From Paenibacillus assamensis DSM 18201 (GTDB lineage Bacteria > Bacillota > Bacilli > Paenibacillales > Paenibacillaceae): a DNA stretch of 64,000 nucleotides. The translations under genes and the position numbers were made by a program. The stretch covers positions 190,321-254,320 of the forward strand of contig NZ_KE383839.1 in NCBI RefSeq assembly GCF_000422445.1, in the 5' to 3' direction. The notes beneath the pieces were generated by a model. The model saw only the letters and a list, made by a program, of their open reading frames with translations. It did no database searches and was not told the origin of the DNA. This document shows positions 1 to 64,000 of this stretch, in pieces. Position 1 is the first letter of the stretch; every line of letters begins with the position of its first letter.

Positions 1-1
1 G

Positions 2-418
2 TTATTCGCTATCCACTAAATTAAGCTGCCAAGTTACACCGAATTTATCGGCCACCCATGCAAACTTTTTACTAAATGGATATGCACCTAAAGGCATCAT
101 CACGAATCCATCCTTAGACAACTTCTCGAAGGAATGGTCTATTTCAGCTTCTGTATCACAATTGACGAATAAAGAGATCGCCGGTGTGAAACTAAAGTCA
201 TGCTTCACGAAGCTGTCAAAGAACCTAAACTGCTGCCCATGTATAGATAAGATTGCTTGCATCACAGTGCCCTCTGGGCCATCTTCGTTCGGTCCATAGT
301 ACTTCGCCTCTACGATTTCGGCATTGTCGAAGATGGACATATAATAGTTCATAGCCTCTCGAGCTTGACCAGTAAACATCAGAAACGTAGAAATTTTTTG
401 CACGGAATTGCTGTTCAT
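2..418 (-). CDS. VOC family protein (PhnB/YjdN-like)
   Basis: A 138-residue single-domain protein of the vicinal oxygen chelate superfamily, complete at both ends. It starts KISTFLMFTGQAREAMNYY, typical of the PhnB-like (formerly 3-demethylubiquinone methyltransferase-like) branch, followed by an alternating beta-alpha pattern and the late motif GAYPFSKKFAWVADKFGV seen in that branch. The start has AAGGAG upstream. Family members are small dimers that bind a metal or small ligand; many are uncharacterised and no substrate can be read from the sequence. Nothing lies upstream in this window, so the neighbourhood to the left is unknown. The family call is firm, the function open. Confidence 0.85.
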   Translation of the reverse strand: MNSNSVQKISTFLMFTGQAREAMNYYMSIFDNAEIVEAKYYGPNEDGPEGTVMQAILSIHGQQFRFFDSFVKHDFSFTPAISLFVNCDTEAEIDHSFEKLSKDGFVMMPLGAYPFSKKFAWVADKFGVTWQLNLVDSE

Positions 419-528
419 CGTTCATTCACTCCTTAGACACAATGGATATAGTATGCTTCAAACAAAAACAAAACATACGTTCTCGTATCAATTATTATCT
501 AAGAGTTAGTTGATCGTGTCAAATCCTA

Positions 529-1755
529 TTATTTGACTTGATATTTGATACTTTTCAGGACAGCATTTCCTCTTTCTGAACCAAATAACATCGCGAGTAT
601 AAAGAACACGACGACATATGGCAATATGGCAATCGTAGTTAGTGATGCCGCCCATCCGAGCAGAGGAGGCAGCAAGGTAGCACCTGTATAAGCGACTGCC
701 ATTTGATAACCCATAAGATGCTGCGATTGCTCTTTGCCGAAACGTACAGGAGTTTCATGCAGCATACATGGATAAATGGGCGCGCATCCTAATCCCACCA
801 TAATAAAGCCAATTAACGAAAACGTAGTTGGCAGCGGCAGCAATAGTATGACTGCACCCGTTAGAGCTATGAATTGTCCGGAACGAATCAACATTTTGTT
901 GCTAACCTTTAAAGTGATAAATCCGGTGATGAATCTTCCTACTGTAATGCCTGCGTAATACATAGATACCCATTGTGCTGCAACGGAAGCGGGTAAGCCC
1001 TTCACATTTACGAGAAAACTACTGCCCCAAAGTCCCATCGTTGCTTCTGTTCCGCAATAGAATAAGAAGGCAAGCAGCGTTGCTTTAGCACCTTTCATTT
1101 TTAAAGGACTACCTTTTTTGTTCTGTGTATCGTGAGTAGATATTGTTGCATCAATTTCGTTATGATTAGCAGTCGTGTCAGTGGCAGACTCATCGTTCCC
1201 CTTATGTACAACTCGCTTCCAGAGGGGGAGAGTGAGCAATAAAATAACAACCAATGCAAACTGAATCATCGCGATTGTAAAATATCCATCTCGCCACCCA
1301 CTGCTGCCAACCATATAGTAAGACATTATGAATGGGCCAATCGTTGCACCAACACCCCAGAAGCTGTGAAGCCAGCTCATATGATGGGCTTTATAGTGTA
1401 GTGCGACATAGTTGTTTAAGGCCGCATCAACAGCACCTGCACCTAAGCCCAAAGGTATAGCTAATACAATTAGCCAGATTAACGATGGTGCGTAGGCAAA
1501 TCCTAGCAGTGCGGCAGCTGTCATAAGGCTGCTAATAAATGTTATTCTTCCAGTTCCTAACCACTTTAACATAAGACCACTCATTGAACTGGAGACAATG
1601 GTACCGCCTGCAATAATCATAGAAAGCAAACCAGCTGTCTCGAACGATGCGTTGTATTCTTTGTGCATAATTGGCCATGCCACCCCGAGTAAGGAGTCCG
1701 GCAGACCTAAGCTAATAAAGGCTAAATAAATAATCAGTAAAAAAAATGTTGCCAT
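529..1755 (-). CDS. MFS transporter
   Basis: About 408 residues with twelve predicted hydrophobic helices in two six-helix halves separated by a charged central loop around residues 190-225 (rich in D, N, T, K). The start MATFFLLIIYLAF is preferred because AAGGTGG lies 11 bases ahead; the in-frame GTG five codons upstream sits inside that ribosome site. The first helix contains GLPDSLLGVAWP, reminiscent of FucP/YfkF-like sugar-transporter branches of the major facilitator superfamily. It follows a LysR regulator by 66 bases on the same strand, so the regulator probably controls it. Substrate unknown; either uptake or efflux is possible. Confidence 0.85.
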   Translation of the reverse strand: MATFFLLIIYLAFISLGLPDSLLGVAWPIMHKEYNASFETAGLLSMIIAGGTIVSSSMSGLMLKWLGTGRITFISSLMTAAALLGFAYAPSLIWLIVLAIPLGLGAGAVDAALNNYVALHYKAHHMSWLHSFWGVGATIGPFIMSYYMVGSSGWRDGYFTIAMIQFALVVILLLTLPLWKRVVHKGNDESATDTTANHNEIDATISTHDTQNKKGSPLKMKGAKATLLAFLFYCGTEATMGLWGSSFLVNVKGLPASVAAQWVSMYYAGITVGRFITGFITLKVSNKMLIRSGQFIALTGAVILLLPLPTTFSLIGFIMVGLGCAPIYPCMLHETPVRFGKEQSQHLMGYQMAVAYTGATLLPPLLGWAASLTTIAILPYVVVFFILAMLFGSERGNAVLKSIKYQVK

Positions 1756-1796
1756 AATCTGTGAAGCCACCTTATGTTTATTTTCTTGACGATGTA

Positions 1797-1819
1797 GAAA
1801 ACAGCTGTTAGGGCTGTTT
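1797..1819 (-). terminator. Hairpin between LysR gene and MFS gene
   Basis: On the minus strand AAACAGC and GCTGTTTT form a 7-bp stem with a 7-base loop followed by a short T run. It lies just after the LysR stop and before the MFS ribosome site, so it could partly separate expression of the two genes. Confidence 0.45.
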
Positions 1820-1821
1820 AA

Positions 1822-2694
1822 CTATAAAGTCGTAGATTCGGTATACGATGTAATCCAATGGTAGAGCTTTGATCCTAATTGTGCATTTTGAGCAACCAAA
1901 GTAATAGAGCGTCTTTCGTCCAAGTCTTCGATCGGAAGTGCGAACAATTGGAGATGTGCCAGATGTCGAGCTTTCAGTTCGGGAATGATGGTGATTCCCA
2001 TCCCAGCCGCGACAGCACCAAAAATAAAGTCTCCAGAGGCGACTTCGTTCAGCGCAAGAGGTGTATAACCAGCAGCATCGAATTGTGCAAGAATAAATGT
2101 TCTGGTATCACATGGTGCTTGATGTACGAGTAAGGTGTCATCGCAGAGATCAGCGAGCATGACCGAGTTACGTGTACGGAACCGATGGTTCAAGGGAAAC
2201 ACCGCATAGTAGCCTTCATTAAACAGCTCTTTTCTCCAAAGGGATCCAGTGGCATAAGAACTATCTATAAAGACAGCGTTGAGTCTTCCTTCTCTTAACG
2301 ATTGCATGAGTTCAGCTGACGTATTTTGAATCATGATACGAGCGGACTGATCAGGGAGCGATAAATGATTCATTCTTTGCGGTAAGTAATAGGTCGCTAA
2401 ACTAGGCAAAGTTCCTATCGCGATAGGTGCCGTGTTATCGTATTCCCGCATTTCTTGGTGTATGTCGACCAGTTCTGCAAATACAGGTGTAATTCGGGAG
2501 TGAAAATGTTCACCCGCTTCCGTCAGTTCAATCCCGATTGACGTTCGATGAAACAATACTACGTTATAGTGATGTTCAAGATTGCGAATATGCTTGCTTA
2601 TCGCAGGCTGGGAAAGATTTAGCGCATAAGCCGCTTTAGATAAGCTTTTTTGTCTTGCAGCTTCAGTAAAGCTGTGCAACCAATCTATATTCAT
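1822..2694 (-). CDS. LysR family transcriptional regulator
   Basis: A 290-residue protein of normal LysR length. Residues 1-60 are a winged helix-turn-helix (SFTEAARQKSLSKAAYALNL, then QPAISKHIRNLE), and the rest is a periplasmic-binding-like effector domain beginning around residue 90 (APIAIGTLPSLATYYLPQ). The ATG has GGAG upstream at slightly long spacing. It lies directly upstream of the MFS gene on the same strand, unlike the usual divergent LysR arrangement, so autoregulation of a joint transcript is likely. The effector cannot be deduced. Family assignment is secure. Confidence 0.92.
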   Translation of the reverse strand: MNIDWLHSFTEAARQKSLSKAAYALNLSQPAISKHIRNLEHHYNVVLFHRTSIGIELTEAGEHFHSRITPVFAELVDIHQEMREYDNTAPIAIGTLPSLATYYLPQRMNHLSLPDQSARIMIQNTSAELMQSLREGRLNAVFIDSSYATGSLWRKELFNEGYYAVFPLNHRFRTRNSVMLADLCDDTLLVHQAPCDTRTFILAQFDAAGYTPLALNEVASGDFIFGAVAAGMGITIIPELKARHLAHLQLFALPIEDLDERRSITLVAQNAQLGSKLYHWITSYTESTTL

Positions 2695-3036
2695 TGATTA
2701 CTCACTCCATTGGGATGTTAGTACTCGTTGGTCATCGTTAATACTGCATGAAGATACTTAGCATTTTGGATAACATGTATACGTAATTTTTTACTTATGC
2801 ACACGACTTCCATCATACCATGATGATTTGTATTTGACGAATCAAAATACGACTACTCCAACCGTACACGTATTTTAATTGTATTACCGTTTTGGTCAGC
2901 TGCTGGAGATCTCGTGGTATCGTATATAGATGAGAAAAAACCGAAGGGGAGCCCTCGGTTTCTTTACGAGATATATAAAGCATTTGTCCGTGCATGTGGC
3001 TCGAAGTATGATATAGTAGTACACCATTTGAGCAAA
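2695..3036. other. Intergenic region, 342 bases
   Basis: Contains the upstream region of the LysR gene and the terminator of the gene that starts at 4281. I see no credible open reading frame: the only long frame here lacks a ribosome site and is a chance frame. Confidence 0.6.
2934..2963 (-). terminator. Intrinsic terminator after membrane protein gene
   Basis: Read on the minus strand, AAACCGAGGG pairs with CCCTTCGGTTT (one bulge) followed by TTTTTTC. It lies about 75 bases past the stop at 3037 and fits termination of the surface-protein genes. Confidence 0.8.
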
Positions 3037-4281
3037 TTAATCTAGTGGGAAGAAGTGAACAATCTCTCGCTCTGACTTAAATGTAAGAGGTGTGACAGCG
3101 TTTAATTTCCCTGTTAGAAGGTCATAGCGATGAATTTCTCTATTACGGTCTAGCGGCTTTTCTTTGATAAAGTCATATAAAACAAGAACTTCATCTTTAT
3201 GCTTCATAATATGACCAACTACACCTTCGTTATCAGCTAACTTTTGTTTGAATGCTTCGGATTGCTCTAGTTCATATTCGCGCTCTATTTCTTTATTTCT
3301 ATTAATAACGATTACTTTACCACTGAGATCAAATACATACAATTTATCTAGATAAACTTCGGTAATAAGCGGGAAGAAGCCGCTTGGAAGCTCTATTTCG
3401 TATTTAACAGTGCCATTGGATATATCGAGAAAGCGAATTACGGGTGCAATCTGTGGGTTTCCATTTCCATCGTCCAGAGTAACCGCAATTTGATCATGGA
3501 ACAAGACACAGCATTGTCCATGATATAGCGTACTTGTGTAAAAATATCGGTCACTTGCAACTTTGTTGCGATTCTGACTTGAAATGGGGAAATCTTGTAC
3601 AAGTTTATTTGTAGCCAAATCAATAACGTAGATACCTAACTTTTCTTGATCGGAATCGTCATACATGACATAAGCCTTATTATTTTTGACAAATAACGAA
3701 AATAAATAGCCTCTTAATTGAATATGATTCTGTTTCTCGCTTTCTTTATTCCAATAAATCAATGCATTACTATATTGATCTGGAGAAAAGTCGGGATGGG
3801 AGCCAATATTTAAAGATAGAAACATGTAGTCTGCATCTGCACGGATAAAAGTGTACCCTAAACCACGGTCAGTTCCATATATTTCGGGAAGTCCAAAAAA
3901 GGAATAAATTTCACCAGAAGATTGAAAACTATAATTGCGGTTACTTCGTTCAGAAAGATAATAAATGACTTCATTCCATTTAACAGCATTATCTATTTTT
4001 TGCCCGGCTTTAAGATCTTGCTGTTGATGTATGTTGCCTTTGCTATCATAAGTTAGAAGTTGGGCACCTTTTTCTAATATGGAAGAGTAGGAAACAATAT
4101 AATCCGATTTGTTAAGTGATAAAACGCCAGATTCTTTTGTAGTAAATGACTTCATATTTAAGAGAGTATCTTGTTTGCTTTGAGAAATGTTTATGCAGAA
4201 AATAATTATGATGGCCATGAATAGGAATGAAAGAAAGATGAAGAAAAATCTTCTATTTTTAGAACTCATTTTTGTAATCAT
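3037..4281 (-). CDS. Membrane-anchored propeller-like protein, unknown function
   Basis: About 414 residues. The start at 4281 (MITKMSSKNRRFF) is chosen because a strong AGGAGG lies 5 bases before it; the longer frame back to 4335 has no ribosome site. One transmembrane helix near residues 13-33 is followed by an extracytoplasmic part made of recurring beta-rich segments such as KLYVFDLSGKVIVI, AYVMYDDSDQEKLGIYVIDL and EVLVLYDFIKEKP, with the look of a beta-propeller. I do not recognise the family. It is probably cotranscribed with the YiiX-like gene upstream (64 bases between). It may sense or bind something at the cell surface, but that is inference. Confidence 0.7.
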   Translation of the reverse strand: MITKMSSKNRRFFFIFLSFLFMAIIIIFCINISQSKQDTLLNMKSFTTKESGVLSLNKSDYIVSYSSILEKGAQLLTYDSKGNIHQQQDLKAGQKIDNAVKWNEVIYYLSERSNRNYSFQSSGEIYSFFGLPEIYGTDRGLGYTFIRADADYMFLSLNIGSHPDFSPDQYSNALIYWNKESEKQNHIQLRGYLFSLFVKNNKAYVMYDDSDQEKLGIYVIDLATNKLVQDFPISSQNRNKVASDRYFYTSTLYHGQCCVLFHDQIAVTLDDGNGNPQIAPVIRFLDISNGTVKYEIELPSGFFPLITEVYLDKLYVFDLSGKVIVINRNKEIEREYELEQSEAFKQKLADNEGVVGHIMKHKDEVLVLYDFIKEKPLDRNREIHRYDLLTGKLNAVTPLTFKSEREIVHFFPLD

Positions 4282-4345
4282 ACGCTTCCTCCTAATAGGG
4301 ATAATGAGTAAAGGAGGGGGAGCTCCCTCACTCATTGATCAGGGG

Positions 4346-5089
4346 CTATCCTCTGTGGTGAAAGATTTTGGTATTGTTTGATTTGACTAATTCCATTGGA
4401 GAAATAATAGGATCAACTTTTAGATAATCTACATCTATGCCTTGTTCTTTCCAAGCTCTCCATACTAATTGAGAGCAGTAGAACTGATCGGTTCTCCATG
4501 GATTAACAAGTACCCAGTTATATGGCTTGCCTTCTTGTCTCTCCGAGTATGTAGCAGCGGCTCTATATTTGGCAAGGCTTGCTCCTTTCACACTCAAACC
4601 ATAGACTTTCGATCTGCCACCCCAATCATTCGTTCGAAACTGCACACCATCTCCTGTCTTAGATTCAACTGTTTTGGATGAATTATTACTTACAATTGCG
4701 GCATGACCAACTAAGGCAACGTTCACGCCTCCCCAGCTATAATCGTACGACACAAGTATATCCCCATAGGTTCCTAAAGATTTGGAAAAAGAAGTGATTT
4801 GCTTGTTTCTTAATTCATTCTTCACATCAGCAACTTCTTTCTCCTGACGGTCTTCCGCCAAGATGGCTTCGGGATTTTTTGCATATTCCAAATCACGATT
4901 GTAGATCTCTTTTAGCCTTTGAATATCTGTTTCATTGAGTCCTTGTTTTTTTAAATTTGTAGTAAGCTCAGGGGAAAAGACTGTTTCCGCATTTTTTTGT
5001 TCGTTAGCTAATGGTTGAGCGTAAGATAAACCTTGTACAGATAATAGCATAGTGCAACAAACAAGACCCATCATTAATTTCCTTTTCAT
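4346..5089 (-). CDS. Secreted YiiX/YaeF-like permuted papain-fold protein
   Basis: About 247 residues. The start at 5089 (MKRKLMMGLVCC) is preferred over the ATG three codons upstream because AGAAGGG lies 9 bases before it. A Sec signal peptide ends near SYA-QP. After a charged helical spacer, the C-terminal part has GHAAIVSNNS (candidate catalytic His) and QFYCSQLVWRAWKEQGID (candidate Cys), the order His-then-Cys expected of the circularly permuted NlpC/P60-like YaeF/YiiX group. Members are proposed amidases or peptidases on cell-wall or lipid substrates. The downstream gene is a membrane-anchored surface protein. Fold moderately sure, activity not. Confidence 0.75.
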   Translation of the reverse strand: MKRKLMMGLVCCTMLLSVQGLSYAQPLANEQKNAETVFSPELTTNLKKQGLNETDIQRLKEIYNRDLEYAKNPEAILAEDRQEKEVADVKNELRNKQITSFSKSLGTYGDILVSYDYSWGGVNVALVGHAAIVSNNSSKTVESKTGDGVQFRTNDWGGRSKVYGLSVKGASLAKYRAAATYSERQEGKPYNWVLVNPWRTDQFYCSQLVWRAWKEQGIDVDYLKVDPIISPMELVKSNNTKIFHHRG

Positions 5090-5224
5090 ATACAGCATCC
5101 CTTCTAAGTTTAATAGTAGTCATAGCAGTAGTTATTTGTTTGACTGTTCTTGGAGCACAGACGAAATTGTAGTTCTTTACCGCTTCTCTCTTATAAAGAA
5201 TCACCTCGCAAGGATAGATGAAAT

Positions 5225-5293
5225 AACCATTTGAAGCTATTAAAGTTATTAAATGGTTGATGATATATTATAATTATGCGAGCTTGACATCAA
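5225..5293 (-). promoter_or_regulatory. Promoter and candidate operator of the YiiX-like gene
   Basis: On the minus strand a -35 TTGATG (5288-5293) and a -10 TAATAT (5265-5270) are 17 bases apart. Just downstream, an inverted repeat AACCATTTAA / TTCAAATGGTT (arms 5249-5258 and 5225-5234) covers the expected transcription start. A third AACCATTTAA copy lies upstream at 5315-5324. The arrangement suits a repressor site or a 5'-UTR hairpin. Confidence 0.6.
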
Positions 5294-5334
5294 CTTTAAA
5301 TTTTTAAACACAAGAACCATTTAATGTAAAAAAA

Positions 5335-5685
5335 CTAGTTAATCGTATCTAAAATAAACATATATCCTGCACCACGCACATTAATAATATATTCTGGATT
5401 GCTAGAATCTTCGCCCAGCTTACTGCGTAATTTCTTTATATAAACATGCAACTTATTTGATTCAGCATGATCTGTATCGGTAACCCAAGCATACTGAATC
5501 AAAATCGTAGTTGAAACCACTTGATTAGGACTCATTAATAAACGCTGAAGCAATCGATGTTCAATAGGAGTTAACATTTCAATTTGTCCTTGTTCATTCG
5601 TGGTAATTAGTCCGCGTGCAATATCAATAGAGCGGTCATTTTTTAATGTAGCTATTAAACGAGTATCAAATGAGATGGCAAACAC
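5335..5685 (-). CDS. Stand-alone winged-helix (OmpR/PhoB C-terminal type) regulator
   Basis: About 113-116 residues consisting only of a Trans_reg_C winged helix: LTPIEHRLLQRLLMSPNQVV, then HAESNKLHVYIKKLRSKLG and the wing YIINVRGAGYMF. There is no receiver domain, so it cannot be a standard response regulator. The start is odd: the GTG at 5685 lies inside a perfect AAAGGAGGTG ribosome site, and the codon at optimal spacing (8 bases after GGAGG) is ATC at 5676. Either a rare AUC start or the overlapping GTG is used. It lies upstream of the surface-protein genes and probably regulates them. Confidence 0.75.
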   Translation of the reverse strand: MFAISFDTRLIATLKNDRSIDIARGLITTNEQGQIEMLTPIEHRLLQRLLMSPNQVVSTTILIQYAWVTDTDHAESNKLHVYIKKLRSKLGEDSSNPEYIINVRGAGYMFILDTIN

Positions 5686-5996
5686 CTCCTTTCAAGAGAA
5701 AAGATAGCGTTATGAGCGCTGTACATTAAATGTTACGGGTATCATAAATAACTGCACGAATTGCTGGATATTAAAAAATTAGAAGGTTTACTAAACTAAA
5801 TTAGAGAGTAAAGAAGAGGAGCATTAAAGTTCTTTTAGAATAGAAAATCATTCGATTGTTCCCATTTTATTCAATTTCGAGGATTTGTCAACTAAATTAG
5901 AAATGACAGAGTTGATATATATTGGCTTTTTCGCCAATGTCACAAATCGACCTATTCATATTGTTATATATAGTAAATAAACAAGGAGGTGGTCCT
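5686..5996. other. Intergenic region between wHTH gene and sigma factor gene
   Basis: An AT-rich divergent region of 311 bases carrying the upstream sequences of both neighbours. It includes a small palindrome, ATTGGC-tttttc-GCCAAT, at about 5919-5937. I cannot assign a convincing -35/-10 pair and see no gene. Confidence 0.5.
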
Positions 5997-6578
5997 TTGG
6001 CACATCTCATCCCCGGGGAGAAAGATAGCAAGCAGCATATCGAATGGCTGGTTGAACAAGTGAAAGCTGGCGACCATCAAGCTTATGGCGATATTATTCG
6101 ACACTTTGAAAAACAAATCTATCAATACTGCTGCTATCTCCTTAAAAATCGAGAAGAAGCAGAGGATGTATTGCAAGAAATTTTTATTATCGCTTACGAC
6201 AAAATCGAGCAGTACGAGCAGCAGACTTCCTTTTCCGCATGGCTGAACAAGATTGCTTATCATCATAGTTTGAACGTGATGAAGAAGAGAAGTCGCTGGA
6301 ATCGATTATTTTCTCGTTACAAACAGGAAGTTGTGCTGCGGCCGACCTATGCGAATCACCATGAGCAAATGATCGATGAGATGCTGGAATGCCTTTCTAT
6401 AGAAGAGAGACATGTGCTCTTGTTAAAAGCAGTGGAACAGTACAATTTTAATGAAATTGCAGACATTATGGACAGCAATCCAGCAGCGATACGGAAGCGA
6501 TATGAACGAATACGCAAGAAATTGATAAGTGCGAATAAGGAGGCTGCGATGAATGGAGCGCTGGTCGAATCAGGATAA
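5997..6578 (+). CDS. ECF-type RNA polymerase sigma factor
   Basis: 193 residues from a TTG start at 5997, chosen because AAGGAGGT ends 7 bases before it; the longer frame to 5922 has no ribosome site. Region 2 spans about residues 25-95 (YGDIIRHFEKQIYQYC, REEAEDVLQEIFIIAYDKIE) and region 4 about 130-180 (LSIEERHVLLLKAVEQYNF, NPAAIRKRYERIRKKL). This is the size and domain set of an extracytoplasmic function sigma factor. It overlaps the next gene by 26 bases, a membrane protein with DUF4179, which is the usual anti-sigma partner in such pairs. Target promoters are not evident. Confidence 0.93.
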   Translation: MAHLIPGEKDSKQHIEWLVEQVKAGDHQAYGDIIRHFEKQIYQYCCYLLKNREEAEDVLQEIFIIAYDKIEQYEQQTSFSAWLNKIAYHHSLNVMKKRSRWNRLFSRYKQEVVLRPTYANHHEQMIDEMLECLSIEERHVLLLKAVEQYNFNEIADIMDSNPAAIRKRYERIRKKLISANKEAAMNGALVESG

Positions 6579-7731
6579 GTTAGCGGAAACCCGGGTGAAG
6601 CATGTCGAGCGTCTCGTTCGAGAGACGCAAATGCCAGTCGATACGTATAGCTATGAAATTATGAAAAAGATAGGAGAGAAGCGTGGGCGTAAAAAAACGA
6701 ACATATGGAAAAAAGCCCTTATTGGTACTACGGTAGCAGCTGTGGTAGGCGGAATATTATTGGGGAGTGGATTTGTCTCACCAGTTATGGCAGAAGCGTT
6801 GAAACATATCCCACTCATCGGAAGTGTATTTCAGAATCATAATGATGCTGGTTTGAAACGGGCAGTAGAAAAAAATCTGGTAGCACCGCTTCAACAAAGT
6901 GTAACGCATGATGGAGTAACGCTTGCAGCAAAAGAAATGATTTATGATGGAAGTAGACTCTCATTGGTTCTTGAACGATCAGGAGAAGGCTTTACAGAAA
7001 CGTTCCTTGGTGAGTTTGATGCAGATGGCCGTACGTTTGGAGCGGGGAAAGGCGTGTTAGATCATATTCGTTTTAAAGTGAACGGTGAAGAACGATTTAT
7101 GAGCCTAACCTCACTACACCCAGTTAATGACCATACGATTATTGTCAAATTTAACGATGCACGCCCTGTGTTGTCACCTGGTGCTGTGAAAGGAATGGAT
7201 ACTACAATTAAGCGTTTCCCAGACCAATTCGATCTGACAATTGAGGCGACATTGACAGAAATTATGACTCCATTTTCTATGACTGTGCCTGTCAAGAAGA
7301 ATACAAAAAATATAGTGCTAAAGCCAAGTATGAAGTCCACTTATAGTAACTTTAGTCTAAGCTTAGAGCAAGTAGAGCTCACGCCTATTACAACTCGTAT
7401 ACAGCTCGTTGGTAAGGGAGAAATTGAAGCACTTCCAGAAATATATAGAGCTCCAAAAGGCGATTACTACGAAGGTAAACTAAATCTGGGCGCAGATATC
7501 GTGGATGAGCATGGAAACAGCTTAAAAGGTCTGAGCTATCATGGAATGGGTGGAGGAATTAACTTCTATGAGGGAATCTACTACCTTGATTTTATGTACA
7601 ATCCTTTCTCTGATAAGCCGAAGCATCTTACGATCAAGCCATATTTGTATGAGGCGATTACGTTAACCAACCATACCGTAACGAAAAAGTATATTCCTGA
7701 GCTTGAGTTTACGGTTCCTGTACCAAAATAA
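6553..7731 (+). CDS. Membrane anti-sigma factor, DUF4179 type
   Basis: 392 residues; ATG at 6553 with AAGGAGG 9 bases upstream, inside the end of the sigma gene. A cytoplasmic N-terminus of about 50 charged residues is followed by one transmembrane helix (IGTTVAAVVGGILLGSGF, near 55-75). After it comes the DUF4179 segment with PVMAEALKHIPLIGSVF, and then an extracytoplasmic beta-rich part whose C-terminal half matches DUF5643-like proteins (PKHLTIKPYLYE). Family knowledge: such proteins hold the partner sigma factor at the membrane until a signal is received. Translational coupling to the sigma gene supports that role. The signal is unknown. Confidence 0.85.
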   Translation: MERWSNQDKLAETRVKHVERLVRETQMPVDTYSYEIMKKIGEKRGRKKTNIWKKALIGTTVAAVVGGILLGSGFVSPVMAEALKHIPLIGSVFQNHNDAGLKRAVEKNLVAPLQQSVTHDGVTLAAKEMIYDGSRLSLVLERSGEGFTETFLGEFDADGRTFGAGKGVLDHIRFKVNGEERFMSLTSLHPVNDHTIIVKFNDARPVLSPGAVKGMDTTIKRFPDQFDLTIEATLTEIMTPFSMTVPVKKNTKNIVLKPSMKSTYSNFSLSLEQVELTPITTRIQLVGKGEIEALPEIYRAPKGDYYEGKLNLGADIVDEHGNSLKGLSYHGMGGGINFYEGIYYLDFMYNPFSDKPKHLTIKPYLYEAITLTNHTVTKKYIPELEFTVPVPK

Positions 7732-7766
7732 CTTATCACGTTCATAGGAAACGGAGAGATAACGCA

Positions 7767-8804
7767 ATGATAAAACGAGATAAAAGTTACTCATTTATAA
7801 AGAAAACAGCTTTAGGTCTATCTGGTGCTGTATTAATTAGTGGTATGCTGTGGACCAGCGGACAGATGTACGCATCAGCACTTGAATCTTCGGAGGAAGC
7901 TAAGTGGTTTGAATCGTTTGCTGAACAACTTCATGGCAAGAATTCGACTTTACAAGCCGTTTCAGCGAAGCAGCAAAGTAATACCCAAGATGGCATTACG
8001 CTTACAGTGAAAAATGTGAAGCATGATGGTAGGCAAATTGAGATGGAGCTGAATCGTTCAGGGGGGAGTAATCTATCCAAATCACTCCTTGGAGAACCAC
8101 TGCCGAATGGCCGAACGGACTACTCCAAAAAAGGCGTTCTGGATGATGTAGAAGTGTATATCAATGGCGAACTATTTCGTTTTTCAGGTGGCTCCCACAG
8201 GCCTGGAAAAGATTCTAATAGCGTTATTTTAAAATACCAAACTGCTACGAATCGGACTAACCCACACTTAGGGGCCTACAAGTCACTTCCCGATACATTT
8301 GAACTTACGATTAAAGCGACGCTCAGCAAGGTAAAGAAGCCATTTACCTTAAAAGCAGCTGTTAAAGGTAAAGAAAAAAGCACAATAATCTCACCGAATA
8401 TAACAAAAACACATGGAGACTTTGCATTAACACTCGAGCAGTTGGAAGTAGGTTCGTTTGCCACCTATATCGATCTTACGGGAATGGGAGATATGAAAGA
8501 TTTACCGCAAAAGTATCGAGGTCAAAAGGGAGAACGCAATGAAGGGCTTATCCAAATGGATTTTGATATCGTAGATGAAAAAGGTCACAACTTGAAAGGT
8601 ATGTTCTTGTTTGGTCTAGGTGGTGCTAGGGCCCAGAAGGATGGCGAATACAAGTTTAACTATGTCTACTCACCTTTTAAATCGACACCTAAAACCATAA
8701 CAATCAAGCCATATGTATTTGAGGTAACTGATCCTAGAAAGGGGAAAGTTGATAAAAAGTACATTCCTGAGCTTGAATATAAAGTGTCGTTAGCGAGTTC
8801 ATAG
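7767..8804 (+). CDS. Secreted/anchored paralogue of the anti-sigma ectodomain
   Basis: 345 residues, 36 bases after the anti-sigma gene and clearly its paralogue: QDGITLTVKNVKHDGRQIEM parallels HDGVTLAAKEMIYDGSRLSL, and both end with a KKYIPELE motif. The N-terminus is short (MIKRDKSYSFIKKTALGL) with one hydrophobic helix that acts as signal or anchor. The cytoplasmic sigma-binding stretch is therefore missing. It could compete for the same ligand, assemble with the anti-sigma ectodomain or act as an independent sensor. Same operon as the sigma/anti-sigma pair. Homology visible directly; role inferred. Confidence 0.8.
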   Translation: MIKRDKSYSFIKKTALGLSGAVLISGMLWTSGQMYASALESSEEAKWFESFAEQLHGKNSTLQAVSAKQQSNTQDGITLTVKNVKHDGRQIEMELNRSGGSNLSKSLLGEPLPNGRTDYSKKGVLDDVEVYINGELFRFSGGSHRPGKDSNSVILKYQTATNRTNPHLGAYKSLPDTFELTIKATLSKVKKPFTLKAAVKGKEKSTIISPNITKTHGDFALTLEQLEVGSFATYIDLTGMGDMKDLPQKYRGQKGERNEGLIQMDFDIVDEKGHNLKGMFLFGLGGARAQKDGEYKFNYVYSPFKSTPKTITIKPYVFEVTDPRKGKVDKKYIPELEYKVSLASS

Positions 8805-8850
8805 AATGTGCAGAGCGAGTAAAACTGGAAATTGATATGGATACATACGT

Positions 8851-8886
8851 AGCGATCGTACTCACAAATGAGACGGTCGCTTTTTT
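8851..8886 (+). terminator. Intrinsic terminator of the sigma operon
   Basis: GCGATCGTACTC pairs with GAGACGGTCGC (one mismatch/bulge) followed by TTTTTT at 8881-8886, 47 bases past the stop at 8804. Confidence 0.85.
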
Positions 8887-8942
8887 CATGCTGCTATCAA
8901 GGATATAATGGAACTATTGTTTTAGTCAAAGGAGAGTCTAAG

Positions 8943-9455
8943 ATGCAGCTTACATCTGAATTGTTAAATATACGTAGAACTGAGCTTGCCGATCTGGCAT
9001 TCGTTATCGATATTGAAAGTGATTCGACCAATACTCCGTTTATTGGGAAGTGGACAGTTGAACAGCATACAACTGCGTTGATGGACGAAGATGTTCTGTA
9101 TGTCATGCTGGAAGATAAGCAAGGAAATCCGGTTGGATATATGATAATAACGGGCCTATTAAATCCTAATAAATCAGTTTGTATCGAACGAATTGTTGTA
9201 CTTGTAAAAGGCTGTGGATATGGCAAAGAGGCAATGAAGCGCATGGTTCAGTGGCTGTTCGAGCATACTGATACGCACCGGATTTGGTTGGATGTTAAAG
9301 AGGATAACCAACGTGCACGCCATGTATACGAATCTGTCCGATTTGTTTATGAAGGAACATTGCGCGACGGTTTCTTTAATGGAGAAAAATTTGAGTCTTT
9401 AGCTATTATGTCGATCCTTCGATCTGAATGGATGAACGGTTCATCATTCGAATAA
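8943..9455 (+). CDS. GNAT family N-acetyltransferase
   Basis: 170 residues from the ATG at 8943, which has AAAGGAG 8 bases upstream; the frame open back to 8868 runs through the preceding terminator and is not used. GNAT features: IRRTELADLAFVIDIES at the N-terminus, CIERIVVLVKGCGYGKEAMK as the acetyl-CoA-binding beta4-alpha3 (the usual Q/RxxGxG/A in the form VKGCGYG), and RARHVYESVRFVYEGTLRD near the C-terminus as in RimJ/SpeG-like enzymes. It acetylates an amine on an unknown small molecule or protein. It stands as a single gene between two terminators. Confidence 0.9.
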   Translation: MQLTSELLNIRRTELADLAFVIDIESDSTNTPFIGKWTVEQHTTALMDEDVLYVMLEDKQGNPVGYMIITGLLNPNKSVCIERIVVLVKGCGYGKEAMKRMVQWLFEHTDTHRIWLDVKEDNQRARHVYESVRFVYEGTLRDGFFNGEKFESLAIMSILRSEWMNGSSFE

Positions 9456-9476
9456 CCTAATGATAAACAAACATCC

Positions 9477-9513
9477 AAATGCTGGCTTCCTTTTGCGGAG
9501 GTTGGCATTTTTG
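9477..9513 (+). terminator. Intrinsic terminator after GNAT gene
   Basis: AAATGCTGGCTTCC and GGAGGTTGGCATTT form a 14-bp RNA stem when G-U pairs are allowed, with the loop TTTTGC and a short T tract. Confidence 0.75.
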
Positions 9514-9617
9514 TATCTAATGCAAAAATACCTCCTAATCATCACATCGTGTACACACGTCGGTCACATGAGCATTCTATACTTTGCTTGTAACTACGAA
9601 ATGGAGGTATCATCATT

Positions 9618-10406
9618 ATGAAAAAAACAGCATTATTCATCAGTGTGGCCATTGCCGCAACCACTTTGGTAAATCAAGTATGGGCCGAACCGACAACTAC
9701 GAAAACGGAAGCACCAGCACCAACTAAGTCCATCGTTCAAACAAATATAGTGACAAAGGAATTTGAATCCTTCCTTGGAAGTTTGCAGAAAGCAGTAAAA
9801 GAAGAAAGCCATACAGATGTAGCCGACCTGATGTCTTATCCATTAATTGTAATTAAAAGTGGTAAGAAAATAACGATTTCTACAAAGGAACAGTTTATAC
9901 AAAAATATGATCGTATTATTACTAGCGATGTAAAGAAACAGCTACTCAAGCAGAAAGCGAAACATACATTCCATAATCAATACGGCTACATGATTGGTGA
10001 AGGTGTCATGTGGGTGAGTGAAATTAACAATCAAATGCTCGTATACTCCATCAACACGTTTGATAATCCATATGAGGTAGCGGGTATTGATGACCCAGCA
10101 GCATTTGCTCAGTTTTTTAACAATTTGAAAAAAGAAGTAGCTGCCAACAACAAAAAAGCGGTAGCGGGGATGATTGATTATCCATTGAATGTAAATAAAA
10201 ATGGTAAGACTACAAAAATCAAATCAAAACAGGAATTTATAAAAAAATACAACAAAATTATAAATAAAGAAGTGAAACAAAAACTTCTTGCACAAAAAAT
10301 AGACCGTGTATTTGTTAATGCTGAAGGAGTTATGATCGGAGATGGTCAAATGTGGATTAGTCAGTTCGGAACTAAAATTGCTGTATATGCGATCAATTTG
10401 AAATAA
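9618..10406 (+). CDS. Secreted protein with two tandem repeats, unknown function
   Basis: 262 residues with a Sec signal peptide (MKKTALFISVAIAATTLV, cleavage near VWA-EP). After a T/P-rich linker come two homologous units of about 105 residues. Unit 1 has ADLMSYPLIVIKSGKKITI and TKEQFIQKYDRIITSDVKKQ, unit 2 has AGMIDYPLNVNKNGKTTKI and SKQEFIKKYNKIINKEVKQK; each ends in a GxGxMWxS strand. The unit looks like a small alpha+beta (cystatin/NTF2-like) fold, but I do not recognise a named family. AGGTAT-type weak ribosome site before the ATG. Probably extracellular; function unknown. Confidence 0.75.
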   Translation: MKKTALFISVAIAATTLVNQVWAEPTTTKTEAPAPTKSIVQTNIVTKEFESFLGSLQKAVKEESHTDVADLMSYPLIVIKSGKKITISTKEQFIQKYDRIITSDVKKQLLKQKAKHTFHNQYGYMIGEGVMWVSEINNQMLVYSINTFDNPYEVAGIDDPAAFAQFFNNLKKEVAANNKKAVAGMIDYPLNVNKNGKTTKIKSKQEFIKKYNKIINKEVKQKLLAQKIDRVFVNAEGVMIGDGQMWISQFGTKIAVYAINLK

Positions 10407-10513
10407 AAGTGTAGTGGTTTCTGTTAACTTGCAGGCAGTTGTAATTTTGACATGCATCTCCCATATCCAATAAAATGGAATGGTCAATATTAGGGGATGC
10501 GGAGAGTGTAACG

Positions 10514-11194
10514 ATGTTCCGAACGATATTGCTTGTTGAAGATGATATGTTAATGCGCGAATTTATAACGGATTATTTCAAGAAAGAGCAATGGAAGGTT
10601 TACGAAGCTGAGGATGGAAGACAGGCGTTAGAGATGTTTGAGCAGGCTGCTATGGATCTGGTTGTGTTGGACATAATGATGCCTGAAATTGACGGCTGGA
10701 CTGTGTGTAGGCGCATTCGTCAGAAGTCGGATGTGCCTATTATCATTATTACGGCTAGAACGGAAGATGATGATCAAGTGATGGGATATGAACTAGGTGC
10801 AGATGAATATGTTACGAAACCATTTAGCCCAAGAGTGCTGGTTGCCCGTGTGAAGGCACTGCTGAAAAGATCAGAAGGATCGATCGGTCGTGAAGGAGAT
10901 GTGATGAGCTATGGCGAACTTTCTATCAACAAGCGCTCACATACGGTATTTGTAGGAGAAGAAATCATCAACTTATCTCCAAAAGAATATGAACTACTTT
11001 TATTTCTGACCAAGCATGAGGCTACGGTGTTGTCGCGGGAGTATATTTTAAATGCGGTATGGGGATTTGATTACTTCGGAGATCTGCGTACTGTAGATAC
11101 TCATATCAAAAAGTTGCGAGCTAAGCTGGGAAATGAAGGGCGATATATTCGTACCGTTATTCGCGCAGGCTATAAGTTCGAACTTGAGCCATGA
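10514..11194 (+). CDS. OmpR-family response regulator
   Basis: 226 residues from the ATG at 10514, 7 bases after a GGAGAG site; the upstream ATG at 10475 lacks one. The receiver domain (residues 1-120) has the acidic pair VEDD, phosphoacceptor Asp near residue 52 (VVLDIMMPEIDGW), a switch Thr (IIITARTE) and the conserved Lys (YVTKPFS). A linker leads to a winged helix (LSPKEYELLLFLTKHEATVL, TVDTHIKKLRAKLG, VIRAGYKFE). The last four bases overlap the start of the sensor kinase, so both are translationally coupled. A typical two-component regulator; regulon unknown. Confidence 0.95.
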   Translation: MFRTILLVEDDMLMREFITDYFKKEQWKVYEAEDGRQALEMFEQAAMDLVVLDIMMPEIDGWTVCRRIRQKSDVPIIIITARTEDDDQVMGYELGADEYVTKPFSPRVLVARVKALLKRSEGSIGREGDVMSYGELSINKRSHTVFVGEEIINLSPKEYELLLFLTKHEATVLSREYILNAVWGFDYFGDLRTVDTHIKKLRAKLGNEGRYIRTVIRAGYKFELEP

Positions 11195-12951
11195 GAAAAT
11201 ATGGTGTGGTTAGCAAGCTTTTCATTGCGACGTCTGCCTTAATAGCCATTATATTTATGCTAATCATGCTAGCTCAGGGACTTTTCTTTGAACGTTATTA
11301 CCGCGAATTCAAAGTTAGTGAATTGAAACAAAGTATGATTCAATTAAGTAAGCAGTATGGACAGGGGCCCGCTAGTGAACGTGAGGTTTCCTATTTGCTT
11401 GGACAGTTCTCAAATGAAACGAGTGCAAGTATAGCCATTCTAGATGAACAGATGAATAGAATTAGAATAAACCCGTATTTTATTGAACTTCAAACTCCAA
11501 CTAAATTGGTCACGCTTCGGCTTCAAATTGAAGCTATGTCGATGAAAGATATTCCTCAAGGATTGCACATCGGAGATAATCTTACAGTAGATGGTATTTT
11601 TATGGATCAACAATCAACCATCTTGTCACCCGTCAAATTTCAATCACAACAATCTGAATTAGTAGAAGGATTAGTCCGCGTAGAAGGGAAAATTGTTGAG
11701 ATGATGCTGCCTGAGCAGCACTTATATAATCCTTATTACCAAGATACGCTCTTAAATGATGCACTTTGGGATTGGATGATACGAGCAGATCAGAATGAGT
11801 CTCGTATGCAAAATGGAGAACCTATTCAGTCGGAATGGATGGATCCTTGGAGCGGTGTGAAGTATGTTGTTGTGACATTGCCATTTTCTAACGTAGAGCA
11901 GAATAAAGGTTACTTATTTGCACTGACATCTCTACAACCCGTTGGTGAGGCAGTGGTGATACTCGATAAATATATGATTTATTTGGCGCTTCCGATATTG
12001 CTGCTTGTTATGTTTCTGTCTTTTGTATTCTCTAGAATTGTGTCGAAACCTTTACTGACGTTAAACCACACAGCTACACGTATGGCACAATTGGATTTCA
12101 CTGTACCATCTGCTATTCATTCAAAAGATGAGTTCGGTGAACTATCCCAGAGTATGAATACGATGGCGCGGAATTTGGATACTGCCTTATATGAGCTTAC
12201 AGTAGCGAATGCTAAATTGCAGGATGATATGATAGAGAAACAACGCCTAGAACAGCTTCGTAAAGAGCTAATCGCGAATATTTCGCATGAGCTTAAGACG
12301 CCTTTGGGTATTGTAAAAGGGTTTACAGAAGGTTTACAGGATGACGTGGCGGAGGAGAAGCGAGAGCGTTATTTATCTTTAATACTGAATGAAGTAGATC
12401 GCATGAACGTGCTAATTATGGAAATGTTGGAGCTTTCCAAATTCGAGGCCAAAGTCATTCGTTTATCACCTCGAACAATTGAGCTTCCAATGCTAGTGCA
12501 TAAAGTGTGTGCTTGTTTTACTCGGGAATTGGAAAGTAAGCGGCTGCAGGTTCAGATGAATGGAGAAGCTTCCGTACTTATATATGCTGATCCTAAGTGG
12601 ATCGAGCAAGTGATTGTGAATTTGTTGAGCAATGCTATTCGGCATGGACTAGCACAAAGTATGATTCGAATCAATATGTATGAAACAGTGTCTGGTCAAA
12701 TAATGACCTGTATCGAGAATGAAGGCTCGTCCATTGGCGAAGAAGACATGCATCGGATTTGGGATCAATTTTACCGAGTGGAACGTTCACGTGATCGAAA
12801 ATTAGGTGGTACGGGTCTTGGACTTGCTATGGTTAAGCATATTCTAGAGCTCCATAGCAGTGATTACGGGGTGAAAAATACGAGTAAGGGCGTTATGTTT
12901 TATTTTAGTTTGAAGAAGAGTGACAGCATCGTGCTCGATAATGGGAGTTGA
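11191..12951 (+). CDS. Two-component sensor histidine kinase
   Basis: 586 residues. Transmembrane helix 1 near residues 8-32, an extracytoplasmic sensor region of about 225 residues without a family I can name, and helix 2 near 255-280 (IYLALPILLLVMFLSFVF). These are followed by HAMP (SKPLLTLNHTATRMAQLDF), a HisKA dimer domain with the phosphoacceptor His in NISHELKTPLG near residue 365, and an ATPase domain with the N box (VIVNLLSNAIRHG) and GTGLGLAMVKH. Overlaps the response regulator gene by 4 bases and the following lipoprotein gene by one base, giving a three-gene unit. The signal is unknown; the lipoprotein may be an accessory sensor. Confidence 0.95.
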   Translation: MRKYGVVSKLFIATSALIAIIFMLIMLAQGLFFERYYREFKVSELKQSMIQLSKQYGQGPASEREVSYLLGQFSNETSASIAILDEQMNRIRINPYFIELQTPTKLVTLRLQIEAMSMKDIPQGLHIGDNLTVDGIFMDQQSTILSPVKFQSQQSELVEGLVRVEGKIVEMMLPEQHLYNPYYQDTLLNDALWDWMIRADQNESRMQNGEPIQSEWMDPWSGVKYVVVTLPFSNVEQNKGYLFALTSLQPVGEAVVILDKYMIYLALPILLLVMFLSFVFSRIVSKPLLTLNHTATRMAQLDFTVPSAIHSKDEFGELSQSMNTMARNLDTALYELTVANAKLQDDMIEKQRLEQLRKELIANISHELKTPLGIVKGFTEGLQDDVAEEKRERYLSLILNEVDRMNVLIMEMLELSKFEAKVIRLSPRTIELPMLVHKVCACFTRELESKRLQVQMNGEASVLIYADPKWIEQVIVNLLSNAIRHGLAQSMIRINMYETVSGQIMTCIENEGSSIGEEDMHRIWDQFYRVERSRDRKLGGTGLGLAMVKHILELHSSDYGVKNTSKGVMFYFSLKKSDSIVLDNGS

Positions 12952-13457
12952 TGATACAGATGAAGAAATTAACATCGTTTTATGTTTGTAGTGCAGCCGC
13001 TATATTACTGTTGACGAGCGCATGTGGGAATGCAGCACAATCCGGAACTCCGGCTTCGCCGCCCGCTGAACAAAGGCCTGTAGATCAACAAGTAAAGAAC
13101 GAACGAACGCAATCACCTATTAAGCAGGTACCTATTTTGATGATCATCGACCAGACTAAACAAGAGGGTTTTGAAGGGAACATGTTTTACTTTACCGTTG
13201 AACAAGTTCCTGAAGGATATGCACTTGCAGAAATGAAGTGGATATCCGATAATCATCAAATTGTAAGCACATACGAAAAGGCGTTTAAGAACGGAGCGAC
13301 TGGAGAAGAAGATGGATTTTATATAAGTGGCAATGGTCAATATTCTGGGTTCACATATGATGATAAAATGAAGGGTGAACATGGCCAAGTTGTATTTGTA
13401 TTCCGTAATGATGATAAGGAAGAATTAACTTGGAAACAAAATATTACACTTAAATAG
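12951..13457 (+). CDS. Lipoprotein encoded with the two-component system
   Basis: About 168 residues. ATG at 12951 overlaps the kinase stop; an ATG three codons later (MKKLTSFYV) is an equally possible start, with GGGAG upstream of both. Lipoprotein signal with lipobox LTSAC, then a P/E/Q-rich tether and a beta-sandwich-like domain (MFYFTVEQVPEGYALAEMKW, GQVVFVFRNDDKEELTW). I do not recognise the domain. Its cotranscription with the kinase suggests that it either senses for the kinase or is its product's target at the outer face of the membrane. Confidence 0.75.
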   Translation: MIQMKKLTSFYVCSAAAILLLTSACGNAAQSGTPASPPAEQRPVDQQVKNERTQSPIKQVPILMIIDQTKQEGFEGNMFYFTVEQVPEGYALAEMKWISDNHQIVSTYEKAFKNGATGEEDGFYISGNGQYSGFTYDDKMKGEHGQVVFVFRNDDKEELTWKQNITLK

Positions 13458-13469
13458 CCTCAGTCTACA

Positions 13470-13513
13470 AAAGGCCGCTATCTGCGCTTTTCCTTGCGAT
13501 AGCAGCCTTTTTT
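13470..13513. terminator. Bidirectional terminator between convergent genes
   Basis: AAAGGCCGCTATC pairs with GATAGCAGCCTTT, with T runs on both strands. It serves the two-component operon on the plus strand and the cyclase gene on the minus strand. Confidence 0.88.
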
Positions 13514-13516
13514 ATT

Positions 13517-15517
13517 TCAATAGGACGAGTATTTTCGTTTATAATTGGCCAGTGTTAGAAGAGGCCAGATGTAGTTATAGCTATGATAATAAATATAGAA
13601 ATTTCCCGGTAGTCCTGCACCAGTTGGATACGTATTTGCATGCTTAGTTGGATAATGAATCATATTGAGCAGAGCCTTAATTCCACGTTCTATTTCTTCA
13701 GTTGGCTGTGGAGAAACAGCAATAAGTGCATCCAAGGCCCACGCTGTCTGGGAAGGTGTAGATTGTTGGAGCGGGATATATGTTTTTTTGCGATCACTCT
13801 CACATGATTCACCCCATCCTCCATCTGGGTTTTGTATCCGTGATAACCACCGTGCTGCCCGCAGTAGAGATGGGTTAGAAGCATCAACACCTACAGCTGC
13901 CAATCCTGATACGGCAGCCCAAGTGCCATAAATATAGCTGATTCCCCATTTCCCATACCACGAACCGTCCTGCTTTTGATGATTTATTAACCAATCTACA
14001 GCATGTTGGATAAAGACATGTTCCTGCTTAAGCTGAGCTGTATTTCCTAAATATTCTAATGTTCTCCCCGTTAAGTCAGCAGTAGATAGATCGGTAAGTG
14101 CAGCATCTGCGCCATCATAAGGCAGCCATGTTAATATCGATTTATTCGTATTCTTCTCAAATGCTGGCCAACCGCCGTCGTCATTTTGCATCGACAAGAG
14201 CCACTGAAGCCCTTTGTCATAAGCGTCGGCATAAGCAGAGCTGCTCCAGGCTAGATTTTTAATAGCTCGAAGGGCAGCGGTCGTGTCATCGATATCAGGA
14301 ATGATGGTGTTAATATCTGAAAATCCCCAACCCCCAGGTGGTGTATTCGGGTTATGGAACTGCCAATCTCCGAGTTTATGCTGCTGGCGCGAGAGTAGGT
14401 AGATGCCTGCTCGTCGAATGGCACTATGCTGGGCGGGTAAACCTGCTTGCTGCAAGGCGTGGCTGATGAGTGCTGTATCCCAAATGGTGGGTGGTGAATT
14501 TTGAATATGCCAATGTTTATCTGAAGGGCATGCGAATGATTTGAGCCCTTGAATAGCTTTGATGATATGGGGGTGTTTCCGATCATAGCCAAGTGCGAGT
14601 AAAGCCAATATCATCAAAAAGGTAGCACTTGCATAGCTGTACAGCGTGCCATTAGGCTCAATTCGATCCAGCATGAAGCTTTCCGCTTTATTTCGAGCCT
14701 CTTGTTTAACCGATTGTGGAGAAGGTAGCAGCTGAAATAATTCTCTTTTTATATTTTGAAATAAAGACCGTTTCGCTTCTTCTAAGCGTGTCTCGAAGTC
14801 ATAAGTTGAATGGAAATTTGAGAGGTCAAATGGGTAGTAATCGTCTTGCAAGTGCTGTGGTTGTTGAATATCGTCCGAATGATTGTAGCTTTGCGTCTCA
14901 TCTTCCCAACTTCTATTTGGCAATATTAAATCGGAAAGATCAGGAGCTCCTTCAGGTATTTTTGCATCCGGGAGACTGCTCATGATAAGAATAGGGGCGA
15001 TATGTACTCTGGCATAACCTACAATATCGTAAAAACGAATTGGTGACCATTCGGGAAGCAGCAGAAATTCTATAGGCACCGTATAGGAGCGAGGCCATGG
15101 GCGCTGCCCTGTGGCTGCTAACATCGTTCTTGCTAACACACTGTTAGCCTGCTGCATCCCACCGTTGCTTAGTATATATGACTTTGCTTTTAATAGGACA
15201 GAATCATCTTTTTTCATCGTTCCAGAATAGAGAAGAGCATAATAAGCCTCTACTGTAGCTGATACATTGCCATTCGTTTCGTTCGGATATACGCTCCAAT
15301 AGCCATCTGAATGCTGCTTCGATACAATGCGCTGGCTTAATTGCGTCACCAGCTCTTCCTCATCCAGCTGCAGTACGCGAATAATAATAATCATATAGCT
15401 GTCTGTCATTGTCCCACTCTCAAAACAAAAGCGCCATGAGCCATCAGGAGCTTGGGTTATCAGTAGTTGTTGAATGAGACGATTGATTCCAGCCTCAATG
15501 TCCGCTCTTCCATTCAT
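13517..15517 (-). CDS. sqhC: Squalene-hopene / sporulenol cyclase
   Basis: 666 residues, close to family length. The N-terminus (LLITQAPDGSWRFCFESGTM) resembles Bacillus sporulenol synthase SqhC. The catalytic acid motif DIDDT (the DxDD type) lies near residue 405, and several QW-type repeats are visible (QNDDGGWPAFEKN, HQKQDGSWYGKWG, QNPDGGWGES). The C-terminus PGNFYIYYHSYNYIWPLLTL is characteristic. These membrane-associated enzymes cyclise squalene or tetraprenyl-curcumene to hopanoid-type lipids; in Bacilli the product is a spore lipid. It is monocistronic and divergent from the leader of the GNAT gene. Whether the substrate is squalene or a C35 terpenoid cannot be told. Confidence 0.93.
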   Translation of the reverse strand: MNGRADIEAGINRLIQQLLITQAPDGSWRFCFESGTMTDSYMIIIIRVLQLDEEELVTQLSQRIVSKQHSDGYWSVYPNETNGNVSATVEAYYALLYSGTMKKDDSVLLKAKSYILSNGGMQQANSVLARTMLAATGQRPWPRSYTVPIEFLLLPEWSPIRFYDIVGYARVHIAPILIMSSLPDAKIPEGAPDLSDLILPNRSWEDETQSYNHSDDIQQPQHLQDDYYPFDLSNFHSTYDFETRLEEAKRSLFQNIKRELFQLLPSPQSVKQEARNKAESFMLDRIEPNGTLYSYASATFLMILALLALGYDRKHPHIIKAIQGLKSFACPSDKHWHIQNSPPTIWDTALISHALQQAGLPAQHSAIRRAGIYLLSRQQHKLGDWQFHNPNTPPGGWGFSDINTIIPDIDDTTAALRAIKNLAWSSSAYADAYDKGLQWLLSMQNDDGGWPAFEKNTNKSILTWLPYDGADAALTDLSTADLTGRTLEYLGNTAQLKQEHVFIQHAVDWLINHQKQDGSWYGKWGISYIYGTWAAVSGLAAVGVDASNPSLLRAARWLSRIQNPDGGWGESCESDRKKTYIPLQQSTPSQTAWALDALIAVSPQPTEEIERGIKALLNMIHYPTKHANTYPTGAGLPGNFYIYYHSYNYIWPLLTLANYKRKYSSY

Positions 15518-15620
15518 TGCTTCATCCCCCCAATAGTCATGGTTAAAAATTCTTCTGCATCTTTATTGACGATATTCATGTTCATCCTGTCCTATTCGAA
15601 TACTTACACAACAAAGTAAC

Positions 15621-15649
15621 TTGGTAAAATTTATTGTTTATCTTAAATT
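15621..15649 (+). promoter_or_regulatory. Candidate promoter of the leader-controlled GNAT gene
   Basis: TTGGTA at 15621-15626 and TAAATT at 15644-15649 are 17 bases apart. The leader ORF begins about 40 bases downstream. Confidence 0.45.
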
Positions 15650-15688
15650 TATAAATTAAAATTAAAATTGAAAAGGGGGACGAGCAAC

Positions 15689-15721
15689 ATGGAGCATGCT
15701 AACTACAATTTCAACTCATAA
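15689..15721 (+). CDS. Leader peptide upstream of GNAT gene
   Basis: A 10-codon ORF encoding MEHANYNFNS, with a strong AAAAGGGGGA ribosome site 8-9 bases upstream. Its TAA stop directly abuts the first of three complementary RNA segments that control access to the next gene's ribosome site. Five of the nine codons after ATG are NAY codons (His, Asn, Tyr, Asn, Asn). The size, position and context match regulatory leader peptides of inducible resistance genes; no function of the peptide itself is expected. Confidence 0.6.
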   Translation: MEHANYNFNS

Positions 15722-15777
15722 TGGTGGTTGTTATCGATAGCGACCACCCAACTAAACGGAGAATAGGTGGTTCATAA
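15722..15777 (+). promoter_or_regulatory. Translational attenuator: three competing RNA segments
   Basis: Segment 1 (GGTGGTTGTTATC, 15723-15735) can pair fully with segment 2 (GATAGCGACCACC, 15736-15748), counting two G-U pairs. Segment 2's ACCACC (15743-15748) is also complementary to segment 3, GGTGGT (15766-15771), which contains the ribosome site AGGTGG of the GNAT gene 7 bases before its ATG. The 1:2 and 2:3 pairings are mutually exclusive. By inference, a ribosome parked at the end of the leader ORF masks segment 1 and lets 2:3 hide the ribosome site. Confidence 0.6.
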
Positions 15778-16200
15778 ATGCTAAACAAACAAAAACAATA
15801 CGAGATCATCGAGCGTCGTCCAACCGTGTTAGAACATAAGACAATATGGGAAGCAGTTGGCTGGGGGAACGTTAATATAGACATGACAGAGCGATCAATT
15901 GCTAACTCTGTGTACACTGTAGTTGTGGTGTGTGATGATCAGGTGGTCGGCATGGGACGAATTGTCGGGGACGGAGCAATGTATTATTACATACAAGATG
16001 TTGCCATATTGCCAGAGTATCAAGGAATAGGCATAGGCAAACAAGTGATGGAAAAACTGATGAACTATATCCGTTATCATTGTGTTGGAGCTGGTTTTGT
16101 TGGCTTATTCGCATCACAAGGGAAAGAACCATTCTATGAACAATTCGGCTTTAAAGACTATTCGCCGGGCATGACAGGGATGTTCATGGTAATAGAGTAA
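15778..16200 (+). CDS. GNAT acetyltransferase under leader control
   Basis: 140 residues, a compact GNAT domain: VTVVVVCDD-type strand (VYTVVVVCDDQVVGMGRIVG), the acetyl-CoA loop in ILPEYQGIGIGKQVMEKL near residues 80-97 (the R/QxxGxG/A motif as QGIGIG), and PFYEQFGFKDYSPG near the C-terminus. The ATG is 7 bases after AGGTGG, which is part of a competing hairpin system preceded by a 10-codon leader. That regulation, and the neighbouring aminoglycoside adenylyltransferase and ABC-F genes, suggest a drug-modifying or stress role. The substrate is unknown and the domain alone does not prove resistance. Confidence 0.88.
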   Translation: MLNKQKQYEIIERRPTVLEHKTIWEAVGWGNVNIDMTERSIANSVYTVVVVCDDQVVGMGRIVGDGAMYYYIQDVAILPEYQGIGIGKQVMEKLMNYIRYHCVGAGFVGLFASQGKEPFYEQFGFKDYSPGMTGMFMVIE

Positions 16201-16353
16201 TAGGCTTTTCGTACGGCTGGTTTAGGCTCACAATATGGAGTAGACGGGGCGATCGCAGATATGAAATGGTTTAGTCTCAATGAATTACCTGACCGTTTAG
16301 CTTGTTTTACGGTTCCTGCTATTGACCAATTACAACGCCGCCACCGACTGTAA
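16201..16353 (+). pseudogene. Remnant of a Nudix hydrolase gene (C-terminal part)
   Basis: An open stretch without a start codon encodes about 49 residues ending at TAA 16351. Its end reads GVDGAIADMKWFSLNELPDR followed by an LxxFTVPAIDQL helix, which resembles the C-terminal 'MKWFSLDELP' tail of Nudix hydrolases. There is no Nudix box (GX5EX7REUXEEXGU) and no ribosome site. It abuts the GNAT stop, suggesting a deletion removed the 5' part. Evidence is a short motif only. Confidence 0.4.
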
Positions 16354-16417
16354 TTGGTAGTGAGAAAGTAAGAGTATTACAGGGAGTATATACATGGTTG
16401 CGAGGTGCTGACCGATC

Positions 16418-16789
16418 ATGTTTTCCGAGAGAGAACAGATAATTAAAAGCTATTTCAAGGCTTGGTTACATAAAGACGCGACTATATTGGATGAGATTTT
16501 TAGCTCCGACATCATTTACAGTGAGTGCTATGGTCCACAATATCTCGATATTGAGCAAGTAAAACAATGGTTTGCGGATTGGAATTCACAGGGGACGGTA
16601 GTAGAGTGGAGCATTAAGCAATTTATCCATCAAAATGATATGTCAGTTGTAGAATGGTACTTTCATTGTGTCCATGAGGATGTGGAGCATCAATTCAATG
16701 GGGTATCTATTATCTCCTTTACGGCTGAAAATAAAATTTCGCAACTTAAAGAGTTTCAGTCGCAAGCAGAGCATTATTGTCCTTATTAA
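16418..16789 (+). CDS. NTF2-like / SnoaL-type protein
   Basis: 123 residues, the size of a single NTF2-like domain. It opens with REQIIKSYFKAWLHKDATIL, continues with SECYGPQYLDIEQVKQWFAD and closes with the strands VVEWYFHCVHEDVEHQFNG and ENKISQLKEFQSQAEHY, a pattern seen in SnoaL-like polyketide cyclase/NTF2 family members. AGGTG lies about 10 bases upstream. Such proteins are small ligand-binding pockets or enzymes; no catalytic residues can be assigned. It stands alone between a Nudix remnant and a NERD gene. Confidence 0.8.
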   Translation: MFSEREQIIKSYFKAWLHKDATILDEIFSSDIIYSECYGPQYLDIEQVKQWFADWNSQGTVVEWSIKQFIHQNDMSVVEWYFHCVHEDVEHQFNGVSIISFTAENKISQLKEFQSQAEHYCPY

Positions 16790-16851
16790 GCAGAGGCGTA
16801 ACATGCGTAATTTATATTTATTTTAACTTAATAGAAACGGAACGGATAAAC

Positions 16852-17547
16852 ATGCTAAAGAAACTTTTAAGCTTATTGGGAATTATCAAGCAACAAAATA
16901 CAAAACAAGTGACAACTACTGTTAAAAAAACGGCTCGTAACAAACAAAAGATTGGATCTGAACAAATTGGCGAAATTGGTGAATATAAAATTAACCTTCA
17001 GCTGGATCAGTTGCCAAAGGATTGTCGATATGTAAGCGATGTTATGATTCGAAATCACAAGTCACGCACTGGTTATGCTCAAATTGATCACATTATCATC
17101 TCGCCATACGGCTTATTTGTTATTGAAACGAAAAACTATAAGGGAGAAATAAAAGGAAGCAAGTCGGAGAAATATTGGACGGTAAGTCGTAGGTTTAAAA
17201 TGTACAACCCTCTCATGCAAAACTATGGGCATATTAAAGCCTTAGAAGGGTTATTGGATAACGATTCTAATGTACTTTACATCTCCATCATTTCTTTTAC
17301 GATGCGCTGTCGTTTTGCTATTGACCCAGAGCTGCGCAAGATCGAATCAAATGAGTTGGTGGTGTATGATGTCGAGTTGTCTGAGTTTATTAACCGGAAG
17401 TTAAATCGACTCAAAGTAACAAAGGGTGAACCGCTTCTTTTGCATGAGAATATACAACACATTTATGAAGCTATACATGCTGGTAACATAACTGATCCAA
17501 AGACACGAGCCGCTCATGTTGCGGCTTTGAAGCCAGATTCTAAATAG
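16852..17547 (+). CDS. NERD domain protein
   Basis: 231 residues from the ATG at 16852 (MLKKLLSLLGIIKQQ); an earlier in-frame ATG at 16777 would overlap the previous gene and lacks a ribosome site. A short hydrophobic N-terminus is followed by a nuclease-related domain of about 120 residues: QIDHIIISPYGLFVIETKNY carries the E/D...D...ExK pattern of restriction-endonuclease-like folds, followed by GEIKGSKSEKYWTV. NERD proteins are thought to act in DNA processing, but their role is poorly known. A charged C-terminal helix completes it. No obvious operon partner. Confidence 0.85.
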   Translation: MLKKLLSLLGIIKQQNTKQVTTTVKKTARNKQKIGSEQIGEIGEYKINLQLDQLPKDCRYVSDVMIRNHKSRTGYAQIDHIIISPYGLFVIETKNYKGEIKGSKSEKYWTVSRRFKMYNPLMQNYGHIKALEGLLDNDSNVLYISIISFTMRCRFAIDPELRKIESNELVVYDVELSEFINRKLNRLKVTKGEPLLLHENIQHIYEAIHAGNITDPKTRAAHVAALKPDSK

Positions 17548-17557
17548 ACATCAAGTT

Positions 17558-17608
17558 AGCCCCAACACGCCTACAGTAGTTATTTGATGGCATTGTTGGG
17601 GCTTTATT
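17558..17608 (+). terminator. Intrinsic terminator after NERD gene
   Basis: AGCCCCAACA pairs perfectly with TGTTGGGGCT, followed by TTTATT. The loop is long (26 bases). Confidence 0.75.
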
Positions 17609-17664
17609 GTGAGATAAGGGCTCATTCTGTTTTCGTAAATGCAAGGGTTCATGCTGCCCTTGCA

Positions 17665-18546
17665 TTAATAAATCTCTTGTGCGGCTTCTGGTAGATCTCT
17701 CATTCGTGTGAGATAGGCAGTCATATTCGTATCATCTTCCAAGCGATATGTATACGAAAAGGCTGCAGCCACCTCTTGGGCTAATGTTCTAAACAACTCA
17801 CACGTCACAAAAATAGAGTCCCACATTTGCTCGTAATTCGCATTTGAATAAGTTGCTGTGTACATTTCCCAATATTCAGTTGGAAGATACATGTTAAAGT
17901 ATTTTCCCATTTTGCCTGTAGAAACTTTGAAATCATACTTCATACCGATCCACCACGACACCATTTCATCCAAAGGTGCTCTGGAAGTGAGCTCGTACAT
18001 ATGTTTTGCATACGAAAGTTCATCTCGCCAAATTCCTTTCGCCACGTTCTGTTGACACCACCAGAACTCATTGCAACAATTCATGAACTCTGCTTCTGTA
18101 GGCTGCTTAACATAATAGCTGCTGTCTATCGGGGGAGCAATAGGCGGAAGTATACTGTCTTTATCCAGTAACGGAACAGTAAGGCTGTCTTCCAGATAAG
18201 TGTCCAGCATAGCTCCTTTCGTTTGAAGACGAAGATCGATCCGATTGCCATCTGTGAATAGCATCAGGTAGATATATGTGCGCTCATAATGAGTCTCTAT
18301 GCCAACGGCTTGATCATTTTTATCGGGTTCTTGCATCATGAGCCGTTCGCCGAACACGTCTATCCACTTTTCATCTCTTAAAAAGGATTCTGTCTCTGTA
18401 ACGACATAAACGATATCATAGTCTTGAAAAATATCTTTTGGCGCATTAGGGTTCGTTCTGGAGCCATTCATATAGACAGCACGTATACGTTCGTCTTTGT
18501 TGGCGACACCGAGTATTAAGTCAAACATTTCTTGTTCACTTCTCAA
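17665..18546 (-). CDS. Aminoglycoside 6-adenylyltransferase (streptomycin resistance type)
   Basis: 293 residues, matching the ANT(6)/AadK family. The N-terminal nucleotidyltransferase core has NGSRTNPNAPKDIFQDYDIV, with the GSR...D-x-D pattern that binds nucleotide and Mg2+. The C-terminal half carries family features such as FWWCQQNVAKGIWRDELSYA and MVSWWIGMKYDFKVSTGKMG, as in AadK of Bacillus. These enzymes transfer AMP to the 6-position of streptomycin. The start is TTG at 18546 with AGAGGTGA 6 bases upstream. It is transcribed divergently from the ABC-F leader. Likely an intrinsic chromosomal resistance gene; activity not proven. Confidence 0.92.
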   Translation of the reverse strand: MRSEQEMFDLILGVANKDERIRAVYMNGSRTNPNAPKDIFQDYDIVYVVTETESFLRDEKWIDVFGERLMMQEPDKNDQAVGIETHYERTYIYLMLFTDGNRIDLRLQTKGAMLDTYLEDSLTVPLLDKDSILPPIAPPIDSSYYVKQPTEAEFMNCCNEFWWCQQNVAKGIWRDELSYAKHMYELTSRAPLDEMVSWWIGMKYDFKVSTGKMGKYFNMYLPTEYWEMYTATYSNANYEQMWDSIFVTCELFRTLAQEVAAAFSYTYRLEDDTNMTAYLTRMRDLPEAAQEIY

Positions 18547-18711
18547 CGTGAATCACCTCTTAGCCACTTTGGTTATGTACTAGTTTCCATAATAGCATAT
18601 TATTTAATTAAGACGTGGGTTGTCCTCTTTTTTAGCGGACTGCATTCATATGTCCTTTCACAACACGTGTCATTTGTAACAAGAAGCATGGAAAAGGAAT
18701 GTCGTACAGCG

Positions 18712-18740
18712 TTGCAACACAAATAAGTTCTGTGTTATAT
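18712..18740 (+). promoter_or_regulatory. Promoter of the ABC-F leader transcript
   Basis: TTGCAA (18712-18717) and TTATAT (18735-18740) with a 17-base spacer. Expected start near 18746, just before the leader ribosome site at 18758. Confidence 0.55.
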
Positions 18741-18772
18741 TGGAAATATTGATCGTAAAGGAGGTGAGGTAG

Positions 18773-18916
18773 GTGAATCACGCATTGGTTAACAACCGTA
18801 TTAGCCAGCTGCCGATGGCTATGGCTGGCATTGTTCATGCATGTTCTGCGAACGGGAGAAGTCTGTCCAAATTTGACTATACGTTTGAACCATTCGCGAG
18901 AAGACGCCTACCTTAA
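18773..18916 (+). CDS. Leader ORF upstream of the ABC-F gene
   Basis: 47 codons from GTG 18773 to TAA 18914, with a near-perfect AAAGGAGGTGA ribosome site 8 bases ahead. It begins MNHALVNNRISQLPMAMAG and ends with a basic FARRRLP. The strong ribosome site, the location between promoter and terminator, and the downstream ABC-F gene point to a regulatory leader, as known for several Firmicute antibiotic-responsive ABC-F genes. Its 3' end (CGCGA at 18895-18899) can pair with the left arm of the terminator. Confidence 0.55.
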   Translation: MNHALVNNRISQLPMAMAGIVHACSANGRSLSKFDYTFEPFARRRLP

Positions 18917-18942
18917 CCACAACGGATAGCATGATCATCCTA

Positions 18943-18974
18943 AGGGTCGCGGGCTTGTTGCCGCGGCTCTTTTT
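18943..18974 (+). terminator. Intrinsic terminator (attenuator) before ABC-F gene
   Basis: GGGTCGCGG pairs with CCGCGGCTC (two G-U pairs) followed by TTTTTG. It lies between the leader ORF and the ABC-F gene, so it would stop most transcripts unless an upstream pairing disrupts it. Confidence 0.65.
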
Positions 18975-18982
18975 GTGCATGC

Positions 18983-19016
18983 AAGTTAGGGTCTTCATCC
19001 AATAGGAGGAACCTAA
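18983..19016 (+). promoter_or_regulatory. Hairpin sequestering the ABC-F ribosome site
   Basis: TTAGG (18984-18988) can pair with CCTAA (19011-19015), and inside it TTCATCC pairs with GGAGGAA with one mismatch. The AGGAGG ribosome site of the ABC-F gene is in the stem. This would add translational to transcriptional control. Confidence 0.45.
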
Positions 19017-19017
19017 A

Positions 19018-20964
19018 ATGACAATTGTAAATATCAAAGAGATAAAGAAGTACCATGCAGCAAATCTTATTTTAGATGGGGTGACGTTCCAGATAAAGGC
19101 GGGTGAGAAACTCGGTCTCATTGGTCGAAATGGAAGTGGAAAATCCACGCTGCTCCAATTAATTGCTGGTCATGAGCCTATAGATGAGGGCATGCTGACG
19201 ATAAAAAAAGACTTGCGAATTGGTTATTTACCGCAAATTCCTGCTGAGTTCGAAGCGCTGACGGTATATGAAGTTTTAGCTTATGGCTATAGGGATTTAA
19301 TGCTGACGAAGCAGGAAATGACAAAGATTGAGCAGCAAATGTCTAGTCCAGAGGCAGAAACTAATTCTGAAAGGATGGAGCAGCTGCTGAATGCGTATGC
19401 AAATATGCAAGAGAAGTTCGAGCAGGGTGGCGGCTATGAAATGGACACGGCTATTGAACAAGTGGCGAACGGGATACAAATTAACCGCAGTAGTTACGAA
19501 AGAGACTTTTCCAGCTTGTCTGGTGGCGAGAAGACAAGGGTGGTTTTGGCATCTCAGCTAGTTGTAGCACCAGATTTACTCCTGTTAGATGAGCCGACCA
19601 ATCATTTAGATCTGAAAGGAATGGAATGGTTGGAACAGTTCATTAAACGTTATGACGGTGCATGTGTAATCGTATCGCATGATCGATATTTCCTAGATGC
19701 AGTAGGGACGAAGATGATCGAATTAGAAGACGGTGAATCACAAGTGTATCACTGCAATTACAGCGGCTATATGAAAGAGAAAGAAGAACGTCTGTTGCAG
19801 CAGTTTGCACAATATAAAGAACAGCAAAAGATTATTAAGAAAATGAAGGAAACGATCCGTCAACTAGAGGAATGGGGCCGTGTCGCAGGGGACGAGAAGT
19901 TTTTCAAACGGGCAGCCTCTATTCGAAAAGCGTTGGAGAGAATGGAAATAGTAAAACGTCCAATAGTAGAGCGAAAAGCAGCAGAGTTTGATTTGGCATC
20001 TCTTGAACGTTCTGGTCGTCAGGTTATCTTATTTGAAGGATTAACGAAGAAGTTTGAGGGGCGTACGATTCTAGATCAAGCAAAGGGCAGCCTTCTTTAC
20101 GGTGAAAAAGTTGTCTTACTAGGGGAAAATGGATCTGGCAAGACAACACTTTTCAAGCTGTTGCAAAGCATGATCTCACCAGATGAAGGTCAAGTTGAAC
20201 TAGGTGCGAGAGTAGAGATAGGTTATTTAGCTCAGCAGGAGCCAGTGTCAGATAGCAAGAAGACAGTGCTGGAATTTTTCCGAACTGAAAGTGGATTGGA
20301 AGAAGGAGAGGCGCGGAACGTATTGGCCAAATACCTGTTTTATGGCGCGGATGTGTTTAAACCACTACAAATGCTATCTGGAGGTGAGTGGTCCCGTTTG
20401 CGGATAGCCTTGCTTGTGAGGAAGAAGCCGAATTTGTTAATGCTAGATGAGCCGACCAATCATCTTGATATCGCTTCAAGAGAAGCTTTGGAGGAAGCAC
20501 TCGATGAATTTCCTGGAACGGTACTAGCGATTTCCCATGACAGATACTTTATTAATCGTTTGGCGAAGCGGGTATGGGAAATGAAAGCGGGGGCAGTTTC
20601 TACTTACGAGGGAAATTATGATGATTTTAAGGTAAAGCGTGCGGAACTGCTTGCTGTAGAGTATACCTTGACCAGTAATCATGAATCGCATGAACATGTA
20701 ATGCCCGCTCAGCGGGACAACACGAAAAAAACGGCGGCTGATGAAAAAAGCAGACAGGTTCGTTCACATGAGCGAAAACTTGAGCAATTAGAAAGTGAGA
20801 TTGCTGCCCTTGAAAAGAAGATCTCCTGTGTGGATGAGGAAATGCTTCATTTCAATCAAGGCGGCGATGCTGCCCAACTTGAAACTTTATGGCGGAAGAA
20901 AGAAGAGTTGCAGACCAATCTTGATGGATGTTTGGAAAGATGGATCGAGTTATCAAATGACTGA
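19018..20964 (+). CDS. ABC-F family ATPase, probable ribosome-protection (antibiotic resistance) protein
   Basis: 648 residues with two ATPase domains and no membrane segments. Walker A motifs are GRNGSGKS (near 36) and GENGSGKT (near 371), signatures LSGGEKTR and LSGGEWSR, Walker B LLLLDEPTNHLD and LLMLDEPTNHLD. An alpha-helical linker between them (KKMKETIRQLEEWGRVAGDE) would reach the ribosomal E/P site, and a C-terminal coiled coil spans about 570-648. Family knowledge: ABC-F proteins bind the translating ribosome; resistance members displace drugs, others resolve stalls (YdiF/Uup type). The leader ORF and attenuator upstream, and the adjacent ANT(6) gene, favour a drug-inducible role. 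Which drug class is unknown. Confidence 0.93.
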   Translation: MTIVNIKEIKKYHAANLILDGVTFQIKAGEKLGLIGRNGSGKSTLLQLIAGHEPIDEGMLTIKKDLRIGYLPQIPAEFEALTVYEVLAYGYRDLMLTKQEMTKIEQQMSSPEAETNSERMEQLLNAYANMQEKFEQGGGYEMDTAIEQVANGIQINRSSYERDFSSLSGGEKTRVVLASQLVVAPDLLLLDEPTNHLDLKGMEWLEQFIKRYDGACVIVSHDRYFLDAVGTKMIELEDGESQVYHCNYSGYMKEKEERLLQQFAQYKEQQKIIKKMKETIRQLEEWGRVAGDEKFFKRAASIRKALERMEIVKRPIVERKAAEFDLASLERSGRQVILFEGLTKKFEGRTILDQAKGSLLYGEKVVLLGENGSGKTTLFKLLQSMISPDEGQVELGARVEIGYLAQQEPVSDSKKTVLEFFRTESGLEEGEARNVLAKYLFYGADVFKPLQMLSGGEWSRLRIALLVRKKPNLLMLDEPTNHLDIASREALEEALDEFPGTVLAISHDRYFINRLAKRVWEMKAGAVSTYEGNYDDFKVKRAELLAVEYTLTSNHESHEHVMPAQRDNTKKTAADEKSRQVRSHERKLEQLESEIAALEKKISCVDEEMLHFNQGGDAAQLETLWRKKEELQTNLDGCLERWIELSND

Positions 20965-20978
20965 TCAATATGCAATTA

Positions 20979-21008
20979 GGGGTGCGAGAAAATCGTGCCC
21001 CATTTTTA
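20979..21008 (+). terminator. Intrinsic terminator of the ABC-F gene
   Basis: GGGGTGCGA pairs with TCGTGCCCC (two G-U pairs) followed by ATTTTT, 15 bases after the stop. Confidence 0.88.
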
Positions 21009-21125
21009 TGTTATGGGACATTATAATGCAAGGGTGTTTACATTTTGTTCCTTATGTAATAACATATGATTTAACAATTATCTAATTAGATATTTATTAA
21101 ATTAAATAGAGGAGACTGATGCTGC

Positions 21126-21725
21126 ATGCAATTAGATAAGATAGTTAGCTATCATAAAGCTCTGGCCGACCCAACGAGAATCAAAATGCTTATATTGCTT
21201 GCTGATGGAGAATTGAATGGGCAAGTATTGGCAGAGAAGTTAAGCGTTACGCCTGCGACCATTACGCATCATGCGGCAAAGCTGCGAGAAACGAGCTTAA
21301 TTAATGAGCGTAGAGACAAAAATACGATATATTTTTCTTTAAATGATTACTTCATTAAAAATAATGCAAACGCAACCGTTCAGCTCATTTACCGATCAGT
21401 GAAAGAAGGAGAGAATATGATGGATGAGAAGCACATTCTTGTTAAACAATCTGTAATTAGAAATTTCTTCACTACCGACGGCAAATTGAAGAGTCTTCCA
21501 TCACAGCTCAAGAAGAAGCTTATTGTGCTAGAGAATATCGTCGCAAAGTTAGAGTATGGACGTAAGTATAGTGAGAAGGAGATCAATGATTTCATAAAGC
21601 AATTCCATGACGATTTTGCGACTATCCGAAGGGAATTCATTATGCATCAGTTCATGTTTCGAGAAAATGAAATATATGTGATGAACCCTCAAGAAATGTG
21701 GGCAAGATGGGAAACTCTGTCGTAA
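21126..21725 (+). CDS. ArsR-type regulator with DUF2087 domain
   Basis: 199 residues. The N-terminal winged helix (ALADPTRIKMLILLADGEL, TPATITHHAAKLRETSLI) is of the ArsR type; no metal-binding ELCVCD motif is present. The C-terminal 100 residues match DUF2087 (FFTTDGKLKSLPSQLKKKL, YSEKEINDFIKQFHDDFATI, IRREFIMHQFMFRENEIY). Such fusions occur in Firmicutes as regulators of unknown signal. GAGGAG lies upstream of the ATG at 21126. It is monocistronic, so its target is not obvious from the context. Confidence 0.9.
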   Translation: MQLDKIVSYHKALADPTRIKMLILLADGELNGQVLAEKLSVTPATITHHAAKLRETSLINERRDKNTIYFSLNDYFIKNNANATVQLIYRSVKEGENMMDEKHILVKQSVIRNFFTTDGKLKSLPSQLKKKLIVLENIVAKLEYGRKYSEKEINDFIKQFHDDFATIRREFIMHQFMFRENEIYVMNPQEMWARWETLS

Positions 21726-21831
21726 ACGAAGATGATTAGGGTAAAGGTAATGTTTCGGTTTCACGGTTTTTAATTTTTTTTTGAAACTATTTACCTCTTT
21801 AATACGTCTTTATATTAAAGGGGGCCATGCG

Positions 21832-22242
21832 GTGAAAAAGATAACAGTCATCGTCTTCATACTAAGCTTTGTTCTAATGGCATGTACCGACAAAAAAATA
21901 AGACTTACAGCGGATCAGGTGAAAGCTTCCTTAGGGGAGCATGGAATTGTACTACCTGATAAGCTTTCCTATAAACATTCTGTTTTTACAGAAAGATATA
22001 ATCAAATTTTGCCGGAACACTATGTGATCGATGAGCACCAATCTATTAGTATTTATGTGTATCCTTCCTGTGAGGCAGTTCAAGAAGGATATGAGGATTT
22101 TACAAAGAAGACAGCAAAGATGAAGCTAGTTCCGCATACTACGTTTCAGGTTGGTAATGTATTGATATTTTATGTGGCGAAAGACGAATATATAGACATA
22201 CGAGTAAAGGATGCAGCTGAGAGCCTGCTTGTAACCAAATAA
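21832..22242 (+). CDS. Small lipoprotein, unknown function
   Basis: 136 residues from the GTG at 21832, which has AAAGGGGG about 8 bases upstream; the earlier in-frame start at 21781 lies before that site. Lipoprotein signal KKITVIVFILSFVLMAC with a clear lipobox (LMAC). The mature part reads KIRLTADQVKASLGEHGIVL and later has a compact alpha/beta pattern (VGNVLIFYVAKDEYIDIRVK). No family recognised. It would sit on the outer face of the membrane. Confidence 0.75.
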   Translation: MKKITVIVFILSFVLMACTDKKIRLTADQVKASLGEHGIVLPDKLSYKHSVFTERYNQILPEHYVIDEHQSISIYVYPSCEAVQEGYEDFTKKTAKMKLVPHTTFQVGNVLIFYVAKDEYIDIRVKDAAESLLVTK

Positions 22243-22346
22243 TTGTAATCCTGCTTAAGTAAGCATAATATTACGAAATGATTAGAATTCTCTCGAAAAA
22301 AGCGCATAATCTCTATTTAACTCGTTTCTACATACATAAATGGCGT

Positions 22347-22376
22347 TTGAACGTAGATTTCAATCTTGTATACAAT
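22347..22376 (+). promoter_or_regulatory. Promoter of candidate small RNA
   Basis: TTGAAC (22347-22352) with TATACA (16-base spacer) or TACAAT (18-base spacer) at 22369-22376. Confidence 0.45.
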
Positions 22377-22377
22377 A

Positions 22378-22500
22378 AAGGCATAAGATGTATACGCTAA
22401 CACAAGGGCCATGCCTTATTTAGTGTCGTGAGATGATACGATTAACGACACCAGATAACAACCCCGTTTTCTTCGGAGAACGGGGTTGTTTGCGTTTTTG
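22378..22500 (+). ncRNA. Candidate structured small RNA or riboswitch-like leader
   Basis: About 120 bases with three consecutive stems and its own promoter. The stems are AAGGCAT/ATGCCTT (22378-22384 with 22411-22417), GTGTCGT/ACGACAC (22423-22429 with 22445-22451) and a 15-bp terminator stem (22457-22490) closed by a UUCG tetraloop and followed by a T-rich tail. It ends 33 bases before the cyclomaltodextrinase start, so it is either an independent small RNA or a transcription-terminating leader of the amylase operon. I do not recognise a known riboswitch consensus. Confidence 0.5.
22457..22499 (+). terminator. Strong terminator with UUCG loop
   Basis: AACAACCCCGTTTTC and GAGAACGGGGTTGTT form 15 base pairs around TTCG, followed by TGCGTTTTTG. 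Confidence 0.88.
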
Positions 22501-22532
22501 TGGTGGCACAATATGGATAGAAAGTAGGCTGA

Positions 22533-24296
22533 ATGAATATGCAATTAGAAGCAATTTATCACCGTTCAAAACAAGGTTGGTCCTATGCATATGACCGAGA
22601 AACGGTCCATATTCGGATTCGTACGAAGAAAAATGATGTTGATGCAGTTGATCTGATTGCTGTTGATAAATATGCGTTTGAACGTATGACGGAGTATGTT
22701 CCGATGCGCAAATTTACGTCTGATGCACTATTCGATTATTGGGAAGCCGCATATAAGCCTCCATTCCGCCGTCTTCGTTATGCGTTTCGTTTTGTGGATG
22801 CTAAGGAACAGTGGTATTTGACAGAACGTGGATTCCGCAAAGAGCTATCTAAAGAGTACTTTGAGTCTTTTGAATACCCATACTTGAACAAAGTAGATAT
22901 TTTTGAGCCGCCTGCTTGGGTGAAAGAAGCTGTGTTCTATCAAATATTCCCCGAGCGTTTTGCGAATGGAGATACGTCGAATGACCCAGAGAATGTACTG
23001 CCGTGGGGGGGAGAGCCTACACCGACGAATTTCTTCGGCGGAGACTTGGAAGGAGTTATTCAGCATCTCGATCATTTGAATGAGCTGGGTATCACGGCGA
23101 TTTATTTCACACCTGTCTTTGAGGCAACGACGAATCATAAATACGATACACGAGATTACATGAAGATTGATCCTCATTTTGGGTCTAACGAGAAGCTGAA
23201 AGAGTTGGTTGAGGCTTGTCATGCTCGCGGCATTCGCGTATTGCTTGATGCTGTGTTCAACCATGCAGGAAAAACATTCCCGCCGTTTGTAGATGTGTTG
23301 GAAAAAGGAGAGCAATCTGCGTATAAAGATTGGTTCTACGTACGCGAATATCCACTGCGAGTGGAGGAAGGCATTCCTACTTACGAAACGTTTGCATTTG
23401 AACCCATTATGCCGAAGCTCAATACGGAACATCCAGAAGTGAAGGCATATTTACTTGAAGCAGCTCGATATTGGATCGAGGAAATTGGTATTGATGGATG
23501 GCGCCTAGATGTAGCGAATGAGGTCGATCATCAGTTCTGGCGTGAGTTCCGTCAAGTGGTGAAGCAAGCAAATCCAGAAGCATATATTTTGGGCGAGATC
23601 TGGCATGATTCGATGGCTTGGCTGCAAGGTGACCAGTTTGATGCTGTAATGAACTATCCATTTACGGATGCAGTAAATGACTTTTTTGCAAAACAGATAG
23701 GTGATGCGGCAGAGTTTGCAAGTGCGATCGGAACACAGCTTGCTAATTACCCGCAGCAAGCTACGGAAGCAGCGTTTAACTTGCTGGACAGCCATGATAC
23801 GCCGCGATTGTTGACGCTTTGTGATGATGATAAGCGCAGGATGAAGCTGACGTCTTTGTTCCAATTTACTCATCCAGGAGTCCCTTGTATTTATTACGGG
23901 GATGAAGTTGGATTGGCTGGAAAAGGAGATCCAGACTGCCGTCGCTGTATGGAATGGGATGTAGAGAAGCAGGACAGAGAATTATTTGAGTTTTATCGCA
24001 ATCTAATCGCATTGCGTCGCAATCATGAAGCGATGCGATCTGTAAATATTCGTTTCTTGCAAGCAGAGTCCGATTCACGTGTATTGTTGTATGAGCGCTG
24101 GAGTGATTCTGGCGAGCAATTCCTGATCGCGATTAATGCTTCATCTGAGAGTACTTCTATTCGTGTAGGGGAGCCGTTTGATGGGCAATCATGGCAGACA
24201 AAATTGACGTCAGATGCTACAATTGCTCATGTTGGAGATGCATTGACCGTTCAGCTAGATGCATATGGTTTTGCTGTATTCATGCAGACGAATTAA
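22533..24296 (+). CDS. Cyclomaltodextrinase / neopullulanase (GH13)
   Basis: 587 residues, no signal peptide, so intracellular. A CBM34-like N-terminal domain (about 1-125) precedes a GH13 barrel: [15 protein letters not shown], the nucleophile Asp in [11 protein letters not shown] near 326, acid/base Glu in ILGEIWH near 353, and third Asp in LLDSHDTPR near 420. This domain set is typical of the GH13_20 subfamily (cyclomaltodextrinase, neopullulanase, maltogenic amylase). It would open cyclodextrins and cleave maltodextrins inside the cell. The secreted CGTase gene follows by 76 bases, so together they form a cyclodextrin production and use pair. Confidence 0.92.
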
Positions 24297-24372
24297 GCAA
24301 ATATAGCAACGGTTGTTGGTATGCAATGTCCATTGAAACGAAATGTACCGTATGCCTAGGGGGAGATACCTA

Positions 24373-26541
24373 ATGAACATGTTATCTCGTTGGAGTGCGT
24401 GGCTCTTAACGATCTTTGCACTTCTATTAGTGTGGACGACACCACAACCGTTGCAGGCTGCTCCAGACACAGCCGTTACGAATACTGCTAACTTTAGCAC
24501 AGATGTAATTTATCAAATTGTCACTGATCGATTTCATGATGGTGATCCTCGCAATAACCCGAAAGGTTCACTATTCGATGGGACCTGCAAAAACTTGAAA
24601 AAGTACTGTGGGGGAGATTGGCAAGGGATAATCAACAATATTAACGACGGATATTTTACTGGAATGGGTGTCACTGCGTTATGGATCTCTCAGCCTGTAG
24701 AAAATATTTATGATGTCATCAACAACGCTGGTGTTCAAAATACATCGTACCATGGTTACTGGGCGCGTGATTTTAAGAAAACGAACCCTGCTCATGGTAC
24801 GATGGAGAAATTTAAGGAATTGGTTAAAGCAGCACATTCGAAAAATATTAAGATCATCATTGATTTCGCACCGAATCATACCTCGCCTGCAATGGAGACA
24901 GATCCTAACTTTGGCGACAATGGAAGGCTATACGATAATGGAACGTTAGTTGCAGGTTATACGAATGATACGTCCCGTATTTTTCATCATAATCTAGGAA
25001 CCGATTTTTCGACAATTGAAGATGGAATTTATCGCAATCTTTACGACCTTGCAGACTTAAATCATAACAATACGGTCGTGGATAAGTATTTTAAAGATGC
25101 CATTCAGCTTTGGCTTGATATGGGTGTGGACGGCATACGCGTAGATGCAGTCAAACACATGCCGTTTGGATGGCAGAAAAACTGGATGTCTTCCATTTAC
25201 AGTAAAGCGCCAGTGTTTACGTTCGGTGAATGGTTCCTTGGAGAAAATGAAGTAAGTGCTGATAATCATACATTTGCAAATGAGAGCGGAATGAGCTTGC
25301 TCGATTTCCGCTTCGCTCAAACGGTTCGTCAAGTATTTCGTGACCAAACCCAAACGATGCAAAGCTTGAATAATATGATCGTTAGTACGGCTAAAGATTA
25401 CAAGTATGTAAACGATCAGGTTACGTTTTTAGACAATCATGATATGGAGAGATTCCATGTAAACAAAGCCAATAAGCGTATGCTTGAGCAAGCATTGGCA
25501 TTTACATTAACATCACGTGGTGTCCCAGCGGTCTACTACGGGACCGAGCAATATATGACCGGGGGCAATGATCCGGACAATCGCGCACGAATGTCATCTT
25601 TCTTGACGAATACAACAGCTTATAAAGTGATGGGAAAGTTAGGGCCGCTTCGAAAAATAAATCCCGCATTTGCTTATGGCACGACTAAAGAACGATGGCT
25701 CAATAATGATGTATATATTTATGAGCGTAAATTTGGGAATAGTGTTGCATTGGTTGCGATCAATCGAAACTTAAGCAGTGCTGCGCATATTAGCGGATTG
25801 GTGACAGCATTGCCAAATGGTGAATATCAGGATATGCTTGGTGGTTTGCTTAATGGATCTGAATTAAAGTTAACGAGTGGATCAGTTGCTCCATTCAAAT
25901 TGAATGCTGGGGCTGTTGCGGTATGGCAATACACAGTGGAAGAAACAAATCCTGTTATCGGGCATGTTGGCCCAACAATGGTAGCACCGGGACAAAAGAT
26001 ATTTATAGATGGACGTGGATTTGGCTCTGAAAAAGGAATTGTTTACATTGGCGGTGTAAGGCTAGATGGGGCAGACATACTATCATGGGAAAATACACAC
26101 ATCGAAGTTAAGGTTCCACCAATTCGTCAAATTCATCCTACGCATCGTGCAGGACGCTATGATGTGGTAGTAGAAACAGCAAGACGTTCGACGAGCACTG
26201 CTTATTCATCCATTCAAGTGCAGACAGCACCTCAAGTGAGTGTTCGGTTTGTCGTTCAAGGTGCGAATACAGATATGGGGCAGAATGTATATCTATCGGG
26301 AAATATATTTGAGTTAGGGTTATGGGAAGCTGAAAGTGCAATTGGTCCAATGTATAATCAAGTCATGTATAAGTACCCGAATTGGTATATAGATGTGAGT
26401 CTGCCCGCGGACACACAAATTCAATATAAGTTTTTGAAAAAGAAAGGCAGCCATCTTAGCTGGGAGGGCGGGAGGAATCGTACGTATACGACACCTATCA
26501 GTGGGACGGATACGGTTATGGTGAATTGGCAGCATCAGTGA
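24373..26541 (+). CDS. Cyclodextrin glucanotransferase, secreted
   Basis: About 722 residues from the ATG at 24373 with GGGGGAGA upstream. Signal peptide ends near LQA-AP. GH13 barrel: nucleophile in [10 protein letters not shown] near 258, Glu in [10 protein letters not shown] near 283, Asp in [12 protein letters not shown] near 355. The central aromatic residue of CGTases is kept ([12 protein letters not shown]). Domain C follows, then an IPT/TIG domain ([20 protein letters not shown]) and a C-terminal CBM20 starch-binding domain ([20 protein letters not shown]). The domain order A-B-C-D-E is that of CGTases, which make cyclodextrins from starch. One oddity: the loop HHNGGTDF reads HHNLGTDF here. 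Confidence 0.93.
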
Positions 26542-26571
26542 TTGGCAGAAAATGAAGTAATAAGTGCACAG

Positions 26572-26608
26572 TAAGCCGAGGGAAAACAATTCCTCGGCTT
26601 ATTTTTTT
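26572..26608 (+). terminator. Terminator of the amylase gene pair
   Basis: TAAGCCGAGG pairs with CCTCGGCTTA, followed by TTTTTTT, about 30 bases after the CGTase stop. Confidence 0.9.
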
Positions 26609-26631
26609 GTAAATGCTCTGGAATTTTAATC

Positions 26632-26654
26632 GGGTATAACAATTCGTTATACCC
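26632..26654 (+). promoter_or_regulatory. Inverted repeat upstream of MDR oxidoreductase gene
   Basis: GGGTATAAC and GTTATACCC are perfect 9-base inverted arms separated by AATTC. It lies about 95 bases before the start codon and upstream of a possible TATAAG -10. It could be an operator for an unidentified dimeric regulator. Confidence 0.45.
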
Positions 26655-26749
26655 CTCTTCCATAATGCTATTTCCGCTCTGTTCCTTCTTTTGTTAACCT
26701 TACGCTATAAGAATTTATCTATTTGTACTTACACTAGGAGGAAGACTGT

Positions 26750-27781
26750 ATGAAGCATAGAGATTGCAATGTGAATACAGCTCGGCAAGAGAATGCAAGA
26801 GTAATTGTGCATGAACGAGTGAATGGTTCAGAAGGGCTTTGTTTGCATACAACGGTGAATAAGCTGCCCAAAGCAGGTGAAGTAAGTGTGCGAATTCAAG
26901 CAGCTGGATTAAATCATCGAGATTTATTCATTATGAAGGAGCGAAGTGACCTTCATCAGTCTGTTGTGCTTGGCTCAGATGGAGCAGGTATCGTGGCTTC
27001 TGTAGGAGAGGGGATTGAACATATTCAAGTTGGAGATGAGGTCATCATTCATCCGACTTTGAATTGGGTGCATACGAATGAGATTCCTGAAACACTTACT
27101 ATTTTGGGATATCCATCGGAAGGTACATTTGCGGAGTATGTTGTCGTGCCTGTTACATGCATTGAAAAGAAGCCCGCCTATCTGACTTGGGAAGAGGCCG
27201 GTGTACTTCCATTAGCCGCGCTCACTGCTTACCGTGCTTTATTTACACGCGGACAGTTGAAGTCAGGGGAACATGTGCTCATAACGGGAATTGGTGGAGG
27301 GGTAGCCACTTATGCTTTTATGATGGCTAAAGCGGCAGGAGCGAAAGTAACGGTTACGTCCCGAAGCCAGGAGAAGCGATTGCGAGCTCTGGAAGTAGGA
27401 GCGGATCATGTGTTAGCCAGTGATTGCGATTGGGGCGAGAGCTTGCACGGTGAGCCGGTCAACTTGATTATTGATAGTATTGGTCCTGCGGTGTTTACGC
27501 AATTTTTACAGGTATTAGCTCCAGGTGGACGAGTGGTTCAATTCGGTAGGTCTTCAGGAGATAAAGTTGAGATTTCGCTGTCAACGCTGTTTCGCAATCA
27601 ATACAGTATTTTAGCAACTTCGATGGGAAGTGCGGAAGAGTTTCGCGAGATGCTTCAGTTTGTAGAAAGGCATCGTATTCGTCCTGTGATTGATCAAATT
27701 TACCCATTGGAACAAGCCGTCCAAGCTTTTAAACGAATGGAGGCAGGGGTGCAGTTTGGGAACATTGGATTGAAAATGTAG
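26750..27781 (+). CDS. Zinc-independent MDR alcohol dehydrogenase / quinone oxidoreductase-like
   Basis: 343 residues of the medium-chain dehydrogenase/reductase superfamily. The N-terminal GroES-like part has GLNHRDLFIMKER and VLGSDGAGIVASVGEGIEHI. The usual GHE zinc-site pattern and the four structural cysteines are absent. The Rossmann fold begins HVLITGIGGGVATYAFMMAK (nucleotide-binding GxGGG), followed by VTSRSQEKRLRALEVGADHV. It resembles YogA-type and quinone-oxidoreductase-type proteins that reduce carbonyls or quinones with NAD(P)H. AGGAGGAA precedes the ATG. Single gene; the substrate is unknown. Confidence 0.88.
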   Translation: MKHRDCNVNTARQENARVIVHERVNGSEGLCLHTTVNKLPKAGEVSVRIQAAGLNHRDLFIMKERSDLHQSVVLGSDGAGIVASVGEGIEHIQVGDEVIIHPTLNWVHTNEIPETLTILGYPSEGTFAEYVVVPVTCIEKKPAYLTWEEAGVLPLAALTAYRALFTRGQLKSGEHVLITGIGGGVATYAFMMAKAAGAKVTVTSRSQEKRLRALEVGADHVLASDCDWGESLHGEPVNLIIDSIGPAVFTQFLQVLAPGGRVVQFGRSSGDKVEISLSTLFRNQYSILATSMGSAEEFREMLQFVERHRIRPVIDQIYPLEQAVQAFKRMEAGVQFGNIGLKM

Positions 27782-27887
27782 AATGGGTTATTTAGCATAG
27801 GTGGTTCTCATCGTAGTAAGAGTATAGGAGCTATTAAGCTAATATACTGTTCAAACGAGTTCTGTGCAAAGGCATATAAGCAAATGT

Positions 27888-27920
27888 AAGGCTCCGTCCA
27901 GAGCATATAGACGGAGCCTT
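27888..27920. terminator. Hairpin between convergent genes
   Basis: AAGGCTCCGTC pairs perfectly with GACGGAGCCTT around an 11-base loop. T runs are weak on both strands, but position between convergent stops fits a shared terminator. Confidence 0.7.
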
Positions 27921-27950
27921 CGGATTTACTTGTACAAGTTTGCAACGATA

Positions 27951-30158
27951 TTAATATACTTCTAATTCATTAATTCGAACATATCCCTGTTGATGGCTTG
28001 GTCCAAGTAGAGCAGAAACACGGATTTTGGTCGTATTAACAGCGTTAAAGCTGTGCGTACGATGGCTAGCTGTATTGCCTGTAACTGTTGCTAGCTGTAC
28101 CCAAGCGGAGCCATTCCAATATTGAAGATCATATTTGGATATGGCATAGGTAGCTGTTGTATAGAGATCAATTCGGTTAATCGATCGGGATTGGCCGAAG
28201 TCGACATAAACATATTGTGGTAGAGGTGTATACTGGTTATTAGCCCAGCTATGACTCTGCCCGAGCGCAGTATTGCGATCGCCATCCTTTATTTTAAGAA
28301 CAGAATATCCAGGGAAGGTGGAATCAGCAGAAACGGTTGCTGTTAAAGCATAGTTGGTATTGTTCGTTGGTGGTTTTTTCTCGAGCTTAACTAGATTCCA
28401 GCGGAATTCAAACAGTTTGAAATATTTGTTGAGCACAGTAGCTTCACCTTTTACGAGAGCGTCGATGGTGAGAGAGAAGTGGGAGGACACATTCGTGTTA
28501 CTTGTCCATTTTCCTTGTCCTTCTATCCCGGCAAAGACGCTTACGGCTATAACCTTTAACTTCGCAATTTTCAAGCTGACTTCAGCTTTTACGCCAGCCC
28601 AAGCCTTAATCTGCCCTTCGATATTGTGGGTGATGTTGAGATATCTCGTGGTATTTGCATATGGTTTAAATGAAATGGGTATCCAGAAGAAGTTCTTGCC
28701 TCTAATCCCTGCTTCAACGAAGTAGCCTTGATCAACGACAAACTCAAATGTAACGCTGCCATCGACACCAATAACTAAAAATACGCCTACAGAAGCACTT
28801 GCTAAACTTCCTGCCTTAATGTTGAAGCCGAAGATAGGCACTTTTACTTCTTTGTGGAATTTGGCCTCACCCTTGAGGGTAACTTTTGCTTTTTCACCTG
28901 CAGTAAACTTCACATCGTATTTTTTGCGGTTATAGACAGCCGATACTTTAGGGAATTGTAGGGTGATGCTGCCGCTAGCTTCTACATACACTTTGCCGTT
29001 CGTGCCGGTCTGATTTACGAGCACTTTGTTGAAGTTACAAGTGAAATCATTGCCGACTTTACCGCAGCCCGTGGAAGTTGGGGATAAGACAGTTAGATCA
29101 TGGTCTGCCAAAGACATTTTTTCTGCGGGATATACGATGTTGGATTCTGCTATTTCTACCGTTTGCTCTGGGATATCGTAATATTCGAGCAGCTCGTCAA
29201 GTGCTGGGGCTGCATAATCAACTCTAAAGCTCGTCCCATCTTGGAGCACTTGCGAAATTTTGATTGCTTTATTGCTTGCTCCATCGAAATAAATCTTGCC
29301 CGCAGCAAGGCTTGGCGTAATTTGTCTATATTCTTCCTGAGTCAAAACAAAGCTTCCAGATTCAGCTTCGTCTTCGAAAATGTTCTCTTTAATATCTAAG
29401 CGGTTTTTGACACTAGCAGGCATTACTGCTGTTGTGCTCTTTAATTGATGGGTTACGTTGCTAAACGAGCCAACACTTGTAATGGGGTTAGCAACACCCG
29501 AAGAACCATCTGGATTGATGATGAATTCGAAGCGGAAGTAAGCTTCCTTCACAGGAGTCGAGTAGTTGGTATCACCTGGCCAAATCCATTTTGCAGCTGT
29601 ATCAGCTGGCATACCTACTACATACTTGTCCCATGGAGTTATCCCGTAAGATCCGAAATCTTTCGCGCGCTGCCATGCTGTGTCGTTAAAATCTCGCAAA
29701 TGCCATCCTTCTGCAAAATTGCTTGTTGACTTCCAGTTAAAATCAGTTGTGAAAATATCGTCTGGGCCTGCATTGATCTCAGCGAGTAGACCAGCATAAA
29801 TTCCGTGATCTTTTGCTTTTACTGCGATAACGTTTTTACCTTGTGTCACTTTTAGTGGGAATGTACCCGCTTGTTTCCAGTTAGTACCCGCACCAATTCT
29901 GACTCCGTTATGGTATACCTCGAATTCATCATCCGCAGTCAGCGTAATACTTGGTTCATTTGGAGCGACAGCCGTAGGAGCAACAATATCATCTGGAGCG
30001 GTAGGTAGGAGTGAGCCATCAGGAAGATAGGTAGAATCAGTTACAGTTGTGGGAGGAGCAACATAGGCCAGAACTTGCCCTCCAACCATCGTGATAATTA
30101 GCGTGACGAGCATAAAAGACATTAGCCATTTTTTAAATACGGACTTTGTTTGTTCCAC
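27951..30158 (-). CDS. Large secreted protein with discoidin (F5/8 type C) C-terminus
   Basis: About 735 residues. I prefer the GTG at 30158 because AGGAGG lies 8 bases before it; the ATG at 30164 is only two bases from that site. Signal peptide ends near VLA-YV. The N-terminal region (residues 45-220) has ITLTADDEFEVYHNGVRIGA and WHLRDFNDTAWQRAKDFG, like the jelly-roll modules that accompany glycosidases. The middle part is beta-rich without a named family. The last 140 residues form an F5/8 type C domain (YVYVDFGQSRSINRIDLYTT, ISKYDLQYWNGSAWVQL). No glycosidase catalytic motif seen. Probably binds carbohydrate or surfaces. Confidence 0.75.
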   Translation of the reverse strand: MEQTKSVFKKWLMSFMLVTLIITMVGGQVLAYVAPPTTVTDSTYLPDGSLLPTAPDDIVAPTAVAPNEPSITLTADDEFEVYHNGVRIGAGTNWKQAGTFPLKVTQGKNVIAVKAKDHGIYAGLLAEINAGPDDIFTTDFNWKSTSNFAEGWHLRDFNDTAWQRAKDFGSYGITPWDKYVVGMPADTAAKWIWPGDTNYSTPVKEAYFRFEFIINPDGSSGVANPITSVGSFSNVTHQLKSTTAVMPASVKNRLDIKENIFEDEAESGSFVLTQEEYRQITPSLAAGKIYFDGASNKAIKISQVLQDGTSFRVDYAAPALDELLEYYDIPEQTVEIAESNIVYPAEKMSLADHDLTVLSPTSTGCGKVGNDFTCNFNKVLVNQTGTNGKVYVEASGSITLQFPKVSAVYNRKKYDVKFTAGEKAKVTLKGEAKFHKEVKVPIFGFNIKAGSLASASVGVFLVIGVDGSVTFEFVVDQGYFVEAGIRGKNFFWIPISFKPYANTTRYLNITHNIEGQIKAWAGVKAEVSLKIAKLKVIAVSVFAGIEGQGKWTSNTNVSSHFSLTIDALVKGEATVLNKYFKLFEFRWNLVKLEKKPPTNNTNYALTATVSADSTFPGYSVLKIKDGDRNTALGQSHSWANNQYTPLPQYVYVDFGQSRSINRIDLYTTATYAISKYDLQYWNGSAWVQLATVTGNTASHRTHSFNAVNTTKIRVSALLGPSHQQGYVRINELEVY

Positions 30159-30346
30159 TATCATTACCTCCTAAGAATATGGTGCGTCTGAGCTTCACAT
30201 GCATCATGTTCGTAATGAAGGGGTATGTAGGCATCTTGAAGAAGCATCAGTCTACTTGAAAATAGAAGATGAACAGATTGCCATGACTGTAAATGATAGA
30301 TGTAAACTAGGAATTTAAACATATCGAAGGAAGGGGGTGAACATAG

Positions 30347-30379
30347 TTGAGCATTGTAGGACTACGACATTTCAATTGA
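30347..30379 (+). CDS. Candidate 10-codon ORF
   Basis: TTG-initiated ORF encoding MSIVGLRHFN, with GGAAGGGGGTGA about 6 bases upstream. The sequence GTGAACATA-(G/C)-TTG around the ribosome site and start is repeated before the next small ORF at 30457, which hints at duplication of a translation signal. No homologue is known to me. Confidence 0.25.
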   Translation: MSIVGLRHFN

Positions 30380-30456
30380 AACGCAGCTTTCTTATGGCAT
30401 CTAGCAGTGTAGTTGTCTTGACTGTAGTGGAGTAAGATAAAGAGGAGTGAACATAC

Positions 30457-30558
30457 TTGTGTAAAAAAGAATATTATGTAAATCATGCGGCAAAAAACGT
30501 TGCATATGGACAAAATGAAGTTCAAAGCAGCGAAGATCATGCTTCAACGGTTAGGTAA
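30457..30558 (+). CDS. Candidate 33-residue small protein
   Basis: TTG-initiated ORF with AGAGGAGTGA upstream, encoding a hydrophilic peptide that starts MCKKEYYVNHAAKNVAYG and ends SSEDHASTVR. There is no signal peptide and no recognised family. Together with the preceding 10-codon ORF it shares a repeated ribosome-site sequence. It could be a small regulatory protein or chance. Confidence 0.3.
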   Translation: MCKKEYYVNHAAKNVAYGQNEVQSSEDHASTVR

Positions 30559-30713
30559 CTTCTAGATGGACTAACGAAAGACTAAACGTACAGCTGAACT
30601 AGAGTGCGGTTCTCATGTTAAAAGGTTTCACCTCCCGGCTAGATAGACTAGCCAACTTTCAACAAAGTGGGAATTAAATGTGGCCATTCACTAGGTAAGA
30701 CCACTTTATAGAA

Positions 30714-30770
30714 TGCTGGAACGCAATGGTGTTTGTTGCACCATCACTTAAAAGATAAGTTGTTCCAAGC
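30714..30770 (+). ncRNA. Candidate three-way-junction RNA
   Basis: TGGAAC (30717-30722) pairs with GTTCCA (30762-30767), enclosing ATGGTG/CACCAT with a 7-base loop (30726-30744) and ACTT/AAGT with a 7-base loop (30746-30760). A further outer helix AAAGTGG/CCACTTT sits just upstream (about 30664-30707). The fold is seen by eye only; no known RNA family is recognised. Confidence 0.35.
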
Positions 30771-31052
30771 AGTGGCGTCAATTATGGAATCGCTTACATA
30801 TTTCGTTAGGTGACAACATTGTTTTCTGTGATTCTAGCCAACAGCATAGCACATGGATAGATAGGTACGCTAGATCAAAACTAGTAAAAAAATCACTAAA
30901 ATGAATGTTTTTTGATTATTTTTGTAAAGAATTCGTCGTGAATATGTCACAAATTTAATAATTGAAATGATTATATTCCATAAATGTCATACGGGTATGT
31001 GCAGAAATGAAGAAGATGGGGTGGTTATAGTAGTCAGCAGATAATTAAGTTT

Positions 31053-31071
31053 TTTGTCACTTTTTGTCGGA
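31053..31071 (+). promoter_or_regulatory. Tandem TTTGTC boxes, distal pair
   Basis: TTTGTCAC at 31053 and TTTGTCGGA at 31063, same orientation, 10 bases apart. They resemble Spo0A boxes (TTTGTCRAA type), which also occur as tandem repeats one helical turn apart. Confidence 0.45.
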
Positions 31072-31142
31072 TTAACATACAAATTTCTGACTGGTTTCCA
31101 CAATTTACGTTAAGATTTCGTATTGATTTTACATATACTGTT

Positions 31143-31171
31143 TTGCGGAAAGTATAGTTCCAAAGTATTAT
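31143..31171 (+). promoter_or_regulatory. Candidate NRPS promoter
   Basis: TTGCGG (31143-31148) and TATTAT (31166-31171) with a 17-base spacer, giving a leader of roughly 250 bases before the NRPS start. Confidence 0.45.
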
Positions 31172-31262
31172 AGTGTAAATGAATACAGCTCTCTTCCTGT
31201 TCTTTTAGCCATTTATGCTAGAGAACGGTGTCATACTTAGTAAGTATGATAGTTTATTTGTT

Positions 31263-31281
31263 TTTGTCGATATTTGTCGTA
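31263..31281 (+). promoter_or_regulatory. Tandem TTTGTC boxes, proximal pair
   Basis: TTTGTCGAT at 31263 and TTTGTCGTA at 31273, again same orientation and 10 bases apart. They lie about 90 bases downstream of the proposed promoter, a position suited to repression. Confidence 0.5.
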
Positions 31282-31428
31282 ATATATACAAGTACAACAT
31301 AGGTGAGAACAACATTGCACCACTATAACGGGGAGGCTAGTAAACAAAATTAGATTCAATAACATCATTAATATATGAATATATTCACATATGAATCTAA
31401 TTATGTATAATCAGAGGGGTTGAACGCT

Positions 31429-34400
31429 TTGCCTGTTGTGGACGTAACAGTTGAAAGATTGCGCGGATATGAGGCGTATACGTATACCATTTCCGAAATG
31501 GCTGCTAAAGCCATACGTTCAATTTGCAATAAGCAGGACGTATCACCAGAAGCTGTTGTATGTACGGCGTGGGGGGCTTTGTTGACACGGCATTTCAATT
31601 TAAATGAGATAAGCTTGTATGTTGCGGCATGTGAGAAGCCAGAACCCGCTGAAGTCAATGTTAGTGAAGATAGAATAACCAATAACATGCTAGCGGAGAT
31701 GGAAATTGGCATTCAATGTTGTGGTAAAGATCAGTATACAAATCATGTACCTGTGAAGAATTCAGTCTATAGCTATTGTTGGATTAGTGATTTAAACAAT
31801 ACCTCTTCCAATACGACTTTAGCTGAGCTAGAAGGAGATTTACACTGCCGATTCATTTACAAATACGGTGATGCAGCACCACAGCAGCTTTTAATCTATT
31901 GTAGATTGAATCAATTACAACACACAACTGTTGAGCAACTGAAAAATCATTGGGAACAGCTTCTTATACAGATGGATAAGTTTCCTAGTAAACGTCTTGG
32001 CGAGTTGAAAGTGTTGACGCAAGCAGAAGAAGATCAACTCGTGGTGCAATGGAACGATACATCGGCTGCTTTTCCAAGATTTGAAACCATTTCTGCGTTG
32101 TTCGAAGAACAGGTTCTGAAGACCCCGAATCAAGTAGCCATGACGGACAATGAGATGGAGATATCCTATTCTACTCTTAACGAAATGGCTAACCGGTTGG
32201 CGCATCGACTTCGTCGTTTAGGCTTGGAAAGAGAGCAAAAGGTGGCAATCGTAGCTGAGCGTACCGTACATATGGTTATTGGCATTTTAGCTATTTTAAA
32301 AGCAGGTGGGGTGTACGTTCCCATCGATCCAGATTATCCAACGAATCGTATCGAGTATATGTTGCAGGATAGCGGAGCACAGTTTGTGCTGACCAACGGA
32401 CATTTTCCTGAACTGCTGGCAATGGGAAATAAGGTAGTAAAGATCACTTCTTCCGATTTAGAAGCTGAGCCACCCACTAATCCTGAACCGGTAAATGAAG
32501 CGACGGATCTCATTTATTTGATGTACACATCCGGCTCTACGGGGATGCCAAAAGGAGTAATGGTCACACATCGCAATGTAGCTCGACTAGTAAAGAACAC
32601 GAACTATGCAGCATTTGGAGCGGATGACTGTATTTTGCAGACAGGTTCGCTTGTGTTTGATGCATCTACCTTCGAAATTTGGGGAGCTCTATTAAATGGA
32701 TTGCGGCTGGTGCTAGTAGACAAAGCGGTTATTTTGGATCCGATTCAGTTGGAAGCTGCTATTCGGCGACATCAGGTTACGACAATGTTTTTAACTACTG
32801 CGTTATTTATTCAATTGGCAGATCGTAACCCTAGTCTGTTTTTACCTATTAAACAATTATTTATAGGTGGAGAGCTGATGAGTCCGAAGCATATGCTGCG
32901 GGTGGCTTCAGAGAGTGCACCAATTGCGTTAGCTAACATTTATGGTCCCACTGAAAATACGACTTTTTCGACTTGGTATGAATTTGAAAGCAGCACAGTG
33001 GGGGCGATTCCTATTGGGAAGCCAATTGCGAACTCAACTGCTTATGTTGTAAATAAGTACGGTCAACTTCAGCCAATTGGTGCAGTTGGTGAACTGTGGG
33101 TCGGAGGTGAAGGTGTTGCCCGTGGTTATGCTAATCGTGCTGATTTGACGGTCGAGAAGTTTATACCTAGTCCATTTGTATCCGGTGAGCGACTATATAG
33201 GACAGGTGATTTAGTAAGGTGGCTTCCAAGTGGGAATTTGGAATTCGTAGGTAGATCTGACCATCAGGTCAAGATTCGTGGCTATCGGATGGAACTAGGG
33301 GAAATTGAAACGTGGATTCAACAGCATGAGTCAGTAGTGGAAACACTTGTCGTTGATTTTGAAGAAACGCCAGGTCAAAATGCGCTATGCGCTTACATCG
33401 TTACGAAAAATGAGATGTCCGCCATTGAGATGCGTTCATATTTGGCTCATCATGTACCTGACTACATGCTTCCTAGTTACTATATGTTCTTAAAGCGAAT
33501 GCCTCTAACGATTAACGGTAAAATTGACCGTCAGAGGCTGCCACAGCCTGAAAAACAGAGCCGAGAGCTGGACAACTATATCGCTCCACGCACAGTAACC
33601 GAGCAAATGTTAATAGGTATTTGGGAAGAGGTGTTAGGTTGCACTTCTATCGGGGTAGGGGATCATTTCTTTCACTTAGGCGGTCATTCGCTGCAAGTTT
33701 CACGCATACAGACGCTAATGGCCAAAGCCTGTGGACTGACTCTTACTTTTAAGCAAATCTTTGAAGCGCCTATACTTCGAGATATGGCACTACAAATAGA
33801 TCAGCAGGGCAAGCAAGCTGGAGTTGAGATTCAAGCTGCTGCTGAAAAACCACTATATACACTTGGCCCAGCTCAGCGTCGTATGTTCGCTTTGCAGCAG
33901 CGTGATGGCATTGGTACAGCGTATCATATTCCACTTTTGTATCAATTTGAAGGTGAGCTTGACCGCATACGATTGTTCCATGCATTGAAGCAGCTTATTG
34001 CGAGACATGAGGCTCTGCGTACATCATTCCATTATGAGAATGGCGAAATTGGTCAGCGAATTGCAACTGTAGAAGATGTTGTATTTGAAATGGATTACGA
34101 GGATCGAACAAATGAGCAGTTGAATGAGCAGTCGATTACTGAGTTAGCATTATGGTTCAACCATCGGTTTGAACTTCAGAGAGCACCATTAATAAAAGCG
34201 GCGATGGTGTCATTTGCAGGAGAAGAGCATCTTTTTTTGCTGGATGTTCATCATATTGTATTTGATGGTACTTCACTGCGCATCTTTGCCGAAGAGTTGA
34301 GCGCACTGTACGCTGGCAACGTATTAGCTCCCTCTAGCTTGCAATTCAAAGATTATGCCGAGTGGCAAGCCAATGTTCATTTCGATGTGCGGGCAGAACA

Positions 34401-37400
34401 GTATTGGTTAGATGTTCTTAATGGAGAACTGCCCGAGTTAAACTTGCCACTTGATTTCCATCGGCCACGTATACAGTCGTTCGAGGGTGAGGTTGTTCGT
34501 ACGCAATTATCCGTTGAGCAGACGGTTGCATTGCGACAGTTTGCTAAGGAACGGAACTGTACGATATACATGGTATTATTGTCTGTTTATCATGTTCTGT
34601 TGGCACGATATGCGGATACAGAAGATGTCATTGTAGGTTGTGCAGCAGCATCTCGCACACGTGCGGAATGTAATGACATGATAGGGATGTTCGTGAATAC
34701 GCTGCCGATTCGATCTTATCCAGAGGCATCCAAATCATTTGCTCATTTCTTAGAAGAGATGAAGGATTCACTGCTGCATGCCTATGAATATCAGGATTAC
34801 CCTATAGAGCAGTTATTTGAAAAAATACAGTTTAAACCTGATATGAGCCGCAATATGCTGTTCAACACTGTTTTTGTTATGCAGAACATGGGCGGTATAG
34901 ACATTCAGTTACCAGGTGTGAAATGTACAGAAGTACCTGTTCACAATGGTACGTCTAAGTTCGACCTAACCCTGGAAGCGATAGAGCAAGCCGGAATCGT
35001 GTCACTTACGTTCGAATACGATACAAAACTGTTTTCGTATGAGAAAATAGCCCGTCTTGCGGGTCATTTCGTTCAATTGGTGCAAGAAGTAACGGCCAAT
35101 GCTGAACTGGTAATTGGTCAATTGAATATATTGACAGGGTTAGAACGTAAGCAGATTATCGAGCAATTTAATGACACGGCTAGCACGTATCCGCGTGATG
35201 CTTCTGTTGTTGAATTATTTGAGCAGCAAGTGCTGAGAACACCGAACAAAGTGGCTGTAGAGTATAAGGATTGCAAGCTTACCTATGTGCAATTGAACCA
35301 GAAAGCGAATCAAGTGGCACATTACTTGCGTAGTAATGGCGTTGCAGTGGAGCAAGCAGTAGCCTTATTTGCGGAGCGTTCGGCTGACATGATCGTAGGT
35401 GTGCTCGCCATACTAAAGGCTGGTGCTGCCTATGTACCGATTGATCCTGATTATCCTGTGGAACGAATTCATTATATGATCGAAGACAGCGGAGCCGTAT
35501 TGGCGTTGTGTACAAGGGAACTTGTTCATCGATTACCGACTACAGTAAATACGATTGTATTGAATGACCCTAAACTTAAAGAACATCCAACAGAGAATGT
35601 TGGCGAGATGCTAAGTCCCAACCACTTAATTTACATGATGTATACTTCTGGATCGACAGGTAAACCGAAAGGGGTTATGATCACCCATCGCAATGTAATT
35701 CGTCTCGTACAGAACACAGACTATGTTCATTTTCAACCAGACGATTGCCTATTACAAACGGGTTCGCTTGTGTTTGATGCGTCAACATTTGAGATATGGG
35801 GAGCATTATTGAATGGATTGCGTCTCGTGCTCGTAGATAAGACCGTTATTTTGGACGTTGACCAATTAGGCAAGGCCATCAGACAGCATCAAGTTACGAT
35901 TATGTTTTTGACTACAGCGTTATTTAATCAGCTTGTAGATCGAAATCCAAGTGTGTTTTTACCGGTAAAGCAGTTGTTTGTTGGTGGCGAATCGATGAGT
36001 TGGAAACATTTTGTACGAGTTGCAGAACAGTGTGCACCGATTTCATTGTTCAATATTTACGGACCGACCGAAAATACGACTTTTTCAACATGTTATAAGC
36101 TTCAACTTCAACATGAAGGCGAAGGGTTAAACCCTATCGGTAAGCCAATTGCCAACTCGACTGCTTATGTCATGAATAGGGCTGGTGCCTTGCAACCTAT
36201 AGGTGTTAATGGGGAGCTGTGGGTTGGTGGTGATGGGGTAGCTAAAGGATACTTGAATCGCGAAGATCTCACGAATGCTTCATTTGTTAATAGCACGATA
36301 GGAACGGATGAGAAGCTCTATAAGACTGGCGATATGGTGCGTTGGCTGCCAAATGGACATCTAGAGTTTCTGGGTCGGAAAGACCATCAAGTAAAAATTC
36401 GTGGATACCGAGTAGAGCTAAGTGAGATCGAGCAATATTTCCGCAATCATGAGCAAATTAGAGAAGTGTTGATCACTACTATCGAGGAGGAATCAGGTTC
36501 AAAGTCACTGTGTGCTTACATTGTGGCTGATCAAGACGTGACGAGTAAAGATTTGTATGACTATGCGTCAGCGTACATGCCTGAATATATGATACCAACA
36601 CATTACCTTTTTCTCGAGCAGCTGCCTTTGACGATGAATGGGAAGATTGATCGTGCAAAGCTGCCTGTACCTAGGGAAAATGGACCCTCATTTTTAGATG
36701 ATTTTGCTGCTCCTGCAAATGAGAAGGAACATAAACTTGCTAAGCTATGGCAGGAATTGCTTGGTATAACGGAAGTGAGTGTGGAAGATAACTTCTTCCA
36801 ATTGGGTGGTCATTCTTTAAATGCAATTTCTTTAATTGCTCAATTGAAGCTCGACTATGAAGTGGAAGTCAGCGATGTTTTTCAGTATCCGACGATTCGT
36901 CAGTTGGCCAAACAGATAAAGTACCGCCCCAATCATATGAAGGAAAAGTTGTCGCAGCTTCGTGAACGTGCGCAGTATGAATGGACTAGGGGCACAGATT
37001 GGAACGAGCTGCTGGAATCACAAAATCATCAATACATGGAACGTATTGCGCTTTATAATGAGCAAACGTCCGCTGTCGCTCTACATGAGTCAAACACATA
37101 CTGCAATGTATTAGTGACAGGCAGTACGGGTTACTTGGGAAGTTACTTATTGCGCGACATAATCGAGCGAACAGATGCTCAAGTTACTGTAATTGTGCGA
37201 GGAAAGTGTACGGAGCATGCCAGAGAGCGACTTTATGCAAAGTTAAACTACTACTTTGGCTCTGCATGGGTTCGCTGTTTTAAAGAACGAATTTATGTTA
37301 TTAATGGCAACTTGTCTATGCCTCAATTTGGTATGGATGATGCAAATTATTATCAATTAGCAGCAGATGTAGATTGTATTGTCCATGCGGCTGCGAATGT

Positions 37401-38211
37401 AAAGCACTATGGACCTTATGAAGCGTTTGAACGTAATAACGTCACGGCAACGAAGCACCTGATCCAATTTGCCTTGGACGTACAATCGAAGGTGTTCCAT
37501 CATATCTCGACAATGTCGGTTGGGATGGGGACGATTCCGGGTACAGAGGCTATCTTATTTACAGAAAATGATCTTGATGTTGGTCAACAGTTTGATAATT
37601 ATTACGTAATGACGAAGTTCGAGGCCGAGAAAGTTGTGCATGATGCAAGAAAGAAAGGGCTTATTGCGAATATTTATCGTATTGGAAACATTGTATTTGA
37701 TTCTGAAAGCGGTAAGTTTCAGCAGAACATACAAGACAATGCGTTCTATAATAGTTTGAAATCTTATATGCAGCTTGGTGTCGTACCGAAAACAGAAGCA
37801 AACATAGATTTATCTTTTGTTGATCAGGTCAGCCTTGCACTCGTTACTATATTTAATAAGCCGGCGATCTATCAACGCACATTCCATCTATTCAATCCGA
37901 ACTTGGTCGCCATGACTGATTTGGCAGCCAATTGTGAGGGATATGATGTAGCTGCAACTTCATTTGAGGAATTTCTAGATGTACTTTATGAGCGGTATTG
38001 TCTAGGCGTTTATTCAGAGGCCATTGAAACTATATTGCTGCATAACGGCTGGATGGCCGAGAATCAGAACAACACTACATTTAAATTGACTGCGAAGTTA
38101 ACTGTATTAACATTAGCGCAGCTTGGGTTCCGTTGGGATGCCCCGAATCATAAACATATTTCTGCAATGCTGAGGCACTGTCGTGAGGTTGGATTTTTAC
38201 CATTGGAGTAG
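31429..38211 (+). CDS. Dimodular NRPS with terminal thioester reductase (AusA-like layout)
   Basis: About 2260 residues. TTG at 31429 is favoured (AGAGGGG 9 bases before); a TTG at 31420 touches the ribosome site. Approximate domains: half condensation-like segment 1-200 without HHxxxDG; A1 220-710 (TSGSTGMPKG, YGPTEN, NGKIDR); T1 with LGGHSLQ near 753; C with HHIVFDG near 944; A2 1260-1750; T2 with LGGHSLN near 1796; reductase 1890-2260 with GSTGYLG and catalytic YVMTK near 2062. Read by eye, both A domains give DAFFFGITFK, close to the Ile-type code DAFFYGITFK. Expected product: a dipeptide aldehyde from two branched hydrophobic residues, which would cyclise to a pyrazinone. No thioesterase or own PPTase present. 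Confidence 0.93.
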   Translation: MPVVDVTVERLRGYEAYTYTISEMAAKAIRSICNKQDVSPEAVVCTAWGALLTRHFNLNEISLYVAACEKPEPAEVNVSEDRITNNMLAEMEIGIQCCGKDQYTNHVPVKNSVYSYCWISDLNNTSSNTTLAELEGDLHCRFIYKYGDAAPQQLLIYCRLNQLQHTTVEQLKNHWEQLLIQMDKFPSKRLGELKVLTQAEEDQLVVQWNDTSAAFPRFETISALFEEQVLKTPNQVAMTDNEMEISYSTLNEMANRLAHRLRRLGLEREQKVAIVAERTVHMVIGILAILKAGGVYVPIDPDYPTNRIEYMLQDSGAQFVLTNGHFPELLAMGNKVVKITSSDLEAEPPTNPEPVNEATDLIYLMYTSGSTGMPKGVMVTHRNVARLVKNTNYAAFGADDCILQTGSLVFDASTFEIWGALLNGLRLVLVDKAVILDPIQLEAAIRRHQVTTMFLTTALFIQLADRNPSLFLPIKQLFIGGELMSPKHMLRVASESAPIALANIYGPTENTTFSTWYEFESSTVGAIPIGKPIANSTAYVVNKYGQLQPIGAVGELWVGGEGVARGYANRADLTVEKFIPSPFVSGERLYRTGDLVRWLPSGNLEFVGRSDHQVKIRGYRMELGEIETWIQQHESVVETLVVDFEETPGQNALCAYIVTKNEMSAIEMRSYLAHHVPDYMLPSYYMFLKRMPLTINGKIDRQRLPQPEKQSRELDNYIAPRTVTEQMLIGIWEEVLGCTSIGVGDHFFHLGGHSLQVSRIQTLMAKACGLTLTFKQIFEAPILRDMALQIDQQGKQAGVEIQAAAEKPLYTLGPAQRRMFALQQRDGIGTAYHIPLLYQFEGELDRIRLFHALKQLIARHEALRTSFHYENGEIGQRIATVEDVVFEMDYEDRTNEQLNEQSITELALWFNHRFELQRAPLIKAAMVSFAGEEHLFLLDVHHIVFDGTSLRIFAEELSALYAGNVLAPSSLQFKDYAEWQANVHFDVRAEQYWLDVLNGELPELNLPLDFHRPRIQSFEGEVVRTQLSVEQTVALRQFAKERNCTIYMVLLSVYHVLLARYADTEDVIVGCAAASRTRAECNDMIGMFVNTLPIRSYPEASKSFAHFLEEMKDSLLHAYEYQDYPIEQLFEKIQFKPDMSRNMLFNTVFVMQNMGGIDIQLPGVKCTEVPVHNGTSKFDLTLEAIEQAGIVSLTFEYDTKLFSYEKIARLAGHFVQLVQEVTANAELVIGQLNILTGLERKQIIEQFNDTASTYPRDASVVELFEQQVLRTPNKVAVEYKDCKLTYVQLNQKANQVAHYLRSNGVAVEQAVALFAERSADMIVGVLAILKAGAAYVPIDPDYPVERIHYMIEDSGAVLALCTRELVHRLPTTVNTIVLNDPKLKEHPTENVGEMLSPNHLIYMMYTSGSTGKPKGVMITHRNVIRLVQNTDYVHFQPDDCLLQTGSLVFDASTFEIWGALLNGLRLVLVDKTVILDVDQLGKAIRQHQVTIMFLTTALFNQLVDRNPSVFLPVKQLFVGGESMSWKHFVRVAEQCAPISLFNIYGPTENTTFSTCYKLQLQHEGEGLNPIGKPIANSTAYVMNRAGALQPIGVNGELWVGGDGVAKGYLNREDLTNASFVNSTIGTDEKLYKTGDMVRWLPNGHLEFLGRKDHQVKIRGYRVELSEIEQYFRNHEQIREVLITTIEEESGSKSLCAYIVADQDVTSKDLYDYASAYMPEYMIPTHYLFLEQLPLTMNGKIDRAKLPVPRENGPSFLDDFAAPANEKEHKLAKLWQELLGITEVSVEDNFFQLGGHSLNAISLIAQLKLDYEVEVSDVFQYPTIRQLAKQIKYRPNHMKEKLSQLRERAQYEWTRGTDWNELLESQNHQYMERIALYNEQTSAVALHESNTYCNVLVTGSTGYLGSYLLRDIIERTDAQVTVIVRGKCTEHARERLYAKLNYYFGSAWVRCFKERIYVINGNLSMPQFGMDDANYYQLAADVDCIVHAAANVKHYGPYEAFERNNVTATKHLIQFALDVQSKVFHHISTMSVGMGTIPGTEAILFTENDLDVGQQFDNYYVMTKFEAEKVVHDARKKGLIANIYRIGNIVFDSESGKFQQNIQDNAFYNSLKSYMQLGVVPKTEANIDLSFVDQVSLALVTIFNKPAIYQRTFHLFNPNLVAMTDLAANCEGYDVAATSFEEFLDVLYERYCLGVYSEAIETILLHNGWMAENQNNTTFKLTAKLTVLTLAQLGFRWDAPNHKHISAMLRHCREVGFLPLE

Positions 38212-38316
38212 TTGGAAGGTTGACTATTCCTATGTGAAAACATAGATAGAGAAAACAATATTTTAAATATGGATAGTGGATATTGAGATAACTCACACTA
38301 GGGGGGGATTACTGAT

Positions 38317-38676
38317 ATGTTTGAAGTAAGTTGCGATGTGTCTAAAAATCGACTTTACATAAAGCTAGAAGGTATGATGAGTATGGAAGAGGCAAGAGAG
38401 TATGAAAAAGCCCTTTATGTGTGTGTAAGTCAAATGCAGGAAGGATACACGCTCTGCTTTGATATGGTGAATGCACAGCCAGGTAAATTAGAGGTGAATA
38501 ATTCACTTGCTGACATTCGTGCTTATATGGCAGAAAAGAAAATTAAAGGCACTGCCATGATTGTCGGTAATGTGCTCTCGAAGCTGCAATTGACTCGTCT
38601 GCTTAAAGAGATTGGCGGTACTTTCAACGTTGTTCAAGGCTATGAAGATGCAGAAAAATATCTTGATTCTATATAA
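38317..38676 (+). CDS. Small STAS-like protein downstream of the NRPS
   Basis: 119 residues, soluble. Sequence pattern FEVSCDVSKNRLYIKLEGMM, MEEAREYEKALYVCV, YTLCFDMVNAQPG, then AYMAEKKIKGTAMIVGNVL, an alternating beta-alpha arrangement like STAS or SpoIIAA-like domains. The usual phosphorylated Ser/Thr of anti-anti-sigma proteins is not evident. A G-rich ribosome site precedes the ATG. It lies 105 bases after the NRPS on the same strand and ends with its own terminator, so it may be cotranscribed. A role in NRPS regulation or membrane docking is only a guess. Confidence 0.7.
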   Translation: MFEVSCDVSKNRLYIKLEGMMSMEEAREYEKALYVCVSQMQEGYTLCFDMVNAQPGKLEVNNSLADIRAYMAEKKIKGTAMIVGNVLSKLQLTRLLKEIGGTFNVVQGYEDAEKYLDSI

Positions 38677-38722
38677 GACCAAGCCTATTTTATAATACAT
38701 GTTAATGAATAGATTCGTAGAC

Positions 38723-38759
38723 TTGCCCGTTTCATTCGAATGGGCAGTTTTTTATTTTT
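38723..38759 (+). terminator. Terminator of the NRPS transcription unit
   Basis: TTGCCCGTTT pairs with GAATGGGCA (with G-U pairs), followed by GTTTTTTATTTTT. Confidence 0.85.
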
Positions 38760-38773
38760 GCAGCGGCATATGG

Positions 38774-38814
38774 AAAAGAGGGAACAGAAGCTAATTTCTG
38801 CACCCTCTTTTTTG
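38774..38814. terminator. Second hairpin, convergent terminator
   Basis: AAGAGGG pairs with CCCTCTT and, inside it, CAGAA with TTCTG; T runs on both strands. It may also terminate the minus-strand monooxygenase gene. Confidence 0.7.
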
Positions 38815-38894
38815 CGTCTTGCGCCATAGAAGTAATAACCTTCACTTCACTGGATTCCCCGTATGGGAAAGACAAATATACTTCATATCCAAAT

Positions 38895-39923
38895 CTATTC
38901 TGTGCGGACGTTAGACAGTAACTCAAATGAACGAAGCCTTGCGTCATGATCATAAATTTGACTGTTGATCATAATTTCATTAGCATTTGTTGCCTCTAAC
39001 AGCTCGCTCAGTTTGCGCTTGACGGTAGCTGGGCTGCCGATAATCGATGTGGAGAGCGTGCGCTGCACGAGCATTTTTTCGTACTCGCTCCAATGCTCAT
39101 CCATACTGTCCACAGGAGGCTGTAACTTCTGAGGCCTATTGCGAATGAGGCTCAAAAATTGCTGCTGCGCTGAGGTCGCCAATCGTTCTGCTTCTGCATC
39201 GGTATCCGCTGCTATAGCATTGACCGTTACGATAACATACGGTGCATCCAACACTTCTGATGGTTGGAAGTGGTTCCGATACACTTCTAGGGCAGGACGT
39301 GTATTTTCAGGCGAAAAATGGCTGGCAAAGGCAAAGGGAAGTCCCAGATCTCCAGCTAGTCTTGCGCTGAAACCGCTTGAACCAAGCAGCCAAATCGGTA
39401 TGTGGAGGCCTTCGCCAGGCACGGCGCGAACTCGATTCTCAAGTGGTGAGGCAGGCCGCAAATAATTGCGCAGCTCATCCAGCAGCTCAGGGAATTCTTG
39501 CCCATTGCGGCCTGTATCGCGACGAAGTGCTTGTGCTGTAAGTTGGTCGCTACCCGGTGCTCGGCCTAAGCCTAGATCAATGCGGTTCGGGTAGAGGGAT
39601 TCTAACGTACCGAACTGTTCTGCAATAACGAGTGGAGCATGATTGGGCAGCATAATACCGCCTGATCCTACTCGGATGGTCGTTGTATTTGCGGCTACAT
39701 GCCCGATAAGTACGGAAGTGGCTGAACTTGCTATGCCAGGCATATTATGATGTTCCGCCAACCAATACCTTTGGTAGCCCCATGCTTCTGCGTGTCGTGC
39801 TAAGTCTGCAGTTCGCCGAAAAGATTCGGCAGCCGTACTGCCTTCCACGATAGGAGATAGATCCAATACGGACAACGGAATATGTGATAGAGATTTGTTA
39901 GTGGGTTGTGATGGTTGTTCCAT
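38895..39923 (-). CDS. LLM class flavin-dependent oxidoreductase
   Basis: 342 residues of the bacterial luciferase-like monooxygenase group 1. Features: [14 protein letters not shown] at the first strand, [40 protein letters not shown], and [20 protein letters not shown]. These are family signatures close to YwcH/YhbW-type proteins. They use FMNH2 and oxygen on unknown substrates. The ATG has AGGTGA 9 bases ahead. The gene stands alone between the NRPS unit and the exopolysaccharide operon; a tailoring role for the NRPS product is conceivable but its convergent orientation does not support cotranscription. Confidence 0.92.
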
Positions 39924-40220
39924 ATTTTATAGGTCACCTGCTCTCTAGGTAATCGCTTTATGGCATGTTAATAATGAAATCAAAAATGTAAGCAATGAAT
40001 GGCTATCTACTCACATTTTAGCTTAATACCAGTAATGTACTAACAATTATAAAGTAAACATGGAGTCGTGACAACATAGCTGGACCAATTCATGATAGAC
40101 CGTAACGATAACGTGAATATTTTTATTGGTGCGGAATGTATTCGGAGCTCATAAAGAAGATGCCTTGTCTATATACATAACTAAACAGTAGATTCGTCGA
40201 TGAGGAGAGTCAGGAATGCA

Positions 40221-40985
40221 ATGATTGATATACATACACATATTGTTCCGTGCCTTGATGATGGAGCCCCTTCACTTGAAGTCGCTGTATTAATGGCACG
40301 AATTGCATATGCACAAGGTATACGGGCTATGATTGCAACTCCTCATCATCGGAACGGGAGATACCGTAACGAAGCCGATATCATCCATATGGCCACTGCA
40401 CGTTTGAATGAAGAGCTTCAGCAGCAAGGTGTCGATGTAAAGGTGTATGCAGGGCAAGAAATTCAACTGTATGATCGTCTGTTGTTGGATTGGATGGAAG
40501 GCCAAACATTGCTCTCTTTGTGTGACTCCAAATACATATTAATCGAGCTCCCAGCTACCCATATTCCTTCCTCCTGTCGGGATTTGTTCTATGAGTTGAG
40601 GTTGCTTGGACATGTTCCAATTATTGCTCATCCAGAGCGTAACGCTGGGGTTATGCAGGATTTAGCTCAATTAGGCGAGCTTGTTCGTGAGGGTGCACTC
40701 TGTCAAGTAACAGCCGGTTCATTAACAGGCAGATTTGGTTCGAAAGTTAGGAAATTGGCATGGAAATTGTGCAAACAAAACTTTATTCAGCTTATCGCGT
40801 CTGATTGCCACAATTGTCGTTCAAGGCCGCCTGATCTTGCAACATCTTATCAGCAAATAGAGGAAGTGCTAGGCGAGTATTACGTTCAAAATTATAGGCT
40901 GAACGCGAGTAACGTCTTGCAAAACAAAGACATCGCGGTTCAGGAGCCTGTGCTATCTAGTTCAATATGGCGCATGTCTCGGTAG
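40221..40985 (+). CDS. CpsB/CapC-type tyrosine-protein phosphatase (PHP fold)
   Basis: 254 residues from the ATG at 40221; AGGAGAG lies upstream, and the ATG at 40200 precedes that site. PHP-domain metal ligands are visible: DIHTHIVPCLDDG at the N-terminus, ATPHHRNGRY near 45-55, HPERN near 140 and SDCHN near 195. Family knowledge: Mn2+-dependent phosphatases such as CpsB and YwqE dephosphorylate the cognate BY-kinase and control capsule chain length. Here it is the first gene of the polysaccharide operon, 85 bases before the chain-length protein. Confidence 0.92.
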   Translation: MIDIHTHIVPCLDDGAPSLEVAVLMARIAYAQGIRAMIATPHHRNGRYRNEADIIHMATARLNEELQQQGVDVKVYAGQEIQLYDRLLLDWMEGQTLLSLCDSKYILIELPATHIPSSCRDLFYELRLLGHVPIIAHPERNAGVMQDLAQLGELVREGALCQVTAGSLTGRFGSKVRKLAWKLCKQNFIQLIASDCHNCRSRPPDLATSYQQIEEVLGEYYVQNYRLNASNVLQNKDIAVQEPVLSSSIWRMSR

Positions 40986-41069
40986 TGAGACTGTAAACCC
41001 TAAATGATTTGACAACTCACGGGATATCGTCATTTTGGAGGGCTCAATTGACGTGATAGGAGGAAGAGT

Positions 41070-41825
41070 ATGGAGTTAGGTATTAAAGAGATATTACAAG
41101 TTATTCGTAAGCGAAGCTGGTGGTTAGGTAGTATTGTTCTACTTGCCTCTGTAGGTGCAGGGCTGATCAGTTTCTATCTATTGCAGCCTAAGTATGAAGC
41201 CAGCAGCCAAATCATTATCAGTTCAACCGATGCGACAGGGCAATCCTCGATAAGTATCAATGAAGTGAATATGGATTTAAGGCTCATTGACACCTATAAA
41301 GAGATATTAAAGACGGTTGCGATGATGAAAAAGGTGACGGCGACTTATCCTGATATCGAACAAACTCCTGAACAATTATCTCGTCATGTGGAAGTGAACT
41401 CCGCAAGTTCAACACAAGTAATAACAATCTCTTACCAGCATGAAAATTACAGCCAAGCAGCGAAGACGGTGAACGCTATTGTACTCGCATTTCAACGTGA
41501 GATACCTTCTCTGATGAATATCGATAATGTATCCATACTAGGACTTGCTAATGAAGAAGCGGTTCCTGTCCCGGTTAGTCCCAATATGGTATTTAATGCA
41601 GCAGTTACCTTTATGATTGCGCTGATAGGTGGCGTTGCTCTATTTGTATTACTTGAGGTATTGGATGACACCGTTAAAAGTGAGGAGGAGTTGGCACGGC
41701 TGCTTAACTTGCCTGTACTAGCAACGGTACACATCATTCGAGAAACGAAACTTATCAAATCAAACATTGCAACTATTCATGGGGAAGGAGCGGGGAGCGA
41801 TGTCACGATTGACGCGAAAGTCTAA
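41070..41825 (+). CDS. Wzz/CapA-type chain-length determinant, BY-kinase activator
   Basis: 251 residues. Two transmembrane helices (SWWLGSIVLLASVGAGLISF near 15-36 and FNAAVTFMIALIGGVALFVL near 175-195) flank an extracytoplasmic domain of about 140 residues (YEASSQIIISSTDATGQSSI). A cytoplasmic tail follows (LDDTVKSEEELARLLNLPVL). This is the topology of YveK/CapA adaptors that activate the tyrosine kinase encoded next. AGGAGG lies 6 bases before the ATG. The 3' end overlaps the kinase gene by 26 bases. Confidence 0.93.
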   Translation: MELGIKEILQVIRKRSWWLGSIVLLASVGAGLISFYLLQPKYEASSQIIISSTDATGQSSISINEVNMDLRLIDTYKEILKTVAMMKKVTATYPDIEQTPEQLSRHVEVNSASSTQVITISYQHENYSQAAKTVNAIVLAFQREIPSLMNIDNVSILGLANEEAVPVPVSPNMVFNAAVTFMIALIGGVALFVLLEVLDDTVKSEEELARLLNLPVLATVHIIRETKLIKSNIATIHGEGAGSDVTIDAKV

Positions 41826-42480
41826 ACTGATAACGGCATATAACCCGCTGTCTCCGATTTCAGAAATATATCGGACACTGCGAACGAATATTCAATTCTC
41901 CTCGATCGATTGTCCGATGAAGTCCATTATGATTACTTCCGCCCGAGAAGGGGAAGGGAAATCTACAACACTTGTTAATGCAGCAGTCGCCTACGCACAG
42001 TCCAATATGAAAGTCGTTATTGTTGATGCGGATTTGAGAAAGCCGACGATACATGAATTTTTCCAGTTATCCAATCGAGTCGGTGTGACGAATGTATTAG
42101 CTCAGCAAGCTCGTTTGGAAGACGTCATTTTGGAGAGTGGCATTCCAAATTTGAAAGTTATACCCGCAGGGACAATTCCGCCAAATCCATCAGAGCTGCT
42201 GTCCTCACCAAGCATGACGACTCTTGTGACAGAACTCAGTGAGCAGTACGACCTTGTATTTGTTGATACTCCGCCAGTGCTGCTTGTAGCAGACGCTCAA
42301 ATTATGGCCGCCAAATGCGATGGAGTGCTGCTTGTTGTCCAGTACGGCAGAATTAAGCGTGAGGAGATAAGAAAAGCAAAATCGAATCTTGAATTGGTCA
42401 ATGCGAACTTACTAGGAACGGTACTTAACCAGTACAAATCGAAGGTGAGCAGCCGGTATCACTACTATAGGGACTCATAA
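41800..42480 (+). CDS. CpsD/CapB-type tyrosine kinase (BY-kinase)
   Basis: 226 residues from the ATG at 41800, with GGGGAG upstream. Walker A is AREGEGKSTTLVN, Walker A' VVIVDADLRKPT, Walker B LVFVDTPPVLL. The C-terminus ends in a small tyrosine cluster (SRYHYYRDS) that would be the autophosphorylation site. Such kinases cycle with the CpsB-like phosphatase and regulate polymer length and UDP-sugar dehydrogenase activity in relatives; a UDP-sugar dehydrogenase is indeed present two genes downstream. Cytoplasmic, works with the membrane adaptor encoded just upstream. Confidence 0.94.
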   Translation: MSRLTRKSKLITAYNPLSPISEIYRTLRTNIQFSSIDCPMKSIMITSAREGEGKSTTLVNAAVAYAQSNMKVVIVDADLRKPTIHEFFQLSNRVGVTNVLAQQARLEDVILESGIPNLKVIPAGTIPPNPSELLSSPSMTTLVTELSEQYDLVFVDTPPVLLVADAQIMAAKCDGVLLVVQYGRIKREEIRKAKSNLELVNANLLGTVLNQYKSKVSSRYHYYRDS

Positions 42481-42514
42481 ATAAGCACACTGTGAATCGT
42501 GCGAGGTGGAAGCG

Positions 42515-43675
42515 ATGAAAGTGTTATTGATATCCAGTCTAGCATCCTCTCTTTTGATCTTTCGACTGGACATGATCAAGGCGTTTCAGAGAAATGGTCA
42601 TGAAGTTATCGCAATAGCCCCTGAGCATGGACAGCAGTGGGAGGCAAAGTTCAAAGCGCTGGGAATTGCTTATTATGCTATACCTATTGCTCGTACGGGC
42701 ATGAACCCACTGGAGGATCTGAGAACCTTTATCCGCATGATTCGGATTATAAATAAAATTAAGCCTGATATTGTGTTTGCCTATCAAGCGAAATCAATCG
42801 TGTACGGATGTACGGCGGCAAAATTAACGGGAGTCAATCGCATATATGCATTAGTTGCTGGTCTTGGATCTATCCTACATAGCCATCGTAAATCCTCGAT
42901 AAAGACGATGATCGTTAAACTTATTTTAAAGACACAATACAAACTGGCACTAGCTTGCTGCAAACGAGTGTTTTTTCAAAACCCAGATGATAGGCAAGCA
43001 ATGAGCACGATGAGACTGATTCGTGCGGAGCAGCCTTCACTTATTAATGGCTCTGGCGTTAATTTGACTGTTTTTACCGAACAGCCTTTACCTGAGCAGG
43101 ATGTATTTTTGTTCGTTGGTAGGCTGCTTAGAGATAAAGGAATTCGAGAGTACATGGATGCAGCTAAGCTTGTAAGACAACAGTATCCGCACGCTCGTTG
43201 TCTTGTACTCGGTCCGTTTGATACGAATCCAACTGCAATTTCGCAGCATGAACTGCAGCGCTTCGTAGAAGAAGGTGCTATTGAATATATGGGTGCAACC
43301 GAAGATGTTCGTCCTTACTTGCAGCAATGTTCGGTGCTCGTCTTGCCGTCCTATCACGAAGGAACACCTCGATGTGTGCTGGAAGCGATGGCGACAGGTC
43401 GCCCCATTATTACGACAGATGCCCCGGGATGCCGTGAAACGGTAGTCGATCAAATGAACGGTTTTCTCGTTCCTCCTAAAGACACGACGGCAATTGCTGA
43501 GAAAATGATCTGGATGATTGAGAATAGGGAGCAGTTAAGGTGGATGTCGCAGCAGAGTTTACGAATGGTTCGTGATAAATACGATGTCGACAAAGTGAAT
43601 CAAGTCATTATGGATACGATGCAAATCCAACCGATGGAGGCTGTCAAATATGTTGGAGGCGATCAAAGATTATAA
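42515..43675 (+). CDS. GT4 family glycosyltransferase
   Basis: 386 residues; ATG at 42515 with GAGGTGG upstream (an in-frame GTG at 42506 lies within that site). GT-B fold: N-terminal Rossmann KVLLISSLASSLLIFRLDMI with AYQAKSIVYGCTAAKLTGV, and C-terminal donor-binding half with FLFVGRLLRDKGIREYMDAA and the EGTPRCVLEAMATGRPIIT motif (the E-x7-E type). Resembles PglA/TuaC-like transferases that add hexosamines to undecaprenyl-linked sugars. As the first transferase of the operon it may add the second sugar of the repeat unit. Acceptor and donor are not proven. Confidence 0.9.
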   Translation: MKVLLISSLASSLLIFRLDMIKAFQRNGHEVIAIAPEHGQQWEAKFKALGIAYYAIPIARTGMNPLEDLRTFIRMIRIINKIKPDIVFAYQAKSIVYGCTAAKLTGVNRIYALVAGLGSILHSHRKSSIKTMIVKLILKTQYKLALACCKRVFFQNPDDRQAMSTMRLIRAEQPSLINGSGVNLTVFTEQPLPEQDVFLFVGRLLRDKGIREYMDAAKLVRQQYPHARCLVLGPFDTNPTAISQHELQRFVEEGAIEYMGATEDVRPYLQQCSVLVLPSYHEGTPRCVLEAMATGRPIITTDAPGCRETVVDQMNGFLVPPKDTTAIAEKMIWMIENREQLRWMSQQSLRMVRDKYDVDKVNQVIMDTMQIQPMEAVKYVGGDQRL

Positions 43676-44948
43676 ACGATCAATAGCAGTTGTCGGACTT
43701 GGGTATGTGGGCTTGCCGTTAGCGGTGGCCTTTTCTCAACATGCGAATGTGATTGGTTATGATAGCAGCGAGACTAAGATTAGTCTTTATCAGCAGGGAA
43801 TAGACCCGACGAATGAGGTAGGAGACGTCAACCTTCGCGTGACCAAGGTTAGGTTTACAAGCAACCCGGTTCATTTGAATGAGGCTTCTTTTATTATTAT
43901 AGCGGTGCCGACACCTGTTGATAAGCACAATAAGCCTGATTTAAGCGCCTTAATAAGTGCTAGTTCTACTGTAGGCCGCCATTTGCAAGCAGGAACGATT
44001 GTCGTATACGAATCTACGGTTTATCCAGGGGTAACAGAGGACATATGTATCCCTATTTTGGAGCAGGGTTCTGGATTAAAGGCTGGCCTAGATTTTCAAG
44101 TTGGTTACTCGCCTGAACGTATTAACCCTGGTGATAACGTTCACCGACTTGAAACAGTTGTCAAAATTGTTGCTGGGCTGAACGAAGCATCGTTAGAGAC
44201 GATAGCTAGCGTGTATGAGTTGATCGTCAAAGCTGAAGTCTACAGGGCTCCTTCTATTCAAGTAGCAGAGGCAGCTAAAGTGATTGAGAATGCGCAGCGT
44301 GATATTAATATTGCGTTTATGAATGAACTCTCGATTATTTTTAATCGGCTTGGCATTGATACATTAGAAGTATTGAAGGCAGCGGGGACGAAGTGGAACT
44401 TTGTGAACTTTCAGCCGGGTTTAGTCGGCGGGCATTGCATCGGTGTTGATCCTTACTATTTAACATATAAGGCAGAGGAAATAGGCTATCATCCTGAGGT
44501 CATTACGGCTGGCAGACGAATCAATGACAATATGAGCAAATACGTAGCGGATAGTCTAGTTAAGCAGCTCATCTACGATAATTGTTCGATTAAAGGTGCT
44601 AAAGTGCTCGTTATGGGCGTGACTTTCAAAGAAAATGTTCCCGATGTTCGCAATTCCAAGGTCGTTGCGATGATTCGCGAACTGGAGCAGTATCATATCG
44701 ATGTCGTAGTTATGGACCCATATGCAGATCGTGAAGTGCTGTACAACGAATATGGGATTGAATTAGCTCATGAAATCCCGTTAGTTGATGCTGTCATTGT
44801 TGCGGTAAATCATAAGGAGTATGTGAACCTTGCTTTAGATGAGCTTCGTGCGTTGTATGAGCCTCATCGTTCGGTGCTTATCGATGTAAAAGGAATCTAT
44901 AATCGACGTGAGGCAGAGTCCAAAGGCTTTACCTATTGGAGGCTGTAA
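43650..44948 (+). CDS. UDP-N-acetylhexosamine / UDP-glucose type dehydrogenase (TviB/WbpO-like)
   Basis: 432 residues, overlapping the previous gene by 26 bases. NAD-binding motif VVGLGYVGLPLAVAFSQHA, central domain with ESTVYPGVTEDICIPILEQG and AKVIENAQRDINIAFMNEL, and catalytic Cys in GLVGGHCIGVDPYYL near residue 260. The motif style matches the TviB/WbpO branch that oxidises UDP-GlcNAc or UDP-GalNAc to the uronic acid, rather than UDP-glucose enzymes. Partner epimerase is encoded four bases downstream. Probably makes UDP-GalNAcA for the polymer; substrate inferred from this pairing. Confidence 0.92.
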   Translation: MLEAIKDYKRSIAVVGLGYVGLPLAVAFSQHANVIGYDSSETKISLYQQGIDPTNEVGDVNLRVTKVRFTSNPVHLNEASFIIIAVPTPVDKHNKPDLSALISASSTVGRHLQAGTIVVYESTVYPGVTEDICIPILEQGSGLKAGLDFQVGYSPERINPGDNVHRLETVVKIVAGLNEASLETIASVYELIVKAEVYRAPSIQVAEAAKVIENAQRDINIAFMNELSIIFNRLGIDTLEVLKAAGTKWNFVNFQPGLVGGHCIGVDPYYLTYKAEEIGYHPEVITAGRRINDNMSKYVADSLVKQLIYDNCSIKGAKVLVMGVTFKENVPDVRNSKVVAMIRELEQYHIDVVVMDPYADREVLYNEYGIELAHEIPLVDAVIVAVNHKEYVNLALDELRALYEPHRSVLIDVKGIYNRREAESKGFTYWRL

Positions 44949-44952
44949 TCGA

Positions 44953-45936
44953 ATGGGATATCGTGATGTTACATTTCAAGCGGGTACGCAGTTCCTTGTA
45001 ACGGGAGCAGCTGGTTTTATTGGCTCCAACCTGGTGGAGGCTCTTCTCCAGAAGGGAATGAAAGTGAGGGGACTTGATAATTTTTCAACAGGAAAAAAGG
45101 AGCATGTGGAATGCTTCTTGAACGATCCCAACTTTACATTTATAGAAGGCGATATCCGTGATGCTGCTGCATGTCGTCAAGCTTGTACTCAGATTGATTA
45201 TGTTCTTCATCAGGCAGCGCTTGGTTCTGTACCACGTTCTATTAGAGAGCCTGTCCTTTATGACGAAAATAATATTGTTGGAACACTTCATGTGTTCGAG
45301 GCAGCACGCTTATCAGGTACGGTGAAGAAGGTAGTCTATGCTTCTTCTTCATCGGTGTATGGGGATGCAGAACAGCTGCCTAAAGTGGAAGGTCAAGAAG
45401 GGCAGCTATTGTCTCCTTATGCGATAACGAAGGCAGTGAATGAATATTATGGCTCTTTGTATGCAAGATTGTATCAATTGCCTTGTGTCGGGCTGCGATA
45501 CTTTAACGTATTTGGTAGAAGACAAGATCCATACTCCGCCTATGCGGCAGTTATTCCGTTGTTTGCAAAGCTCTTATTGGATGGTCAGCAGCCTACGATA
45601 AATGGAGATGGAAAACAAACAAGGGATTTTACTTATATTGATAACGTAATAGAGGCGAATCTGAAAGCTTGTGCAGCTGGTGACGAGGCAAATGGCGAGG
45701 TTTTCAACATTGCATGCGCTGAATCGTTCACGATAGCTGATATGCTTCGTATGATGTGCGAACAGTTATCTATCCCGTATTCACCGAATTATGGGCCTGA
45801 TAGGCAAGGTGATATTAAGCATAGTCTTGCGGATATTTCCAAAGCCCGTTCGTTATTGAACTATACGGCGGAGTGGAATTTCCATCGGGGATTTGATGCG
45901 GCTGCTGCATGGTATCGAGCCTATTTCAATCGCTAA
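44953..45936 (+). CDS. UDP-N-acetylglucosamine 4-epimerase-like SDR (TviC/WbpP-like)
   Basis: 327 residues from the ATG at 44953, 4 bases after the dehydrogenase stop with GGAGG inside that gene's end. Extended SDR: nucleotide-binding GAAGFIGSNLVEALL, catalytic Tyr-Lys in SPYAITKAVNEYY with the Ser-rich YASSSSVYGDAEQLP strand, and GDGKQTRDFTYIDNV. The family interconverts UDP-GlcNAc and UDP-GalNAc or their uronic acids. Together with the dehydrogenase it mirrors the Vi-antigen TviB/TviC and Pseudomonas WbpO/WbpP pairs. Confidence 0.9.
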   Translation: MGYRDVTFQAGTQFLVTGAAGFIGSNLVEALLQKGMKVRGLDNFSTGKKEHVECFLNDPNFTFIEGDIRDAAACRQACTQIDYVLHQAALGSVPRSIREPVLYDENNIVGTLHVFEAARLSGTVKKVVYASSSSVYGDAEQLPKVEGQEGQLLSPYAITKAVNEYYGSLYARLYQLPCVGLRYFNVFGRRQDPYSAYAAVIPLFAKLLLDGQQPTINGDGKQTRDFTYIDNVIEANLKACAAGDEANGEVFNIACAESFTIADMLRMMCEQLSIPYSPNYGPDRQGDIKHSLADISKARSLLNYTAEWNFHRGFDAAAAWYRAYFNR

Positions 45937-45957
45937 TTGGAAAGGGAGGTTTAATGA

Positions 45958-47136
45958 ATGGCTCATGCTCCTTATCGCGTTCTGCATGTATTTGCAAGAA
46001 TGGACAAAGGCGGTGCTGAATCCCGCATTATGGATTTGTATCGCTATATGGACCGCAGTCATATTCAATTCGACTTCCTTAGTTTAGAGGGTGGGAAGCA
46101 TTATTTTGATGATGAGATCGCTAAGTTGGGGGGGAGGAGGTTTATTGTTCGCCACCCGAGAGAGAGCTTAATCGGCCATATGCAGGATATGTATCAGGTA
46201 ATGAAAACAAAGGGACCTTTTCAAGCGGTGCATGCTCATACGGCACATCATGAAGGCTTAGTGGCGCTGGCTGCTCGCATGGCTGGCATTCCCCATCGAG
46301 TATGTCATGCGCGAACGACTGGCACATCACAGTCAGCATCGCCCCATAAACGTGTTGGCCTGTTGCTTGGTAAGCTGCTTATCGCATCTTGTGCAACACG
46401 TTTGCTTGCGATTAGTCAGGCGGCAGGTAAGTATCTGTTTGGCGAACATGCCATGAAGCAAGGGAAAGTAGAGCTTGTGCCCGATGCTATAGACTTGTCC
46501 GCGTATGAACAAGTCAACCAACTGAATCCGCTCATTCTAAGGCAGCAGGCAGGCATTCCACCTTGCGGCATTTTGCTGGGGCATGTTGGAAGCTTTCGAA
46601 CCGTGAAAAATCAAACGTTTTTAGTTCGATTGCTAGGGAATTTACGCAGAACTGGTATTGATGCAAGGCTTGTTCTCATTGGAAGCGGGGGACAAAGATT
46701 AGAGATTGAGCGACAAGTTATTGAAGCTGGGCTTGCTGCTTACGTACATTTTCTTGGTGTTAGGGATGACGTTCCGCGGCTCGTTCGCATGCTTGATGTA
46801 TTTATTATGCCATCTCTTTACGAGGGATTAGGAGGAGCGGCCATAGAGGCGCAGGCGGCAGGTACCGCTTGTGTGCTATCATCTGCTCTGCCAGTTGAAG
46901 TGGATATGGGACTTGGTACGGTGAGATTTGTAGACTTGAATGAGCCGATGCCTTTTTGGATGCAGGCTATATTTAAGCAAGCCAATACCATGCGCCCAAG
47001 TTCTGATGAGATACGAGCAGCCTTTTTCAGAAGAGGATTTATGCTAGAGCATGCGGCTGACCGTATTCAACGCGCGTATGGGCTCTCAGGCGGTAGCTTT
47101 GCGATAAATGAAAGCGGAAGGATGTACGAAGGATGA
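45958..47136 (+). CDS. GT4 family glycosyltransferase
   Basis: 392 residues with GGGAGG about 9 bases before the ATG. N-terminal half begins RVLHVFARMDKGGAESRIMD and has AVHAHTAHHEGLVALAARMA; C-terminal half has GHVGSFRTVKNQTFLVRLLG, VHFLGVRDDVPRLVRMLDV and PSLYEGLGGAAIEAQAAGT. The usual EGxxxxxxEA acidic pair is present. Closely related in style to the next gene, from which it probably arose by duplication. Adds a sugar to the lipid-linked repeat unit; donor unknown. Confidence 0.9.
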   Translation: MAHAPYRVLHVFARMDKGGAESRIMDLYRYMDRSHIQFDFLSLEGGKHYFDDEIAKLGGRRFIVRHPRESLIGHMQDMYQVMKTKGPFQAVHAHTAHHEGLVALAARMAGIPHRVCHARTTGTSQSASPHKRVGLLLGKLLIASCATRLLAISQAAGKYLFGEHAMKQGKVELVPDAIDLSAYEQVNQLNPLILRQQAGIPPCGILLGHVGSFRTVKNQTFLVRLLGNLRRTGIDARLVLIGSGGQRLEIERQVIEAGLAAYVHFLGVRDDVPRLVRMLDVFIMPSLYEGLGGAAIEAQAAGTACVLSSALPVEVDMGLGTVRFVDLNEPMPFWMQAIFKQANTMRPSSDEIRAAFFRRGFMLEHAADRIQRAYGLSGGSFAINESGRMYEG

Positions 47137-48242
47137 GCAAAGAGTTGAAGCGTATTCTGCATATTATTCCGTCAACCGGATTTGGTGGCATTACATCTAT
47201 GGTGATGAATTTGTACCGTGCACTTGATAAAGAACGAATTCAGTTTGACTTTGCATCGTTCAATCGCGGTCATTTGCATGATGAGATTGTGTCTATGGGT
47301 GGGCATGTTTTTTATTTTGAATATATGAAGAAGCAGGGCATCTTTCGTTACATGCGCGCGCTCAAGAAACTGATCCAAACGCAGGGGCCTTACCATGCCA
47401 TTCATGTTCATAATGGCTACAAAGGTGGGTTTGCCTTATTAGCTGCTCGGATGGCGGGAATCGATACGCGCATCTGTCATATTCATACGAGTAATGTTGA
47501 ACAGCGCTGGCAGAAGGCCATATTGCCGTTGCTAAAGACGTTGTCGATTGGGCAAGCGACTGAGTTGATTGCCTGCGGACAAGATGCAGGAGCATTTATG
47601 TATGGAGACCGTTCCTTTTCCATCCTGTTAAATGCGATCCGTCCCGAGGAGTATACGAATCGTTCTCCGTGGGAGCGGGAGCAACTGAGGCAAGAGTTGA
47701 ATATTTCAAGCGATTGTCTTGTCATTGGTCATGTAGGCAGATTGTCGCCAGTGAAGAATCATCATTTTATGCTGGAAATCGCGGAGGAATTGAAGAGCCA
47801 TCATGCAGGTATACCGTTTCGATTTGTATTCGTTGGGGATGGACCACTACGATCTGAGCTGGAGGAAACCATTCGTAAGAAAGGGCTTGAGAAGCATGCT
47901 ATGTTGATTGGCTCACGTGAGGATATTCCTGCATTGATGAATTTATTTGATCTCTATTTGCTGCCATCACACTTTGAAGGCTTGCCTGTCACACTCTTAG
48001 AGGCGCAAGCCGCGGCGATCCCATGCCTTGTATCTACAGGAGTAACACGTGAATCCGATGTAGGTGCAGAAACGGTTACGTTTATGGAATTGTCCGCGGG
48101 AGCGCAGGCTTGGGCACACGAATTGCTAAGTTGTATCGAGCGGGGACAAGGTAATCAACAGGAGGCAGGAGTTAAGCTGGCTGAGCGGGGGTATGATGTG
48201 GACAGCAGTCTTAACAGACTGTTACAACTATATAACGTATAA
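47133..48242 (+). CDS. GT4 family glycosyltransferase (EpsF-like)
   Basis: 369 residues; ATG overlaps the stop of the previous gene (ATGA), so they are translationally coupled. Opens KRILHIIPSTGFGGITSMVM with HVHNGYKGGFALLAARMAG, and the C-terminal half shows GHVGRLSPVKNHHFMLEIAE, FVFVGDGPLRSELEETIRKK and PSHFEGLPVTLLEAQAAAI. This pattern is typical of EpsF/CapM-like transferases in Gram-positive exopolysaccharide clusters. Paralogue of the upstream gene (both have the same LHI/LHVF start and LLAARMAGI block). Confidence 0.9.
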   Translation: MSKELKRILHIIPSTGFGGITSMVMNLYRALDKERIQFDFASFNRGHLHDEIVSMGGHVFYFEYMKKQGIFRYMRALKKLIQTQGPYHAIHVHNGYKGGFALLAARMAGIDTRICHIHTSNVEQRWQKAILPLLKTLSIGQATELIACGQDAGAFMYGDRSFSILLNAIRPEEYTNRSPWEREQLRQELNISSDCLVIGHVGRLSPVKNHHFMLEIAEELKSHHAGIPFRFVFVGDGPLRSELEETIRKKGLEKHAMLIGSREDIPALMNLFDLYLLPSHFEGLPVTLLEAQAAAIPCLVSTGVTRESDVGAETVTFMELSAGAQAWAHELLSCIERGQGNQQEAGVKLAERGYDVDSSLNRLLQLYNV

Positions 48243-48296
48243 GGAAAGTAAGCGTGGATTGGTGCAATGCGCTCGTGATAGAAGGGAAGATGTGCC

Positions 48297-49781
48297 GTGT
48301 CGCAACGTTTTGTAAATAGCAGTCATGAGCTGAAAGGAACAGAATTAAGCAATCGCAAGATGTTGTCATATGCAAGTCGATTTCCTCGAGTAGGCTGGTT
48401 CTATCCTAGCATGTCGATCATGCTCATGCTTTACGCAGGTACTCAACAAACATCGCTGCTTCTTGCTACCATGGTGTGCATGGGCATTTACATTGCGATA
48501 TCCTCCGCTGATTTTAATTTCTATTTACTCGTATTTTTGCTACCCTCACTCAGCTTGTTTGTAACGGAACAGGCAGATTCCTCTTTCGCAACGATGCTGT
48601 TTTTAGCTGCTCTTGTAAAACATGTTGCTTCAAGAATGAGCAGCATGAAGCTGCACGTAGTCGGATTGCTGGGTGTATTAGGGATTATCCTGCTGGAATT
48701 GCTGCATGTGTTCACTTATTTATCGGAATGGATAAATCCGACTGTAAGATGGATTGCACTGATGCTGTATGCTAGCTTGCTTATCATCGATATGAACTTC
48801 AAACCCAATTTCAAGCGAGCTGTCTACATGTTTACTTGCGGCATTTTCGTCTCAAGTGGTTGTGGGTTGGTAATGAACATAATCAGTGCGTCGACTAGCG
48901 CACCTTTTCGGAGATTCGAGGGTGTAGGTGGGGACCCGAACGGTTTTGGCATGATGGTATTAATGGCTGCTTTTTTCCTATTGCATGTGTACAAGCAAGC
49001 ACGACAACCTAATATACTACTAATCTATAGCTCTCTTGGATTGCTCCTGCTGGGATTAACAACATTATCTCGGACTTATTTTCTTACCATGGGACTTATG
49101 GTGCTTCTGTTGCTTGGCTATATGGCAATGACTTCAGATCGGAATAGTAGAAGGATGCGTTCGAAGATTATCGGAGCGGTTGCGATAGTAGGAGCGGCAT
49201 TTGCGATCCCGGTTATTCAGTTAGTTCAATCGATTATGAAGCGGATGTCCATTGGAAGCAGCCTGGATACCATGACAGGCTCCCGTTCTTATCTTGCTGA
49301 GCAGTATTGGATGGTGTTCAGAGATTCATCATGGTGGGAGTTGTTAGTTGGGAGAGGGATTATTGGCTATTTGCCGCAGAGTCGAATTGCTGTACATGGT
49401 CAGCAAATGGGTCCGCATAATACGTATTTAGAGTCACTCGTTGCATGGGGATTGGTAGGAACAGTTTTTTTTGTCGCTTTTGTAATGCTATTGGCTTACG
49501 TACAGCGGGTGAAATCTAACAGAAGAGATTTATGTATATTATCAGGTTCAGCAAATACACGATCCAAGCTTAGCTTTCTCGCTTTGCTACCTATCCTCTC
49601 CACGATGATCTTTTTGCTGTCTTTGCATTCGCTAGCTATGTATACAACCTACTTCTATCTCGTGCTGCTGGTTATGAATTTGTACTACACAGAACAGGAA
49701 AGCACGGAGGTGAAGGATGGTATCATCATCAACAGCAGCGATAGTGCTGTGTCGACTGTACGAGGGAGCGGGCATATATGA
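48297..49781 (+). CDS. Wzy-type polysaccharide polymerase / O-antigen ligase family
   Basis: 494 residues starting with GTG at 48297 (AAGGGAAGATG upstream). About 11-12 hydrophobic helices, with a large outer loop around residues 300-380 (SLDTMTGSRSYLAEQYW, GRGIIGYLPQSRIAVHGQQM, GPHNTYLESLVAWGLVGTVF). The GxHNxYLE motif within the loop is typical of Wzy/WaaL (O-antigen ligase-like) proteins. It would join lipid-linked repeat units at the outer face of the membrane. Precedes and overlaps the flippase gene by 4 bases. Confidence 0.88.
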   Translation: MSQRFVNSSHELKGTELSNRKMLSYASRFPRVGWFYPSMSIMLMLYAGTQQTSLLLATMVCMGIYIAISSADFNFYLLVFLLPSLSLFVTEQADSSFATMLFLAALVKHVASRMSSMKLHVVGLLGVLGIILLELLHVFTYLSEWINPTVRWIALMLYASLLIIDMNFKPNFKRAVYMFTCGIFVSSGCGLVMNIISASTSAPFRRFEGVGGDPNGFGMMVLMAAFFLLHVYKQARQPNILLIYSSLGLLLLGLTTLSRTYFLTMGLMVLLLLGYMAMTSDRNSRRMRSKIIGAVAIVGAAFAIPVIQLVQSIMKRMSIGSSLDTMTGSRSYLAEQYWMVFRDSSWWELLVGRGIIGYLPQSRIAVHGQQMGPHNTYLESLVAWGLVGTVFFVAFVMLLAYVQRVKSNRRDLCILSGSANTRSKLSFLALLPILSTMIFLLSLHSLAMYTTYFYLVLLVMNLYYTEQESTEVKDGIIINSSDSAVSTVRGSGHI

Positions 49782-51301
49782 GAAGCAAGCTTGCGCTGTA
49801 CAATCTTTTGGCGAGTCTAGCTTTGCAATTCATTACGGCGCTTGTCGGCATTGTATTGCCGCGCTTTATCATTGAAGCCTATGGCTCATCTATGAATGGA
49901 ATGATTGCTTCTATTACGCAGGTAATGCGATATTTATCTATCGTGGAAGCTGGGCTAGGAGCTGCGTGTATTGCGGCTTTATATCGCCCGCTAGCGAATA
50001 ACGACACGAATCACGTAAGTACAATTTTATCAGCGGCACGAGTGCTTTATAACAGAACGGGCAAGTTATTTGTTATGTTCGCTGTAGCGGCAGTGCTGGT
50101 CTATCCATTTCTCGTCTACGCTCAAGTTCCTGTTTTTACGGCTGGAGCGATGGTGTTAATTATGACGGGTGGTGGACTGACAGAATATTATTTAATAGGC
50201 AAATATCGTGTGCTTCTAATCGCTGACCAAAAAAGCTATATCATTTCACTCATTCAGTCGGCTGGAGTTGTGATCAATGCAGCCGTATGTATATTGCTAA
50301 TTACGCTTGGCTTTGATGCGCTCGCGATGCAGGCTGCTGCGACGTTTATTTTTGCAATAAGGGCAGTATTTATAAAATGGTACATCACTCGAAAGTATAA
50401 GAAGATCAATTATCGGGCAGCACCTGATATGGATTCGTTAAAGCAGCGTAAGGATGTATTCATTCACCAGCTTAATGGCTTAGTTGTATTTGGACTACCA
50501 CCTATCATCATTACTGTATTTTGTAATCTGCAAGAAGTAAGTGTTTATTCGGTATACAGTATGGTGTTTGTCGCTGTGAACATGCTTGTTTCCTCTTTCA
50601 CTTCTGGTTTAATGGCGTCCTTTGGGCAATTGTTGGCTAAGGGAGAGGTTACCGTATTGAGGCACAGTTTCAAAAGTTTTGAGTATGTGTTCGGTGTTGT
50701 GCTTACTTGGGCGTATACATGTACCGCGCTGCTCCTAATTCCTTTTATTCAAGTGTATACCTCTGGTATTCGGGATGCAGATTATATTCGCTCAGACCTT
50801 GCCATTTTGTTCATAGCTGTTGGGGTCGTAAGCAATCTCCGTACGCCGCATCACATGATTGTTCAAGCCGCAGGTCACTTTCGAGAAACGAGAATACCTT
50901 CTATTATTGAGGCCGCGATCAGCGCAGCAGCTTCAATACTGTTTGTACAATGGATCGGTGCGGCAGGGGTTTTACTAGGGATGCTGTGTGCTCATCTTTA
51001 TCGAACGCCAGAGCTTATTTGGTATACGACTAGAACGATTTTAGGGCAATCCCCTGCGTCTGGACTTATTCGAAGTCTCCGGAATTTAGGGTTTGGGGTA
51101 GGAGTTGCTCTGTTGTGTTCGTATCTGTTTACCATGAACGTAGGCTCGTTATGGGAGTGGTTCAGTTATGCCGCTATGACAGCAATTGTCGTGCTCGTTG
51201 TAGTTGTTACAGGGAATCTGATCTGTGAACCGAATTCAGCTAGAACGGTGTTGGCGAAAGGAAAGACTGTATATCGAGGGATACGAAGTAAATGGCAATG
51301 A
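49778..51301 (+). CDS. Wzx-type flippase of the polysaccharide operon
   Basis: 507 residues, about 12-14 transmembrane helices of the MOP/polysaccharide transporter fold: ALQFITALVGIVLPRFIIEA at the first helix, TQVMRYLSIVEAGLGAACIA, and FIHQLNGLVVFGLPPIIITV in the second half. It would flip undecaprenyl-linked repeat units. ATGA overlap with the polymerase gene, so it closes the operon; a terminator-like hairpin follows directly. Confidence 0.88.
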   Translation: MRSKLALYNLLASLALQFITALVGIVLPRFIIEAYGSSMNGMIASITQVMRYLSIVEAGLGAACIAALYRPLANNDTNHVSTILSAARVLYNRTGKLFVMFAVAAVLVYPFLVYAQVPVFTAGAMVLIMTGGGLTEYYLIGKYRVLLIADQKSYIISLIQSAGVVINAAVCILLITLGFDALAMQAAATFIFAIRAVFIKWYITRKYKKINYRAAPDMDSLKQRKDVFIHQLNGLVVFGLPPIIITVFCNLQEVSVYSVYSMVFVAVNMLVSSFTSGLMASFGQLLAKGEVTVLRHSFKSFEYVFGVVLTWAYTCTALLLIPFIQVYTSGIRDADYIRSDLAILFIAVGVVSNLRTPHHMIVQAAGHFRETRIPSIIEAAISAAASILFVQWIGAAGVLLGMLCAHLYRTPELIWYTTRTILGQSPASGLIRSLRNLGFGVGVALLCSYLFTMNVGSLWEWFSYAAMTAIVVLVVVVTGNLICEPNSARTVLAKGKTVYRGIRSKWQ

Positions 51302-51303
51302 GC

Positions 51304-51338
51304 GGGCCCTCATTCAAAGAGGGCTGACTTATTTATTT
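51304..51338 (+). terminator. Terminator of the exopolysaccharide operon
   Basis: GCCCTC pairs with GAGGGC around a 7-base loop, followed by a T-rich ACTTATTTATTTAT tract. The tract is interrupted, so efficiency is uncertain. Confidence 0.6.
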
Positions 51339-51467
51339 ATGGGACATGTGATATGAAAATAACATGCGTGAGAAAGTTTGCGAGGACTAGGAAAACATGT
51401 ATCTATAATGCATGTGTTTCGGTGGTAGTGCTTTATTGTGGTAGCCAATACAAGCTGGGTAATGGTA

Positions 51468-51493
51468 CAATAACTTAAACGTTTAAGTTATTG
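51468..51493 (+). promoter_or_regulatory. LacI-type operator, perfect 26-base palindrome
   Basis: Two perfect 13-base arms (CAATAACTTAAAC and GTTTAAGTTATTG) with the central CG typical of LacI-family operators. It lies 56 bases before the start of the LacI gene, so autoregulation is likely. The core CTTAAACGTTTAAG recurs before the MFS gene. Confidence 0.85.
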
Positions 51494-51549
51494 AGAAGAA
51501 TAGAAATGCAGGCTGGGATAAGTGAACTAGGAGATGAGTAGGTGATTGC

Positions 51550-52464
51550 TTGAAAAAAGTGACGATTAAAGATATCGCGAAGGAAGCAAATGTGTCTACA
51601 GCAACCGTAAGCTACATATTGAACAATGTCCCGAAGCAGACGATTACGGATGAAACACGTTGTCGGGTACTGGCAGCAGCGGAGCGCTTGAACTATGTAC
51701 CTAATCTCGCCGCGCGATCCCTTGTTAAGCGCAAGACGGGTCTAATTGGAATTTTGATTAATCGCGCTGCGGATGAACCGTGGTGGAGACAGCTGCGTTA
51801 CGCCGATATGGTGAATCGATTGGAGCAGCTGCTAACCGAGCGAGGTTATCACGTCGTGCTATCTAGTATAGATGCAGAGCAACCGAAAGTAGGCATTATT
51901 GCGGAGCGCAAACTGGATGGCGTGTTTTTGTTTGATGTAAAAGACGAACATTTTTATTCGATTTCGCATCACTTTCCCGCGGGGGTGCCTTTGATTGTCA
52001 TTGATAGCCTGGTAGAGGATACTTTGTTTTATAAAGTTATCCATGATGTGAAAGGCGTGCTAGAAAGCGCACAATCATGGAATGCTGACCATGATTGCTA
52101 CTATATCATAGAATCTTATTACAATGAGCCTTATGTACGAGCAATTAAAGACTTGATTGGTGTGGCTGAAGATCGAATACATCTGATGGAAGATGAGGGG
52201 GGAATGGCTGAATTTATTCATAAGCAGCCTACCGGGAGCAAAGGCATTATTTTCAACGAATTTGTAGGGATGCTCGCTGGTAAATATGTTGACCCGTCTC
52301 AGTTGACGATTATTTGCACATCGGGTTGTCCAGAGGTTGTTCCTGCACGAGCCAAGTATGTGTCTGCGGCAGCCAGCAAGTCACAAGTTAGCTTTGAGCT
52401 GATGATGCAGCTGCTTAAGCAGGACGCGGAGCTTCCCACAGATAAATATATAAAAGTGAAATGA
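51550..52464 (+). CDS. LacI family transcriptional regulator
   Basis: 304 residues, TTG start at 51550 with AGGTGA 5-6 bases upstream. The DNA-binding head is canonical: VTIKDIAKEANVSTATVSYI with hinge YVPNLAARSLVKRKTGLIGI. The sensor domain is somewhat shorter than the usual 275 residues and lacks several canonical periplasmic-binding motifs, so the ligand may be unusual. Two matching palindromes, before this gene and before the following MFS exporter, mark the likely regulon. The inducer is unknown. Confidence 0.93.
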   Translation: MKKVTIKDIAKEANVSTATVSYILNNVPKQTITDETRCRVLAAAERLNYVPNLAARSLVKRKTGLIGILINRAADEPWWRQLRYADMVNRLEQLLTERGYHVVLSSIDAEQPKVGIIAERKLDGVFLFDVKDEHFYSISHHFPAGVPLIVIDSLVEDTLFYKVIHDVKGVLESAQSWNADHDCYYIIESYYNEPYVRAIKDLIGVAEDRIHLMEDEGGMAEFIHKQPTGSKGIIFNEFVGMLAGKYVDPSQLTIICTSGCPEVVPARAKYVSAAASKSQVSFELMMQLLKQDAELPTDKYIKVK

Positions 52465-52508
52465 GGATGGACATAAAAGCAGAGTAAAATCTGTTTTTTA
52501 TTTCTTAA

Positions 52509-52522
52509 CTTAAACGTTTAAG
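52509..52522 (+). promoter_or_regulatory. Second LacI-type operator, before MFS gene
   Basis: CTTAAACGTTTAAG, a perfect 14-base palindrome identical to the core of the site at 51468-51493, about 20 bases before the MFS start. Confidence 0.8.
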
Positions 52523-52542
52523 CAGTGTGTAGGGGAGACTTG

Positions 52543-53796
52543 ATGATGGAATTAGCAAGAGAAGAAGCAGGGATACAGCAGGCGAACACCTCGTTATGGC
52601 GCAATCGTACGTTTCTTGGTTTGTTTGCTAGTTATGCGGTTTCCTTGTTTGGAAACATGTTTCATAATATTGCATTAAACTTATGGGTGCTGCAGACGAC
52701 AGGCAGTGCAAAGCAGATGTCTATCATTGTTATTTCTCACTTAATCGTAGGCGTATTATTTGGTTCCTTCGCCGGGACATTTGCGGATCGGATTGATCGC
52801 AGGGGATTAATGATGTTCTCGAACATCTGTCGATTCGTACTTGTTGTAGGAATTGCTTATGTGATGACACAGCCTGTCGTACCGTTCTATGTACTTGTAA
52901 TATTAACTACTTTAGTAGCATTTGCTGGTGTATTTCATGGACCAGCGTTTCATTCCTCACTTGCGGATATCGTTGGCAAAGAACAGATCCCGCAGGCGAT
53001 AGGAATCATTAATATCGCGGATAACATCATTCGTGTATCGGGCTTTGCTTTTGGTGGAATGGCGGTTGCGTTGTTTGGCGGCGTTGTCGCGATATTGATT
53101 GATGCGGGGGCATTTCTCATATCTACCTTATGCTTATTGGCAGCAGGTCAGTTTCCTCGTAAAAGGGAGCGCAGTGAAGGGCGAAAATCCAGCTTTATTG
53201 AAGATTTCCGTGAAGGATTCAAGGTAATATGGCATAATCCATATGCCAAAGCAGGTCTTATCTTAATGCCTGTATTGTCCTGCAGCTTCATGTCATCGTT
53301 TATGATTATTCAAGTTATGGCTGTGCAGGTATGGCATGCAGATGGATTTGTATTTGGACTTATTGAAGCATCTATACCTTTGGGCTATTTAATAGGTTCG
53401 ATAGGAATAATGTCTTTTAGTGAACGTCTTGGTCGAAGAGGATACTGGGTTATAGCTGGAGCAGTTGGGATGGGTCCGATCTTCTATTTGATTGCGCAAG
53501 TTAGTTCTGCGGTGGCCGCTCTGCCTTTGATATTAATCATCGGTTGTTTGTTTGCCTTCAGTACGCTCATCATTAATATAATGCTTCGGGTTGAGATCGA
53601 TACAGCTGTTCAGGGGCGTGTATTTGGAATTCTTGGCTCGATTATTGGTGTTACACCGCCAGTAGGGATCGCGATTTGTTCGGCGATATCCGATCGTTAC
53701 GGGCCAGTGACAGCGCTTACGGCGAGTGCGATTGCGACGCTGGTGGTGAGTCTTGCAGCAGTAGCTTGGAATAAGCCGATGAGAGAGTATCGGTAG
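52543..53796 (+). CDS. MFS transporter (drug or siderophore exporter-like)
   Basis: 417 residues; ATG at 52543 (or 52546) after AGGGGAG. Twelve helices, opening NRTFLGLFASYAVSLFGNMF and with FGSFAGTFADRIDRRGLMM as the loop 2-3 motif, central loop QFPRKRERSEGRKSSFIEDF. This is the pattern of the MefA/enterobactin-exporter-like MFS_3 family. The palindrome just upstream puts it under the neighbouring LacI regulator. Export substrate unknown. Confidence 0.9.
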   Translation: MMELAREEAGIQQANTSLWRNRTFLGLFASYAVSLFGNMFHNIALNLWVLQTTGSAKQMSIIVISHLIVGVLFGSFAGTFADRIDRRGLMMFSNICRFVLVVGIAYVMTQPVVPFYVLVILTTLVAFAGVFHGPAFHSSLADIVGKEQIPQAIGIINIADNIIRVSGFAFGGMAVALFGGVVAILIDAGAFLISTLCLLAAGQFPRKRERSEGRKSSFIEDFREGFKVIWHNPYAKAGLILMPVLSCSFMSSFMIIQVMAVQVWHADGFVFGLIEASIPLGYLIGSIGIMSFSERLGRRGYWVIAGAVGMGPIFYLIAQVSSAVAALPLILIIGCLFAFSTLIINIMLRVEIDTAVQGRVFGILGSIIGVTPPVGIAICSAISDRYGPVTALTASAIATLVVSLAAVAWNKPMREYR

Positions 53797-54347
53797 AGGT
53801 GAAATAGTGAATTTCAGTAGGTTACATCAAGTAGAGATTTCTGAAACAGCGATTTGACGGGGATCAAAATAGAATATTCCGGTAAAGGAGCTGCTTGCAG
53901 CGTATGTTCAGATGAATTATGCAAGTGGTCAACAATGAGCTGCCTGCTGCCGTAAAATATTTGCTGCTAGTTGTAACGATCTAGACAAACCTTTTGGTTT
54001 ACGTATTGGATAATTAACAATGTTGGACTTATCTTTATTTGGTTATTTATCGGACCAATGTGGAGTAAGGTGAAACATAAAGGTAAAAGCTGTGCTTAAT
54101 CTAGAAATGGTTAAAGGTATAAAATAAATTTCGTCGCAAAAATGAAATAATTGCACTTATTGTATGATTAAATGATCAAATAAACATTATTTAAAGGCTG
54201 TCTTGTCAATGATGATAATATGGAATGCTATACAAATAGTGTCTTTTTTGTAATAATGAAAAAGGCTATGTCAGGGGGATTACATATAAAAATATAAAAT
54301 GAGTAGTAACGTAGACTCTTCTAAAAATAGGATACAAGGGTGAACGA
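53797..54347. other. Intergenic region, 551 bases, with a possible decayed coding fragment
   Basis: No intact gene. One frame around 53980-54099 encodes an isolated hydrophobic stretch (WIINNVGLIFIWLFIGPMWS, then KVKHKGKSCA and a stop) without a start or ribosome site, which could be the tail of a decayed membrane-protein gene. The rest is AT-rich, and no clear promoter is seen. Confidence 0.4.
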
Positions 54348-54839
54348 ATGGAAACAGAGACGATAGAGAAAAAGATTGAAGGCTTAAAGAAATTTGAGTA
54401 TAAGATACAAGGTCTAGGTGGCTGGCTCGTTGTTGTTCAAATTATCATTTATCTCAATCTAGTGCTTATCCCGATTGGATTGCTGGCATTAATGACAGAT
54501 ACGATGCAAGAACAATTCGAATATATTAAGTTGGCATTTCCTGAATATATGTGGTTCATCTGGTTTGGGACCGGAGTCAGTATTATTATGCTCGTAGTAT
54601 TAATTTGGGCGTTAATTTGTATGTATCGCAAAAAGAAAATTTTCCCTAAATTGATGATTGCTATTTTTATTGCAATTTTTGCAGTTGATTTATTAGAGCC
54701 GATCGCGATAATTGCTCTTATAGATGCTACAGGAGATTTGGAGATCTGGAAAGACACGATTCGAAGCGGTTTTTATTGTGCCATTTTCATTCCTTACTTC
54801 TTGAAATCAAAACGTGTTAAAAATACGTTTGTGATTTAA
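54348..54839 (+). CDS. DUF2569 family membrane protein
   Basis: 163 residues with four transmembrane helices. The family marks are GLGGWLVVVQIIIYLNLVL near the N-terminus and FYCAIFIPYFLKSKRVKNTF at the C-terminus, as in DUF2569 proteins. The function of the family is unknown. A weak ribosome site precedes the ATG. The next gene, another small membrane protein with a zinc ribbon, follows by 55 bases and may be cotranscribed. Confidence 0.85.
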   Translation: METETIEKKIEGLKKFEYKIQGLGGWLVVVQIIIYLNLVLIPIGLLALMTDTMQEQFEYIKLAFPEYMWFIWFGTGVSIIMLVVLIWALICMYRKKKIFPKLMIAIFIAIFAVDLLEPIAIIALIDATGDLEIWKDTIRSGFYCAIFIPYFLKSKRVKNTFVI

Positions 54840-54894
54840 TTTAGTACATCCTGATATAGCCTGTACAAATAGAGATATGAAAGGGGAAAGATCA

Positions 54895-55701
54895 ATGAGT
54901 GTTACTTGTTCGAATTGTCAACATACGACAGACGAAGGCGTGTTCTGCATCCATTGCGGTGCCAAATTGCCAGAAAAGATAGAAGGGGAAGCACGTTCGT
55001 CTCAACCATTATCGTCATCTCAGCAAGTTCCTTATGGTGAAGGGCAATTAAACCAGGGGGCGGAACCAACCTCTCATTCTATATTGACGAAAGAGCGTAT
55101 GCAGAAGGCTAGCGAATCCTCAAAAATGTATGCTAGTTACGTTATGGATAACATTCGTTCGCCTTATCAGCGATTGCAAGCGATATCCCAATCCCATCTT
55201 ATTCAAGCGCTTATTACGATGGGCATCTATGCTTTACTTATTCCGTTAATTATGTATATTCAACTCCAGTCGAGCATCGGTATGTTTGGTGATGTGCCGT
55301 TTTTTAAAACGGTAGTGAAGCCGTTTCTTGGTTATATCGTATTTTTGCTTTTGATTGGAACGATTACGTATGGTGTTATTGTGCTGAATCGTTATCAAGT
55401 GAGTTATACAGCGGTTATTGCGCGCTTTGGTACGATACTGCTGCCGTTTGTGGGGTTACTTATTATTGCAATATTGATGTCACTTTTAAGCATTGGGATG
55501 TCTATGCTTCCTCTCTTAATCGCTTTTACAGGGGCAATTTTTGTAGCACCTTTGCTTGTATTCCTAAGTTACCATGTGCCCGGTCGTGAGCGAATTGACT
55601 TGATGTATAGTATTTTACTTATTATTGTCGGCGCTTATGTGACAATTCGTATCATGTCAGAAGTTTTACTGTCATTTGTAGGTCAACTTCTTAGATTTTA
55701 A
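54895..55701 (+). CDS. Zinc-ribbon membrane protein
   Basis: 268 residues from the ATG at 54895 (AAAGGGGAAAG upstream). The N-terminus is a CxxC...CxxC zinc ribbon (CSNCQHTTDEGVFCIHCGAK), followed by a polar linker of about 70 residues and five hydrophobic helices (LIQALITMGIYALLIPLIMY and on). This layout is common in poorly studied Firmicute YIP1/zinc-ribbon membrane proteins. No enzyme motif is visible. Confidence 0.8.
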   Translation: MSVTCSNCQHTTDEGVFCIHCGAKLPEKIEGEARSSQPLSSSQQVPYGEGQLNQGAEPTSHSILTKERMQKASESSKMYASYVMDNIRSPYQRLQAISQSHLIQALITMGIYALLIPLIMYIQLQSSIGMFGDVPFFKTVVKPFLGYIVFLLLIGTITYGVIVLNRYQVSYTAVIARFGTILLPFVGLLIIAILMSLLSIGMSMLPLLIAFTGAIFVAPLLVFLSYHVPGRERIDLMYSILLIIVGAYVTIRIMSEVLLSFVGQLLRF

Positions 55702-55756
55702 CTAGGGATTATCATTCATTTACTATCTTCTAAAAATGAATTTTTCATAACCAAAC

Positions 55757-55810
55757 AAAAAACGAAGCTCGAGACGGGATCTACGCATCCAAGTCCAAGC
55801 TTCGTTTTTT
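55757..55810 (+). terminator. Intrinsic terminator
   Basis: AAAAAACGAAGCT pairs with AGCTTCGTTTTTT around a 28-base loop. The stem is flanked by A and T runs, so it can work in both directions. Confidence 0.8.
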
Positions 55811-55867
55811 TGTATAGTAATAAGAATACAAATTGACACAATGTAACTTCTACGTGGATAGATTAAG

Positions 55868-55937
55868 CCCTGTTCTCAAATAGTAACAATACTTACAACG
55901 AAACTTGACTGACTAGAAACGAAACAGATGAACAGGG
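55868..55937 (+). promoter_or_regulatory. 5' leader inverted repeat covering the P450 ribosome site
   Basis: CCCTGTTC (55868-55875) is perfectly complementary to GAACAGGG (55930-55937); the second arm runs into the GGGGGA ribosome site of the P450 gene. A -35-like TTGACA at 55833-55838 lies upstream. If transcription starts near 55868, the pairing would close a 54-base loop over the leader. Confidence 0.45.
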
Positions 55938-55952
55938 GGATTTGAGTAAAGA

Positions 55953-58900
55953 ATGGAACAGCACATTCCACAACCGAAATCGTTTGGGCCATTAGGCAAC
56001 CTGCCACAATTGGATCTGGAAGCACCCGTACAGTCATTAATGCGACTGGCTGAGGAATTAGGCCCTATATTCCGCTTGGAATTACCAGGGGGAAGAAAAG
56101 AATTATACATAACTGGTCACGAGTTGGTTGAGGATGCTTGTGATGAGACACGATTTGATAAAAGAGTGTGGGCTCCGCTGCAAAAAGTAAGAGCATTTAC
56201 AGGAGATGGTTTGTTTACAAGTGCGACGACAGAACCGAATTGGCAAATAGCACATAACATTTTGCTACCAAGCTTTAGTCAAATGGCGATGCGCGGTTAT
56301 CACGAGATGATGTTGGACATTGCTGTACAATTGATTCAAAAATGGCTGCGGCTCAATCCCGATGAGAGTGTAGATGTTGCTGAAGATATGACGCGGCTTA
56401 CACTGGATACGATCGGGTTGTGTGGGTTTGACTATCGCTTCAATAGCTTTTATCGGGAACAGTCACATCCGTTTATTACGAGCATGACTCGCGCATTGGA
56501 TGAAGCAATGGGCCAACTACAGCGTCTTAATATCCAACAGAAGTTGATGGTCGTAACAAAGCGTCAATTTCAACATGATATACAAGCCATGTATACGCTA
56601 GTGGACAAAATTATTGCAGAGCGCAAAGCACAGGGACAGGCAAGTGGAAATGACCTGCTTGCTCACATGTTGAATGGTCGAGATCCTGAGACAGGTGAAC
56701 GCCTGGATGATGAAAATATTCGGTTTCAAATTATTACGTTTCTCATTGCAGGGCACGAGACCACAAGTGGATTATTATCCTTTGCCCTATATTATTTGCT
56801 GAAAAATCCAGATAAGCTGCGAAAAGCATATGAAGAAGTCGACCGCGTATTGGTCGATGCGGTTCCATCCTATACTCAGGTACGAGAGCTATCCTACATA
56901 CGCATGATTCTAAATGAATCGTTACGCTTATGGCCAACAGCTCCGGCATTTGCTCTATATGCGAAAGAAGATACGCTGCTGGCAGGTAAGTATCCGATGA
57001 AAAAAGGAGATAGCGTCAACGTTTTAGTTCCAATCGTGCATCGGGATACCGATGTATGGGGAGAAGATGTCGAGGTTTTCCGCCCTGAGAGGTTTGCGGA
57101 TATTAGCAAAGTACCGCATCATGCATTTAAGCCATTTGGAAATGGGCAGCGAGCATGTATCGGACAGCAGTTTGCGATGCAAGAGGCCGTGCTTGTATTA
57201 GGTATGGTGTTGAAACATTTTGAAATTATTGACCATACCAATTATCAGTTGAAAGTAAAAGAATCGCTGACATTGAAGCCAGATGGCTTTACGATGCGGG
57301 TCCAATCTCGTTCTAATCAAGGATTTACGATTGCAGCAGCTGGGGATTCTCCTGAAGAAAATCGTGCGGGTGAAGCGATATCGAAGAGCAGCAACCTAGT
57401 AGAGGGCCACAACACGCCATTGCTTGTCTTATATGGTTCCAATCTAGGTACAGCAGAAGGAATTGCGCGTGAGTTGGCAGATATGGCACGCAATCAAGGT
57501 TTCCGCACGGAAGTGGCGCCTTTAAATAACTGGGCTGGCAAGCTGCCTAAGGAAGGTGCTGTATTTATCGTTTCAGCTTCCTATAACGGCAAGCCGCCGA
57601 GTAATGCGAGTGAGTTTGTGAAATGGCTTCAGGAAGCTGAACCATCAGAATGCGAAGGTATACGATATGCGGTATTTGGCTGTGGTGATCATAACTGGGC
57701 GAGCACTTATCAAGAAGTACCGCGATTTATTGATGAACAGCTGGCTGCAAAAGGAGCAATTCGCCTTACATTGCTTGGTGAAGGGGATGCAAGCGGTGAC
57801 TTTGAAATACAAGTCGAAACTTGGCGCGAGCAAATGTGGCAGGATGTCATGTCTGCTCTAGGACTGCAATTAAATGAGGAAACGGCTAAGGAAACGAACA
57901 ATCTAACCGTTCAGTTTGTAAGCGGTATTGTTGGAACACCGCTCGCAGAATCGTATGAAGCGTTCCATGCCAAGATCGTGAATAACCGCGAACTGCAAAG
58001 TCCAGACAGTGGTCGGAGTACTCGACATATTGAGATCTCACTTCCAGAGGGAGTTACCTATAGGGAAGGGGATCATATTGGGGTACTGCCTGTAAACCGT
58101 AAAGAATTAGTGCTGCGAGTATTGCGTCGTTTTAAGCTGGAAGCTACGGATCATCTTATTCTACGTGCGACAGGAAGGAGTGCTGCACATTTGCCGCTGG
58201 AGAGGCCGGTAAGTTTGCTTGATCTGCTAAGTCATAGTGTTGAATTACAGGAGGCCGCTACACGTGCCCAACTGCGTGAACTTGCTTCTTTTACTGTATG
58301 TCCGCCGCACCACCGAGAGTTGGAAGTTCTATTGGAGGAAGAGGCGTATAAGACACAAATTAAGCAGAAGCGAGTAACGATGTTAGATCTGCTGGAGCGT
58401 TATGAAGCTTGTGAAATGCCATTTGATCGATTTCTCGAGCTGCTGCCGCCACTTAAGGCGAGATATTACTCGATCTCTAGCTCACCGCGCGTGCATGCCG
58501 AGCAGGCGAGTATAACGGTCGGTGTTGTTCGTGCACCAGCATGGAGCGGGCAAGGTGAGTACAAAGGAGTTGCGTCGAATTATTTGGCGGAGCGTCAGGA
58601 AGGGGATTCGATTGTTATTTTCGTGCGGACACCTGAAAGTGAATTTCAATTGCCGCGCAATACGGAGACACCGATTATTATGGTTGGTCCTGGTACTGGT
58701 CTTGCTCCTTTCCGTGGTTTTCTGCAAGCACGGAGCGCAATCCAAAAAGAAGGACATCCGTTGGGGCCCGCTCACTTGTACTTCGGCTGCCGCAGTGAGA
58801 GCGACTTTATTTACCATGATGAACTGAAACAATTTGAGCAAGACGGAATTGTTACGCTTCATACTGCGATGTCTCGTAAAGAAGGCGAGCCGAAGATGTA

Positions 58901-59129
58901 TGTTCAGCATCTTATGGCTCGTGATGCAAAGCAGTTGATCCGTATACTTGATGAGGGTGGTCATCTCTATATTTGTGGAGACGGCAGCAAGATGGCACCT
59001 GATGTAGAGGCGACTTTGCAGCGTGCATGGGAGGAAGTACATGGAGAGAATGATCGTGAGTCGGCAGCTTGGCTGGAAAAATTGCTGGAAGAAGGACGCT
59101 ATGCCAAGGATGTATGGTCAGGGATTTAA
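55953..59129 (+). CDS. Self-sufficient cytochrome P450/NADPH-P450 reductase fusion (CYP102A type)
   Basis: 1058 residues, the size of P450-BM3. P450 part (1-470): start [20 protein letters not shown], oxygen-binding I-helix [11 protein letters not shown], ExxR in [11 protein letters not shown], haem Cys in [14 protein letters not shown] near 400. The residue matching BM3 Phe87 is kept (DGLFTS). Reductase: FMN flavodoxin from about 490 ([18 protein letters not shown]), FAD domain near 650-890 ([20 protein letters not shown]) and NADPH domain with [14 protein letters not shown] near 912. Hydroxylates medium-to-long fatty acids at sub-terminal positions in the family. No TetR (FatR-like) regulator is adjacent, unlike Bacillus relatives. 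Confidence 0.96.
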
Positions 59130-59164
59130 GTGATACAAGTGTTGTAATCGTAAGATTGATTAGC

Positions 59165-59202
59165 AAGCACCTTTCCATGCACGTTGTGGAGGGTGCTTTT
59201 TA
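59165..59202 (+). terminator. Terminator of the P450 gene
   Basis: AAGCACC...TTCC pairs with GGA..GGGTGCTT, followed by TTTTT, about 36 bases after the stop. Confidence 0.85.
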
Positions 59203-59303
59203 AGTGTTTATTATTAGTGAGATGCAATTATTTATGGATAAACCTGTTCCTATTGGTCAACAGTAAGAAATGGAGTTGACGAAATGAACGGAGGTTTTAG
59301 GCG

Positions 59304-60167
59304 ATGCCCGGTGAATTAGAAATATTATTAAGGACGTTATCAGCTGTCGTGGTGCTATTTTTAATGACGAAGCTGTTAGGTAAACGGCAAATTTCTCAGC
59401 TATCTTTATTTGAATACATAACGGGGATTACGATTGGAAACTTGGCAGCATATATATCCTTAGACTTGGATGCACATTGGTATTACGGTATTATTTCCAT
59501 TGCAGTGTGGGTAGGGATGTCCTTACTTGTTGACTTTCTTCAATTAAAAAGCAAAGCAGCGAGGGACTTTATTGATACGAAAACAACTGTACTCGTAAGA
59601 GGCGGGAAAATTTTAGAGCATAATTTGCGCAAAGAAAGAATTACTTCTGACGAGCTCATGCAGCAGCTGCGCAAAAATAATGCCTTCAGTGTTGCGGATG
59701 TGGAATTTGCGAGTATAGAGCCAAGTGGGGAGATTAACGTACTCCTTACAAAAGAGAATCAGCCACTAACAGCCAAAGATCTTGGGCTATCTGTTCAAAA
59801 TGAACACGTGCCGCAAATTGTTATTATGGATGGCGAAATATTGGACAAGCCACTTAAGGAAATGGGGCTAGATCGTAACTGGCTTAAAAAGAAGATGGAT
59901 GAATACGGCGTCAAACAAGATGAAATTTATCTGGCGCAAGTGGATTCCAAGCAAGAGATGTATGTGGATCTGTACGCCGATCATATTAACGTAAACAAGA
60001 AAAAAACATCACCGCCTGGTGAATTACTTGCCTTATTGAAGAGATGCGAGGCTGATTTGAAGTTGTATGCGGACAAAACCAAAGACAAGGAGATGAAGCA
60101 GCTTCATGAGCGCTTCTCCACGGACTTGGAAAATGTCCTGTCTGAAATGAACCCTATGGCTAAATAG
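59304..60167 (+). CDS. 2Duf-like spore membrane protein (DUF421 + DUF1657)
   Basis: 287 residues. Residues 1-160 are YetF/DUF421-like, with three transmembrane helices (LSAVVVLFLMTKLLGKRQIS, SLFEYITGITIGNLAAYISL) and a soluble KTTVLVRGGKILEHNLRKER domain. Residues 235-285 (PPGELLALLKRCEADLKLYA, KDKEMKQLHERFSTDLENVL) look like DUF1657. This DUF421-DUF1657 fusion is the architecture of 2Duf, an inner-membrane spore protein linked to raised spore heat resistance when carried on spoVA(2mob) elements. Here it stands alone, without spoVA genes. The DUF1657 call is by eye. Confidence 0.82.
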   Translation: MPGELEILLRTLSAVVVLFLMTKLLGKRQISQLSLFEYITGITIGNLAAYISLDLDAHWYYGIISIAVWVGMSLLVDFLQLKSKAARDFIDTKTTVLVRGGKILEHNLRKERITSDELMQQLRKNNAFSVADVEFASIEPSGEINVLLTKENQPLTAKDLGLSVQNEHVPQIVIMDGEILDKPLKEMGLDRNWLKKKMDEYGVKQDEIYLAQVDSKQEMYVDLYADHINVNKKKTSPPGELLALLKRCEADLKLYADKTKDKEMKQLHERFSTDLENVLSEMNPMAK

Positions 60168-60198
60168 GGGATAATATCGAAATATCGCTATACATCTG

Positions 60199-60256
60199 TA
60201 CCCCTGATCATGGTTAAGCAATTGTTTCAGGGGTATTTCATTTTAAAGGGGTCGTT
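60199..60256 (+). terminator. Terminator after the 2Duf-like gene
   Basis: TACCCCTGA pairs with TCAGGGGTA around a 29-base loop, followed by TTTCATTTT. Confidence 0.7.
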
Positions 60257-60431
60257 TATTGTCTTCGGTACAATATGATTGCTATATACGCGATATGCTT
60301 TAAATCATTTTCACTCCTATGACGCCTACTAGCTGTTTTTCTTCGGATAACAGACATGCTATGATGGTAGATATACATATTTAATTCAATATAAATTTAC
60401 TTTATTTAGAATTTTTATAGGAGTGAAGCAA

Positions 60432-61094
60432 ATGGTTCTAAAAGAGAAGACAGCATTGCTTGTAGGTTCAACAGGATTAGTCGGCGGACATTTGCTGCAA
60501 CTATTGCTCGAACAGACAGCCTATCATAAAGTCAAAACTTTTACACGAAGAAGGATACAGTTGGACCATCCGAAGCTGGAACAGATCGTGGTTGACTTTG
60601 ATCATTTGGAGCGGTACATCGAACATTTCCAAGTAGACGATGTATACTGCTGTCTTGGTACGACAATCAAGAAGGCAGGCTCAAAAGAAGCATTTCGTAA
60701 AGTGGATTTTGAGTATCCGCTAGCATTGGCAAAAATGGCGAAACAGTGTGGAGCGAGCAAGTATGTAATGGTTACTTCCATTGGTGCAGACTCGAATTCA
60801 GCCTTTTTCTACAATCAAGTAAAAGGTCAAGTAGAGGAAGAAGTGAGTAAATTAGATTTGCCATCCGTTCATGTATTCCAACCATCGCTATTGCTTGGAT
60901 CGCGGAGTGAATCACGACCTGGAGAACGTGCAGCCATCATGGTAAGTCCGCTGATTAGGTTAATTGCACGTGGGAGCTGGAGCAAGTATAGACCGATTCA
61001 GGGGAAGGATGTTGCTGCGGCCATGTATCGGGTTGGTCAGAGTGAAGCACTAGGGAACCATGTGTATCGGTATGATCAAATGATGGGCAAGTAA
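60432..61094 (+). CDS. NAD(P)-binding SDR-like protein (TIP30/YbjT-like)
   Basis: 220 residues, ATG at 60432 with AGGAG 8 bases ahead. Atypical SDR fold: KTALLVGSTGLVGGHLLQLL (GxTGxxG), DDVYCCLGTTIKKAGSKEAF and KYVMVTSIGADSNSAFFYNQ, with Tyr-x-x-x-Lys replaced by YNQVK. The pattern matches the HTATIP2/TIP30 and YraR-like group of NAD(P)-binding proteins, probably oxidoreductases of unknown substrate. Single gene. Confidence 0.85.
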   Translation: MVLKEKTALLVGSTGLVGGHLLQLLLEQTAYHKVKTFTRRRIQLDHPKLEQIVVDFDHLERYIEHFQVDDVYCCLGTTIKKAGSKEAFRKVDFEYPLALAKMAKQCGASKYVMVTSIGADSNSAFFYNQVKGQVEEEVSKLDLPSVHVFQPSLLLGSRSESRPGERAAIMVSPLIRLIARGSWSKYRPIQGKDVAAAMYRVGQSEALGNHVYRYDQMMGK

Positions 61095-61118
61095 GTGCAT
61101 AATTACATATAGCGGAGG

Positions 61119-61152
61119 ACTTGTTCTATAACGGGAACAAGTCTTTTTTTTG
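61119..61152 (+). terminator. Intrinsic terminator
   Basis: GACTTGTTC pairs perfectly with GAACAAGTC, followed by eight T. Confidence 0.92.
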
Positions 61153-61314
61153 TTGAAAGAGAAGGGGAAGTTATCCAATGTTACCAATAGTAACAATTAA
61201 TTAATAGTTATGAAACCATGTTGTCATTCATTTGGAGATCAAATTATATATATTCATATCCGGATTGAAAATCGGAGTGAAGAGGTTGTCACATTTGAGT
61301 ATAGGGGAGAAATC

Positions 61315-62199
61315 ATGGGACAAATTCAACAAGGAAAAACTACACGCAAAAAGTATATGTTCATGCTGCTTATGGCATCTTCATTGGCAATGACAAATGG
61401 GTTGAGCATAGCGGCACTCAACGACAATAAACAAAGAGAAACGAGTGCTGATGCAGCAGCGATACAAACGAAAAATCAAACTATCTCCACAGCAAAGTCT
61501 GCAACTGTAGCTCCAGCTAAAGTCATAGCTAGCTTCTCCACCAAAATTGCACCAGGCCATGCTGGACGAACTCATAACATTAAGTCGAGTACAAAAGCGC
61601 TGAATAACATCGTATTGCAACCAGGAGAATCATTAAACTACAGCGAAGTGGTTCAAAAGACGAAGAAATCCTACGGTTTGAAAAAGGCACCCGTTATTAT
61701 GAATGGCAAATTCGTTGAAGGATATGGGGGAGGTATATGTCAGACTTCATCAACCCTATACAATGCAGCTCTTCTCAGTGGACTCGAAATTGTAGAGCGG
61801 CGTAGTCATTCGCTGCCTGTAGGTTACGTCGCGCTAGGGCGAGATGCGACTTATGCAGACAATAGCGTAGAATTTACAATTCGAAATCATACAGAAGCTG
61901 CTATTACGATCCAGACGAAAACGAACAACAGCAAAATTACCATCAGCATCCTTGGTCAAAAAGAAGAAGGAGTCACGTATGAAATAAAAACGAGGGTTCT
62001 GAAAAAAATACAGCCTAAGACGGTGTATAAGAGCAGCAGTATTTCACGTTCGAAACAAACAAAAACGATTCAAAAAGGAAAACCTGGCTATGTCGTGGAA
62101 ACGAAGCGTATTAAGAAAAAAAATGGCGTCGTCGTTGCAGAAGAACTGATGACTAAGTCCAATTATCGCGTTCAAAACACGATAAAAGGCAGTCGGTAA
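61315..62199 (+). CDS. VanW family protein with C-terminal G5 domain
   Basis: 294 residues from the ATG at 61315 (GGGGAG 7 bases upstream). Signal or anchor helix YMFMLLMASSLAMTNGLSIA. The VanW domain covers about 85-205: APGHAGRTHNIKSSTKALNN, LQPGESLNYSEVVQKTKKSY, EGYGGGICQTSSTLYNAALL, ERRSHSLPVGYVALGRDATY. The last 75 residues read as a G5 domain (VLKKIQPKTVYKSSSISRSK, IQKGKPGYVVETKRIKKKNG). VanW proteins occur near vancomycin operons and in spore formers, but their role is not established. Likely acts at the cell wall; the G5 domain may bind N-acetylglucosamine. Confidence 0.88.
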   Translation: MGQIQQGKTTRKKYMFMLLMASSLAMTNGLSIAALNDNKQRETSADAAAIQTKNQTISTAKSATVAPAKVIASFSTKIAPGHAGRTHNIKSSTKALNNIVLQPGESLNYSEVVQKTKKSYGLKKAPVIMNGKFVEGYGGGICQTSSTLYNAALLSGLEIVERRSHSLPVGYVALGRDATYADNSVEFTIRNHTEAAITIQTKTNNSKITISILGQKEEGVTYEIKTRVLKKIQPKTVYKSSSISRSKQTKTIQKGKPGYVVETKRIKKKNGVVVAEELMTKSNYRVQNTIKGSR

Positions 62200-62249
62200 G
62201 CCGGGATAATGTAAATACGTTGGTCGTATCTACTCTCCGTATCCACTAG

Positions 62250-62295
62250 AATAGGGTTGTTTGCATACAGCACAACCTATGCAAACAACCCTATT
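62250..62295 (+). repeat. Perfect 18-base inverted repeat after the VanW gene
   Basis: AATAGGGTTGTTTGCATA (62250-62267) and its exact complement at 62278-62295 are separated by 10 bases. It is probably a transcription terminator, although the following T run is poor (CTATTTTAT). Confidence 0.7.
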
Positions 62296-62399
62296 AGCTG
62301 CTATTTTATACGGTTATCTATAGTGATGTTGGTCTCATCTCCTGTTCGTACACGCTCGCATAGAATAACATATGGAGCTTGAGGAAGGGAGCTAGCCGG

Positions 62400-63140
62400 G
62401 TGCGGAACACGCTGGATATTTTTATACACATTCCTAAGACAGGCGGAACCTCATTTAACAGAATCATACAAGATCACTATAGTGCGAACCGGATTGCATT
62501 TCTACATGATGACCCAGAATGGTCTCTTGAACGATTAATTGAGAAATGCAAAGATAAAAATCAAAAAATTCAAATTATATCCGGTCATTTTCCATACGGT
62601 ATTCATGAATGGATTGGCCGTCCTTATCGATATATTACAATTCTTCGTCATCCGGTTGAATTAGTTATTTCTTTATACGACTACATCAAAAGCATCCCTT
62701 TGCATCAATATTATCCACTGGTCGTAGATAAAAGTTTGCATGATTTTGTTTCAGAACAGCAATTCGATCTGTTTACTAGCAATCTGCAATCCAAAATATT
62801 GGGATTGGCAACGGTATTTCCTCACTTTCCAGCACTTCAAATTGAGATGGGTGTGGAAGATGCGGTATTTCCTGATCAAGCAAGTGTCCAGCAGCATTTG
62901 AGACGGCATTTTGCGTGTATTGGTGTGATGGAAAAGTATAAGGAATGTTTGCAACCGATGCGTGATGCGCTCGGCTGGAAGAAGAGTCCTAAGTTATATC
63001 GGGAAAACTGTAACCCGAACCGGACTTTCTTAGACACAGTGGACAGGGAAACGCTTGAAAAGATTGCGCGCAAAAATTCATTGGATATACAATTATATTT
63101 GACGGTAGTAGAGCGGTGGTATTCATCAAAAGGTCAATAA
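62400..63140 (+). CDS. Sulfotransferase family protein
   Basis: 246 residues, GTG start at 62400 with AAGGGAG 8 bases upstream (the TTG at 62379 precedes that site). Contains both PAPS-binding elements of the sulfotransferase fold: DIFIHIPKTGGTSFNRIIQD near the N-terminus (5'-phosphosulfate loop, HIPKTGGTS) and ITILRHPVELVISLYDYIKS (3'-phosphate loop RHPxxxxxS). The class resembles PF03567-type carbohydrate sulfotransferases. No PAPS-synthesis genes are nearby. Targets could be glycans or peptides; acceptor unknown. Confidence 0.85.
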   Translation: MRNTLDIFIHIPKTGGTSFNRIIQDHYSANRIAFLHDDPEWSLERLIEKCKDKNQKIQIISGHFPYGIHEWIGRPYRYITILRHPVELVISLYDYIKSIPLHQYYPLVVDKSLHDFVSEQQFDLFTSNLQSKILGLATVFPHFPALQIEMGVEDAVFPDQASVQQHLRRHFACIGVMEKYKECLQPMRDALGWKKSPKLYRENCNPNRTFLDTVDRETLEKIARKNSLDIQLYLTVVERWYSSKGQ

Positions 63141-63190
63141 TGCAAGGTTATATGTAAGCAGTAAGGTACGTGTGAGATGTTGGTGTCGTG

Positions 63191-63250
63191 GAATCCTCCC
63201 CATGTTGAATATGATGTATTTTTACTGCTCGGAGAGGATTCTTTAATTTT
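63191..63250. terminator. Hairpin between convergent genes
   Basis: GAATCCTCCCC and GGAGAGGATTC can pair with one mismatch around a 29-base loop, followed by a T-rich tail. Serves the sulfotransferase gene and possibly the MerR gene. Confidence 0.6.
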
Positions 63251-63289
63251 CACCTACTTAATTATCTACTTCATTGTTTCATTAAAGGG

Positions 63290-63994
63290 TTACTCCATCA
63301 GGTTCAGCTTTTTGCATAGACGATATAAATAATGAGTGCCTCGGAGCTGATCTTTGTTCATCTTATGTAAGTGCTGTAACGAATCATTGGCTATCTTTCT
63401 CGCCTGCTCGATATTGTTGTGGTCCAGCCCTTGAAGTGCTTCTTTAATCGTATCTAGGGAGTAAATCGCTGTTCGCAAGGAGCGAATTAACAGTACACGC
63501 TTAATATGAGAACGATTATACCTGCGGTATCCATTTTGCGGATCGCGCTCCACTGTTATAAGTCCTTCTTGTTCCCAATGTCGAAGTACAGAAGTAGGTA
63601 TAGAAGTTTCTTCTGCAATTTCTCCGATTGTCATCCACTTCGTTCTACCTTTTGTATTCCATTCGTCCATTTCCAAATCATCCAATAGTTGAATCGTCTT
63701 TTCAGCCATCAATTTGTCTTGATATAAGGATGCTTGACGCTCATTCACGATCCATAGGGCAGCATCCATTTCTTCTGCTTGCAACTTCCTCATGACATCT
63801 GCTGTGAGCTGCATGCCGAATCCAGCGGACAAAGCCCGTATACATTCGAAATAAGCGACATGAACTTCCGTATACATCCGATACCCATTAGCTCCACGCT
63901 CGATTGGCGGAACAATGCCCCAATCTTCATAATGCCGCAAAGCGCTTGTACTAATATTTAGCTTTCTTGCAATATCGATAGGTCTTAATTTCAT
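63290..63994 (-). CDS. Double-MerR transcriptional regulator
   Basis: 234 residues with two MerR-type winged helix heads. The first (residues 1-70) is RPIDIARKLNISTSALRHYE with DWGIVPPIERGANGYRMY; the second (120-190) is MTIGEIAEETSIPTSVLRHW with EGLITVERDPQNGYRRYN. A helical linker (70-118) and a C-terminal helix follow the heads. No Cys-rich effector region is present. MerR proteins normally carry one head and dimerise; tandem heads in one chain are uncommon. The start is 6 bases from the window edge, so the upstream region is not visible. Confidence 0.88.
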   Translation of the reverse strand: MKLRPIDIARKLNISTSALRHYEDWGIVPPIERGANGYRMYTEVHVAYFECIRALSAGFGMQLTADVMRKLQAEEMDAALWIVNERQASLYQDKLMAEKTIQLLDDLEMDEWNTKGRTKWMTIGEIAEETSIPTSVLRHWEQEGLITVERDPQNGYRRYNRSHIKRVLLIRSLRTAIYSLDTIKEALQGLDHNNIEQARKIANDSLQHLHKMNKDQLRGTHYLYRLCKKLNLME

Positions 63995-64000
63995 CCTACA

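Follow-up and report, generated by a model that had tools for sequence, protein, structure and literature searches.

Upstream of a small acetyltransferase gene of Paenibacillus assamensis lies a ten-codon open reading frame (ORF), followed by RNA segments that can pair in two incompatible ways. Could a ribosome on this leader decide whether the gene is translated, and if so, what would the leader sense? We addressed this question in the window, by which we mean the whole stretch of 64,000 nucleotides that was analysed, and in related genomes. The gene itself (15778..16200, plus strand) encodes a single-domain GNAT N-acetyltransferase of 140 amino acids that matches Pfam Acetyltransf_10 with 53.9 bits (cut-off 23.6) and reaches the cut-off of no NCBIfam family. 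Its nearest named relatives come from Paenibacillus agilis (85%) and Paenibacillus sp. SC116 (83%), and the protein of P. arenosi is 92% identical over residues 53-140. Among proteins of solved structure, the closest chains at E up to 1e-3 are SA2161, an unnamed GNAT, a plant serotonin N-acetyltransferase and others, and they indicate no substrate.

The leader region sits between the GNAT gene and a divergently oriented squalene-hopene cyclase gene (13517-15517, minus strand). This gene and the SnoaL-like, NERD and ANT(6)-like neighbours were matched in the nearest relatives only, and an operon with neighbouring genes was rejected on the basis of this partial test, in which most loci carried only about 1.5 kb of flank. 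Near the GNAT gene are also an ANT(6)-like adenylyltransferase gene (17665-18546, minus strand), with a strong match to Pfam PF04439 and a match to NCBIfam ANT_6 below the cut-off, and the gene for an ABC-F ribosomal-protection-like protein (19018-20964, plus strand) that scores above the cut-off of NF000355. Together, these genes possibly form a cluster of translation-inhibitor defences. A two-component pair of response regulator and histidine kinase is encoded at 10475-12951 (plus strand), its best NCBIfam matches, PhoB and PnpS, falling below their cut-offs. The region before the window leader holds two promoter matches, where 3.2 are expected from shuffles. Of 34 loci, 18 have their best -10-like box ending 26-32 nt upstream of the leader start, with a mean score of 8.6 versus 7.4 at random positions. 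Because the window matches lie at shuffle level and the box is so placed in 18 of 34 loci, we regard a leader mRNA with a short 5′ end as only likely.

The leader ORF (ATGGAGCATGCTAACTACAATTTCAACTCATAA; 15689..15721, plus strand) encodes MEHANYNFNS and ends in TAA, and the positions of its start and stop are conserved in relatives. It is preceded by the Shine-Dalgarno sequence AAGGGGG (15673..15679, plus strand), which bears out the leader and strong ribosome site of the preliminary description. In 31 aligned leaders, the upstream sequence is G-rich at -14..-10, with TGA at -8..-6 in most. One base after the leader stop begins a hairpin in which segment 1 (GGTGGTTGTTA; 15723..15733, plus strand), the portion that would lie under a ribosome at the leader stop, pairs with segment 2 (TAGCGACCACC; 15738..15748, plus strand). 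The hairpin has 11 bp and a 4-nt loop (-15.5 kcal/mol, z -3.3 against 200 shuffles); the 13 bp first claimed for it count a loopless palindrome, and the sequence is indeed an almost perfect palindrome around TATCGATA.

As had also been proposed, segment 2 can pair instead with segment 3, the GNAT Shine-Dalgarno sequence AGGTGGTT (15765..15772, plus strand). This second helix consists of 7 bp, one of them G-U, between 15742-15748 and 15766-15772 (-11.4 kcal/mol), and is equalled by 7 of 200 shuffled arms. Segment 2 is common to both pairings, which makes the 1:2 and 2:3 helices mutually exclusive, and the latter hides the GNAT ribosome site. The folding energy of 15670-15800, 131 nt in all, is -27.2 kcal/mol (z -2.56), which 4 of 200 shuffles equal. 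A scan of 15500-16450, confined to the window, found no terminator-like site, and terminator-based control was rejected. Furthermore, curated Rfam models yielded no gathering match in the window, none up to E 1 in 15560-15830 and none up to E 0.05 at the loci of five relatives, on which grounds a riboswitch, a T-box or another Rfam family was rejected.

A single sequence with this arrangement is not decisive, because six further starts, out of 443 candidate start codons in the window (several per reading frame), also pass a loose scan. The scan called for a 6-14 codon leader with a ribosome site, a stop no more than 6 nt from a hairpin, and an arm complementary to the next ribosome site. At 43 other loci, 11 of 734 candidates passed, one of them the true element of the locus termed L155; the reversed-sequence control comprised only 18 candidates and says little. 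The arrangement in one sequence thus does not beat chance, and it is conservation that makes the observation real.

At a threshold of E 1e-3, 89 of 98 genomes contain a relative of the GNAT. With the stricter threshold of 1e-35, relatives turned up in 77 of the 394 family genomes and 72 of the 392 order genomes, two sets that overlap. A ribosome site and a short leader were found at 31 curated loci, the leader starting with ATG (29) or GTG (2) and ending with TAA (29) or TAG (2). In a set of 32 loci, the leader comprises 7-13 codons, and a hairpin of 6-14 pairs starts 0-5 nt past its stop and 25-42 nt past its start. With the exception of L013, the curated loci share a GGYGG arm followed by a complementary arm, usually CCRCC (30 of 31; CUGCC in L041, CCGUCC in L078), and GGTGG stands upstream of the GNAT start in the 31 loci except L013, L076 and L077.

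A midpoint-rooted tree was built from 88 of 90 GNAT proteins (two short ones omitted), with 32 of its 85 inner branches unresolved. In it, a clade of 60 rows with support 100/100 holds 31 complete elements, from ten genera and two families, whereas none was found among the 28 rows of the other main clade. The element labels on this tree were assigned by eye and not blind. The remaining rows of the 60-row clade comprise eight leaders without hairpin, three hairpins without a clear leader, three fusions, one deletion and 14 rows without trace. From this distribution, the element appears to be old in the clade and to have been lost repeatedly. These 29 of 60 rows with absence or partial loss are what a vestigial leader, or one that merely stabilises the mRNA and regulates nothing, would lead one to expect. 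We consider this explanation highly improbable: leader, spacing and pairing are retained where the GNATs are only 55-85% identical to that of the window, and the element also stands before a second gene family (see below).

Several loci illustrate how the leader region differs between relatives. Closely related P. arenosi lacks the element (L032). In L010 and L032 (genome G013, with contigs matching P. arenosi), the GNAT gene is split over two contig ends, and in place of the leader region there is other DNA that carries an AGGAGG ribosome site and may be an insertion. The leader and hairpin of L007, which stands next to L008, are apparently gone between two G-rich ribosome sites. A group of closely related genomes (L046, L047, L049, L051, L052, L058 and L071) keeps a leader that begins GTG-GAG, about 25-28 nt upstream of the GNAT start, and has no hairpin. 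In L039, L040 and L079, the leader start is in frame with the GNAT (MELTIIERPP..., MELKIIERPP... and MEAGRHMNRNS..., respectively), and in these natural fusions it probably now serves the GNAT gene. Such fusions would be expected if the leader start were used, and they suggest that it is used for translation.

Comparison of the arms between loci gives further evidence on the two helices. RNAalifold, applied to 29 loci, retains a six-pair core with two-sided changes that keep the pairing, namely at a mid-core pair, where T-A becomes C-G in 6 loci, and at the sixth pair, in 2 loci. Folded locus by locus in 34 loci, the 1:2 hairpin has a mean energy of -13.4 kcal/mol and a mean z of -3.3; L078 and L013 do no better than shuffles. 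Arms 1 and 2 covary: in 32 of the 34 loci (L013 and L063 omitted), a locus's own arms pair at -13.8 kcal/mol and arms swapped between loci at -11.3 kcal/mol, a cost of 2.5, and none of 500 permutations attains the energy of the own arms. The 2:3 pairing has a mean of -10.9 kcal/mol versus -6.3 kcal/mol for shuffled arms and ranks 10 or better of 200 in 25 of 34 loci, L077 and L013 being no better than shuffled arms. Covariation of this second helix is absent over the same 32 loci (own arms -10.5 versus swapped -10.2 kcal/mol, reached by 48 of 500 permutations); the GNAT Shine-Dalgarno sequence hardly varies. The expectation that relatives would show a conserved leader and covariation in both pairings therefore held for the leader, present in 31 loci, and for 1:2, whereas 2:3 is conserved without covariation.

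The hairpin loop and upper stem vary between loci with base pairing, including G-U pairs, retained, while the lower stem stays near GGYGG/CCRCC. This constancy is a further argument for 2:3, as it would be expected if arm 2 must also fit a Shine-Dalgarno sequence, something a lone hairpin would not need. The same pattern bears on the idea that a DNA operator, or a hairpin bound by a protein, underlies the palindrome and that the leader ORF is incidental, for which the almost perfect palindrome of the window speaks. In that case one would not expect loop and upper stem to differ between loci with pairing kept, G-U pairs among them, nor the leader ORF and its distance to be kept as well, and we give such a site only a very slight chance.

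To estimate what a translating ribosome would do to these helices, it was modelled as a blocked footprint of 30 nt (an assumed size) on each leader codon, and the energy of opening five core bases of the GNAT site was calculated. This static folding ignores kinetics, co-transcriptional folding and the short dwell at stop codons. Over 32 of 34 loci (L013 and L129 omitted), the site opens at a mean cost of 2.9-3.1 kcal/mol while the ribosome stands between two and six codons ahead of the last sense codon. The cost rises to 5.2 kcal/mol one codon before the last and to 6.2 kcal/mol on the last, compared with 3.6 kcal/mol for free RNA. Except in L060 and L122, the mean over the first three codons is lower than the value of the last codon (30 of 32 loci), and in 21 of 32 the last codon has the highest energy of all. 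For the window, the calculation gives 4.8 kcal/mol with no ribosome, 2.2-2.4 kcal/mol on codons 1-7, and 5.7 and 6.0 kcal/mol on codons 9 and 10. Furthermore, with a ribosome held on codons 1-3, the footprint extends to about 22 nt past the leader start and so falls short of the hairpin, which begins at 25 or more, in 32 of 32 loci. An earlier run on 31 loci gave a rise from free RNA to the last codon of +2.28, positive in 28 of 31, versus -0.49 for dinucleotide-shuffled spacers. L004, L077 and L014 did not close relative to free RNA in that run, and for L066, L005, L054, L076 and L013, where the rise is positive, 8 to 22 of 40 shuffles gave one at least as large.

In this model, a ribosome on the last two leader codons would close the GNAT site, and one farther upstream would leave it open. 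The calculation also bears on translational coupling, whereby ribosomes that finish the leader would re-initiate at the GNAT gene, the hairpin would shorten their path, and leader translation would help expression. The 49-73 nt between leader stop and GNAT start, partly folded away by the hairpin, would suit such coupling. However, a ribosome finishing the leader shuts the GNAT site in the calculation, and the GNAT gene has its own Shine-Dalgarno sequence; we consider coupling quite unlikely.

The free RNA requires separate consideration. In nine of 32 loci, the GNAT site of the ribosome-free RNA is calculated to pair with the leader sequence, with a probability of 0.62-0.80 in L001 (the window), L003, L004, L043, L048, L005, L074 and L091, and of 0.44 in L092. 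Leader and GNAT site might thus be paired at rest, with a stalled ribosome freeing the site and the 1:2 hairpin being secondary, a way of working that has been proposed for the toiL leader before topAI-yjhQ (available text of PMC12121999). The pairing with the leader has a probability of 0.36 or less in the other 23 of 32 loci, whereas 1:2 and 2:3 occur in nearly all, and such unmasking leaves unexplained why the leader stop lies 0-5 nt before the hairpin. We consider it unlikely as the main mechanism. However, because the naked RNA of the window and eight other loci pairs in this way, the equation of free RNA with an expressed gene may not hold in the window genome. Thus, of the switch first proposed, in which free 1:2 pairing keeps the GNAT gene on and a ribosome on the last leader codons turns it off, the mutually exclusive pairings are conserved and the computed polarity recurs in 30 of 32 loci, while the state of the free RNA is doubtful in the window.

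The reading that we favour is a conserved translational attenuator operated by ribosomes, in which the GNAT gene would be off when the leader is read to its stop and on when a ribosome is arrested early. In an undisturbed cell, a ribosome would read the 7-13 codon leader to the stop and sit on segment 1; segment 2 would then be free to pair with the GNAT Shine-Dalgarno sequence and turn the gene off. Conversely, a ribosome held at the start or on the first leader codons would leave segment 1 free to take up segment 2, and the GNAT site would open. Early arrest should switch the gene on because, in the folding calculations, a ribosome on late codons closes the site and one upstream does not. 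The GNAT would presumably then inactivate the compound that causes the arrest. We judge the proposal as a whole to be reasonably probable. The mechanism is likely; its operation in cells, with early arrest as the inducer, is what we infer from the modelled ribosome positions.

What might hold a ribosome so early in the leader? The preliminary description had pointed to NAY codons, read by queuosine-modifiable tRNAs. Such codons make up 46 of 253 over 31 leaders and are absent from nine of the 31, for which reason queuosine or NAY sensing was rejected. It is codon 2, GAG (15692..15694, plus strand, in the window), that is the most conserved leader codon: it is GAG in 28 of 31 leaders, AAG in two and GAA in one, while only 4 of 173 background ATG starts have GAG as codon 2. 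Among the loci added later, whose leaders are MDLECFKAN (L122), MEDVIGKS (L129) and MEFTQGNMS (L126), codon 2 is GAG in L126 and L129 and GAT in L122. The GNAT start of L129 is ambiguous and overlaps the ribosome site. Residue 3 is F, Y, L, H or Q in 32 of 34 leaders; past this position, no codon is common to the leaders and the residues vary widely. The wealth of codons for one amino acid that marks trp-type leaders was therefore not found, and starvation for a single amino acid was rejected, no repeated codon being common to the leaders. Because only the leader start (ATG-GAG and mostly F, Y, L, H or Q) is conserved, we infer that the signal would be arrest at the start codon or at the first translocation.

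Paenilamicin-type inhibitors are one candidate signal. When codon 2 was varied, arrest by paenilamicin B2 at AUG was strongest with G as the first base of that codon, with little or none for U (available text of PMC11581978). In addition, paenilamicin is inactivated by the N-acetyltransferase PamZ (excerpts of PMC11581978 and PMC9054821), a protein of tandem GNAT domains and about 275 residues (excerpt of PMC9054821). Because the window GNAT differs in size from PamZ as described, with a single domain and 140 residues in place of the tandem architecture, its link to paenilamicin is only a hypothesis.

Is the element confined to GNAT genes? A model termed R1, built from 29 of the 31 curated loci (without L013 and L076), gave 21 matches at E up to 1e-3 across the 394 family genomes, of which 18 belong to its own alignment and three, in G299, G262 and G129, are new. 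Two of these are GNAT loci, namely L122 in G299, where the GNAT behind the intact leader element stops after 56 residues, and L129 in G129. The third, L126 in G262, has the element (L126:1501-1610) before a P-loop kinase-like gene unrelated to GNAT, whose product is identical to a Paenibacillus forsythiae entry and matches NCBIfam PRK06761 with 304 bits (cut-off 270). A related kinase-like gene on a plasmid of Pseudalkalibacillus hwajinpoensis (Bacillaceae) also carries the element (L186:1394-1503; 68 bits, E 3.7e-10 with model R2, which includes L126), with the leader start TTG-GAG. Its opening energy is 3.5-4.3 over the first six codons versus 9.2 and 7.9 on the last two. Only the N-terminal part of the L186 kinase-like gene is kept, and it runs into other sequence. 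Among 30 loci of the wider kinase family, the element was found at the seed only (L155, the same place as L126).

Model R2 comprises 28 loci, 26 of the 31 (without L013, L014, L063, L076 and L078) plus L122 and L126. In 392 order genomes it found 24 places at E up to 1e-3, each before a GNAT gene and none a new kind of locus; 23 are in its own alignment and one (G487) is a near copy of a member. A search of the class at large under strict filters recovered the element in one of 225 sampled genomes, the window's own, and viral and phage collections held no clear element, with one weak match at E 0.24 in L185. Nine weak R1 matches at E 0.001-0.04 (L130-L138), examined out of a set with 43 weaker ones up to E 0.5, comprise four known GNAT loci and five without the arrangement of leader, hairpin and site. 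The one new locus of the R2 search of the order (L153, E 0.085) was rejected as an instance of the element, being the start of a permease-like gene. The element thus seems to be modular but rare. One might go further and picture a portable RNA sensor of first-step arrest, in which codon 2 with G (or A) would be set for arrest at AUG by small-subunit translocation or initiation inhibitors, such as paenilamicin- or galantin-like compounds of Paenibacillus relatives, and which would gate a small GNAT and a PRK06761-type P-loop kinase that both inactivate such compounds. This broader picture is possible, though doubtful.

The element can be compared with other leader systems. A proposed aminoglycoside riboswitch of integrons is said to combine a leader peptide with competing site and anti-site pairs before an aminoglycoside-modifying enzyme gene; the element here matches no Rfam model. 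In the classic erm and cat leaders, a closed hairpin keeps the gene off by default and a stalled ribosome opens it. The short upstream ORF is common to the erm, cat, vga and vmlR leaders and to the present one, whereas the inferred polarity is opposite to that of erm and cat, with a ribosome at the leader end expected to close the site. A resting hairpin that holds the gene's ribosome site was likewise not found, as 1:2 does not contain the GNAT site; in free RNA, the leader closes that site in nine of 32 loci. In trp-type attenuation, competing helices turn expression off when a ribosome reaches the leader end and on when it is held earlier, features that the proposed switch would share. In contrast to this ribosome-mediated attenuation, which is mentioned in the available text of PMC10272879, the output here would be access to a Shine-Dalgarno sequence, with three segments, no terminator-like site and no codon repeats for one amino acid.

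For vmlR, which also has a short upstream ORF, induction relies on arrest at translation initiation and a terminator is added (available text of PMC9226507). The toiL upstream ORF before topAI-yjhQ of E. coli is the closest described system that we found. In that system, start-codon arrest by tetracycline or retapamulin is reported to expose a hidden Shine-Dalgarno sequence, which is proposed to be masked by pairing with the leader, and induction can follow stalls at several positions (available text of PMC12121999). As far as that text describes it, toiL resembles the present element in its short upstream ORF, in the sensing of start-codon arrest, which we propose here, and in its translational output. 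It differs in that the anti-site arm is here a separate segment, located downstream of the arm at the leader stop and ahead of the gene, and in that the site, by calculation, stays open only if the ribosome is arrested before the last two codons. Among the papers brought up by full-text searches of the open literature, which leaves most subscription papers outside, we found no description of the element, and no Rfam family matched it. As far as searched, this is a real, conserved family of probable translational attenuators that has not been described.

The conserved ATG-GAG start makes it simple to challenge the leader directly with known start-arresting drugs. If the element works as inferred, it would represent an undescribed family of translation-sensing leaders that report whether ribosomes get through the leader. 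It would also mark the GNAT clade, and perhaps the kinase family, as probable defences against translation inhibitors.
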